Assembly (NCBI GenBank): GCA_030739585.1
Contig: JASLYX010000010.1
Location: forward strand, 1 to 34,332
Length of the DNA stretch: 34,332 nucleotides
DNA from: Candidatus Bathyarchaeota archaeon
GTDB taxonomy: Archaea; Thermoproteota; Bathyarchaeia; TCS64
Reading direction: 5' to 3'
The notes under the pieces were generated by a model. It worked only from the letters and a program-made list of their open reading frames with translations, had not been told where the DNA came from and searched no databases. Below are positions 1 through 34,332 of the stretch, piece after piece. Each line of letters opens with the position of its first letter. Within the stretch, counting starts at the first letter, position 1. The translations under genes were made by a program, and so were the position numbers.

Positions 1-73
1 GTCTGAAGAGCGGGATATCAGGGTAATCAATGGTATGGGGAACGTAGTCAGGCCAATTCTTAGGAATATCCAT
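1..73 (-). CDS. AMP-forming acyl-CoA ligase, N-terminus only (partial)
   Basis: Only the first 24 codons lie in the window; the gene runs off the left edge. From the ATG at 71-73 the reading begins MDIPKNWPDYVP and continues through an IDYPDIPLF stretch. A short W-x-x-Y-x-P lead followed by an I-D-Y-P-x-I-P-L motif is typical of the N-terminus of archaeal fatty-acid/acyl-CoA synthetases, which activate carboxylic acids with ATP and CoA. A T/A-rich promoter-like stretch lies about 30-40 nt upstream. The divergent thiolase remnant next door fits an acyl-CoA metabolism locus. With so few residues, the family call is an inference. Confidence 0.5.
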   Translation of the reverse strand, partial: MDIPKNWPDYVPHTIDYPDIPLFR

Positions 74-220
74 ATAAAACGCTCACAGGTAAAATCTGCA
101 TGTAATTACTATAAAGATTAATCGCCGGGGACTAATCTGGATTGCTCCCAGGCTAATTCCTGCAACCTTCGTTGGAAGAGTTAGTATCATTCATGGACCC
201 GCTGAATGCAAGTTTCAATC

Positions 221-382
221 TTGAGGAAAGTGGCCGTTTTAGCTAGGGGAAAGTTCGGTGTAAGGAAGGACATAAACCTCTCCGGTCTCACTTTCAAGGC
301 GGCGAGATCTGCCCTCTATGACGGCTTAATTATCCTAAAGGGAATCGACTTCGTCTCTTTCGGGAACCTTTTTCAGAATTAA
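221..382 (+). pseudogene. Probable thiolase N-terminal remnant
   Basis: A 53-codon frame from TTG at 221 to TAA at 380-382 reads RKVAVLARGKFGVRKD, then a helix-like stretch with KAARSALYDG, then IDFVSFGN. Archaeal acetyl-CoA acetyltransferase (thiolase/SCP-x type) proteins start in this order: R-K-V-A-V-I-G-x-G-x-T-K-F-G, then an A-x-E-A-A-x-x-A-L segment, then I-D-x-V-x-x-G-N. Here the glycine-rich part is shortened and the frame stops where a full enzyme would continue for about 330 residues. It is therefore best read as a decayed 5' fragment. It is divergent to an acyl-CoA ligase start, a common thiolase neighbour. A short unrelated ORF is the alternative. Confidence 0.42.
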
Positions 383-502
383 AAGATCTCATACTGAAAT
401 CTACCACGCGTGTTTGTCAGCCCCTCATGATGTCCGATAATGTAATATTGGGACATCAGAGGGGCTACAACGTGCACGTCACAGTTTATTGGCTGGTCTT
501 TT

Positions 503-787
503 ATGCTGTAGCACAGTGATTTATCTGAGTTGAAGCTTTCCCCTGAGTATAACCTAGCTGTGCTGCATCCTGGACTAGCCAAGGAATGGCACCCAACCAG
601 AAACGGGAATTTGACACCAGAGCAGGTTACTCCAAGAAACAACAGGAAGGTCTGGTGGAGGTGCAGTCGAGGGCATGAATGGGATGCAAAGATACAAAGC
701 AGGACACGTGGAACTGGTTGTCCCACTGATACAGGGAACGCAGGCAACGCAGAAAATAAAAAAAATCTTGCGCGCGATTGTTACTAG
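503..787 (+). pseudogene. Broken DUF4379 zinc-ribbon gene, paralogue of 2032-2580
   Basis: This is a degenerate copy of the gene at 2032-2580. Homology starts upstream of the open frame: the paralogue reads ATG-CTG-CAG-CAC where this copy has ATG-CTG-TAG-CAC (503-514), a C-to-T nonsense change at 509. Downstream it retains a K-E-W-H-P-T segment, a V-W-W-x-C-x-x-G-H-E-W motif and R-T-R-G-T-G-C-P, the zinc-ribbon (DUF4379-like) signature. The last motif, CPYC in the intact copy, is CPTD here, so one zinc-binding Cys is lost. Only one ribbon unit remains, against two in the paralogue. A rescue start at TTG 530 would give 85 residues, but the damaged metal site argues against function. Confidence 0.6.
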
Positions 788-883
788 TAAATCTGGGTGG
801 GAATCCCTCTCCCCGCACTTTGAATCATTTCTAGTTGTGTAAATGAATTTGGTCTCTTTCACCGCTACAAGGGCATGGTGGTC

Positions 884-1819
884 TTATGTCCTGTAGATCC
901 GATTTGCGTTCTCCCAGTACAGTTTTTTGAGGACTTGGTGGGGTAAATCGAGGCCATTGATGAAAGTTCCTCCGATGTCTTTTGTATCTGCATCGGAGAA
1001 AGGCAGCGGGGTGTCCCGTTCGCTTGTCTCCCAGAGGACTCTCTGCGCTACGTATCTGCCAGAGTAATAGTTCCGGGCACTCCTTTCGGAGGTAAGGTCG
1101 GTCCCAAAGAGGACCCTTTCCGGGTATCTTATCATGAACTCCCGGGCCTTCTCCGTGTCCTTGCTCAGCTCTCTTGCCATCCATCTCGAGGATGCTGTGT
1201 CCACCACGAAATTAGGGTACTCATCCATCCACCGGGCCAACTCAGGCAAGCGATGTATCTCTGGTTGCGCGCCGAAATGGGGGATCTGGAATATCAAGCC
1301 AGGGTGCCGGGAGACAACCTCTTCCATCTGTCTCAGATGTTCCTCTTTGGTACCATACCTCTCCACATCCTGATATTTTGATGCGTAATAGGTGTCAGGG
1401 TCCCCCATGTGGATGATGAAGGGTATTCCGTCTTCCTCAAGGGCATGGAAGATGGGGGATAGTTTGGGGTGGTCGATCCTGAAATCCCTTGGGACACCCT
1501 CGCGATAGTCGCGCCATCGTGGGCCGAACCATACCTTGGCGACGGAGTAACCCTGCTCTCGCATATCTGATATCTCGTTAAGGACAGGCTCCACGTTGTA
1601 TCGGGCTATATTGTTAAGGGAGAGGTACTTTGCATAGATGAACCTACGGGGATACAACTTCTTGGCAGCTTGGAATCCTTCCTCGTTGTGGACGATCCCG
1701 ATCTGGGTTGAGACCCCGAATTCGTCTTCGAGTGCAATCATTGTGGTAATGTTGTCGATGGTCCCGATATGGGTGTGGGCGTCGAAGATAGGGCCGGTGT
1801 ATCTCCATTTGTACGTCAA
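884..1819 (-). CDS. Amidohydrolase-2 family metal-dependent hydrolase
   Basis: A 311-residue TIM-barrel amidohydrolase of the amidohydrolase-2 (ACMSD/TatD-like) type. The first barrel strand carries the metal-binding H-x-H (IFDAHTH, H15/H17). A conserved His follows at about 137 (FIIHMGDP), another at 181 (IPHFG), and the catalytic Asp at 241 (LFGTDL). All ligands expected for a mononuclear or binuclear metal centre are present. The length is normal. Substrate cannot be told from sequence; relatives decarboxylate aromatic acids or hydrolyse cyclic amides and lactones. No signal peptide is visible, so it is probably cytoplasmic. The start is TTG at 1819, supported by a TATA-like CCCATATAAC about 22 nt upstream, implying a leaderless mRNA. 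It stands alone between the two zinc-ribbon copies. Confidence 0.85.
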   Translation of the reverse strand: MTYKWRYTGPIFDAHTHIGTIDNITTMIALEDEFGVSTQIGIVHNEEGFQAAKKLYPRRFIYAKYLSLNNIARYNVEPVLNEISDMREQGYSVAKVWFGPRWRDYREGVPRDFRIDHPKLSPIFHALEEDGIPFIIHMGDPDTYYASKYQDVERYGTKEEHLRQMEEVVSRHPGLIFQIPHFGAQPEIHRLPELARWMDEYPNFVVDTASSRWMARELSKDTEKAREFMIRYPERVLFGTDLTSERSARNYYSGRYVAQRVLWETSERDTPLPFSDADTKDIGGTFINGLDLPHQVLKKLYWENANRIYRT

Positions 1820-1836
1820 TCTGCAACACGTTATGG

Positions 1837-1846
1837 GTTATATGGG
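1837..1846 (-). promoter_or_regulatory. TATA-like box of the amidohydrolase gene
   Basis: On the minus strand the sequence is CCCATATAAC, centred about 22 nt before the TTG start at 1819. This is close to archaeal TATA-to-TSS spacing and suggests leaderless transcription. Confidence 0.35.
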
Positions 1847-2031
1847 CATTCAAAAACAGTTCCTTGCCAGGGTATCCGTGGTATAGACATCTCTCATCGA
1901 TTAGGTTTCCAGGGGTTCGAATGGGATAATGGTTATAGAGAAAAATTACATGATCACACTATCAGTATTGGAAAATTAAAGTCATTCTGAAAGGAAAATA
2001 TTCAAAGAAATTCCTTTCTACACCTGATGTT

Positions 2032-2580
2032 GTGAACAAGGTACATTTCATAACTAACAAGACCAAACGCGCGCTTAGCGAGTCTTTTATGCTGCAGCAC
2101 CTTAATTTATCTGAGTTGAAGATTTCCGCAAATCATAACCTAGCTGTAAAAAACCCTGAGCTGACCAAGGAGTGGCACCCGACTATGAACGGGAATTTGA
2201 CGCCATATCAGATTACTCCAGGAAGCCGCAGGAAGGTCTGGTGGATGTGCAGTCGAGAGCATGAATGGGAAGCTACTCTAGCTAACAGGACAAGTGGAAC
2301 TGGTTGCCCATACTGCGCCAATGAGAAACGAGGCGGAATACTTAGGAAAGCAGTGTTGAAACGAAGTGGAAGCTTGGAAGACAAATATCCTGAATTGGCA
2401 GAGGAGTGGCACCCGACTATGAACGGGAATTTGACGCCATATCAGATTACTCCAGGAAGCCGCAGGAAGGTCTGGTGGATGTGCAGTCGAGAGCATGAAT
2501 GGGAAGCTACTCTAGCAAGCAGAACTAGAGGAACTGGTTGTCCATATTGCAACAGGAAAAGCAGACGATGCAGAAACTAA
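2032..2580 (+). CDS. Two-repeat DUF4379 zinc-ribbon protein
   Basis: 182 residues from GTG at 2032, containing two tandem zinc-ribbon units (DUF4379-like). Each has L-A-x-x-x-P-E-L, E-W-H-P-T, V-W-W-M-C-x-x-E-H-E-W and a terminal T-G-C-P-Y-C. Each unit supplies a C-x-x-x-H and a C-P-x-C, a plausible zinc site. Unit 1 spans about residues 37-98 and unit 2 about 117-175. The two units share a 115-nt identical DNA block (2168-2282 and 2402-2516), showing recent duplication or gene conversion. Proteins with these ribbons are often linked to nucleases or mobile DNA, but no such domain is present here, so function is unknown. The first 35 residues match nothing I recognise. The broken paralogue is at 503-787. 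Confidence 0.8.
   Translation: MNKVHFITNKTKRALSESFMLQHLNLSELKISANHNLAVKNPELTKEWHPTMNGNLTPYQITPGSRRKVWWMCSREHEWEATLANRTSGTGCPYCANEKRGGILRKAVLKRSGSLEDKYPELAEEWHPTMNGNLTPYQITPGSRRKVWWMCSREHEWEATLASRTRGTGCPYCNRKSRRCRN
2168..2282 (+). repeat. 115-nt direct repeat, copy A (zinc-ribbon unit 1)
   Basis: Identical, base for base by eye, to 2402-2516, offset 234 nt. It encodes the core of the first zinc-ribbon unit. Confidence 0.9.
2402..2516 (+). repeat. 115-nt direct repeat, copy B (zinc-ribbon unit 2)
   Basis: Identical to 2168-2282. The flanking codons of the two units differ, so the identity is confined to the core, as expected from gene conversion or a recent internal duplication. Confidence 0.9.
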
Positions 2581-2913
2581 AAATCCTTGCGCGAACTTCA
2601 GGAACATCAAGAGTTATTCCCTTTACTGTTGGAATGTACTTTGAATTTTATATCCTAAGCCTATTTTCAGCCCTGGTGTGCCCTACTTTTCTGGACGTTG
2701 GTTAAGGGTATACTCGGACATTAGAAGGCGCGCGCGAAGAATTCAGGGGACTAATTTTAAACCAACATATACTCTTCTCAATAACCTTAAAAACGATAAG
2801 AAAAAAGAGCCACTGCGAACGCGTTTGGGCTTTTACCATTTTACTATTTCTAGGAGATCGCGTGTGCTAATTTAGAGATTTGTTACAACAATAAATATTG
2901 AAATTCACTGCTC
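2581..2913. other. Intergenic region without recognisable gene
   Basis: AT-rich stretch between the zinc-ribbon gene and the convergent MFS gene. The first 50 or so bases resemble the 3' flank of the broken zinc-ribbon copy (shared CTTGCGCG and ACTTTGAAT words), so the ancestral duplication included non-coding flank. The short open frame at 2678-2875 is rich in Arg and Lys and has no family features. Confidence 0.5.
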
Positions 2914-4104
2914 TCATTCTTTAGAGCCATGTTTTACCTCTCTCGAGAAAACAATGAATACCAGCAGAGACCCAAGAAGAATAGGTGGACAGATCAGCAG
3001 CAGGGTCCGATGAGAGAGAAAGGTGCTGCTGAACCCGGCTAGGAGAGACCCCAGAGCTGATCCGAGGTCGTACATGGACATAAATAGGACCAGGGAGAGT
3101 GGCCTATCCACGTCTAGGACGCTGTCTCCTACCAACGCCATTGAAGGCGCCATCCTCATCCCCCAGGACACCCCGAAAAGAGACATCACAACCACTAAGG
3201 GCCAGAAACTCTCCACGGTTCCCAACAATAAATACACCACCACCACCAAAGCAATGGCAAAGATGAAAGGCTTCCTTCGACCAATCCTATCAGAGAGCCT
3301 CCCCGCCGGTATCCGAAGCATTACATTGGTCACTCCCCTGAAAGTGAACAGGAGCGCAATCGCAGAGGGCGTGAAACCCAAGCTCCCCGCGGCATAGACC
3401 GGGTAGATTGTGGAGAAGATCCCTATAGAGAGAGAATACGCGATCCTTGCTACAGAGAGGGCGGCAAAGTTTTTCACCTTGAATATCCTTCTGATGCTCC
3501 CTTCCCCCATTCCCCTATATCCCCTCTTTTGCCTCTCTCCAGTCTGCTCCGGCTTGATTACCACGAGGAAAAGGAGGAGCGTCACTACAGGGATCACAGT
3601 CGCGAACAAAAACAGCTGACGTAGCCCGATTACCGTCGTCAGGAGGCTGCTGATGAGGGGACCCACGAACATCGCGGCCCCAATGGATGTGAAGAAGAGG
3701 CCCAAAACATCCCCTCTGGTACTAGCTGTGGAATGATCCAATACCAGCTCTATAACAACGGGGCTGAAGGCCGCCCAGGAGAACGCCCCCAGGGTGACAA
3801 GGGGATAGAACCAGACGGGGTCCCGGACGAAAGCGAAGAGACCTGTGGACACCAGCATTAGGATAAGGGTGAATAGCATCATCCGCCATCTCCCTAGTCT
3901 GTGTGACAAAGAGCTGGAAGGAACCCGCGTGAAAATGGAGACTACATCTGGAATTGCCATTAGCAACCCTATCTGGACTGGATTCGCTCCTACCCTTCCG
4001 AAATAGAGGGGGCGCAGATCCCTAGTCACGGAGGACCCCAGGAGAGACATAAATGAGAGGAAGACGAAGCTCAATAACACCCATGAGTATCTGCTCGACT
4101 TCAT
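2914..4104 (-). CDS. Major facilitator superfamily transporter
   Basis: About 396 residues with 12 predicted membrane helices. The cytoplasmic loop between helices 2 and 3 has S-H-R-L-G-R-W-R, and the equivalent loop in the second half has the MFS motif A form G-R-L-S-D-R-I-G-R-R-K. A basic, hydrophilic central loop (KPEQTGERQKRGYRG) separates the two six-helix halves. It is an inner-membrane secondary transporter; substrate unknown, drug-efflux or metabolite export being the usual guess. The longest frame starts at TTG 4125, but ATG 4104 is preferred because a TATA-like TAGATTTAAG lies about 30 nt upstream and the first helix begins soon after. It is divergent from the tetrapyrrole operon and shows no functional link to it. 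Confidence 0.9.
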   Translation of the reverse strand: MKSSRYSWVLLSFVFLSFMSLLGSSVTRDLRPLYFGRVGANPVQIGLLMAIPDVVSIFTRVPSSSLSHRLGRWRMMLFTLILMLVSTGLFAFVRDPVWFYPLVTLGAFSWAAFSPVVIELVLDHSTASTRGDVLGLFFTSIGAAMFVGPLISSLLTTVIGLRQLFLFATVIPVVTLLLFLVVIKPEQTGERQKRGYRGMGEGSIRRIFKVKNFAALSVARIAYSLSIGIFSTIYPVYAAGSLGFTPSAIALLFTFRGVTNVMLRIPAGRLSDRIGRRKPFIFAIALVVVVYLLLGTVESFWPLVVVMSLFGVSWGMRMAPSMALVGDSVLDVDRPLSLVLFMSMYDLGSALGSLLAGFSSTFLSHRTLLLICPPILLGSLLVFIVFSREVKHGSKE

Positions 4105-4554
4105 CCTGATGGGGGTCGATTCCAAGGTTTCTTAAATCTATCTGAATACGATCATCATGGTCTTTTGCATCAAACCTTTAATCTTTCATATGTCCCGATG
4201 AATCTTGGGTGTCATCTACAGCCTGTAATGTCTCTAATTACATATCATCAAATAATGATTAACTATGATATGCATACTATAGAAATCGCCAATATTTTCA
4301 ATATGCTATGAAGGTTATTGCAGATACGTTCCATTGATCCAACTTAATTTTTTCAAAGGTCTGGATTAAGGCCTAAATCGAATTTTTAAGCTCTCTTAGG
4401 CCGAATCAGGGACGCTATCCTCGAAAGACCGCCACGAGACTTTTGCCATATGCCTCAACCCTGCACAAGGTGCGTGCTCTATATACTGTAATCCCCCTAA
4501 GCTTAGAATATCTAGTAACCATGCATTAGATGAGGAATAAAGGAGGAAACTACA
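4105..4554. other. Divergent promoter region between MFS gene and tetrapyrrole operon
   Basis: No gene is visible. On the minus strand TAGATTTAAG (4131-4140) is a TATA candidate for the MFS gene. On the plus strand an AATTTTTAAG stretch near 4380-4390 is a TATA candidate for the tetrapyrrole operon, which would give a leader of about 140 nt. Imperfect inverted words (AGGCCTAAATCGAA and TTAGGCCGAAT) flank that box. No riboswitch consensus is recognised. Confidence 0.4.
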
Positions 4555-5235
4555 CTGCTAATCGATCTAAGAATCAAGGGAGAATCTGTTGTTGTCTTTG
4601 GTGGAGGCAAAATTGCGGAGAGAAAGGTTAGGCGACTCCTCGAGCATGGTGCTTGTATCAAGGTTATAAGCCAAGGATTTACAGATGATCTCCGTGACCT
4701 TGGGATAAACGATCAGATAGAACTCGTTGAGGTCGATCTTGAAGCTTCAAACGTTATATCCACAAATATATCTAGGGCTGCAATAGTCATCGCCGCTACG
4801 GATTCCCCGGAGATCAATAAGTTGGTCTCGCAATCAGCCAGAGAAAACAACGTCATAGTCAATGCTGTGGATAAGCCCAATCTGTGTGATTTCTATTTTC
4901 CTGCCGTCGCCCGTAGAGGGAGCATTAGGGTTGGGGTCTGCACTGATGGGCGAAGCCCTCTTATGTCTAAGCTGATCAAGGAACACATCCAGGTACATAT
5001 CACGGAAAAGGATGTCTTAGGTGTCGATCTTCAAGACTACTCCCGGAATATTGCAAAAATGAAGATACCAGGCCAAGGTAACAGGCGCGATGCTTTATAC
5101 AAAGTAGCCAAAGACCCCTATGTCCAGAGTTCCTTGGCCAAGGGAAATCTTCCGGAGGCTAAAGTTAGAGCTATGGAGGTTTTAGAAGCGTTTCAGGAGT
5201 CTGCTGGAACGCTCAGCGAATCAAAAGGAGAGTGA
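4555..5235 (+). CDS. Precorrin-2 dehydrogenase / sirohydrochlorin synthase (CysG N-domain/Met8p family)
   Basis: Oxidises precorrin-2 to sirohydrochlorin with NAD+, feeding siroheme, alternative haem or cobalamin synthesis. The N-terminus has the Rossmann motif V-V-V-F-G-G-G-K-I-A-E-R-K. Further on are I-V-I-A-A-T-D, the family motif N-A-V-D-K-P-N-L-C-D-F-Y-F-P-A (catalytic Asp) and S-P-L-M-S-K-L. Length is 226 residues, normal for the family. No ATG, GTG or TTG occurs in frame between the stop at 4531-4533 and the Rossmann motif. CTG at 4555 follows AGGAGG (4541-4546) by 8 nt and is the best start. The next standard codon, TTG at 4822, would delete the whole NAD site. First gene of the operon; its stop overlaps the hemB start. 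Confidence 0.88.
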   Translation: MLIDLRIKGESVVVFGGGKIAERKVRRLLEHGACIKVISQGFTDDLRDLGINDQIELVEVDLEASNVISTNISRAAIVIAATDSPEINKLVSQSARENNVIVNAVDKPNLCDFYFPAVARRGSIRVGVCTDGRSPLMSKLIKEHIQVHITEKDVLGVDLQDYSRNIAKMKIPGQGNRRDALYKVAKDPYVQSSLAKGNLPEAKVRAMEVLEAFQESAGTLSESKGE

Positions 5236-6221
5236 TTGAATTAACATTTCCTACCGTTAGAATGCGTAGGCTACGGAGAACCGCTAAGATAAGGTCCATG
5301 GTTACGGAGACCTCTCTTTCACCAGAAGACCTAATATACCCCTTGATTGTGAAGGAATCCCTATCAAGCAAAGAGCCCATAGGTAAGATGCCCGGACAAT
5401 ATCAGCATCCTCTCCAGAATATTGTTGAGGAAGCTGAGACAGCGGTATCTCTAGGGGTACCGGCGGTCATTCTCTTTGGGATCCCTAAAAACAAGGATGA
5501 AATAGCTTCCCAGGCCTACGCAAAGGAGGGTATCATTCAGCTCGCCACAAGCGCAATAAAGTCTCGCCTTGGGGATGACCTCACGGTAATCACTGACGTT
5601 TGCCTCTGTGAGTATATGAGCCACGGCCACTGCGGTATCGTGGAGAATGAGGCTATAATTAACGACAAAAGTCTCCTACTGCTACGCGAGACCGCTGTAA
5701 GCCATGCTGAGGCCGGTGCTGACATGGTAGCCCCCTCTAGCATGATGGACGGTCAAGTTGGAGCCATAAGAGAGGCTCTGGATGCCTATGGCCACAGCAA
5801 AGTACCTATCATGGCCTACTCGGCTAAGATGGCCTCAAACTTTTATGCTCCTTTTAGGGAAGCAGCTGAGTCGGCTCCCAGCTTTGGGAACAGGGGCGCC
5901 TACCAGATGGACTTTTCTAACTCGGATGAGGCTCTACGGGAGGTTGAGCTCGATGTAGCCGAGGGAGCTGATATTATAATGGTGAAGCCGGCTCTTGCAT
6001 ATCTCGATGTCATCCTAAGGATCAAGGATGCATACAGAATGCCTATTGCCGCGTACAATGTGAGTGGTGAATATTCGATGGTTAAAGCTGCTGCTCAGAA
6101 CGGCTGGATAAATGAGATTGCACTCACTCTGGAAATCCTCACCGCTATTAAGAGGGCTGGGGCCGATATGATCCTCACCTATTCGGCGAAAGAAGTTTCA
6201 AGGTGGCTTGCTAACGAATGA
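5232..6221 (+). CDS. hemB: Delta-aminolevulinic acid dehydratase (porphobilinogen synthase)
   Basis: Condenses two 5-aminolevulinates to porphobilinogen. 329 residues, normal length. The Schiff-base lysines are K199 (Y-S-A-K-M-A-S) and K252 (I-M-V-K-P-A-L). The metal loop D-V-C-L-C-E-Y-M-S-H-G-H-C-G carries C124, C126 and C134, so this is the zinc-dependent, cysteine-rich type rather than the magnesium type. The N-terminus has the family's F-P-x-x-R-M-R-R-L-R. The start is GTG 5232, overlapping the upstream stop by 4 nt. AGGAG lies only 1 nt before it, so translation is probably coupled, or begins a codon or more downstream. It overlaps hemC by 4 nt (ATGA). Confidence 0.97.
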   Translation: MIELTFPTVRMRRLRRTAKIRSMVTETSLSPEDLIYPLIVKESLSSKEPIGKMPGQYQHPLQNIVEEAETAVSLGVPAVILFGIPKNKDEIASQAYAKEGIIQLATSAIKSRLGDDLTVITDVCLCEYMSHGHCGIVENEAIINDKSLLLLRETAVSHAEAGADMVAPSSMMDGQVGAIREALDAYGHSKVPIMAYSAKMASNFYAPFREAAESAPSFGNRGAYQMDFSNSDEALREVELDVAEGADIIMVKPALAYLDVILRIKDAYRMPIAAYNVSGEYSMVKAAAQNGWINEIALTLEILTAIKRAGADMILTYSAKEVSRWLANE

Positions 6222-7129
6222 TGTTGAAGGTGAGCACCCGAGGTAGCAGGCTCGCCCTCATTCAAGTGGAGATCGTGGCGACAGAGCTGCGGAGACACTT
6301 TCCATCCGCCACGTTGGAGGCCCAGATAGTCAAAACAGCGGGAGACCTCAACAGAGACAAGCCCATTATGGAATTGGGTCAGAAAGGGGTCTTTACGAAG
6401 GCAGTGGACGAACTCCTCTTTAAAGGCGAGGCTGATATTTCCATCCATAGCATGAAAGACCTCCCCCTAGAGCTTCCGCAGGGTCTCACTATCGCTGCGG
6501 TTCCTAAGCGGAATAGCCCCTATGAGGCCTTGATCTCAGTCGGGCACGGAGGTTTAGATAATCTTCCAACTGGAGCCATCGTAGGGACTAGCAGCCCTAG
6601 AAGGATGGCCCAGCTCAAATACCTCAGAGACGATTTAGATATCCGTCCCATTAGGGGCAACGTTGACACCAGAATCAACAAGCTTGAGGCGGGCCATTAC
6701 GACGCCCTCATCCTCGCTGAGGCAGGCCTCCTCAGGTTGAATAGACAAGACACCATCAAGGAACGCCTCTCCCTCCAGGATTTTACGCCCCCGGCGGGTC
6801 AGGGGGCTCTTGCTATAGTCGTTCGAGAGGACGATCTGGAGACCATCCAGGTCCTAGAGGTCATTACACATTTCCCTTCTTGTGCAGCGGTCGAAGCCGA
6901 GAGATCATTCATGGAGACTATAGGAGGAGGTTGTAGTACCCCTATAGGAGTCATGGTACAGCTGGCAAGGGAGATGACGCTATATGCCTCAGTTCTTTCT
7001 CCCGACGGGAAAGAAAGATACCACTTCACTAAGTCAGGTGAAACATCCGATCCGAGGGCCTTTGGGAAAAGCGCTGCTCAAGAGGCCATGGCGCAAGGAG
7101 CTTCAAAGATAGTAGACAGGTGGAATTAG
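6218..7129 (+). CDS. hemC: Porphobilinogen deaminase (hydroxymethylbilane synthase)
   Basis: Polymerises four porphobilinogens to hydroxymethylbilane. 303 residues. Visible features: S-T-R-G-S-R-L-A-L near the N-terminus, the catalytic-Asp motif H-S-M-K-D-L-P (D81), G-T-S-S-P-R-R-M-A-Q, R-G-N-V-D-T-R, P-P-A-G-Q-G-A-L-A, and the cofactor cysteine in G-G-G-C-S-T-P-I-G (C239), to which the dipyrromethane attaches. ATG 6218 overlaps the hemB stop; ATG 6221 or TTG 6224 are alternative starts a codon or two in. The gene ends in TAG at 7127-7129. The next gene, cobA, continues in the same frame immediately after this stop with no ordinary start codon. Confidence 0.97.
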   Translation: MMLKVSTRGSRLALIQVEIVATELRRHFPSATLEAQIVKTAGDLNRDKPIMELGQKGVFTKAVDELLFKGEADISIHSMKDLPLELPQGLTIAAVPKRNSPYEALISVGHGGLDNLPTGAIVGTSSPRRMAQLKYLRDDLDIRPIRGNVDTRINKLEAGHYDALILAEAGLLRLNRQDTIKERLSLQDFTPPAGQGALAIVVREDDLETIQVLEVITHFPSCAAVEAERSFMETIGGGCSTPIGVMVQLAREMTLYASVLSPDGKERYHFTKSGETSDPRAFGKSAAQEAMAQGASKIVDRWN

Positions 7130-7132
7130 CAC

Positions 7133-7879
7133 ACGGTTAATAAAGTCTACATTGTCGGAGCAGGTCCGGGGGACCCTGAACTCATTACAGTCAAGGCTGC
7201 GCGCCTCATTAAGGACGCAGATGTAATCCTTTACGACCGCCTAATAAGCAATGATACCCTCAACCTTGCCAAAGACGTATGCGAACTTATCTACGTTGGG
7301 AAGCATCCTGGCGAGCCCAGTATCTCCCAGGAGAGGATCAACAAGATTCTGGTTGAAAAGGCCAAGGAGGGCGGGAGCGTCGTAAGGCTCAAGGGAGGAG
7401 ACCCCTTCATCTTCGGCAGGGGAGGTGAGGAGGCCCAGTTCCTCAGCGGGGAGGGTATACCCTATGAGATCGTCCCCGGCATCACTTCAGCCATTTCCGT
7501 TCCTGCTTACGCAGGGATACCCCTCACCCAAAGACACATCTCCTCTAGCGTCGCGTTCATCACAGGCCATGAGGCTTCCACCAAGACAGAGGAGACTATT
7601 GATTGGGAGAAGATATCTCAATCCGTGGACACCCTCGTTGTAATGATGGGGGTCCGGAACCTGAGAGGCATCGTACAGAGACTCCTTAGCGGAGGTAAGG
7701 ACCCAGAGACCCCTGTTGCCCTTATTGAAAAAGGGACAATGGCGGATCAACGGACCATCACAGGAACCCTCGGGACCATTGAGGCTAAGGCCAGGGCAGA
7801 GGACATCAAGGCACCTGCAATCACCATAATCGGCCGAGTTGTCGAGCTCAGAGAGGAGATCCGTTGGGTTGAAGACTGA
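7133..7879 (+). CDS. cobA: Uroporphyrinogen-III C-methyltransferase (SUMT)
   Basis: Uses two S-adenosylmethionines to convert uroporphyrinogen III to precorrin-2, the substrate of the first gene in this operon. The frame gives about 248 residues with all SUMT motifs: V-Y-I-V-G-A-G-P-G-D-P-E-L-I-T, L-Y-D-R-L-I-S, R-L-K-G-G-D-P-F-I-F-G-R-G-G-E-E, the P-G-I-T-S-A segment, and L-T-Q-R. The ORF after the hemC stop reads CAC ACG GTT AAT AAA GTC TAC and has no ATG, GTG or TTG before the SAM loop. ACG 7133 sits 9 nt after AGGTGG (7118-7123) and is the best near-cognate start; GTT 7136 is the alternative. A caller limited to standard codons would miss most of this gene. Its stop overlaps the hemD start. 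Confidence 0.9.
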   Translation, partial: TVNKVYIVGAGPGDPELITVKAARLIKDADVILYDRLISNDTLNLAKDVCELIYVGKHPGEPSISQERINKILVEKAKEGGSVVRLKGGDPFIFGRGGEEAQFLSGEGIPYEIVPGITSAISVPAYAGIPLTQRHISSSVAFITGHEASTKTEETIDWEKISQSVDTLVVMMGVRNLRGIVQRLLSGGKDPETPVALIEKGTMADQRTITGTLGTIEAKARAEDIKAPAITIIGRVVELREEIRWVED

Positions 7880-8711
7880 CCCTGAGCTCCCCCTCCGAGG
7901 GATGGTTGTGGCGATAACCAGACCTGTAGGGTATAACACGGCCATGGCCAACCTCGTGAAGAGTCTTGGAGGAGTCCCCCGCCTAGCCCCTACGGTAAAG
8001 ATACGTCCTCCTGAGGACATTGGAAGGGTCGAAGAATTCATCCGAAAAGCCACACACGGAGACATAGACATACTCATCTTCATGAGTGTCAAAAGCGTCA
8101 GGAGCCTCTTCCAAGTAGCAGCTGACGCAAGGCTGAAGCACAATCTTCTGAAGGCGTTAGGTGATGTCATAGTTGTCGCCATAGGGAACAAAACACAGGA
8201 CGCGCTCAGGCTTCACAGCGTTGAAGTTAAGATTGTCCCGCACGATCACAGCTCCAAGGGATTGCTGAATAGTCTCTCTGAAATAGACCTACAAGGATTG
8301 AATATTGGGATACCCCGCTCGAGTAATGCTGACGAGATTTTCCGGTGCGTCCTAGAAAAGAGAGGAGCTAAGGTGGACGAGGTTACAGCTTACATATCTG
8401 AAATACCCGACAGTGTAGGTCCCGCGCTCGACCTCATCAAATCCCTTGTAAGAAGGGAGGTTGACGCGGTGACCTTCACGAGTGCATCAACAGGGAAGAA
8501 CCTATTCAAGATTGCCGAAGCCCATTCCTTAGATGATGAGTTGAGGGATGGTCTTTGCGATGCAATCGTCGCCACTATCGGGCCTGTTACAAGCAAGGCC
8601 TTTATTGAGTATGGAGTACATGTCGACGTGATCTCGAGTGAACATTCCACAGAGGCCCTTATCTTGGCCTTGACGAAGAAATTGGCTGAGAGAAAGGCAA
8701 ATAACCTGTAG
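7869..8711 (+). CDS. hemD: Uroporphyrinogen-III synthase
   Basis: Cyclises hydroxymethylbilane with inversion of ring D. About 280 residues, a little longer than the usual 250. The family is weakly conserved, but the architecture fits. It opens with V-V-A-I-T-R-P, has D-I-L-I-F-M-S-V-K-S-V midway through the first lobe, and I-G-I-P-R-S-S-N-A-D-E and D-A-V-T-F-T-S-A-S-T-G-K-N in the second. It ends with A-T-I-G-P-V-T-S-K-A, the usual last motif. Position directly after hemB-hemC-cobA supports the call. TTG 7869 is preferred over TTG 7839 because GAGGAGAT (7853-7860) lies 8 nt upstream. It overlaps the cobA stop by 11 nt. Last gene of the operon. Confidence 0.92.
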   Translation: MKTDPELPLRGMVVAITRPVGYNTAMANLVKSLGGVPRLAPTVKIRPPEDIGRVEEFIRKATHGDIDILIFMSVKSVRSLFQVAADARLKHNLLKALGDVIVVAIGNKTQDALRLHSVEVKIVPHDHSSKGLLNSLSEIDLQGLNIGIPRSSNADEIFRCVLEKRGAKVDEVTAYISEIPDSVGPALDLIKSLVRREVDAVTFTSASTGKNLFKIAEAHSLDDELRDGLCDAIVATIGPVTSKAFIEYGVHVDVISSEHSTEALILALTKKLAERKANNL

Positions 8712-8804
8712 AAAGGGCACTGATACGCGATTATATGAAAATATAGATTATGATCCCGCAAATTAGGATTCTTTGAAACTTGTCTCTCTTGGTATAAATA
8801 ATGC

Positions 8805-9503
8805 TTATTTTTTCCGCTGTCGTCTTGCGTCTTCACCTGGCGCTATGATCTCTTCCACGAGGTCGTTGAGACGGCTATAAATATGGCAGTTTTTTGAGTG
8901 GAAGATCAGCTCCCCTGTAGTGTAATCAGTGCCCGCTCTGTCGTTAAGCTCACTGACCAGGGCCTCATTGAACACCTGGATACCCGCAATGTTGGCTGGG
9001 AGCCCTGCATAGGCATCCCATGATCTAAAGTAGCAGGTAAGGTGCATCTTCCCATCAAGAAGCTCAGTGTCCATTACGGTGAGGCACGGCGGCTCATGCT
9101 TCTTGCCCTCCAGTGTCTTATGGATGTCCTGGGGCTGCCTGATCACCATAGTGAGCTGACGGTCCTGGGGCTCCTTGACATACCTCTCAATAACCTGTGT
9201 GATCTGGTCAACAGGCTCCCTGAGCCTACTCGCGTAGGTATAGGTCTCTCCCTCCTCCTTGACCCCTGCCCAGAGGTACTGGAGTGCATAAGAGTTGATA
9301 TACTTCATATCACATGGGGCCTTCTCAGCAATGAGTGGTCTACTCTCCGGGTTGGTGATTCGGATACTTAGGTTGAGCTTTCTAGTCATCGTGATCTCAG
9401 AGCCATAGCCCACGTTGAAGTCGTCCCCGTTCATCCAGATTTTCTCCAGGGTCCGGTACCAAGCTCCGGGAATGTCAAAGGTTTTGACAGTTGCGTAATT
9501 CAA
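8805..9503 (-). CDS. Archaeal-type thymidylate synthase (ThyA superfamily)
   Basis: Methylates dUMP to dTMP using a folate- or tetrahydromethanopterin-type C1 donor. 232 residues, matching the short archaeal (methanogen-type) family. The nucleophile is C140 in H-E-P-P-C, equivalent to PPCH of bacterial ThyA. F-R-S-W-D (R160, S161, D163) matches the phosphate-binding R-S-x-D, L-P-A-N-I-A contains the dUMP-binding Asn (N171), and H-I-Y-S (H207/Y209) matches the uracil/ribose contacts. The start is TTG 9503 with GGGGTG six bases upstream. It lies downstream of the radical SAM gene on the same strand, about 110 nt apart. No DHFR or dUTPase is in the window. Confidence 0.93.
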   Translation of the reverse strand: MNYATVKTFDIPGAWYRTLEKIWMNGDDFNVGYGSEITMTRKLNLSIRITNPESRPLIAEKAPCDMKYINSYALQYLWAGVKEEGETYTYASRLREPVDQITQVIERYVKEPQDRQLTMVIRQPQDIHKTLEGKKHEPPCLTVMDTELLDGKMHLTCYFRSWDAYAGLPANIAGIQVFNEALVSELNDRAGTDYTTGELIFHSKNCHIYSRLNDLVEEIIAPGEDARRQRKK

Positions 9504-9611
9504 TTTTCACACCCCACAATAATGCTGCTTTAAACTGTATATTGTTTGGAGTATTACATTATTACTATAACCTTCCACTCAAATGAAAAAATCCCTGTTA
9601 AAACACTAGCT

Positions 9612-10697
9612 TTAAGGTATTATCTCGCACCCGTTGTTGATCTCGGGATAATCGAAATAGTCGATATTTATAACTCCCTCTTCGATCAAAGCCTTCACTT
9701 TGGGAGTGATCCCCTCCAGCCCTCGAATCATTGATTTTGTGGTGTGACAAACCCGTTCAAATAGCTCCTCTCCCCAAAACTTGGTCATATTTACAAATAG
9801 GCATCTCCCACCGCAAACCCAGAGATAATTACACTCCGTGCAAGGGGACAACATATCAATAGAGTTTTTCAATGTCATAGGATTCCCTGTTTGAAGATTT
9901 GATACATGATTGAACTTTAGCTCCGGCGCAATGGGGCAGGCCTCGATTCGCCCATTGGTCATGATGGTGAAGCTTGTGGCTCCGGCACCGCAACGAATGT
10001 GTGGCGTAGGCTCTCCGGTAAGGAGGCTCTTTAGCAATGGTATGAATGGGACCATGCCAGGCACAACGCCTTCCTGTAGGGATTCATGAAAATGATCGAT
10101 AAGCCTCATTATCCCCTCGTCGTATCCTTCAAGCCAATTTTCTACATGGGGCCTCTGCTCGAGGTCGGACCAGAATACGTCAAGCTGCCAATGGACGTGG
10201 TCGAAGTGTGGGTCAGATAACTGGAGAAGATGGATCACATCCCTGTATATATTACCATGGTCGGAAAACGCCATCCTTGCCACAAGGTCTCCCTCGAAGC
10301 CCCTAGATCTAACATCCCTGACGTTCCGGAGCACATCCTCATAGGTTCCAGCACCTCGGTTATAGTCAGTTACTTCCCTCCCCCCGTCTATTGAGATAAG
10401 GATAGAGTGGAGCCCATGGAGATTTTTGTCACTTATCTCTGTTAGAAGGGTACCGTTAGTTTGAAGTGTGAAAGCCTTCGCTGGAATGATATCCATGACC
10501 TCCTCCATCAACCCTAGGGCTAGGGTGGGCTCTCCGCCGTAGAACCCTATAACCGGCTCGGGATCTCCCAAAATGAAGGTCTTAAGCTCCTGAATGGAAT
10601 ATGATGGATCCAAAGGGAGCCCCTCGATGTGGCGCGTTCCCCCGCAATATGCGCAGCTGAGGTTACACTTCTCAGTGAGGATCAGGTGGTATTGCAT
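9612..10697 (-). CDS. Radical SAM/SPASM protein, putative peptide-modifying (AF0577-like)
   Basis: 361 residues. The N-terminal K-C-N-L-S-C-A-Y-C-G (C11, C15, C18) is the radical SAM [4Fe-4S] site, followed by G-F-Y-G-G-E-P-T and L-Q-T-N-G-T. Near residue 235 there is R-C-G-A-G, and at the C-terminus C-T-E-C-N-Y-L-W-V-C-G-G-R-C, a SPASM-type auxiliary cluster site. This layout matches an archaeal family named after AF0577, thought to modify peptides; that family link is from memory. No Cys-rich or other precursor peptide gene is seen on either side. A TATA-like box (CATATAAG on the minus strand, 10731-10738) and AAGGAG precede the ATG. Substrate unknown. Confidence 0.85.
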   Translation of the reverse strand: MQYHLILTEKCNLSCAYCGGTRHIEGLPLDPSYSIQELKTFILGDPEPVIGFYGGEPTLALGLMEEVMDIIPAKAFTLQTNGTLLTEISDKNLHGLHSILISIDGGREVTDYNRGAGTYEDVLRNVRDVRSRGFEGDLVARMAFSDHGNIYRDVIHLLQLSDPHFDHVHWQLDVFWSDLEQRPHVENWLEGYDEGIMRLIDHFHESLQEGVVPGMVPFIPLLKSLLTGEPTPHIRCGAGATSFTIMTNGRIEACPIAPELKFNHVSNLQTGNPMTLKNSIDMLSPCTECNYLWVCGGRCLFVNMTKFWGEELFERVCHTTKSMIRGLEGITPKVKALIEEGVINIDYFDYPEINNGCEIIP

Positions 10698-10729
10698 GCA
10701 AAAATCAGACTCCTTGTGTCAGATAAAAA

Positions 10730-10740
10730 CCTTATATGAT
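10730..10740 (-). promoter_or_regulatory. TATA-like box of the radical SAM/SPASM gene
   Basis: The minus-strand word ATCATATAAGG lies about 37 nt before the ATG at 10697, leaving room for a short leader that contains AAGGAG. Confidence 0.35.
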
Positions 10741-10923
10741 CGCCAGCGGAAACTGATTTTATTTTAACCAATTAATTGTTGTCTGGAGTCTGTATTCTCA
10801 ACGGAGACTTTAGCGATAATCCCGTCATTGTACCAAAGCTGCAGCGCTCGCCAAAATACCTAACAACTCCATACAAGATCAAACGGACAATGTTTATCTC
10901 AATCCTCATAGAGGTATGAATCC

Positions 10924-12522
10924 GTGAACCCCCTAATTGTGGACGCCCTTGCCTACGGCAAAGGAAAACGGCAAGCGACACGAGACGTAATCGGTGCGGG
11001 CTCACGGACCATTGCAGGCGTCCTAGAATCCATAGGAATAGAACCGACGGTCGCCCCCATTGAGCAAGTAAATAGACGAGAGTTCAACCTATCGACTTAC
11101 AATCTGCTCCTGGTCACAGGAATGACCTCTGACCTTCCTACCGTCAGGCGAATAATAAGGCGATGGAAAAAAGAGTCAAAGGGACCCGCCCTCATCGGAG
11201 GACCTATTGCTTCGGATGTAGAAATCCTTCAAAGAGTTAAAGCGGACCTAGCGGTGACCGGGGAAGGCGAGCTCACATTGTTGGAGCTTCTAAGCCTAGG
11301 ACTGAACGAAGGAACAATTCCTGCGGAGGGCGAGCTGTCCCTGGTCAAAGGGATAAGTTACAGGACGGATAACGGTACCCAGGTCAACCCTCTCAGACCA
11401 AGAATGAGCCGCATGGAATACGACAGCCTCACCCCATCGACACACACCATCACCAGCTACCCCCTCTTCCGCGCCGCTAGGGTCTATGTTGAGGTCCTTA
11501 GGGGATGTAGTAATTATCATCGAGCTCAGGGATCCCTCTCGGAAGAGACCTGTAACGCTTGTGATCTCTGCCGCTCCGGAGGGCTGGAGTCGAGATACGA
11601 TTGTCCCCATAGCCTGCCTCCTGGGTGCGGATACTGCTCAGTGCCTAGCCTGTTTGGCCCTCCAAAAAGTCGCTCAGTCAAAAAGATCTATGAAGAGGTA
11701 GAAAATCTCCTTCGGGAGGGAGTCCGCAGAATAGTTTTAAGCGCCCCAGGTTTCCTTGATTATGGTCGGGATCTCCAGGTAGAGCCTGAACCATTAACAG
11801 ATCCCAGGAGCCCAGAACCCAACTATGAGGCCCTAGAAAACTTGCTCTCAGGACTATCAGACTTGGCTCCCATAGCCGAAGGAGAGGCATCCCTGATGAT
11901 CGAGAATCTCAAAGGAGACCTCGTTATGGAAAAGGCCGCAAAAATACTGGGCAAGTATTTATCCGGGACACCAGTCAATATCGGCTTCGAGACGGGCTCG
12001 GAAATACAAAGTAAAATCATTGGACGATCATCCACGCCGAGTGAGAACCTAGAAGCTGTTAGGAGGCTTGGAAAAGCAGGTCTTAAACCTTATGTCTATT
12101 TCATTCATGGTTTGCCCGGGCAGAATTACGAAACCGTCAAAGCGACTGTTAGGGCCATTGATGATAGCGTGGCTGCGGGGGCTTCGAGGATCATCCTCTA
12201 CCGCTTCCAGCCGCTTCCCATGTCGACATACCAAGATCTGCCGCGGGCGCCCCCTTCTGCAAAGGATCCGCTCAGTGGCTTGGTTTATGATGCAGCACTT
12301 AGGGCCAATTCAGGGCTCAAGGAGAAACTGATCGGGACTCGTATCAAGGCAGTTATTGCTGAACCGTACTTGAAAGACAACCGGTTTCATGTCGCCTATC
12401 CTATGCTCCATGGACCCGTAGTGTTGGTTCAGCGGGCTCTAGGCATGGAAGGGGAGGTTGTTGATGTGGAGATTTCTGGTATGGTCACTGAAAGGATCGT
12501 GATAGGGACCCTTATAATTTAG
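10924..12522 (+). CDS. B12-binding-type radical SAM protein with Cys-rich insert
   Basis: 532 residues from GTG 10924, preceded by GAGGTAT. Residues 1-120 look like a cobalamin-binding Rossmann domain: an I-G-G-P-I-A-S-D-V-E-I-L strand-turn-helix and V-T-G-E-G-E-L-T-L-L, typical of B12-binding radical SAM enzymes. Next come R-G-C-S-N-Y and a Cys-rich segment (ETCNACDLC), then C-P-H-S-L-P-P-G-C-G-Y-C-S-V-P, the probable radical SAM cluster motif in unusual spacing. N-I-G-F-E-T-G-S-E and Y-V-Y-F-I-H-G-L-P-G-Q are late TIM-barrel motifs. A C-terminal TRAM-like piece of about 60 residues ends the protein. It resembles archaeal families such as MJ0865 (from memory). Substrate unknown; methyl transfer or tRNA/protein modification is possible. 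Confidence 0.8.
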   Translation: MNPLIVDALAYGKGKRQATRDVIGAGSRTIAGVLESIGIEPTVAPIEQVNRREFNLSTYNLLLVTGMTSDLPTVRRIIRRWKKESKGPALIGGPIASDVEILQRVKADLAVTGEGELTLLELLSLGLNEGTIPAEGELSLVKGISYRTDNGTQVNPLRPRMSRMEYDSLTPSTHTITSYPLFRAARVYVEVLRGCSNYHRAQGSLSEETCNACDLCRSGGLESRYDCPHSLPPGCGYCSVPSLFGPPKSRSVKKIYEEVENLLREGVRRIVLSAPGFLDYGRDLQVEPEPLTDPRSPEPNYEALENLLSGLSDLAPIAEGEASLMIENLKGDLVMEKAAKILGKYLSGTPVNIGFETGSEIQSKIIGRSSTPSENLEAVRRLGKAGLKPYVYFIHGLPGQNYETVKATVRAIDDSVAAGASRIILYRFQPLPMSTYQDLPRAPPSAKDPLSGLVYDAALRANSGLKEKLIGTRIKAVIAEPYLKDNRFHVAYPMLHGPVVLVQRALGMEGEVVDVEISGMVTERIVIGTLII

Positions 12523-13067
12523 GCCTCAGATGAAAGATGATTTTACAGCCGATTTTAAAAAACCTCGATACTTCCCTTATTTCTACATCTTTAAAGCGTA
12601 CATTTATCCTACAATTAAGGATATAAACGCTGTCTGAAACCTTTTCAGCTGGCTCAATTATCGTGCGCGACCCTAGTAAAAGATATTGTAACCAGTGAAC
12701 TGTTTTACTTCTCCTTAATTCTAATTATAACCTTCATCCATTATTAACAAGGGAGATTCAAAATGTGCCTAATTTTCTAAAATAAATGTCAATATATCAA
12801 GAATAAGCATCTTCAGAAACCCTCAAAGGTGGAAAACACGGTCGAGCAAAACCTTAGATCGTACGCGGAAAATGGAGTCCCAGTTATTGCTAGATATACC
12901 ATGCTAATTAAGCAAATTCTTTTCTTCATTTGTCTCATTTTTCACGAGTGTGTTATTGTTTATTTTACACTCTTCAAACAAATAGTATTCAACCAATCAA
13001 AGCGTTTATCACATACGATATGTTTTAATCAGAGCCTGAAAGTTGTTATTTGCATCTGAGGGATTTC
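12523..13067. other. AT-rich intergenic region, no confident gene
   Basis: Very AT-rich, with several T-runs that could end transcription of the radical SAM gene. A weak frame from GTG 12829 starts hydrophilic (VEQNLRSYAENG) and then becomes a low-complexity Phe/Ile/Lys/Val stretch, so it is probably non-coding or a decayed fragment. GAGGGAT at 13058-13064 is the ribosome-binding site of rpoP. Confidence 0.4.
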
Positions 13068-13256
13068 ATGGACGAACAAGGAAACACTAACGATCCTGAA
13101 CTAAAAAGTGGCCCAGACTACGAGTGTGTCCGCTGTGGCCGTCGGGTCAATTTCAAGGAGCTAGAAGAATACATATCGTTTCGATGTCCGTTCTGTGGAT
13201 ATCGCATATTTCGGAAGGTGCGGGCCCCCATCGTGAAGCACCTAAAAGCGAGATAG
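13068..13256 (+). CDS. rpoP: RNA polymerase subunit Rpo12 (RpoP/Rpb12 homologue)
   Basis: A 62-residue zinc-ribbon subunit of archaeal RNA polymerase that bridges Rpo3 and the large subunits. It has Y-E-C-V-R-C-G-R-R, then R-C-P-F-C-G-Y-R-I, giving the C-x2-C...C-x2-C zinc site, and ends with the basic K-V-R-A-P-I-V-K-H-L-K-A-R tail typical of Rpb12-type subunits. The ATG at 13068 is chosen over TTG 13050 because GAGGGAT lies 3 nt upstream. The 19-residue acidic N-terminal lead is longer than usual. The rpo5-like gene starts 13 nt downstream, so the two are probably co-transcribed. Confidence 0.95.
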   Translation: MDEQGNTNDPELKSGPDYECVRCGRRVNFKELEEYISFRCPFCGYRIFRKVRAPIVKHLKAR

Positions 13257-13268
13257 GACTGATCTACC

Positions 13269-13811
13269 GTGTCTAGGAAAGCGAAATCTGACGAAGAAAA
13301 GCGAGCAAACCTAATTCTAAAGTATAGGAATCTCAAAGTCAAGAAACGTGAACAAGAAGATCAGACAATAACTTACAATCTCAGCCGAGGCGAGGAGACA
13401 TTTGTTATGCAGATTCTCATCAACCAGAAAACCATTGGAATAGCCTTCATTCGGGAGCTCCGAGACCTTGTCGTGGAGGCTGAAGCTACAAAGGGAATCA
13501 TGGTGGGCGGTGGCAAATACACTTATTCGGCTAAGGCCAATGCGCCAAAGCTAAATGTGGAGTTGATACCTCCCTCCTTACCCACGTTCGATCTCTTTAT
13601 GCATAAGTACGTCTCTAACGCCGAGCTCGTTACCGAGGAGGGCAAGAAGGCACTAATGGAAAAGTACCACTCCGAGCTATACAAATACCCACGGATAAAG
13701 TTTAGCGACCCCGTTGCAATAATACTTGGAGCCGAACCAGGAGACGTAATCCAGATAAATCTAGAAAGCCAGACCGCAGGCACTTCAGTATCCTATCGCT
13801 ACGTCATATGA
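13269..13811 (+). CDS. Rpo5 (RpoH/Rpb5)-like RNA polymerase subunit with N-terminal jaw-like extension
   Basis: The C-terminal 72 residues are the Rpo5/Rpb5 assembly domain. They hold F-M-H-K-Y-V (Rpb5: I-T-E-H-E-L), then Y-P-R-I-K-F-S-D-P-V-A-I-I-L-G-A, G-D-V-I-Q-I, and the ending T-A-G-T-S-V-S-Y-R-Y-V-I. Known archaeal Rpo5 proteins are only about 80 residues; this one is 180. Residues 43-108 align by eye with the latter part of the eukaryotic Rpb5 N-terminal jaw: I-G-I-A-F-I-R-E-L matches V-G-I-K-T-I-K-x-Y, and K-G-I-M-V-G-G-G-K-Y-T-Y-S-A-K matches R-A-L-I-V-V-Q-Q-G-M-T-P-S-A-K. The first 42 residues are basic and charged, and shorter than the eukaryotic jaw start. The gene sits next to rpoP rather than at the usual rpoB operon. 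Confidence 0.85.
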   Translation: MSRKAKSDEEKRANLILKYRNLKVKKREQEDQTITYNLSRGEETFVMQILINQKTIGIAFIRELRDLVVEAEATKGIMVGGGKYTYSAKANAPKLNVELIPPSLPTFDLFMHKYVSNAELVTEEGKKALMEKYHSELYKYPRIKFSDPVAIILGAEPGDVIQINLESQTAGTSVSYRYVI

Positions 13812-13843
13812 TCGATAATATTAGCAGGACACTTCTTCAAGAA

Positions 13844-14395
13844 TTAGTTCTGGATAAGCTTCTCGTACATTTTGTCTAAGGCCCAGCGTAAGCTGCTTTG
13901 GATCTCCCTAAGTCGCCTTTCGTCACCGAAATTCCTGATGGTGATACCTGTAATTCTATCGCTATCCGTTTCCACCTCGAACGATAGCACTTCCCCAAAT
14001 GGGGTCTCTCCTCCTGCGGCCTTTGCTTCATCCGTTGCCTTCATGTTTCCCAGTACTCTCTCGAGAAAGAATGCCTGGAAGGGGGGAATCGAGATAGTGA
14101 ACGCGAGGCTCTCCACGGGTTTGAACAAAATGATCTCATCGTCGATACGCATGTAACCCAGGGTCACACCATCCTTTGATTTTACAGATATTCCTTTGTC
14201 TTCACTATCTAGCTGGGTTTCAATCTTTGGTGGCACAGGATTTCGGAATCCCTGCCTAACAATGCTCCTGTCGATTTCTGCTATGGCTTTCCTCAGATCC
14301 CTAATTTCTCCTTCCAATTCCCGAATGTTATCATCTAAGTTTTGACGAATCTTCAGGAGTTTCCGCATCTCGTCTTCCCCGCTCACCATTACCAC
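13844..14395 (-). CDS. Conserved-looking protein with N-terminal coiled coil, unknown function
   Basis: 183 residues, not recognised. Residues about 8-48 (MRKLLKIRQNLDDNIREL and on) have a strong heptad pattern of Leu/Ile with Glu/Lys/Arg, predicting a coiled coil. The rest looks alpha/beta: S-K-D-G-V-T-L-G-Y-M-R-I-D-D-E, F-K-P-V-E, a hydrophobic F-Q-A-F-F-L-E-R-V-L-G-N-M segment, and I-T-G-I-T-I-R-N-F-G-D-E-R-R-L. No Cys cluster, membrane segment or signal peptide. GTG 14395 and ATG 14389 are both possible starts. It converges on the rpo5-like gene with 32 nt between the stops, and is divergent from pyrF. A structural or adaptor role is only a guess. Confidence 0.7.
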   Translation of the reverse strand: MVMVSGEDEMRKLLKIRQNLDDNIRELEGEIRDLRKAIAEIDRSIVRQGFRNPVPPKIETQLDSEDKGISVKSKDGVTLGYMRIDDEIILFKPVESLAFTISIPPFQAFFLERVLGNMKATDEAKAAGGETPFGEVLSFEVETDSDRITGITIRNFGDERRLREIQSSLRWALDKMYEKLIQN

Positions 14396-14473
14396 GTCTG
14401 CATCTTCCTGTGGATATTTCCTTTGATCTGATTAAAAACAATCGGATAACCCGCCTCAGCATCCTCTAGAGAG

Positions 14474-14482
14474 CTTTTATTA
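14474..14482 (+). promoter_or_regulatory. TATA-like box of pyrF
   Basis: CTTTTATTA centred about 31 nt before the ATG at 14509, with no Shine-Dalgarno sequence before that ATG. This indicates a leaderless or nearly leaderless mRNA. Confidence 0.4.
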
Positions 14483-14508
14483 CTCTATGAACTGAATTTA
14501 CTTTTGAC

Positions 14509-15378
14509 ATGCTAGGCCAAGGCTTCGTGAAGAGATATTATGAGCTAAGTAGGGAGAAGCAGAGCTTCCTTTGCGTTGGGCTTGACCCTGTCACTTCTAA
14601 AATGAGAGATAAATACGTGATTCCCTCGAAGCTGATCGAATATCATGGGGTAATTGAAGGAACCAAAAAGTTTTGCCTCGACGTGATCAAAGCCGTCGCT
14701 CCCTATACCCCGATAATAAAGCCTAATGCCCAATTTATCCTCTACACATTTTCCTTCCAGGACCTCAGGGAGATCGTTGAGGCAATTCACGATGGGGGGT
14801 GTCTTGCCCTCTTAGATATCAAATTTTCTGACATTGGATCCACGAACTCTGCGGGCCTCCACTGGATAACCGATGCAGGGTTCGACGCGGTCACCTTCAA
14901 TCCATTCCCGGGGTATGAAAACGGAAGCGACGCCATATATACCTGGGCTAGAGAGAGGGACAAGGGGATATTCAGCCTATGCCGGATGTCCAATCCTGGG
15001 GCCCACGATTACATGTCTCAGACAGTGGGCGGGGAGCCACTCTATCTAAAGCTTGCCCGTGACGCCGCGGCTCATGGGTGCAATGGATTTGTGGTTGGAT
15101 GTACTGCATCCACTGAGCTAGGGGAAATCAGATCAATTATAGGGGAGGAGCGTTTGATCCTGTCCCCTGGGCTGGGGCCTCAGGGAGGCGATCCAAAGAC
15201 AGCCCTCGAGTGCGGCTCCAACGGCAATGGGGATGGTCTTATAATATCTTCATCAAGGGCAATCAACTTTGCATATGAATCTTTTGCCTGGGATTGGGTG
15301 CGGTTTGCCGAGGCTGCTGGGGCCCAAGCCTTAAGAAAACGTGATGAACTAAATGAGATAAGGAGACAGTTGATCTGA
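14509..15378 (+). CDS. pyrF: Orotidine 5'-phosphate decarboxylase
   Basis: Last step of UMP synthesis. 289 residues, longer than the common 210-240-residue archaeal PyrF, which puts it in the long (type 2, mycobacterial-like) family. It has L-C-V-G-L-D-P near the N-terminus and the catalytic D-x-K-x-x-D motif in L-L-D-I-K-F-S-D-I-G (D103, K105, D108). V-T-F-N-P-F-P-G-Y-E-N and S-N-P-G-A follow, and near the C-terminus L-S-P-G-L-G-P-Q-G-G-D is the phosphate-binding loop (P-G-I-G-x-Q-G-G in relatives). Monocistronic start at ATG 14509; the por operon follows after 61 nt. Confidence 0.95.
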   Translation: MLGQGFVKRYYELSREKQSFLCVGLDPVTSKMRDKYVIPSKLIEYHGVIEGTKKFCLDVIKAVAPYTPIIKPNAQFILYTFSFQDLREIVEAIHDGGCLALLDIKFSDIGSTNSAGLHWITDAGFDAVTFNPFPGYENGSDAIYTWARERDKGIFSLCRMSNPGAHDYMSQTVGGEPLYLKLARDAAAHGCNGFVVGCTASTELGEIRSIIGEERLILSPGLGPQGGDPKTALECGSNGNGDGLIISSSRAINFAYESFAWDWVRFAEAAGAQALRKRDELNEIRRQLI

Positions 15379-15395
15379 TAATTCCCGCTTTAAGA

Positions 15396-15406
15396 CTATA
15401 TTTTAA
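15396..15406 (+). promoter_or_regulatory. TATA-like box of the por operon
   Basis: CTATATTTTAA lies about 39 nt before GTG 15440, downstream of the pyrF stop. It gives the por operon its own promoter. Confidence 0.4.
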
Positions 15407-15439
15407 TAGTGCGTTACATACACAAGACTGATTTCGCGG

Positions 15440-16009
15440 GTGTCACATTTGAGAGAAAGGCTGATCGAGATCCGCTTTCACGGCCGGGGAGGTCAAGGGG
15501 CTTGGACGGCATCTTTGCTTCTCGCCCAGGCCGGATTGATTGAGGGGAAATATGTTCAGAGCTTCCCCGCCTTTGGACCTGAGAGATCTGGGGCGCCGTT
15601 AACTGCTTTCACAAGGATTAGCGAAGATCCAATTCACCTACATTCTAGCATTTATGAGCCTGACGTCGTTGTGGTCCTAGATCCTACCCTTATGGGTCCT
15701 TCCGTTTTCGAGGGATTGACGCAAGATACCAAGATTGTTGTGAACACTGACAAATCTCAAGAAAAGATGAGAGCAGTCCTAGGGGTGCAGCAAGGGGAAC
15801 TCTATGTTCTCGACGCTACTAGCCTCGCTTTAAAAATTCTCGGGCGACCTATAACCAACACCGCCATGCTTGGGGCAGTAGTGAGGACGACTGAGATAGT
15901 GGCACTTGACTCTATACTGTGGGCTGTAGGAAAACGATTCACGGGGCGAATCGGTGAACTCAACTTGAAGTTAATAAAAACCGCGTACGTGGAGGTTGGC
16001 AAAGAATAA
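15440..16009 (+). CDS. porC: Pyruvate/2-oxoacid:ferredoxin oxidoreductase, gamma subunit
   Basis: 189 residues, the gamma domain of 2-oxoacid:acceptor oxidoreductases. It begins I-E-I-R-F-H-G-R-G-G-Q-G-A-W-T-A-S (R-x-H-G-R-G-G-Q-G is diagnostic), followed by F-P-A-F-G-P-E-R-S-G-A-P and V-V-V-L-D-P-T-L. The C-terminal part has R-P-I-T-N-T-A-M-L-G-A, as in PorC/VorC. Start GTG 15440 or TTG 15449. First gene of a gamma-delta-alpha-beta operon, the usual archaeal order. The complex oxidises pyruvate (or a branched 2-oxoacid) to acyl-CoA and CO2, reducing ferredoxin, in the cytoplasm of anaerobes. Confidence 0.95.
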   Translation: MSHLRERLIEIRFHGRGGQGAWTASLLLAQAGLIEGKYVQSFPAFGPERSGAPLTAFTRISEDPIHLHSSIYEPDVVVVLDPTLMGPSVFEGLTQDTKIVVNTDKSQEKMRAVLGVQQGELYVLDATSLALKILGRPITNTAMLGAVVRTTEIVALDSILWAVGKRFTGRIGELNLKLIKTAYVEVGKE

Positions 16010-16053
16010 GTTCCAAGAATCCCGGGGCAAGTAATCTCCCAAAAGGAGCAGTA

Positions 16054-16281
16054 ATGACTAAATCTTCCCTAGAATATCCGACAGGAGACTGGGGTGTGGA
16101 AAATCCTGTGATTAATCTAGAGAGATGTACCCAGTGCACCCTTTGCCACTACTTTTGCCCAGAGGGGACAATAGCGATGAATGATGATGGAGATCCCATT
16201 GTCAACTATGATTTCTGTAAGGGCTGTGGTATCTGCGCTGAGGAATGTCCTGTCAAGTGCATTGAGATGGTGAGAAAATAA
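16054..16281 (+). CDS. porD: Pyruvate/2-oxoacid:ferredoxin oxidoreductase, delta subunit (2[4Fe-4S] ferredoxin)
   Basis: 75 residues with two classical C-x2-C-x2-C-x3-C-P cluster motifs: C-T-Q-C-T-L-C-H-Y-F-C-P-E and C-K-G-C-G-I-C-A-E-E-C-P. This is the electron-output subunit, passing electrons from the beta-subunit cluster to free ferredoxin. The short N-terminal lead W-G-V-E-N-P-V-I-N is typical of PorD. AAAGGAG lies 6 nt before ATG 16054. Its stop overlaps the alpha-subunit ATG (TAATG), indicating translational coupling. Confidence 0.96.
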   Translation: MTKSSLEYPTGDWGVENPVINLERCTQCTLCHYFCPEGTIAMNDDGDPIVNYDFCKGCGICAEECPVKCIEMVRK

Positions 16282-17498
16282 TGAACACAAAACAAACTTT
16301 GATAGGCTTGAATGGTGACGAGTCGGCGGCATACGCAACAAAGCAGGTAAACCCCGACGTTGTCGCAGCGTACCCCATAACACCCCAGACGATAATCGTT
16401 GAGAGGTTCAGTGAGTACGTAGCCAACGGCGAGGTAGATACTGAGTTTGTCTCAGTAGAGTCGGAGCACAGCGCCCTCAGCTGCTGCGTAGGCGCCTCTG
16501 CCGCCGGGGGGAGAGCCTATACAGCAACCGCCGCGAACGGGTTGGCATTGATGTTGGAGATCACTCACATCGCGTCGGGCCTTAGGTTACCTATAATCAT
16601 GGCAGTGGCTAACCGTAGCGTAGGGGGGCCCCTTAACATCCACAATGACCACAGCGACTCCATGGGCGCCAGGGATAGCGGCTGGATTCAGATCCACTGT
16701 GAGAACAGCCAGGAGGTCTATGACGCTAGCCTCACAGCGTGGAGGATAGCGGAGCACCCGGACGTGTTGCTCCCGGTGATGGTTTGCCTAGACGGTTTCA
16801 CACTTAGCCACACCATGGAGAATGTCTACACGCTCCAAGACAAAGTCGCTAAAGACTTTGTAGGTGAACGTGAATTCATCACAGTGAAGGGGCACATGGG
16901 AGAGACAGAATTGAGACTCAATCCTGATGTCCCCCTTAGCTTCGGCCCCGTAGACCTCCAGGATTATTATTTCGAGCATAAGCTCCACCAGGTTGAGGCC
17001 ATGAAGAACGCCCTCAATGTGATCCCAGAGATCGACACAGAGTATGCAAAAGTCTCTGGGAGGAGCTACAACCTGCTTCACCCCCATAATATGAAGGATG
17101 CTGAGGTTGCCCTTCTCGGTCTTGGCTCTACGATGGGGACCGTGAGGTATGTAGTTGACCGGCTTCGAGATGAGGGGGTAAAGGCCGGCCTCATTAGGAT
17201 GAGGGTATTTAGGCCGTTCCCTACTGATGCAATAATTGAGGCCCTCGGAGACTTACCTGTGGTTGGAGTATTAGACAAGTCGTTGAGCCTTGGGGCTCCA
17301 GGAGGTCCCTTATATGAAGAGATGAAGGCAGCGCTCTACCATCTCTCTGAAAAACCCATAATCACCAACTACGTTCATGGCCTTGGAGGAAGGGACACAA
17401 ATCCTCAATATATCCGGGGAATGTTTGAAAACCTCTTTGAGATTAAGGACACAGGAAAGGCACCTGAGGCAGTGAACTACGTAGGAGCGATACCTTAG
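16281..17498 (+). CDS. porA: Pyruvate/2-oxoacid:ferredoxin oxidoreductase, alpha subunit
   Basis: 405 residues, normal PorA length. It opens with G-L-N-G-D-E-S-A-A-Y-A and has A-A-Y-P-I-T-P-Q-T, the conserved substrate-side motif of PORs. Then come V-E-S-E-H-S-A-L and R-A-Y-T-A-T-A-A-N-G-L-A-L-M, the equivalents of the T-S-S-x-G motif. N-R-S-V-G-G-P-L-N-I-H-N-D-H-S-D-S-M-G-A-R-D matches PorA rather than the KorA/IorA families. V-H-G-L-G-G-R-D near the C-terminus is also PorA-like. Together this favours pyruvate as substrate, though VOR cannot be excluded. It lies 11 nt upstream of porB. Confidence 0.96.
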   Translation: MNTKQTLIGLNGDESAAYATKQVNPDVVAAYPITPQTIIVERFSEYVANGEVDTEFVSVESEHSALSCCVGASAAGGRAYTATAANGLALMLEITHIASGLRLPIIMAVANRSVGGPLNIHNDHSDSMGARDSGWIQIHCENSQEVYDASLTAWRIAEHPDVLLPVMVCLDGFTLSHTMENVYTLQDKVAKDFVGEREFITVKGHMGETELRLNPDVPLSFGPVDLQDYYFEHKLHQVEAMKNALNVIPEIDTEYAKVSGRSYNLLHPHNMKDAEVALLGLGSTMGTVRYVVDRLRDEGVKAGLIRMRVFRPFPTDAIIEALGDLPVVGVLDKSLSLGAPGGPLYEEMKAALYHLSEKPIITNYVHGLGGRDTNPQYIRGMFENLFEIKDTGKAPEAVNYVGAIP

Positions 17499-17509
17499 GG
17501 GGATTATTG

Positions 17510-18484
17510 GTGAGCGACCTTAATCTAAAGCAAGCCTCGAGGAAACCTGAAGTGTTAGCCTCTGGCCATAGACTCTGTGCCGGTTGTGCACACTCCATCG
17601 TAGTACGGATGATACTTAAGGCGACCCGGGGACCCACCATTGCCACAACGGCGACAGGATGCTTGGAGGTAGCCACCAGCATAATGCCATACAGCTCCTG
17701 GAATATACCCTGGATTCATAATGCCTTTGAGAATGCAGCTGCCACTGCGAGCGGTATTGAGGCTACATGGCAGGCCCAGAGAAAGAAAGGGAAAGGCCCT
17801 CTAGCAAAGTATGAAACCCTAGATGTCATCGCCTTCGCCGGAGACGGAGGAACCTACGACATTGGGCTCCAAGCTCTGTCAGGTGCATTAGAGCGGGGTC
17901 ATGACTTTACCTATGTCCTTTTGGACAATGAGGGCTACATGAACACTGGGGTTCAGAGAAGCGGAGGGACGCCCTTTGCGGCCTCGACCACGACGAGCCC
18001 AGCGGGCAGCGTCATCCCCGGCAAAAAGGAGTGGCATAAGCCCATCGACGATATTGTCATCGCCCACGGCATTCCCTATGTGGCAACCATGAACGCTGCG
18101 TGGCCTATGGACGTTATGAGAAAATCAAGAAAGGCCTTCGAGGTCGAGGGCCCAACATTCCTTCACGCCTTCATCCCTTGCACAAGGGGCTGGAGATATC
18201 CCATGGAACAGACCGTCTCCCTCTCAAAGCTGGCAACTCAGACATGCTTTTTCCCACTCTATGAGTGTACAATAGATGACGGCCGACCCCTCTACAAGCT
18301 CTCTGGGCCGAGCGCCGGGATAGCCAAGAGACCAGCCTCAAAAAAACCTGTGGAAGATTATTTAAAGTCCCAGGGAAGGTTCCGGCACCTGTTCAGGCCT
18401 GAAAAGCGTGACGACCTCATTAATAGCATCCAGGTCTGGGTTGACCATAAATGGGAGATCTTACTGGAGAAGGCCGGTGTTTGA
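17510..18484 (+). CDS. porB: Pyruvate/2-oxoacid:ferredoxin oxidoreductase, beta subunit
   Basis: 324 residues; binds thiamine diphosphate and one [4Fe-4S] cluster. L-C-A-G-C-A-H gives the first two cluster cysteines, A-T-G-C-L-E-V the third, and a distal Cys lies in the F-I-P-C-T-R-G-W-R-Y segment. The ThDP motif is G-D-G-G-T-Y-D-I-G ... L-D-N-E-G-Y-M-N-T-G. G-V-Q-R-S-G-G-T-P-F and the A-G-S-V-I-P-G-K loop are PorB signatures. GTG 17510 is preferred over TTG 17507 because GGGGGAT ends 5 nt upstream. Last gene of the operon; a T-run at about 18509-18517 could terminate it. Confidence 0.96.
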   Translation: MSDLNLKQASRKPEVLASGHRLCAGCAHSIVVRMILKATRGPTIATTATGCLEVATSIMPYSSWNIPWIHNAFENAAATASGIEATWQAQRKKGKGPLAKYETLDVIAFAGDGGTYDIGLQALSGALERGHDFTYVLLDNEGYMNTGVQRSGGTPFAASTTTSPAGSVIPGKKEWHKPIDDIVIAHGIPYVATMNAAWPMDVMRKSRKAFEVEGPTFLHAFIPCTRGWRYPMEQTVSLSKLATQTCFFPLYECTIDDGRPLYKLSGPSAGIAKRPASKKPVEDYLKSQGRFRHLFRPEKRDDLINSIQVWVDHKWEILLEKAGV

Positions 18485-18494
18485 GCCCTCCACC

Positions 18495-18503
18495 CTTTTA
18501 ACC
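18495..18503 (+). promoter_or_regulatory. TATA-like box of the XRE regulator gene
   Basis: CTTTTAACC is centred 27 nt before ATG 18526, with no ribosome-binding site, consistent with a leaderless transcript. The T-run just downstream may also act as the por terminator. Confidence 0.35.
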
Positions 18504-18525
18504 ATCTACCCTTTTTTCTTACCAG

Positions 18526-19254
18526 ATGCTATCCAACGACTCCGTCACAGAAATGCTTGCTAAGCGTGTAGCCGGCGAGATAGTTTTAGCCCAGAATCCG
18601 GGAGTTACCATGAGAAAGTGGCGGAGTCTTCTCCAGGTCAATCAGGTTGAGATGGCTCAAGAACTCAGGCTCTCCCCTTCTGTAATAAGTGACTATGAGA
18701 CAGGGCGCAGGCGATCTCCTGGGAGTGCCTTCATCAAGCGGTTCGTTAGGGCTCTACTGGAGATCGATAATAGAAAGGGAGGACGCTATGTGCAGCAGAT
18801 GTCTAGGATAGCTTTGACTCCAGGTGACGTGTTCCGCGATATCAGGGAATTCGTGGCACCTGTCAAAATCGGTGAGATCTGTACGGCTCTAGACTGCGAA
18901 GTTCTCGTAGGGAAGGGATCCTTCGAGCAGGAGGTCTATGGATACACGGTGATCGACAGCCTTAAGGCGATCAAAACTCTCTCAGGCCTTGACTTCTACA
19001 GGATCTTTGGGACTACCAGCGAGCGGGCTCTAATTTTCATTGGTGTGAGCCACGGTAGATCCCCTATGATCGCGGTAAAGATCAGCCCTTTCAAACCCCG
19101 TATCATAATACTCCACGGAGCTAAGGGGGATATCGATCCTTTGGCTATAGTTCTTGCCCGTAGCGAGGGTATTCCACTGGCTATTTCTCGATTAGAGAGC
19201 GAAGACGCGCTCGTACAATCTCTTTTAGACCTATATCGGGGCACGCAGGAGTAA
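18526..19254 (+). CDS. XRE-family archaeal transcriptional regulator
   Basis: 242 residues. An N-terminal Cro/C1-type helix-turn-helix spans about residues 27-75. It has M-R-K-W-R-S-L-L-Q-V-N-Q-V-E-M-A-Q-E-L, then L-S-P-S-V-I-S-D-Y-E-T-G-R-R-R-S-P-G, the usual recognition-helix and wing pattern. The C-terminal 140 residues form an alpha/beta domain (L-I-F-I-G-V-S-H-G-R-S-P-M-I-A-V-K-I-S-P-F-K-P, written here in single steps), seen in a widespread archaeal regulator family; I know no ligand. It lies downstream of por with its own promoter, so por may be a target, but that is inference. Confidence 0.85.
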   Translation: MLSNDSVTEMLAKRVAGEIVLAQNPGVTMRKWRSLLQVNQVEMAQELRLSPSVISDYETGRRRSPGSAFIKRFVRALLEIDNRKGGRYVQQMSRIALTPGDVFRDIREFVAPVKIGEICTALDCEVLVGKGSFEQEVYGYTVIDSLKAIKTLSGLDFYRIFGTTSERALIFIGVSHGRSPMIAVKISPFKPRIIILHGAKGDIDPLAIVLARSEGIPLAISRLESEDALVQSLLDLYRGTQE

Positions 19255-19522
19255 ATGGGGATCCCCGTTTCATTAATTTCCTGTATAATCAAGTATTGGT
19301 CGGATTTTTCATAATCTAACCTATGCGTGAAACGATCACAATGGGTTAATAACTTTTTGATCTGGGGTCCCTCGGCAGCATGATGTTAGGGGAACTAGAG
19401 AGAACCTGATGAACCTTAAACGGGGACATGCGACAATTCGTGTTAAGGATCAATGATATCCACAACGGTTTAGGTTGAGCCGATCAATACCGTCTAAAGG
19501 AAAGAAGGGGCTCCTCATCTTC

Positions 19523-20776
19523 TCAATTATAGGCGCTAGGCCCCCCCGCTTCAAGCTGTCTCTTTGCGATGATAGGGCTTACGACTGAGGAGAAGATCAG
19601 AGTTCCAATGACGATGGGAAAGCATAGGTCTGGGTATATCCCGGGGTTGGTTATGAAGTTCATTTCCGGGTCGAAGATCAAGGGGAGCTGGGACATTACA
19701 AGGGTGGATGTCCCCAGTGTATAGACAATTCGAGATATTACCTTCTCCTCGATGGTGAACCCCATGAACTTTCCGATGGAGGAGGCTATTACGTATCTGA
19801 TAGCAATTAGTATCATTACTAACTCTAGACCAATCAGGAAATATTTTGTTGATATGATAACTATTAGACCGATATAGACGAAATAGTAGGATTTCAGGAG
19901 AAAGATAATTTCCTCGTTGAAATCGATAAGACTTTGCTTGTCTGTTCTGAGGCTCTTGTTGATTTTAAGCCCTTTAGCCACCTGCTTATAGTTAGCTAAG
20001 ACTAGCCCGAAGACGAAGACTGCCATTGTCCCAGCTCCGTCACCTGCTAGGTTCTCCGCGAGGAAATATGTGGGGAAGAGAGCTGCGAGGGTTATCATGT
20101 TGTTAAATGGCTCACCCATGAGCCTGTTTCGCACCTCAGCCCAGAACATGCTTATGACAAGGCCTATAAACGATCCCATTACGAAGGTGAACACGATATC
20201 CCTCGCGCTGTCCCTAATGGAGACCCCGGGGAGCATGATCATCCGGATTAGGGTGATGGCAGCCACCATCCTTATGGGGTCACATAGAGTAGACTCTAGC
20301 ATTAGGAGAGCCCGAGAACTCTCCATGTTGGGGAAGAGCCTACTGAGGCCATCCATGAGGCTCGTCACGGCGACTGTGCTGATCCCAGCCACCATGCTCC
20401 CTAAGAGCATTCCCTCGATTAAACTGAAGCTCCCCGGGGCTATGAAGCTGATAGCCAAGCCAATTACAATGACTATGGCAAAAAATGTAGTAAGCGTGAG
20501 GGCGACGGACTTTAGAAAGGTCTTCTGTAGGATCCGGAAATCCAGCCCTATCCCCGAGTTGAAGGTGATTATGCAGATGGCAATCACCCCCATGAGAGGC
20601 GATACCGAAACGAAACTCTCCTTTTCGAAGATACCCAATATTGGTCCCAGAACAGTGCCAAACCCCAAGAGCCAGAGGATGTCTGGTATCTTCGTTTTGG
20701 TGTAGACTAGGCCACTCACATAGCTGAGGAAAAGGGTTGAGGAGACTAGCAGCAGGAATTTTTCCGGGGGGATCAA
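19523..20776 (-). CDS. Cation/proton antiporter (CPA superfamily, NhaP/Kef-like)
   Basis: 417 residues with about 12 membrane helices and no C-terminal regulatory domain. The first half has L-L-G-F-G-T-V-L-G-P-I-L-G and F-N-S-G-I-G-L-D-F. Helix 6 carries E-S-T-L-C-D-P-I-R, where CPA1 exchangers have E-S-L-x-N-D. The essential Asp is kept but Asn is replaced by Cys, so the ion-binding pair is atypical. V-F-V-F-G-L-V-L-A-N-Y and R-Y-V-I-A-S-S fall at other conserved helices. Likely role is Na+ or K+/H+ exchange in the cytoplasmic membrane. The start is TTG 20776 with GGTGTG upstream. The transglutaminase-like gene ends 137 nt from its start, on the same strand. Confidence 0.9.
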   Translation of the reverse strand: MIPPEKFLLLVSSTLFLSYVSGLVYTKTKIPDILWLLGFGTVLGPILGIFEKESFVSVSPLMGVIAICIITFNSGIGLDFRILQKTFLKSVALTLTTFFAIVIVIGLAISFIAPGSFSLIEGMLLGSMVAGISTVAVTSLMDGLSRLFPNMESSRALLMLESTLCDPIRMVAAITLIRMIMLPGVSIRDSARDIVFTFVMGSFIGLVISMFWAEVRNRLMGEPFNNMITLAALFPTYFLAENLAGDGAGTMAVFVFGLVLANYKQVAKGLKINKSLRTDKQSLIDFNEEIIFLLKSYYFVYIGLIVIISTKYFLIGLELVMILIAIRYVIASSIGKFMGFTIEEKVISRIVYTLGTSTLVMSQLPLIFDPEMNFITNPGIYPDLCFPIVIGTLIFSSVVSPIIAKRQLEAGGPSAYN

Positions 20777-20913
20777 ATTGGCACACCGAGCATTCTTTTA
20801 TAAGATAAACCTAGCTATCCGGACGCATGTGGGCATTTAGGGCACAGTGATGATATATATTCATTTTTTTAGACATCCACTGTTGAACTTTTACATCAAA
20901 TAATAAAGGACAT

Positions 20914-22044
20914 TTAACAAGGGTGTGGATATGCACTGATGCATATGTAAGGTCTTTTCTTGGAAATAAACATAAAGACGCCAACGAGGATAGTGCCCCC
21001 TATTACAAAGGCTCCGATGATGTTATAGCTGTTCCAAAAGGAGATATTGGCGTTCACAGTGGCTATGTCGGCGATAGTGATGTAAATTTCGCTGGCTACA
21101 ACCTTCTCCCGGGATCTGCGGCTTTCCGCGATATAGTGGTGCTCGGAGACGTTAAATGCTGTGACTATGTTGCTCGAGTACTCAGGTGCCCTCTTGATCA
21201 TGTCTAGGGGATCCTTGGCGTTGGTGAGGGTTAGGTCTATGGGGATCCAGCCCCATGGGGGGATGTAGACCATGGCCCACCCGTGCCATCCTATTCCGTC
21301 CTGTACGAAGGTAAGGTGGCCTTCCCAGGAGGATGACTCGCTTGAGATGCTCTCGCTGAAAACTACCCCAATTTGTAGGAAGGCGGGTATCCCGAGACTG
21401 CGAAGTATTGAGATCATAAGGATCGCCTGGTCGTCGCAGTCTCCTTGGAGGCTCTCAAGGGTCTCATCAGGATAGCGTGGCACCTCAAAATTTCGATAGG
21501 TAATCCGAGTGATCACCCAGTTAAGGACATCCGTGACGATCTCAAGTACATCAGTGCTCCCGTCCATAAGCTCTAAAGCTAGGCCCTCGATCTCATCATT
21601 CAACCTAAAGGTCTCTGTCTCAGAAGTATAACTATCCACCAATCTTTCTGGAATATCCCTCAACGCCTTTGATTCCATAGGGTCGATAATGGGACGTTTT
21701 ATCCCTCCTGACTCTATAAGATATTTCACTGAGAAGGCAAGGGATCCGCCGGCCTCAATTTCCGATGGTAAATCCAGGTATCCCACCGGTTTGCCCTTCA
21801 CTCCGTGGATTTCTTCTAAAATCTCATGGCTTGCATGGATTATAATAGCCTTCTGTCGGTCGTTATTAACGAACAAAGGGACCTCAGCGTCATCATTGAC
21901 GATGATATAGGGGGTTTCGCCCCGGTTCTCGAAGGTATATGTGGATTTGAACAAGTACCTTGACGGCTTGGCTCCTAGCGTTCCTGGGATGGCTCCTAAG
22001 AAGATTTGGAAGCATAGAATGGTTGCGACTGCCTTGGCTCTCAA
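20914..22044 (-). CDS. Exported transglutaminase-like protein with C-terminal membrane anchor
   Basis: 376 residues. A signal peptide covers about residues 1-24 (MRAKAVATILCFQIFLGAIP then GTLGA). A beta-rich extracellular region precedes a transglutaminase-like core with the catalytic triad: C203 in L-Q-G-D-C-D-D-Q-A, H254 in G-W-H-G-W-A, and D270 in W-I-P-I-D-L-T. A hydrophobic segment at about 341-360, followed by S-K-K-R, looks like a C-terminal membrane anchor, so the enzyme faces outward. Such archaeal proteins are thought to act as cysteine proteases or protein cross-linkers; the substrate is unknown. It starts about 50 nt downstream of the Fae-HPS stop on the same strand, so may be co-transcribed. 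Confidence 0.87.
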   Translation of the reverse strand: MRAKAVATILCFQIFLGAIPGTLGAKPSRYLFKSTYTFENRGETPYIIVNDDAEVPLFVNNDRQKAIIIHASHEILEEIHGVKGKPVGYLDLPSEIEAGGSLAFSVKYLIESGGIKRPIIDPMESKALRDIPERLVDSYTSETETFRLNDEIEGLALELMDGSTDVLEIVTDVLNWVITRITYRNFEVPRYPDETLESLQGDCDDQAILMISILRSLGIPAFLQIGVVFSESISSESSSWEGHLTFVQDGIGWHGWAMVYIPPWGWIPIDLTLTNAKDPLDMIKRAPEYSSNIVTAFNVSEHHYIAESRRSREKVVASEIYITIADIATVNANISFWNSYNIIGAFVIGGTILVGVFMFISKKRPYICISAYPHPC

Positions 22045-22092
22045 ACCGGGACTCAGAGGAAAGATTGAAGCAGGGTATTTGTATCTTACTGC

Positions 22093-23469
22093 TCATTCAA
22101 TGTGGACCCTAAAGAGGTCTATGTCCCCCTGTAACAGCGGAAGGAATTCCTTCACGGATCTTTCCACGTCCTTGGACTGGGTAATGTATCGTCCCACGAT
22201 GAGGATATCGGCGCCTGCTTCTAGGGCGAACTGGGCAGTATCGGGACGGATGCCCCCTGCAACAGCGATGAGAAGCTTGCTGTCCCGGAAGGCCTCCCGG
22301 ATCTTTGAAATATAGCCCCATCTGACTTCGGCACCCCTATGCTCAGTGTCAATGGGTCTATGGAAGATGATCCCATCAGGGATTTTCTTGAGTCCTTTCA
22401 GCTTCTCCACAGGGTCATCCACTTGCATTAGGTCGAGGAATGAGTAGATCCCGAGCCTCCGGGCCTCGTAGATGAATTCGTCTATGGTGGCAGATGATGC
22501 TGCCCCAGCGCAGCATACCGCATCTGCGGTCTCCTCGAATGCCATGTCCACCTCTACTTTCCCGACGTCCATGGTCTTAAGGTCGGCTATGATGAAGCTG
22601 TCCTTTCTGATCTTCCTGAGCTCTCTGATAACTTGGACTCCGTATCTCTTTATGAGAGGCGTCCCCGCCTCAAGGATCACGTTGTCGTTCCTTGGGACAT
22701 TCTTTATGACTTGTTTGATCATCTCGATATTTGGGTTATCTAAGGCAATCTGAAGATATGGGGGCCTCCAGAGCCTTGGGGGTCTGAAGCCCATCAGGGG
22801 GTGCTTAACCCTGTCCTTATCGTATTGGATTTTCTCCCAGGGCGGATAGGCCTGGAGAGCCCTGCTCAAGGCAAGCTTGGTGGCACTGTAGTTATATTGC
22901 CATATTCTCCGCTCGTCCTTAGCCTTTGGGTGGATAAAAACGCTGACGATGACTACCCAGTCATCAAGAATGGCCATTGGAATGATACCGTCCTCAACGG
23001 CATCAGCTACTGCCTTTGCGACGGCTGATTGGGCCGGCCCGAAGATCTTTGCAGCATCCTCCATGTTTTTGATCGTAACCTTGGGGACGATGACTGTATG
23101 GGGCTTCGGGGTGAGATTGGGGCGGATCACCGCGAGGAGGGGAGTGTGTCCGGCAGAGAGATGACTCAAGGATTGGGCAAAGGAATAACCCACGGGGCCC
23201 TGCTTGTCCCCGATCATGAGATCGATGTGTGCTATTTCGTCTCCCTTTCCCACCAGAGCCTCTCCAATTAATAAGGCGCCTCCTTTGTAAGATGAGCTAA
23301 CGCTGAACCTATCGATTGCTGCTCTTACTGCCTCGCTCATGGACCCGAATCTTCCTTGTTCCACTTGGCTCTCGAGAAACTTGAATTGTTTCTGAGTTAT
23401 CTTTCCTGGTGTCCTTTGAAGGCTTTTGTCATCACTCATTAATATCTCTGAAAGCATGGGAATACCCAT
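22093..23469 (-). CDS. RHH - formaldehyde-activating enzyme - 3-hexulose-6-phosphate synthase fusion
   Basis: 458 residues with three parts. Residues about 22-54 fit a ribbon-helix-helix DNA-binding domain (I-T-Q-K-Q-F-K-F-L-E-S-Q-V, then G-R-F-G-S-M-S-E-A-V-R-A-A-I). Residues 64-225 are Fae: I-G-E-A-L-V-G-K-G-D-E-I-A-H-I-D-L (catalytic H81), S-A-G-H-T-P-L-L-A-V-I-R-P-N, and F-G-P-A-Q-S-A-V-A-K-A-V-A-D-A-V. Residues 238-458 are HPS, with A-D-L-K-T-M-D (D296, K298, D301) and V-A-G-G-I-R-P-D. Fae-HPS fusions are known in archaea, joining formaldehyde with tetrahydromethanopterin or ribulose 5-phosphate, or making pentoses by the reverse RuMP route. The RHH part is unusual. ATG 23439 is an alternative start that still keeps the RHH; the TATA-like TTTTATA at 23471-23477 fits it better. 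Confidence 0.93.
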   Translation of the reverse strand: MGIPMLSEILMSDDKSLQRTPGKITQKQFKFLESQVEQGRFGSMSEAVRAAIDRFSVSSSYKGGALLIGEALVGKGDEIAHIDLMIGDKQGPVGYSFAQSLSHLSAGHTPLLAVIRPNLTPKPHTVIVPKVTIKNMEDAAKIFGPAQSAVAKAVADAVEDGIIPMAILDDWVVIVSVFIHPKAKDERRIWQYNYSATKLALSRALQAYPPWEKIQYDKDRVKHPLMGFRPPRLWRPPYLQIALDNPNIEMIKQVIKNVPRNDNVILEAGTPLIKRYGVQVIRELRKIRKDSFIIADLKTMDVGKVEVDMAFEETADAVCCAGAASSATIDEFIYEARRLGIYSFLDLMQVDDPVEKLKGLKKIPDGIIFHRPIDTEHRGAEVRWGYISKIREAFRDSKLLIAVAGGIRPDTAQFALEAGADILIVGRYITQSKDVERSVKEFLPLLQGDIDLFRVHIE

Positions 23470-23470
23470 G

Positions 23471-23477
23471 TATAAAA
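23471..23477 (-). promoter_or_regulatory. TATA-like box of the RHH-Fae-HPS gene
   Basis: The minus-strand word TTTTATA overlaps the region just before ATG 23469. With normal spacing it would start transcription near 23450, favouring ATG 23439 (or ATG 23457) as the true start. Confidence 0.35.
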
Positions 23478-23491
23478 CCCTTCCAAAACAA

Positions 23492-23511
23492 TGTGCCCTC
23501 TAGGTGTCACA
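23492..23511. promoter_or_regulatory. Candidate operator TGTG-N12-CACA upstream of RHH-Fae-HPS
   Basis: TGTG (23492-23495) and CACA (23508-23511) form inverted half-sites spaced 12 nt, ending 15 nt upstream of the TATA-like box. The right half belongs to GTGTCACAA (23504-23512), which recurs as a direct repeat at 23555-23563. An RHH dimer or other regulator could bind here; this is inference. Confidence 0.25.
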
Positions 23512-23557
23512 AATAATATAGAATATACATATTTTCCCATAACTTTCATTTGATGTG

Positions 23558-23998
23558 TCACAAGATTCCTCTGATTTTTATGTTAACCTTACTATGATGG
23601 TTATGGAGGAGACTTACAAATTCCAGGGGGATATCAGATGATGACTTGTCCGCTTTTATCATTAGTGTTCTATTGCAGATAAAGTTACTTTTCCTGATCA
23701 CTATATCTGAGGGGCTGGCAAGGGTCAGCCGTGGATGACCTTTCCCTCTTACAACTAGGCTTTGATTACCGGTTTCCATGATGAAAATAACTTCCGCCTT
23801 CTCGTTCTTGATAATGTCCTTGAGCTCTGGGGAAATGTCTTTCAGACCTCTCTCGGCATGCACAGCGAGAATACAATCACCCTTCCTCGATAGATATTTG
23901 TCTGTTGTTACCATAATCGTCGTACTGTGCTTGGATGTAATATTGGCGTGGCCCCAGGCTGTGAACGAGTCTTCCGCCTCTCTTTTTTGTTGGTTTAT
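23558..23998 (-). CDS. DUF371 family archaeal protein
   Basis: A small, mostly archaeal family of unknown function. Visible motifs: W-G-H-A-N-I-T-S-K-H-S-T-T (family A-R-G-H-x-N-I/V-T-A-T-H-x-T-T), L-S-R-K-G-D-C-I-L-A-V, G-K-G-H-P-R-L-T-L, S-D-I-V-I-R-K-S-N-F-I and R-T-L-M-I-K-A-D-K-S. The conserved start continues 20 codons upstream of the first ATG (23914), back to an in-frame TGA at 24008-24010, and holds no ATG, GTG, TTG or CTG. ATA at 23996-23998 lies 4 nt after a strong GAGGTGA site and is the best start, giving about 146 residues. A start at ATG 23914 would remove a conserved strand and has no ribosome-binding site. DinB lies upstream, separated by a T-run terminator. Confidence 0.85.
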   Translation of the reverse strand: MNQQKREAEDSFTAWGHANITSKHSTTIMVTTDKYLSRKGDCILAVHAERGLKDISPELKDIIKNEKAEVIFIMETGNQSLVVRGKGHPRLTLASPSDIVIRKSNFICNRTLMIKADKSSSDIPLEFVSLLHNHHSKVNIKIRGIL

Positions 23999-24027
23999 TT
24001 TGTCACCTCATATGCATATATGGGTTG

Positions 24028-24049
24028 AAAAAAAATGGGTTAAAAAAAA
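24028..24049 (-). terminator. Double oligo-T terminator after the DinB-like gene
   Basis: Two runs of eight A on the plus strand (24028-24035 and 24042-24049) read as T-runs on the minus strand just after the DinB-like stop. They sit in a near-tandem TGGGTTRAAAAAAA repeat. Archaeal transcription ends at such oligo-T tracts. Confidence 0.55.
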
Positions 24050-24064
24050 GGAATGAAGTTGAGT

Positions 24065-24553
24065 CTAGGTTAGAAAGCTTGTGTCTCTTTCTCGTCGGCG
24101 CTTGATGTTCCCTCTGAGGGCAGCTATTTGGCCTCTGTGGATTGCTATCTCCAAAATGTATGAAAAGAGGCCGAAATCTCTCCTCTTGGGGCCACCCCAA
24201 AGGGGTATAATCTCAGCTAGAGATGCTGATTCTAGATTACCTAGGCCTTCGAGGACGGTTTCTTTCCCTGTCTGAATATCGGCAAGGGCCTTTTTCAAGC
24301 TGTAACCCTGTTTCTCGTATTCTTCAGGCCATCCTTCAGGAATGTATTTTGGATTTCCTTTTATTATCCGTGGGAGAGAATAATTAGTAATCCTTCCTAG
24401 GTGGTTAAGGATCCATAGAACATTATTGGCTTCTTCAATTGGTTTCCAGTTCGCCTCAGTTTCCGTGATGCCCTCACATGTCCTTTCAAGTCTATTAAAA
24501 GCGTGCTCGGTTAATCCCTTTAAAACTGCTATATCCCTGTCCATGTTGTTCAC
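24065..24553 (-). CDS. DinB-like four-helix protein
   Basis: 162 residues, predicted all-helical, DinB/YfiT-like. The first conserved His is at 51 (W-I-L-N-H-L-G-R-I) and the second at 139 (E-I-A-I-H-R-G-Q-I), with the family's H-R-G-Q. The third metal His normally four residues before the second is replaced by Glu135, so the metal site may be H-H-E or absent. Family members are metal-dependent thiol (bacillithiol/mycothiol) transferases or of unknown role; archaea lack those thiols, so the function is open. It starts at ATG 24553 with a weak ribosome-binding site. No operon partner, given the downstream terminator. Confidence 0.8.
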   Translation of the reverse strand: MNNMDRDIAVLKGLTEHAFNRLERTCEGITETEANWKPIEEANNVLWILNHLGRITNYSLPRIIKGNPKYIPEGWPEEYEKQGYSLKKALADIQTGKETVLEGLGNLESASLAEIIPLWGGPKRRDFGLFSYILEIAIHRGQIAALRGNIKRRRERDTSFLT

Positions 24554-24685
24554 CTTCTTAGATAACCTGGTGAAATATTAATAACCCTCTTTTAATTGGG
24601 CGGGAGTTAAAGATTAGTCTCATTTTGGTTTTTTTTATTCGGGGGAACGTTTTTAGGTTGTTTACTTGATGTCTTGGTGAAGTGG

Positions 24686-24762
24686 GCTGGTAGTTCAGTT
24701 GGTATGAATGCTGCCTTGGCAGGGCAGAGGTCGGGGGTTCAAATCCCTCCCAGTCCACCATA
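24686..24762 (+). tRNA. tRNA-Ala (GGC)
   Basis: Complete cloverleaf: acceptor GGGCTGG / CCAGTCC, D-stem GTTC/GAAT, anticodon stem CTGCC/GGCAG with loop TTGGCAG (anticodon GGC), T-stem GGGGG/CCCTC with loop TTCAAAT, discriminator A and encoded CCA. The third acceptor pair is G-U (G3-U70), the alanine identity element. No intron. Confidence 0.95.
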
Positions 24763-24793
24763 AATTTTATCCTGCGGTCAAAAAATATCTTGA

Positions 24794-24991
24794 GACCTCA
24801 TCTCTGAAAAAATCAAACTAATTGATGAAATAGTTCAAGACTCCACTATTCAAAAGAATTGGTCCAGCGATGATGAAATCGAAACGATAGAACTCCCTAG
24901 GAATGGCGAGGATGTATTCCAAGTTTTTCTACAAACTAAGCTAATGGACCTTATGGTGAATGCGCGAATTTTCGGGATTTTTATTCTTTAA
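24794..24991 (+). pseudogene. Start-less open frame downstream of tRNA-Ala, possible gene remnant
   Basis: A 65-codon frame between TGA 24791-24793 and TAA 24989-24991 reads like a real protein: S-E-K-I-K-L-I-D-E-I-V-Q-D-S, then E-L-P-R-N-G-E-D-V-F-Q-V-F-L-Q-T-K-L-M-D, written in single steps. There is no ATG, GTG or TTG in its first 50 codons; ATC 24800 is the nearest start-like codon. I recognise no family. Its place just after a tRNA could mean a decayed insertion, or chance. Confidence 0.28.
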
Positions 24992-25108
24992 CATGTTGGT
25001 TTATGTTTAAACAGGATTTAAGAAAAAGTAAAAACTGACGAATTAAATCATAGAATCAGTCTAGTCAACTCACTTAGCGTGTGTTTGTCGGTTTTCCTTA
25101 AGAGTAGG

Positions 25109-25187
25109 TGGCGCCCTGGCCGGGATTCGAACCCGGGATCTCCGGCGTGACAGGCCAGCATAATAGGCCAGACTATACTACCAGGGC
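25109..25187 (-). tRNA. tRNA-Asp (GTC)
   Basis: On the minus strand: acceptor GCCCTGG / CCAGGGC, anticodon stem CTGGC/GCCGG with loop CTGTCAC (anticodon GTC), T-stem CCGGG/CCCGG with loop TTCGAAT, discriminator G and encoded CCA. G34-U35-C36, G73 and the extended D-loop fit tRNA-Asp. No intron. Confidence 0.95.
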
Positions 25188-25247
25188 AAGATTTGAAAGA
25201 AAGGAATCTCTAAGGCAGATAAACGTTGCGCCTAAGATGGACACCTC

Positions 25248-25490
25248 TTATTTATTTTCCTTAGCTATTATCATTGTCGAGGTCATGAAGATGTTAGGAA
25301 TAGATCTCAACTGGGAGGTGATGAACTCGTCAAGTCGGTTCATATCCTTTGCTGTCACCTTGATGATCGCGTCATATTCTCCGTATATGGTTGCAACCTC
25401 TTCTACCTCCCTGAACTCTACAAGGGCCTTGCAAACCTCATCTTCCGTTCCGGTACTTACATTCACTAATATGTAGGCTTTAACCGTCAT
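25248..25490 (-). CDS. Lrp/AsnC-type RAM-domain protein without HTH
   Basis: 80 residues forming a stand-alone RAM (ligand-binding) domain of the Lrp/AsnC family: V-K-A-Y-I-L-V-N-V, then E-V-A-T-I-Y-G-E-Y-D-A-I-I-K-V and a final helix-strand with T-S-T-M-I. The Y-G-x-Y-D motif is characteristic. It lacks the N-terminal DNA-binding domain, as in other small archaeal RAM proteins that bind amino acids or modulate Lrp partners. ATG 25490 is chosen over the 10-residue-longer start because GAGGG lies 3 nt upstream and the family begins M-x-V-K-A-Y. A small unrecognised gene ends 11 nt upstream, and the leucine operon lies about 490 nt upstream on the same strand. Confidence 0.9.
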   Translation of the reverse strand: MTVKAYILVNVSTGTEDEVCKALVEFREVEEVATIYGEYDAIIKVTAKDMNRLDEFITSQLRSIPNIFMTSTMIIAKENK

Positions 25491-25501
25491 AATCCCTCGA
25501 A

Positions 25502-25750
25502 CTATCGGAGGAAACACCATTTATAGGTGTATTGCGTTTGGCCACCATGGCTCCTAATAATCAGTAAGGATTTGGTCTTCGCAGTCATAGAATTGAGGAT
25601 CCTTTTGTTGTCCTTTTTTCCCACCCCGATAATTCCAGCGCCCTCCATCCCAGAAGGTTTTACCTTACCGTGGACTGGGAATTCCCGGTCCTCCCTATAA
25701 AGATCGATTTGAACTGTATATACTGAAGTTTCTTTTTTGTTATTGACGAT
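25502..25750 (-). CDS. Small unrecognised protein lacking a standard start codon
   Basis: An 82-codon frame ending in TAG (25502-25504), 11 nt before the RAM-domain gene. The sequence looks protein-like, not antisense: T-S-V-Y-T-V-Q-I-D-L-Y, E-F-P-V-H-G-K-V-K-P-S-G, G-A-G-I-I-G-V-G-K-K-D-N-K-R-I-L-N-S, L-L-I-I-R-S-H-G-G-Q. It is basic and probably beta-rich. In frame upstream are ATC GTC AAT AAC, then TAG, and an ATG four codons before that TAG. So the gene either starts at a near-cognate codon (ATC 25750), is broken by the TAG, or begins internally (ATG in P-S-G-M-E-G). No family is recognised. Pairing with a RAM-domain gene suggests an operon. Confidence 0.4.
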   Translation of the reverse strand: MVNNKKETSVYTVQIDLYREDREFPVHGKVKPSGMEGAGIIGVGKKDNKRILNSMTAKTKSLLIIRSHGGQTQYTYKWCFLR

Positions 25751-25982
25751 CTACTTTCTGAGCATCCACGGTTTTCTGTGAGACTGCTTGAAACTGCGTC
25801 CATGAGGGCTAGCTCCATTGCGAATATTGCAATTAAGTGGAGGACTAAAGTTTTCCTGATCTCTTCTAATCACTCTATGGTAATGCTATCAAGGGTCATA
25901 TCTAGCGCTTGACGGAATCTGAACTTAATTTAAAAACTTTTCCTTCAGACATAATTAACGAAAAAGTTTCATTTAATGGAGA

Positions 25983-26993
25983 CTATACGATCTTTTCCGC
26001 AATAGCTGCAGCAACTTGTTTAGTTGTGGCCTCGCCCCCTAGGTCGGGAGTGAGCGTCTTCGCCTCTTTCAGAACACCGATCACAGCGTTATCGATAGAC
26101 TTGGCGAACTCTATTTCTCCAAGCCACTCAAGCATCATAGAAGCTGACAGGATCATCGCAATGGGATTAGCGATGCCTTTCCCAGCTATGTCAGGAGCGC
26201 TGCCATGTACGGGCTCAAAGATGCTACAATTCTCTCCAATATTCCCCGATGGTGCCATCCCCAGTCCTCCGACGATAGCAGCTGCCTCGTCGGAGAGTAT
26301 ATCCCCAAACATATTAGTGGTCACAAGGACGTCAAACTGCCCCGGGTTCAAGAGAAGTTTCATGGCACATGCATCAACTATCATCTCCTGGTATTCCATG
26401 TCGGGATAAGATTCTGCAATCCTCCTACAGGCTTCAAGGAAGACCCCGCAAGTCAGATCCAGTACGTTGTTTTTATGTACACTGGTAACCTTACTCCGAT
26501 TGTTTTTAGATGCATATTCGAAGGCAAACCGTGCAATTCTCTCTGACGCCTGCCTTGTGATGATCCTGAGATTGAGGCCCCAGTCTGGGCCTCTGTACCC
26601 TAACATCTTGTATAGCCCTTCTGTGTTCTCTCTTACCATAACGATATCTACTTCCTCTCTAAGCGAAGGGACGTTTGGATAGACCTTGGTGGGTCTAACG
26701 TTAGCATATAACTTAAGCTCCTGTCGGAGGGGCAAGATCACTTCCTTCGCGGTCTCTCCGACCGCAGCGAAAAGGGCAGCATCGGATTCCCGGACTGCCT
26801 CCACGGTTCCCGGTGGCATCGCTATACCCGTCCTAACCTTTAACTCATCTCCAACCGGGAGTTCCTTGAACTCGAATGCGATTTTCCCCTTGCTCTCTGC
26901 TAGCATCTCCAGGATCGAAACCGCGGCTGCCATAACCTCAGGGCCGATACCATCCCCTGGGAGTGTTACGATCTTGTATAGGGTTATTTTCAC
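25983..26993 (-). CDS. leuB: 3-isopropylmalate dehydrogenase
   Basis: NAD-dependent oxidative decarboxylation of 3-isopropylmalate to 2-oxoisocaproate. 336 residues of the isocitrate/isopropylmalate dehydrogenase family. It has L-P-G-D-G-I-G-P-E-V, R-E-N-T-E-G-L-Y, the catalytic-Lys motif V-H-K-N-N-V, N-M-F-G-D-I-L-S-D-E-A-A with the metal-binding Asp residues, and E-P-V-H-G-S-A-P-D-I-A-G near the NAD site. G-S-A-P-D fits NAD rather than NADP use. GTG 26993 overlaps the leuD stop by 4 nt, making it the last gene of leuACDB. A role with homoisocitrate or methylmalate cannot be excluded by sequence alone, but the operon argues for leucine. Confidence 0.93.
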   Translation of the reverse strand: MKITLYKIVTLPGDGIGPEVMAAAVSILEMLAESKGKIAFEFKELPVGDELKVRTGIAMPPGTVEAVRESDAALFAAVGETAKEVILPLRQELKLYANVRPTKVYPNVPSLREEVDIVMVRENTEGLYKMLGYRGPDWGLNLRIITRQASERIARFAFEYASKNNRSKVTSVHKNNVLDLTCGVFLEACRRIAESYPDMEYQEMIVDACAMKLLLNPGQFDVLVTTNMFGDILSDEAAAIVGGLGMAPSGNIGENCSIFEPVHGSAPDIAGKGIANPIAMILSASMMLEWLGEIEFAKSIDNAVIGVLKEAKTLTPDLGGEATTKQVAAAIAEKIV

Positions 26994-27487
26994 CAGCTCT
27001 CCATGTTTTCATTTAGATAGCCTGCAAGGCCTCCATTGTTGAGGACTTCTACCATGAATTCCGGAAGGGGAGTGAAACGCAGTTCGTTGTATGTGCGATT
27101 AACCTTAATGGTTCCCCCTGAGATGTCTACTTCAATAGTATCCCCTTCCTCCACCGCATCCGTTATCCCAGGGCACTCCAAGGCGGGGAGCCCGATATTT
27201 ATGGAATTCCTGTAGAATATACGGGCAAAAGACTCGGCTATGACTATGCTTATCCCTGCGTATTTCAAAGCAAGAGGTGCATGCTCTCTGCTTGAACCGC
27301 AACCAAAATTTCTTCCCCCTATTAAAATATCTCCCTCCTGAATTTTATTAGGGAAATTGGGACTGATGCCCTCCATTGCATGCCTTGCCATTTCCACGGG
27401 GTCCACCAGCTCTAGGTATTTTCCAGGAATTATAAGATCGGTGTTTATGTCATCACCAAAAATCCATACCATGCCTTTCTGTCTCAC
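26990..27487 (-). CDS. leuD: 3-isopropylmalate dehydratase, small subunit
   Basis: 165 residues, the swivelling small subunit of isopropylmalate isomerase. It has F-G-D-D-I-N-T-D-L-I-I-P-G-K-Y near the start, N-F-G-C-G-S-S-R-E-H-A-P-L-A-L (the LeuD/HacB signature), S-F-A-R-I-F-Y-R-N-S-I-N-I-G-L and a final G-G-L-A-G-Y. The short archaeal type. It starts 5 nt after the leuC stop and overlaps leuB by 4 nt, so the three are translationally coupled. It partners with LeuC to isomerise 2- to 3-isopropylmalate. Confidence 0.95.
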   Translation of the reverse strand: MRQKGMVWIFGDDINTDLIIPGKYLELVDPVEMARHAMEGISPNFPNKIQEGDILIGGRNFGCGSSREHAPLALKYAGISIVIAESFARIFYRNSINIGLPALECPGITDAVEEGDTIEVDISGGTIKVNRTYNELRFTPLPEFMVEVLNNGGLAGYLNENMESW

Positions 27488-27492
27488 TTATA

Positions 27493-28773
27493 TCACCTTA
27501 AGTCCCGGGGGTCAGTGATTACACCCTTTATTGCCGAAGCTGCAGCGACCGCGGGCGAAGATAAATAGACAAATGCTTCAGGGCTCCCCTGCCTCCCCTG
27601 GAAATTCCTGTTGGATGTTGTCAATCCAATCTCGCCTGGCGCCAGGAGCCCTATATGACCCCCAAAACAGGCTCCGCAACTAGGGTTACTGAAAATCGCC
27701 CCCGACTCCACGATTGTTTGGATGATCCCTGCCTTGAGAGCTTCAAGATAGACTTCATTAGATGCAGGGACTACTAAAAGTCTGGTATCGGGATGGACCT
27801 TTTTGCCCTTCAATATGGATGCAGCAACTCTGAGGTCCTCCAGTCTGCCGTTGGTACATGAGCCTATAAATGACTGGTTGATCGCAGAGCCCTCAACCTC
27901 ACTGATAGGCTTCACATTGTCTACTTTATGAGGACAGGCTATTTGGGGCTCTAGATCGTCCACTGGGACATCTTGTATCATCTTATAAGAGGCATCCTCA
28001 TCGGAGAAAACAGGATTGAATACCCCGTCCGTCCTGTCTCTGAGATAGGCATACGTTGTCTTGTCGGGCTCCACGATGCCGGCCTTACCTCCAAGCTCGA
28101 TGGCCATATTGCATAGTGTCATCCTTCCAGAGACACTCATCTTGGAGATAGTGTTTCCGTGAAACTCCAAAGCATTGTATGTAGCTCCGTCAGCCCCAAT
28201 AAGTCCAGCGGTTTTTAGGATGACATCCTTAGGAGTCACAAACTCAGGAAGAATACCCTCAACTTGGACCCTAATAGTCTCAGGAACCCTAAGCCAAATT
28301 TTCCCTGTAGCCAGAATTGCCCCCATGTCGGTTGAACCTACCCCTGTGGCGAAAGCGCCAAAAGCTCCATGAGTGCAGGTATGGGAATCTGCACCAATCA
28401 CGAGATATCCGGGTTTAACATGGCCTTTCTCAGGGAGCACTTGATGACAAACTCCAGATTCGACGTCATAAAAGTTGGTTATTCCCTGTTCCTTTACGAA
28501 CGCTCGGATATCTCGGTGGACAGTTGCCGCCATCAATGTAGACGCTGGGGCGACGTGGTCGAGGATGGGGACGATTTTGGTATTGTCCCAAACCTTTTTC
28601 CGACCCATAGCCTTCATAGCTTTCACCGATAGGATTGTGGTGAGGTCGGGCATCATCGCGACATCAACTCGGGCCTTTACAATTTCCCCAGCAGATGCGT
28701 CCTTTTGCTCTGAGGCTCTAGCTAGGATCTTCTCAGAGATCGTCCTGCCCCTCTGATCTTCAGTCGATGTCAT
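27493..28773 (-). CDS. leuC: 3-isopropylmalate dehydratase, large subunit
   Basis: 426 residues, aconitase superfamily, archaeal LeuC/HacA type. The [4Fe-4S] ligands are C306 (F-I-G-S-C-T-N-G-R) and C366/C369 (N-P-S-C-G-A-C). V-I-G-A-D-S-H-T-C-T-H-G-A-F-G-A-F-A-T-G-V-G-S-T-D and T-S-N-R-N-F-Q-G-R-Q-G are conserved active-site stretches. The N-terminus has T-I-S-E-K-I-L-A-R-A. It overlaps the leuA 3' end by 14 nt. The oxygen-labile cluster fits an anaerobe, as does the ferredoxin-linked POR elsewhere in the window. Confidence 0.96.
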   Translation of the reverse strand: MTSTEDQRGRTISEKILARASEQKDASAGEIVKARVDVAMMPDLTTILSVKAMKAMGRKKVWDNTKIVPILDHVAPASTLMAATVHRDIRAFVKEQGITNFYDVESGVCHQVLPEKGHVKPGYLVIGADSHTCTHGAFGAFATGVGSTDMGAILATGKIWLRVPETIRVQVEGILPEFVTPKDVILKTAGLIGADGATYNALEFHGNTISKMSVSGRMTLCNMAIELGGKAGIVEPDKTTYAYLRDRTDGVFNPVFSDEDASYKMIQDVPVDDLEPQIACPHKVDNVKPISEVEGSAINQSFIGSCTNGRLEDLRVAASILKGKKVHPDTRLLVVPASNEVYLEALKAGIIQTIVESGAIFSNPSCGACFGGHIGLLAPGEIGLTTSNRNFQGRQGSPEAFVYLSSPAVAAASAIKGVITDPRDLR

Positions 28774-30310
28774 GATTTTCCTTGGAAAGGAGCCTGTTCA
28801 TCCCTTTTAAGATTGCGTCCACACTCGCCATCACGGTGTCCCCACTTACACCGTTCGCAGTCACGAACTTGTCACCTTGTTTAAGGTGAACAGTTACATC
28901 TGCGACTGCGTCGGTGCCCCCTGTTATAGCCTTCATCATGAACTTTTCAAGTGAGACGCTAGTAAATCCATTAACGACGTTTCTGATAGCATTAATCGCG
29001 GAGTCTATTGGGCCGTTGCCAACTCCAGAACCTTTGTATTCTTTGCCACCAACTATAAGGGTAACTGAGGCTGTGGGTGTAATCGTATTCCCTGTGACAA
29101 CGAGGAGCTGCTGGAGTTTTACATAGTCCTCCTCCTTTAGGTCCATTACATGCCTTGCGATAGCGTAAAGGTCTGCATCTGTAATGGCTTTTCCGGTGTC
29201 TCCAAGCTTCTTAACCTTGGCCGCAATCTCCTTCAGTTGTTCTCTAGTGGCTTCGAGGCCGAGATCTGCCACCATATTAGAGATTCCGTGCCTTCCTGCA
29301 TGCTTCCCAGCCACCAACCTGCTCCGTTTTCCTACGAACTCAGGACGGAGGATCTCGTAGTTCCCTGAGTGACTCAGGATTCCGTGTACATGGATTCCTG
29401 CCTCATGTGAGAAAGCGTTATCTCCGATTATGGGAGTTGAGGATGGCATGTAGACACCACTTAGTCTCTCAACTAGGGCCGATGTATCCGCGATCTTTTT
29501 TGTATTGATTCCTGTCTTTATTTTATATTGGGCCGCGAGGCAGACCACAACCTCCTCGAGAGAGGTGTTACCGGCCCTCTCACCCAATCCGTTGACGCAT
29601 ACGTGGGCTTGCTCCGCACCCGCCTCTATAGCGGCAAGTGTATTGGCCGTAGCCTGACCGAGATCATCATGGGCATGGGCGCTGAGGGGGACGTGGGTTG
29701 AGGACTTAACCTCCTTAAAGAACTCATATGTCATCCGGGGGGTCATAACACCAACGGTATCCGGAATATTCAGCATCTCGGCACCAGCATCCTCAGCCGC
29801 GTTGCAAATCTCGATAAGAAAATCCATCTCGGTACGTGTTGCGTCCTGGGGACTGTATTCCACGAAGACGCCATGATCCTTGGCATATTCAATGCCCTCT
29901 ATAGACCGCTTGATTACGTCCTCTCTTGTAGTTTTCATCATTGTTTTGATATGTAGGTCACTAGTTGAGATGAATATGTGAATATAGGGAACATCACATT
30001 TGAGGGCTATGTCAATATCCTCCTTGAGGGGCCTCGAGAGAGCAACAATCTGAGCGTCAAGCCCAAGGGCTGCTATCCGCCTGACTGATTCAGTTTCACC
30101 CTCAGAAGTTATAGGGAATCCCGCCTCGATCCGGGGGACCCTCAGCTCGTCAAGCTGTTGTGCTATCAAAACCTTTTCATCTACAGTATATGTGACCCCA
30201 GGCATTTGTTCTCCATCCCTGAGGGTTGTGTCAAATATCCAGACATTGTCAGGAGCGCGACGCTCCAGATCAGCTTGGTATTGGCTCAGGTAGAACTCTT
30301 TTTTGCTCAT
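28760..30310 (-). CDS. leuA: 2-isopropylmalate synthase
   Basis: 516 residues, condensing acetyl-CoA with 2-oxoisovalerate. The barrel starts I-F-D-T-T-L-R-D-G-E-Q-M-P-G (R31, D28), with the metal-binding His pair H212/H214 in S-A-H-A-H-D-D-L-G and N-G-L-G-E-R-A-G-N. The usual H-C-H-N/D-D is H-A-H-D-D here, a Cys-to-Ala change that should not remove metal ligands. A LeuA-dimer regulatory domain follows from about residue 400 (I-V-G-G-K-E-Y-K-G-S-G-V-G-N-G-P-I-D-S-A in single steps), so leucine feedback control is likely. Homocitrate and citramalate synthases share the fold, but the operon favours LeuA. First gene of leuACDB. Confidence 0.93.
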   Translation of the reverse strand: MSKKEFYLSQYQADLERRAPDNVWIFDTTLRDGEQMPGVTYTVDEKVLIAQQLDELRVPRIEAGFPITSEGETESVRRIAALGLDAQIVALSRPLKEDIDIALKCDVPYIHIFISTSDLHIKTMMKTTREDVIKRSIEGIEYAKDHGVFVEYSPQDATRTEMDFLIEICNAAEDAGAEMLNIPDTVGVMTPRMTYEFFKEVKSSTHVPLSAHAHDDLGQATANTLAAIEAGAEQAHVCVNGLGERAGNTSLEEVVVCLAAQYKIKTGINTKKIADTSALVERLSGVYMPSSTPIIGDNAFSHEAGIHVHGILSHSGNYEILRPEFVGKRSRLVAGKHAGRHGISNMVADLGLEATREQLKEIAAKVKKLGDTGKAITDADLYAIARHVMDLKEEDYVKLQQLLVVTGNTITPTASVTLIVGGKEYKGSGVGNGPIDSAINAIRNVVNGFTSVSLEKFMMKAITGGTDAVADVTVHLKQGDKFVTANGVSGDTVMASVDAILKGMNRLLSKENHDID

Positions 30311-30660
30311 ATAGGATACCTTGAGGTGACCAAACAGGTCTCATACAAACTAATAACAATTATGCGTTTGGAAAACCACATATCAGGATCTCTGAATATA
30401 AACGGAGTTGAATATCAATCCTCTAATTTCCTACAGGCCGTGTGTAATAAAGGGAAAAAAAGTCAAATGAATAACCTTGGACCTCACTACTCCACATTGG
30501 GAGAATACGGAATCCCATTCCATATGATTAATAATACAACATTATCTAAAAACTTTTGCAGGTGTTAACCTACAATAATATTTATAAGCTATAATAAATA
30601 ACAGTAAATTAAGAGGAAAAAACGATCATACCAACGACAGATACTCGCGCGGAGATGATT
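30311..30660. other. Promoter region of the leucine operon and 3' flank of the acyl-CoA dehydrogenase gene
   Basis: No confident gene. Going upstream from leuA on the minus strand there is a short inverted word GACC-N5-GGTC (about 30330-30345) and then AT-rich TATA candidates near 30350-30365. A 68-codon plus-strand frame from ATG 30362 to TAA 30568 has mixed composition and no ribosome-binding site, so it is left uncalled. AT-rich sequence at 30570-30610 could hold a terminator. Confidence 0.35.
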
Positions 30661-31866
30661 CTACCTTTTGGTCCACTCTCGTCCAAGTGTCTCCCTGGCA
30701 ATAACGATTTTTTGAATGTTAGCTGCGCCCTCCGCCCCAATGCAGTAACTCATCACCCCACGGATTCCCATCTCCAGAGGACATTCCTTTGTATATCCAT
30801 ATGCGCCCATCCACAGCATCACCCTCCTGAAAGTGTCGAGGGCGTGATGAGGCGCGAGATATTTACACATCGAGAGATATTTTGAGACTTCGAGTGGTGT
30901 GAATGTACCATGCTGGTATTTTTGGTCCATCATCCAGGCCGTTCTGTATATAAGCATCTTGATAGCCTCGTGATGCGCGACCATATCAGCGAGGTCGAAT
31001 TGAATGCCTTGGTACTTGGCTATGGGCTGACCAAAAACATTACGCTCCTTGATATATTCCATACCGATTTCCATGGCTCTCTCTGCTGCACCAATGCAGC
31101 TCGCTGAGACCAGAACCCTGGCTGCGTCGAATCCCTCCATCGTTAGATAAAAACCCTGCCCAGTTTCTCCAAGCTGGTACTCTTCAGGAACCTTAACATC
31201 GTTCATTTTGAATCCACCAGTGCTGATGGCCATTCTTCCATAATTCTCGAACCGCTTGGATACTTCAATCCCCTCCATGCCAAGTGGGAGGTAGGTAGCA
31301 GTCATGCCCTTATGCCCCTTAGATCGGTCACTGAACCCAGTTACGAAATATCCTCCTCCTATTTTCTGACACTCGTGAGTGCCACTTATATACGTCTTCT
31401 CCCCGTTGAGAGTCCAGTGGCCGTCACCTTTCTCGAAGGTTGTGTGGAAGCCTGAGACATCTGATCCACCACCTGGCTCAGTGACCCCAATACCGATGAA
31501 GGCCTCACCCCGGGCAGCCCTTCTAAGGCAGATATCCCGGACAACATCCTGACAGTACTTATCCACGACGAACCCCCAGCTGGCTTGAACGAGGAAAAAT
31601 ACGGGCAGTGAGACGGAGATATCTGCATAGCCTAGCTCTTCCGCCGCAATTGTAGCTGTCACCCAGTCCGCCCCGACTCCTCCGTGGTCCTCAGGGAGGG
31701 TCATGCAGAGAAGACCTAGGTCCCCTAGCCCGCGGATGAGGTCCTTACCAAGCGTGTGGTTTGTATCGTTCTGCCTCACCCTTTCCATGGGGAGGTTCTT
31801 TGCCAGCCATCCTCGGATGGCCTCCCGAAACAAGTCTTGCTCCTCAGTGAAAGCAAAATTGATCAA
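30661..31866 (-). CDS. Acyl-CoA dehydrogenase
   Basis: 401 residues, normal for the family, FAD-dependent alpha,beta-dehydrogenation of acyl-CoA. It opens with F-A-F-T-E-E-Q-D-L-F. G-I-G-V-T-E-P-G-G-G-S-D-V-S-G binds flavin, followed by L-N-G-E-K-T-Y-I-S-G and R-N-V-F-G-Q-P-I-A-K-Y-Q. M-G-A-Y-G-Y-T-K-E-C-P-L-E precedes the C-terminal G-A-E-G-A-A-N-I-Q-K, whose Glu is at the usual catalytic-base position. Chain length of the substrate is unknown. The start is TTG 31866 with GGTGA six bases upstream. The etfB-etfA genes that would accept its electrons lie about 300 nt upstream on the same strand. Confidence 0.95.
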   Translation of the reverse strand: MINFAFTEEQDLFREAIRGWLAKNLPMERVRQNDTNHTLGKDLIRGLGDLGLLCMTLPEDHGGVGADWVTATIAAEELGYADISVSLPVFFLVQASWGFVVDKYCQDVVRDICLRRAARGEAFIGIGVTEPGGGSDVSGFHTTFEKGDGHWTLNGEKTYISGTHECQKIGGGYFVTGFSDRSKGHKGMTATYLPLGMEGIEVSKRFENYGRMAISTGGFKMNDVKVPEEYQLGETGQGFYLTMEGFDAARVLVSASCIGAAERAMEIGMEYIKERNVFGQPIAKYQGIQFDLADMVAHHEAIKMLIYRTAWMMDQKYQHGTFTPLEVSKYLSMCKYLAPHHALDTFRRVMLWMGAYGYTKECPLEMGIRGVMSYCIGAEGAANIQKIVIARETLGREWTKR

Positions 31867-32160
31867 ATTATTTCACCTTTTCCAACTATATCTAATACTC
31901 GCTTTATTAAAAGACTGATTCAGTCTTGGAGAATAACTCATTTCAACCACTATGATCTCCCGCAGATTAGAACGTGGAGAGTAAAAATAACTTCACTGTC
32001 CTCTGAAGATAACGTAGAGATTAATATGGGATAGGAATTGACAGCTAACTAATAGCTTTAGATTATTGCAATGAGGCACATAAAATTACATCGAAGATAA
32101 AGATAATGACATATACTACTGCCATCTTTTCCAGATACTGGCTAGAAGCGCCCGCGCTTT

Positions 32161-33117
32161 CTAACCTCTCTTCTCCTTGAAGGCTTTAATCAGAGCTGGG
32201 AGTACGATGTAAAGATCCCCAATGATGGAGTAATCGGATATCTTGTGGATGCTGGCATTCTCATCCTTGTTTATGGACACGATAATCTGGGATTCCCTTA
32301 TTCCAGCAACATGCTGAATAGTGCCGGAGATACCGCAAGCTAGATAGAGTTTCGGGGAGACCTTCCTACCGCTAATCCCAATCCACTCCTCCATCCAGCC
32401 CATGTCTGCTGCAATGGGTCTTGAGCATCCCACCTTAGCTACTAAAACTCCTGCAAGCTCCTCTAAGATTTTTAGATCTTCCTCAGTTTTGATGCCCCTT
32501 CCAGCAGCAATGATAACGGGGGCGCTTTCGAGGTTCCTATCCTTCCTAGTTTTCTCCCTGATCTCTATAACGCTTACTTTCGGCTTGGGGAGAGACAAAT
32601 TGAGGGTGACAATTTCACTAACTCCAAAGCTTGGATCTGGTGTCTCAAATGTCTTACTAGAAACGGTGGCGATATGAGGCGCCAACCTGCTAACTTCAGT
32701 GCATATTGTAGTACCTGCATACATGAATCGTTCACCCACTAGATTTCCCTCTTCGTTAACGTCAAGACTCAAACATTCAGACATGCAGCCCGTATCTAGA
32801 GCCGCGGCCACACGTGCAGCAAGCTCTTTTCCCTTCTTTGTTGCTCCTATGAGTATTATCCTGGGATTGGAGGCTTCAACTGCTTTCAAGAATGCTGCTT
32901 TGTAGGCATCGATACTGAAATACGTGAATTCAGGGCCATCAGCAATGAAAGTTTTCTTGGTCCCATATTGAGTGAGCTCTCTAGAATCAGTGACTTTCGA
33001 GCCTACAATCAGAACGTTTAGTTTTCCGCCTATTTTAATGGCAAGTTCTTCTCCCTTTCCAAGGAGCTGGATTAGTAGCTCGCGGTCCTCGGAGAACGCC
33101 AAAACGTTTTTTGCCAT
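32161..33117 (-). CDS. etfA: Electron transfer flavoprotein, alpha subunit
   Basis: 318 residues. The N-terminal domain has L-I-G-A-T-K-K-G-K-E-L-A-A-R-V-A-A-A-L. The C-terminal FAD domain has I-I-A-A-G-R-G-I, G-C-S-R-P-I-A-A-D-M-G-W, and G-I-S-G-T-I-Q-H-V-A-G-I, followed by I-V-S-I-N-K-D-E-N-A and a Y-S-I-I-G-D-L segment. These are standard EtfA FAD motifs. The ATG is 5 nt after the etfB stop, so the pair is coupled. It accepts electrons from the nearby acyl-CoA dehydrogenase. Whether it is bifurcating cannot be told from these motifs alone. Confidence 0.96.
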   Translation of the reverse strand: MAKNVLAFSEDRELLIQLLGKGEELAIKIGGKLNVLIVGSKVTDSRELTQYGTKKTFIADGPEFTYFSIDAYKAAFLKAVEASNPRIILIGATKKGKELAARVAAALDTGCMSECLSLDVNEEGNLVGERFMYAGTTICTEVSRLAPHIATVSSKTFETPDPSFGVSEIVTLNLSLPKPKVSVIEIREKTRKDRNLESAPVIIAAGRGIKTEEDLKILEELAGVLVAKVGCSRPIAADMGWMEEWIGISGRKVSPKLYLACGISGTIQHVAGIRESQIIVSINKDENASIHKISDYSIIGDLYIVLPALIKAFKEKRG

Positions 33118-33122
33118 ATCGC

Positions 33123-33929
33123 TCAGCTCTCAAGCACCCCTTCGGAGATAATGGCCTTCACTAGCTTAGCTGCGCTTTCAGTAACGGTATCGGCTTTTAT
33201 CACAATTCTTTTTCTATTGACTTTTGGGGTCTTGATCTTTTGGATCTCAATCGAAGATAAGGCCTTTATCTCCTCAATAGATAGGCCCAGGTCCGCGACC
33301 TCCCACTCTTTAATTGGTTTCCTTTTTGCCTTCATGATGTTCATAAGGGAGGGAATCCTCGGTTCATTGATCTCTCTCACTACAGCCACCGCCGCAGGAA
33401 GGTCCACCTCTACGATTTCATCAACGTCCTCTAAATCCCTCACTGCCTGAAGAGTCCCCTCATAGAGCTTAATCTCCTTCACGTAAGTTACTTGGGGGAG
33501 GTTTAGGAGTTCAGCGATCCTCGGGATTGTTTGGGAAGAGAGACTATCAAGAGACATCTCTCCTCCAATGATAAGATCATAAGGGCCTATCTTTTCCACC
33601 GCAGCCCTGATTACCTTGGAGGTAGCTCGAGAGTCGAGTCTAGCCAGCTTGTCGTTTTTTATGATGTAAGCTCTATCCGCCCCCATGGCCAGGGCAGCTA
33701 GGATGACTGTTCTTGTCTCTGATCCACCTATGGAAAGAGTTATGACCTCCCCCTTGTTGGATTCTTTGAGTTTAAGGGCGGCTTCAAGGGCTCTCGTATC
33801 AAGATCGCTTATCTTTCTCTTTATCCCCTTGATTATGGGTTCACTTGTTTTTAGGTTGACCTTCATTAACTCTAGATCGACTATATCTTTTAACAATACA
33901 ATTATACGTACTAATGCCCTAACCCCCAA
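33123..33929 (-). CDS. etfB: Electron transfer flavoprotein, beta subunit
   Basis: 268 residues. It begins R-I-I-V-L-L-K-D-I-V-D, has S-D-L-D-T-R-A-L-E-A-A-L-K-L-K-E, then T-L-S-I-G-G-S-E-T, a nucleotide-binding M-G-A-D-R-A-Y-I, and P-A-A-V-A-V-V-R-E-I-N-E-P-R-I-P-S-L with K-P-I-K-E-W, all EtfB features. The family usually starts M-K-I-I-V; here the equivalent first position is GTA, and the only standard start nearby is TTG 33929, seven codons upstream. A TATA-like GATATTAATAATATTC (33948-33963) centred 26 nt before that TTG supports leaderless initiation there. Confidence 0.95.
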   Translation of the reverse strand: MGVRALVRIIVLLKDIVDLELMKVNLKTSEPIIKGIKRKISDLDTRALEAALKLKESNKGEVITLSIGGSETRTVILAALAMGADRAYIIKNDKLARLDSRATSKVIRAAVEKIGPYDLIIGGEMSLDSLSSQTIPRIAELLNLPQVTYVKEIKLYEGTLQAVRDLEDVDEIVEVDLPAAVAVVREINEPRIPSLMNIMKAKRKPIKEWEVADLGLSIEEIKALSSIEIQKIKTPKVNRKRIVIKADTVTESAAKLVKAIISEGVLES

Positions 33930-33947
33930 GCAAATAAAATCTAAGGC

Positions 33948-33963
33948 GAATATTATTAATATC
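33948..33963. promoter_or_regulatory. Near-palindromic TATA box of etfB, possibly bidirectional
   Basis: On the minus strand GATATTAATAATATTC is centred about 26 nt before the etfB TTG. It is nearly the same on the plus strand, so it could also start a transcript rightwards near 33985 into the structured region. Confidence 0.4.
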
Positions 33964-33984
33964 GCGCGCAGATTGTGTCTGCAT

Positions 33985-34273
33985 CCATCGTGAAGGAGGG
34001 CCTTAGTGACCTAATTGGTAATCTGCCCCTCATTTTATCCACGTCCTCCCTCATTATCAAGAGCGTGGATAGATAGTTTAGATTGTGATGCTTCCATTAA
34101 CTCTGATTGCTCGATCACCTCTATAAGACAGGTTTGAATCTGCCGTTCACGTACTTACCCTAACTACGTGGGTGGCATCACCACAGAGTTCCTTGTTGGC
34201 CTGTAAGAATCTAAACTATGGTGGAAACGAGTCTTTGTGTCTCCCCGATTCTATCTAGAAACCTTATTTTTTT
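33985..34273 (+). ncRNA. Candidate structured RNA upstream of etfB
   Basis: No protein frame, but several exact inverted repeats lie in series. GAGGG/CCCTC is at 33996-34000 and 34027-34031. TATCCACG/CGTGGATA is at 34036-34043 and 34064-34071. TAGTTTAGATT/AATCTAAACTA is at 34074-34084 and 34208-34218. GTGATGC/GCATCAC is at 34085-34091 and 34175-34181, nested directly inside the last pair. CACGTA/TACGTG is at 34148-34153 and 34165-34170. A seven-T run follows at 34267-34273. I recognise no SRP, RNase P or riboswitch consensus. It could be a non-coding RNA, a leader of a gene beyond the window, or DNA regulatory repeats. Confidence 0.35.
34267..34273 (+). terminator. Oligo-T tract, possible end of the structured transcript
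   Basis: A run of seven T in a pyrimidine-rich stretch, about 50 nt after the last stem. Archaeal terminators have this form, but no RNA data support it. Confidence 0.3.
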
Positions 34274-34332
34274 CCTACTTTCTTCCTCTTGAGGACTAAA
34301 ACTAAACTCGGGGGAAATTACTATAAAAATGT

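Follow-up and report, generated by a model that had tools for sequence, protein, structure and literature searches.

The archaeal RNA polymerase subunit Rpo5 (RpoH) has been described as an assembly domain only, and the additional jaw of its counterpart Rpb5 has been called eukaryotic (PMC2675907, PMC3906176, PMC6690254). The Rpb5 jaw has itself the fold of a restriction enzyme without the catalytic residues (PMC551604), and the TPSA motif of Rpb5 contacts downstream DNA (PMC6690254). In Sulfolobales, the place partly filled by the Rpb5 jaw in eukaryotes holds an archaeal addition near Rpo5, Rpo13 (PMC2675907). Rpo13 is unrelated, a helix-turn-helix protein that forms a subunit of its own, whereas the jaw described here is a domain of Rpo5.

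Unlike these assembly-domain-only subunits, the extended Rpo5 of Bathyarchaeia carries about 100 additional conserved residues. We consider it likely that it is a genuine Rpo5 with an added Rpb5-type N-terminal jaw, a housekeeping subunit that holds downstream DNA. Its occurrence across a large and abundant archaeal class breaks the assembly-domain-only rule, and because such a large archaeal group carries it, the statement that the jaw is specific to eukaryotes needs correcting. Among open-licence full texts, none was found that reports an archaeal Rpo5 with a jaw, and its novelty is thus not proven. A survey of archaeal polymerase subunits from May 2026, which includes Bathyarchaeota, treats Rpo6 and Rpo8 forms and makes no mention of a long Rpo5 in those of its passages that were searched (PMC13257274).

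An extended rpo5 beside rpoP

The window, that is the whole stretch of 34,332 nucleotides analysed here, belongs to a genome of Candidatus Bathyarchaeota archaeon (Bathyarchaeia) of 1.69 Mb, in 28 contigs and 95% complete. It contains an open reading frame with a GTG start (Table 1), which is a genuine gene and encodes the RNA polymerase subunit Rpo5. Rpo5 and rpoP are probably part of the same operon. The initial annotation had placed the gene next to rpoP and away from rpoB, and this was confirmed, as the single rpoB of the genome is found on another contig (C4, the window's being C10). It had also proposed to look for a normal short rpoH beside rpoB, and no recognisable one was found there. 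Because this rpoB (L240:3232-6549, minus strand) has no rpoH before it, and no long open reading frame on the same strand in the approximately 3.2 kb after it, the rpoH-rpoB-rpoA operon usually present seems to be split in this genome. A genome-wide search with PF01191 gave one match, the extended protein. Being the only Rpo5 found in this 95% complete genome, it is therefore not a second, variant Rpo5, as had been suggested.

Table 1. Coordinates of the extended rpo5, its domains and key codons, and neighbouring genes in the window
Feature	Position	Strand	Remarks
rpoP (Rpo12)	13068..13256	+	12 nt upstream of the extended rpo5; start uncertain, TTG at 13050 or ATG at 13068
Extended rpo5 (rpoH), 180 aa, two domains	13269..13811	+	No second Rpo5 found in the genome
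Jaw-like N-terminal domain (residues ~4-104) with an inactive restriction-endonuclease-like fold	13278..13580	+	RPB5 profile matches, Mrr_cat, model
Codon of Arg20	13326..13328	+	Invariant in 126/126 Bathyarchaeal jaws; aligns with Arg26 of yeast Rpb5 (DRGY)
Codons 48-50 (Q-I-L)	13410..13418	+	Where Mrr nucleases have their catalytic [E/Q]-x-K
Codons 85-89 (T-Y-S-A-K)	13521..13535	+	Aligns with T-P-S-A of Rpb5 (yeast 117-120)
Assembly domain of archaeal RpoH type at the C terminus (residues 106-180)	13584..13808	+	PF01191, sequence identities
183-residue protein with N-terminal coiled coil	13844..14395	-	Tail to tail with rpo5; no Pfam or NCBIfam family above cut-off
OMP decarboxylase, pyrF_sub2 subfamily	14509..15378	+	TIGR02127 above cut-off; not the usual archaeal pyrF type

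An archaeal assembly domain and an Rpb5-like jaw

The C-terminal part of the protein is plainly recognizable, with PF01191 (RNA_pol_Rpb5_C) matching residues 108-179 at an E-value of 1.7e-18. This assembly domain has 48% identity to Rpo5 of P. furiosus and 31-37% to eukaryotic Rpb5. For the extended proteins as a group, the identities were 48-67% to archaeal (P. furiosus) and 31-55% to eukaryotic subunits, and in every comparison with plant, human and yeast the archaeal subunits were nearer, apart from near-ties with Sulfolobus. By homology, the domain would dock on Rpo1 as in all archaea. With the short Rpo5 of P. furiosus, S. acidocaldarius and the short-form Bathyarchaeia, the extended protein has in common the assembly domain, PF01191 and the status of sole Rpo5. 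In contrast, the short form lacks a jaw and is encoded beside rpoB, while the jaw-bearing gene adjoins rpoP (in its order) or is found elsewhere.

The likeness of the N-terminal part to the Rpb5 jaw had first been proposed from an alignment of residues 40-108 by eye, and two kinds of search uphold it. With phmmer, residues 51-179 align continuously with the Drosophila and human RPB5 chains, and residues 56-178 with the yeast one. A profile of the N domain, from which the assembly domain had been cut off, had eukaryotic RPB5 as its nine best matches in the PDB (E 3.4e-5 to 0.46), aligned over about residues 50-118 of RPB5. The likeness is beyond chance, because letter-shuffled sequences scored at most 11.6 bits with the jaw profile, against 14.4-23.5 bits for five real eukaryotic jaws. 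The Pfam family of the eukaryotic jaw, PF03871 (RNA_pol_Rpb5_N), has no match in the window protein. It found none in 257 genomes of the class either, in a search for which the control genomes also stayed without a match and which, having no positive control, is uninformative.

An AlphaFold2 model of the extended Rpo5, built with 22 relatives, reached a pLDDT of 93 and a pTM of 0.84, with most of the N domain at a pLDDT of about 96. In a Foldseek search of the PDB, the first 34 matches were RPB5-type chains (E down to 1e-13), followed by jawless archaeal RpoH and then by the restriction enzyme MspJI (E 0.009). The predicted fold thus has the structural match to the Rpb5 jaw whose absence would have refuted the initial proposal. 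Because the TMq of about 0.8 spans approximately 203 columns, both domains superpose together on RPB5, and their mutual placement is predicted to be as in Rpb5; AlphaFold2 had RPB5 structures in its training, which makes this placement less than fully independent.

In the same order as in eukaryotic RPB5 (RPABC1; yeast Rpb5, PDB 1DZF and 1I50 chain E), the two domains of the Bathyarchaeal protein thus give a predicted fold that superposes over both. Common to the jaws of the two groups are the inactive restriction-endonuclease-like fold, the arginine of an R-G-Y motif, a V-G-[IV] helix start and, at the position of the RPB5 TPSA, a T-x-[SA]-[AV]-[KR] motif. The threonine and the small residues of the latter are kept in Bathyarchaeal jaws, and its proline is replaced by tyrosine, histidine or glutamine. 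R20, G57, T85 and E98 are nearly invariant among them. Besides the replaced proline, the Bathyarchaeal protein differs from RPB5 by its archaeal-type assembly domain, by not matching PF03871, and by a shorter jaw (about 100 residues versus about 140), which lacks the long loop that follows R-G-Y in RPB5.

Distribution and gene order in Bathyarchaeia

All relatives of the extended Rpo5 are recorded as Bathyarchaeota or Bathyarchaeia, or under older names of the group. We gathered 126 distinct jaw-bearing Rpo5 proteins, all from Bathyarchaeia and from many families. Accordingly, the jaw extension is conserved across most of the families sampled and is neither random nor unique to the genome of the window, either of which would have refuted the initial proposal. 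In a search of 60 relatives, the N domain was covered by all 31 matches from the window's order (families f1-f3, best per genome), and also by matches from six further families. PF01191 found an Rpo5 in 223 of the 257 genomes of the class. Among the matches listed, the frames had about 180-200 residues in families f1-f3, f8, f9, f11, f13, f14, f18 and f22-f27, and about 85-136 residues in families f4-f7, f10, f12, f16, f17 and f19-f21. For 249 genomes of the phylum, again among the matches listed, frames outside the class had at most 138 residues, and those of at least 180 were all within it. The N-domain profile, searched in 398 genomes of the phylum, revealed Rpo5 jaws solely in Bathyarchaeia; its matches outside the class had the frames and scores of other restriction-endonuclease-like proteins (four were read). 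No genome with both a long and a short Rpo5 was seen among the entries inspected.

The two forms differ in their gene neighbourhood. Wherever a short Rpo5 locus continued far enough, rpoB was directly downstream, including in a Methanofollis and in other classes, with the exception of one locus (L243), in which the rpoB search had no match. In contrast, rpoB was beside the extended rpo5 in none of more than 100 loci. In the window's order, almost every locus has the extended gene after rpoP, and outside this order a search with the rpoP of the window had no match near the extended gene.

In the RpoB tree, the window's order branches first in the class, and extended and short lineages are interleaved. 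A single origin of the long form along this tree, with its families as one clade, was rejected (AU p 0.026). The jaws of the Bathyarchaeal Rpo5 and their stand-alone relatives, on the other hand, form one clade in the jaw tree (99/99). We infer a single emergence of the jaw-bearing gene, early in the class and outside the rpoB operon, after which lineages kept either this or the short gene. The scattered occurrence of the long form is probably best explained by a jaw-bearing copy that existed early on next to the short gene, with one of the two lost later, or by transfer within the class.

Additional copies were observed as well. In some relatives from the family of the window, the jaw-bearing Rpo5 gene is present two or three times (also L041 and L044). 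Both extra copies of genome G001 (L045:5958-6494 and L046:5999-6541) are near a ribosomal protein L35Ae-like gene and have T-W-S-A in place of T-Y-S-A. Such copies are possible alternative polymerase subunits. A jaw-only open frame of 104 residues in genome G007 (L041:11473-11784, minus strand) and a copy with a broken frame in genome G036 (L040:5990-6427, plus strand) are likely decaying.

Origin and function of the jaw

Profile comparisons relate the jaw both to Rpb5 and to Mrr-type restriction endonucleases. In HHalign, for which the sets differ in depth, the Bathyarchaeal jaw reached 91% (score 41) with the eukaryotic jaw and 98% (score 73) with Mrr, and the eukaryotic jaw reached 56% (score 29) with Mrr. 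With HMMs built on small sets, the eukaryotic jaw profile scored a median of 14.3 bits on the 126 Bathyarchaeal jaws (103 over 8 bits), versus 0.45 bits on 38 Mrr/iREase domains (3 over 8 bits), and shuffled sequences reached 8.0 bits. A tree of Bathyarchaeal, eukaryotic and Mrr domains (103 columns) left the eukaryotic jaw unplaced, on a branch of 2.8 changes per column.

An even chance can be given to two separate fusions, in which an inactive Mrr-type domain joined Rpo5 in Bathyarchaeia and, in a second and independent event, on the way to eukaryotes. The two jaws would then do similar work, but would not be the same inherited part. The greater nearness of the Bathyarchaeal jaw profile to Mrr than to eukaryotic jaws is consistent with this, as is the fact that, within Thermoproteota, jaw-bearing Rpo5 was observed in Bathyarchaeia only. 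Mrr and inactive restriction endonuclease domains are, moreover, common in these genomes. Furthermore, the short rpoH beside rpoB looks ancestral, because other classes and a Methanofollis locus have it as well as Bathyarchaeia, and it is this place that the jaw-bearing genes have left. Two fusions fit less well with the preference of the eukaryotic jaw profile for Bathyarchaeal jaws, or with the arginine before G-Y, which every jaw of either kind has and none of 39 Mrr/iREase domains. The same domain order, a linker of near-equal length and the same predicted orientation would also have to have arisen twice.

The profile preference and the shared arginine, together with the whole-chain structural match of the predicted model, are instead arguments for one origin, in which one jaw-bearing subunit was the ancestor of both eukaryotic Rpb5 and Bathyarchaeal Rpo5. 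This could have happened vertically with many losses, or through a transfer between archaeal lines before eukaryotes, and the need for either weighs against it. We regard one origin as a serious candidate that stays short of probable. A common clade of both kinds of jaws was not rejected (AU p 0.51, and 0.64 with the stand-alone paralogues included), but it is absent from the jaw tree too, which has few columns and a long eukaryotic branch. Tentatively, then, a jaw-bearing Rpo5 may have existed in archaea before eukaryotes, survive as the principal Rpo5 in most lineages of Bathyarchaeia, and share its origin with the eukaryotic jaw. If one origin is true, eukaryotes did not invent the Rpb5 jaw. 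The idea of a bridge between archaeal and eukaryotic subunits, raised in the initial annotation, is thus supported only in part: architecture and jaw similarity fit it, but the assembly domain is plainly archaeal, no other class of the phylum was seen to have the jaw on Rpo5, and the jaw tree is not decisive. The finding turns the origin of the Rpb5 jaw into a question, and Asgard genomes can answer it.

Irrespective of its origin, the jaw-bearing protein is the housekeeping Rpo5 and not an accessory paralogue, because most genomes with it show no short one. Its most likely role, by analogy with Rpb5, is that of a lower jaw holding downstream DNA. The jaw would steady this DNA during opening and elongation, and may have a regulatory role as a landing place for factors. 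The lack of a PF03871 match, the replaced TPSA proline and the training of AlphaFold2 on RPB5 count against the overall explanation of the protein as an Rpo5 with an Rpb5-type jaw. Bathyarchaeal Rpo5 offers a natural, simple system for testing the effect of the jaw on downstream DNA.

That the N domain could instead be an active nuclease riding on RNA polymerase, as a defence or processing enzyme, is very improbable. Pfam Mrr_cat (PF04471) is above the cut-off in the window protein and matches 27/27 N domains tested (best 2.8e-10), but 26 of the 27 also match NA-iREase1 (PF22722), a family of inactive restriction endonucleases. The lysine of the catalytic [E/Q]-x-K is missing in all 126 Bathyarchaeal jaws, and the preceding acidic residue is mostly lost in the alignment. 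This reading was therefore rejected, and since the lysine is missing, the restriction-endonuclease-like jaw would not be expected to cut DNA. From the Mrr-type and NA-iREase1 domains, with which it shares a fold family by profile, the Bathyarchaeal jaw differs in having lost the catalytic lysine, gained the arginine of R-G-Y and been fused to an RNA polymerase subunit. Both jaws, Bathyarchaeal and eukaryotic, are catalytically dead Mrr-type restriction-endonuclease-like domains.

That a eukaryotic Rpb5 gene was transferred recently, or that eukaryotic sequence contaminates the assembly, has only the architecture in its favor and can practically be dismissed, since the archaeal C domain argues against import and the gene occurs in many independent assemblies, several of which are a single contig, with archaeal neighbours such as rpoP. 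A virus-borne origin was rejected as well, as no relative came up when IMG/VR was scanned with the profile of the extended Rpo5.

The stand-alone relatives are a Bathyarchaeia family of 174-198 residues (L191 and L193-L199; e.g. L194:4919-5512, plus strand). They consist of a jaw-like inactive restriction endonuclease domain with the same arginine and, after it, a helical domain in which four cysteines are invariant and which takes the place of the assembly domain. Their best Foldseek matches, which are weak, were EndoMS/NucS and viral RPB5-like chains. This family could be a factor that competes with the jaw or mimics it.

Follow-up and report, generated by a model that had tools for sequence, protein, structure and literature searches.

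The window, by which we mean the whole 34,332-nucleotide stretch of DNA analyzed here, carries on its minus strand a gene for a fused formaldehyde-activating enzyme (Fae) and 3-hexulose-6-phosphate synthase (HPS), preceded by a predicted ribbon-helix-helix (RHH) domain and candidate operators. The features of the locus are as follows:

22093..23439, minus strand: RHH-Fae-HPS gene, with a likely start at ATG 23439 (MSDDKSL...); homologues align from MS[DE]DKGL
22147..22761, minus strand: HPS domain with its ADLKTMD motif (profile match, structure alignments)
22792..23268, minus strand: Fae domain (profile matches, structure alignments)
23290..23409, minus strand: predicted RHH domain, about residues 21-60 of the 458-residue reading frame (profiles, alignment, predicted structure)
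23470..23479, minus strand: TATA-like element GGTTTTATAC, which is GGTTAAATA in many relatives
23492..23511, minus strand: main candidate operator TGTGACACCTAGAGGGCACA, imperfectly palindromic, with 12 bp separating it from the TATA-like element downstream
23554..23563, minus strand: second candidate operator TTGTGACACA, which lies a further 51 bp upstream and overlaps the DUF371 stop codon

The open frame (22093-23469, minus strand, 458 codons) reaches an upstream ATG at 23469, while the conserved MSDDK sequence makes the ATG at 23439 the likely true start. In the numbering of the full frame, the Fae domain (PF08714) scored 225 bits over residues 68-226 and the OMPdecase/HUMPS domain that corresponds to HPS scored 112 bits over residues 237-441. 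The NCBIfam model for bifunctional Fae/HPS (NF009833, 392 positions) aligned to residues 66-457 with 569 bits, above its curated cut-off of 274. The HID motif of Fae and the ADLKTMD motif of HPS, which we take to hold the catalytic residues, are intact in alignments to 1y5y, 9lj9 and 3ajx. The protein is thus, by its sequence, a bifunctional Fae-HPS with both activities predicted. Its host genome belongs to Bathyarchaeia (1.69 Mb) and contains two separate 6-phospho-3-hexuloisomerase genes that score above the family cut-off, so that fructose-6-phosphate and ribulose-5-phosphate could be linked through HPS. The two nearest genes on the same strand encode a DUF371 protein and a transglutaminase-like protein. 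A 90-residue open reading frame at window positions 25248-25520 matched only an Lrp/AsnC ligand-binding domain, without the DNA-binding part.

Counted from the likely start, the N-terminal extension comprises about 55 residues. The initial annotation had read it as an RHH domain of the CopG/ParD type, and this identification was borne out by ParD and CdrS profiles, by all homologues and by ParD-type structural overlays. Searched as a 69-residue piece, the extension matched TIGR02606 (ParD antitoxin; E 1e-6), CdrS (E 4e-4) and PF03693 ParD (E 4e-4, with 21 bits equal to the cut-off). The window sequence scored 29 bits against TIGR02606 and 21 bits against CdrS, far under the curated cut-offs of 46 and 100, and across the window and homologous extensions the TIGR02606 scores of 25-29 bits fall short of ParD membership; we therefore speak of an RHH domain and assign it to neither ParD nor CdrS. 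All 17 homologous extensions matched both TIGR02606 and CdrS at E<=0.01; Pfam RHH_1 recognized 9 of the 17, at a best E of 8e-6, and PF03693 recognized 7. Fifteen columns are invariant across the 17 aligned sequences, so that the extension is conserved among homologues and not random. When a profile was built from these extensions, ParD chains were its top PDB matches (best E 1.2e-4). A chance RHH match was rejected on the agreement of all 17 homologues. Misassembly or a wrong start as the source of the fusion was likewise rejected, because the fusion recurs in many independent genomes, including two that are single contigs (G003 and G102). In a search with the RHH profile, 4 weak matches (best E 2e-6) fell elsewhere, in addition to the 17 fusions.

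An AlphaFold monomer model of the extension piece (mean pLDDT 73) contains two helices, at residues 16-27 and 34-50 of the piece, in keeping with the secondary structure first proposed; the short strand of the initial annotation is coil in this monomer model, and the strand region carries a conserved Pro-Gly (RAPGRIT) that is atypical of an RHH ribbon. Among 15 chains compared, the best PDB overlays were ParD-type antitoxins (VIA Z 5.4, 4.8 and 4.3), while the NikR overlay (Z 3.7) was level with that of the unrelated protein HU. Foldseek returned no significant E-value for the model (best 1.2), and the structural support accordingly lies in this ranking. The two helices, the sequence pattern and the turn are those of the RHH superfamily. 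These results support the assignment of the extension to an RHH domain, for which DNA binding is predicted.

Fae-HPS was detected in 152 of 256 genomes of the class (E<=1e-60). We collected 148 copies from 145 of the 152 genomes and, after removing 4 truncated at contig ends and 1 masked copy, classified the 143 readable ones by their N-terminal heads: 109 carry a helix-turn-helix (HTH) domain (including L172, whose HTH is degraded), 17 the RHH domain, 1 a third type of HTH and 16 none, such that 127 of the 143 bear one of three DNA-binding domains. The RHH extension was present in all 17 readable copies fetched from the order of the window, whereas the other 126 readable copies from the class all lack it; the remaining copy from the order (L028) is cut by a contig end. 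The common HTH head has the consensus KPTISGTAKxLxIHRDTLYxWMKEFNVDF. Pfam HTH_28 matched 46 of 46 tested members at E<=0.1, and several other HTH families matched 24-42 of the 46 at the same threshold, mostly under their cut-offs. A structure search with the HTH model gave many HTH and TetR-like overlays of middling Z (best 6.5) and no closest family, and Foldseek gave no significant E-value. The domain occurred once per genome in 26 of 26 genomes, in which no stand-alone relative was found at E<=1e-3. The third type, in L020, matched HTH and sigma-factor-like Pfam families. Beyond the class, all 10 Thermoproteota copies fetched (of 11 found) have only 10-43 residues before Fae in the open frame, with no such domain by eye, and all 9 full-length copies under Asgard or other non-Bathyarchaeota titles have at most 19. 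A separate second Fae of Bathyarchaeia was observed at L031:496-1992, joined to the C-terminus of an enzyme resembling dihydrodipicolinate synthase (DHDPS), a fusion that would link the capture of formaldehyde to a reaction of the aldolase type; the upstream parts of L030, L180 and L181 resemble this fusion, the domain match having been run for L031.

The DNA upstream of these genes differs according to the head. In the RHH group it contains TGTGACACCTAGAGGTCACA-like palindromes plus a second TGTGACAC site, while in the HTH group TCCGACA lies immediately before the TATA box and TGTCGG lies on the start codon. The region 23470-23570, which the initial annotation had singled out as the putative target of the protein, holds two TGTGAC-type sites whose positions are conserved across most of the order. 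The candidate operator TGTGACACCTAGAGGGCACA is itself conserved in the order and occurs once in the host genome at <=2 mismatches. We counted motifs on either strand within 150 bp upstream and compared the counts with shuffles, leaving out L015, with its short upstream DNA, L170, for which no start was located, and the truncated and masked copies, and moving L172 to a class of lost or degraded HTH. TGTGACA was present at 15 of 16 RHH genes, 2 of 107 HTH genes, 0 of 13 genes without a domain and 0 of 4 genes with a lost or degraded HTH, and TCCGACA at 0 of 16, 102 of 107, 1 of 13 and 0 of 4, respectively; the shuffles averaged 0.5 of 16 for TGTGACA in the RHH group and 1.4 of 107 for TCCGACA in the HTH group, and since related genomes inherit their motifs by descent, these counts are not independent. 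Each common head thus pairs with its own promoter motif at the gene of the enzyme itself. The RHH promoter without an exact TGTGACA is that of L013, the no-domain gene with TCCGACA is L175, and in family f3 the operator arrangement differs.

Exact TCCGACA abuts a TATA-like element at 94 of the 107 HTH genes; by eye, the other 13 comprise 10 with a one-base variant and 3 with starts misplaced by the script. Two copies that lost the HTH (L135 and L168) retain TCCGGCA, one base decayed from TCCGACA. At the start codon, the second codon (Ser2) is TCG in 100 of 106 HTH genes, whereas over all 1268 serine codons of these genes TCG is used 126 times. This choice preserves TGTCGG, and the bias suggests that the DNA here, beyond the protein alone, is under selection. 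Upstream of the third HTH type (L020, locus 2915-2962), TGCCGCA and TGCGGCA lie either side of the TATA box, 41 bp apart; this arrangement is suggestive of a third operator, although it was matched by 61 of 1000 shuffles and is not significant alone. In the window, a perfect inverted repeat, CATGGG-TATT-CCCATG (23455-23470), lies downstream of the TATA element and ahead of the likely start codon, and none was noticed in the other listed RHH upstream sequences. L172 and L173 are second Fae-HPS copies on a longer branch, in which the HTH is degraded or absent and the operator is lacking; they sit in genomes (G141 and G130) that also hold an intact HTH copy, and are possibly constitutive paralogues.

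Searches of all 256 genomes located the same motifs almost exclusively at Fae-HPS. The pattern TCCGACANNYTTWWATA, which combines the HTH operator with the TATA box, was found at 105 places in 104 of the 256 genomes, all of them members of the five HTH families, which comprise 136 genomes, and none among the 120 others, while its reversed control was found at 11 places. We verified 103 of the 105 places at a Fae-HPS promoter: 94 upstream of fetched genes and 9 more preceding an HTH-type N-terminus (one cut by a contig end before the HTH and one with a broken frame). Of the remaining two, one is masked and one lies elsewhere (G117:C129). For the RHH operator with <=1 mismatch there were 11 matches (2 for the reversed control), of which 10 coincide by coordinates with RHH-Fae-HPS promoters, and this strict pattern catches 10 of the 17 RHH genes. 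The stray matches at G117:C129 (HTH) and G237:C45 (RHH) look like background, and no regulon beyond the gene itself was found by the strict patterns in the 256 genomes. Allowing 2 mismatches in the genomes of the order raised the number to 25, compared with 6 for the reversed pattern; by coordinates, 15 of the 25 lie at Fae-HPS promoters and the other 10 do not, so that a few further targets of the RHH operator may exist in the order. A third, solitary TGTGACAC in the window, at 15440-15447, lies away from the Fae-HPS gene and is probably there by chance.

The sites are also regularly spaced. In HTH promoters, the distance from the upstream TGTCGG to TCCGACA is mostly 21, 30-31, 72-74 or 81-84 bp, with single cases of 40, 42, 53, 76, 77 and 94 bp. 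Scanning periods of 5-16 bp gave a best period of 10.55 bp, equal to a turn of B-DNA; after thinning to n=21 by keeping a single promoter from each cluster at 90% identity, R was 0.81, which 0 of 20000 random sets reached, and a crude collapse to 7 spacing classes reduced R to 0.57. Pairs of RHH sites, identified with a slightly relaxed pattern, lie 41-42 bp (3 loci), 51-52 bp (10 loci) or 62-63 bp (3 loci) apart and differ by lineage, the seventeenth locus (L015) being too short upstream. Helical phasing would be expected if one oligomer gripped sites on the same face of the DNA. Known structures show Fae as a pentamer and HPS as a dimer, so the fusion could present many DNA-binding heads.

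To place the heads on the phylogeny of the enzyme, we built a quick tree from 90 Fae-HPS cores with the extensions removed. The RHH copies formed one clade (SH-aLRT 96), and a second clade (SH-aLRT 99) held 53 HTH copies, 3 domain-less copies and 1 masked row, indicating losses within it; other domain-less copies fell between and outside the two clades. The four copies with a lost or degraded HTH fall into two related pairs. Support in this tree is weak at the root and at some deep forks, and the outgroup rows do not form one clade; as RHH and HTH are different folds, two acquisitions are required wherever the root lies. Judged from sequence, Fae-HPS has gained unrelated DNA-binding heads at least twice independently.

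An enzyme and a DNA-binding domain in one chain, with a conserved candidate operator at the promoter concerned, are the marks of a trigger enzyme. We consider it highly probable that RHH-Fae-HPS is such an enzyme, predicted to bind and govern its own promoter and essentially no other, with repression as the probable effect. In this scheme, HPS would split hexulose-6-phosphate into ribulose-5-phosphate and formaldehyde or run in the opposite direction, and Fae would hand the formaldehyde to tetrahydromethanopterin. The N-terminal RHH dimer would bind TGTGAC half-sites of its own promoter, with one oligomer clasping two sites whole helical turns apart (51 bp here), and the metabolic state of the enzyme would thereby set its own synthesis. 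In most other enzyme-bearing Bathyarchaeia, the unrelated HTH would do the same job by reading TCCGACA/TGTCGGA. DNA binding, oligomeric bridging and repression are the steps that we infer here, and the ligand would presumably be a sugar phosphate, formaldehyde or a pterin. The suggestion that the protein is an autoregulating metabolic enzyme in the manner of PutA gains support from the finding that the motif at its own promoter is tied to the type of head.

The direction of control is where the closest alternative lies, namely that the fusion protein activates its own promoter. Archaeal activators often bind upstream of the TATA box, and, relative to the start codon, the RHH sites are at about -72 and -124 and the TATA near -38, an arrangement that fits activation as well as repression. 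In the HTH kind, however, one site covers the start codon and the main one is directly next to the TATA box, where a bound protein would be well placed to block transcription, so that repression is the likelier mode there; positive autoregulation by a metabolic enzyme would also, we reason, be unusual. On balance we regard activation as unlikely. Much less plausible still is a scheme in which the heads serve only to oligomerize or localize the enzyme and the motifs belong to an unlinked regulator. RHH domains do also mediate protein-protein contacts, as when ParD binds ParE, yet the identity of the motif tracks that of the head across clades, the four copies (two lineages) with a lost or degraded HTH lack the motif, and the pattern is nearly confined to the Fae-HPS gene, whereas such a regulator would often mark its own gene. 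Finally, the sub-threshold profile scores of the window and the insignificant Foldseek E-values could suggest a fortuitous RHH-like pair of helices that does not bind DNA. That all 17 homologues match RHH models, with their 15 invariant columns, that ParD-type antitoxins head the structure list and that a class-specific operator accompanies the extension make this very improbable.

Extending the trigger-enzyme reading to both kinds of head, we think it reasonably likely that Fae-HPS is a platform for interchangeable heads with matched operators, installed independently at least two and perhaps three times and sometimes lost together, and that the oligomeric enzyme spans helically phased sites as a bridging autoregulator of one gene. 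If so, formaldehyde and pentose supply would be under dedicated control across most enzyme-bearing Bathyarchaeia, where control of ribulose phosphate and formaldehyde supply is apparently important. The same enzyme with unrelated heads would amount to a natural replicate, pointing to strong pressure to couple the enzyme to its own promoter, and would offer a directly testable circuit, with candidate operators resolved to the single base, in one of the major uncultured groups of archaea.

Trigger enzymes are already known as a kind. To our knowledge, few enzymes also serve as regulators, and archaeal examples are rarer still. The small ParD/CC2985 antitoxins and CdrS have RHH helices and a G-R-[FY]-x-S turn in common with the window extension, which differs in being fused to an enzyme and in scoring under the cut-offs of those families. 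In PutA, an N-terminal RHH domain is the DNA-binding part and the enzyme part is a proline dehydrogenase. PutA of E. coli is described, in the available text, as a single-target regulator, a metabolic enzyme that carries a DNA-binding domain and represses the promoter region of its own gene (PMC8249747). It is bacterial, its enzyme is unrelated, it switches to the membrane and it also controls putP; the proteins described here are archaeal Fae-HPS, with no second target by strict patterns. The accessible text on RbkR presents an archaeal riboflavin kinase with an HTH, annotated as an enzyme and a regulator of riboflavin-metabolism genes (PMC8305020). RbkR belongs to another enzyme and pathway, whereas Fae-HPS has taken at least two unrelated DNA-binding domains. 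The same enzyme fusion as ours, Mhun1628 of Methanospirillum hungatei, had its HPS activity measured, and a role in trapping the formaldehyde that arises from ribulose phosphate synthesis was proposed for it, with no DNA-binding domain described in the available portion of that report (PMC5241800). The NCBIfam Fae-HPS model likewise aligns only from residue 66 of the window protein. In the accessible parts of the open-licence literature, including PMC5241800, PMC8407382, PMC8249747, PMC8305020, PMC7772410 and PMC9723798, no DNA-binding domain on Fae or Fae-HPS is described. Relative to that literature, what appears to be new is a probable Fae-HPS trigger enzyme, its spread across most enzyme-bearing members of a class and its unrelated heads with matched operators.
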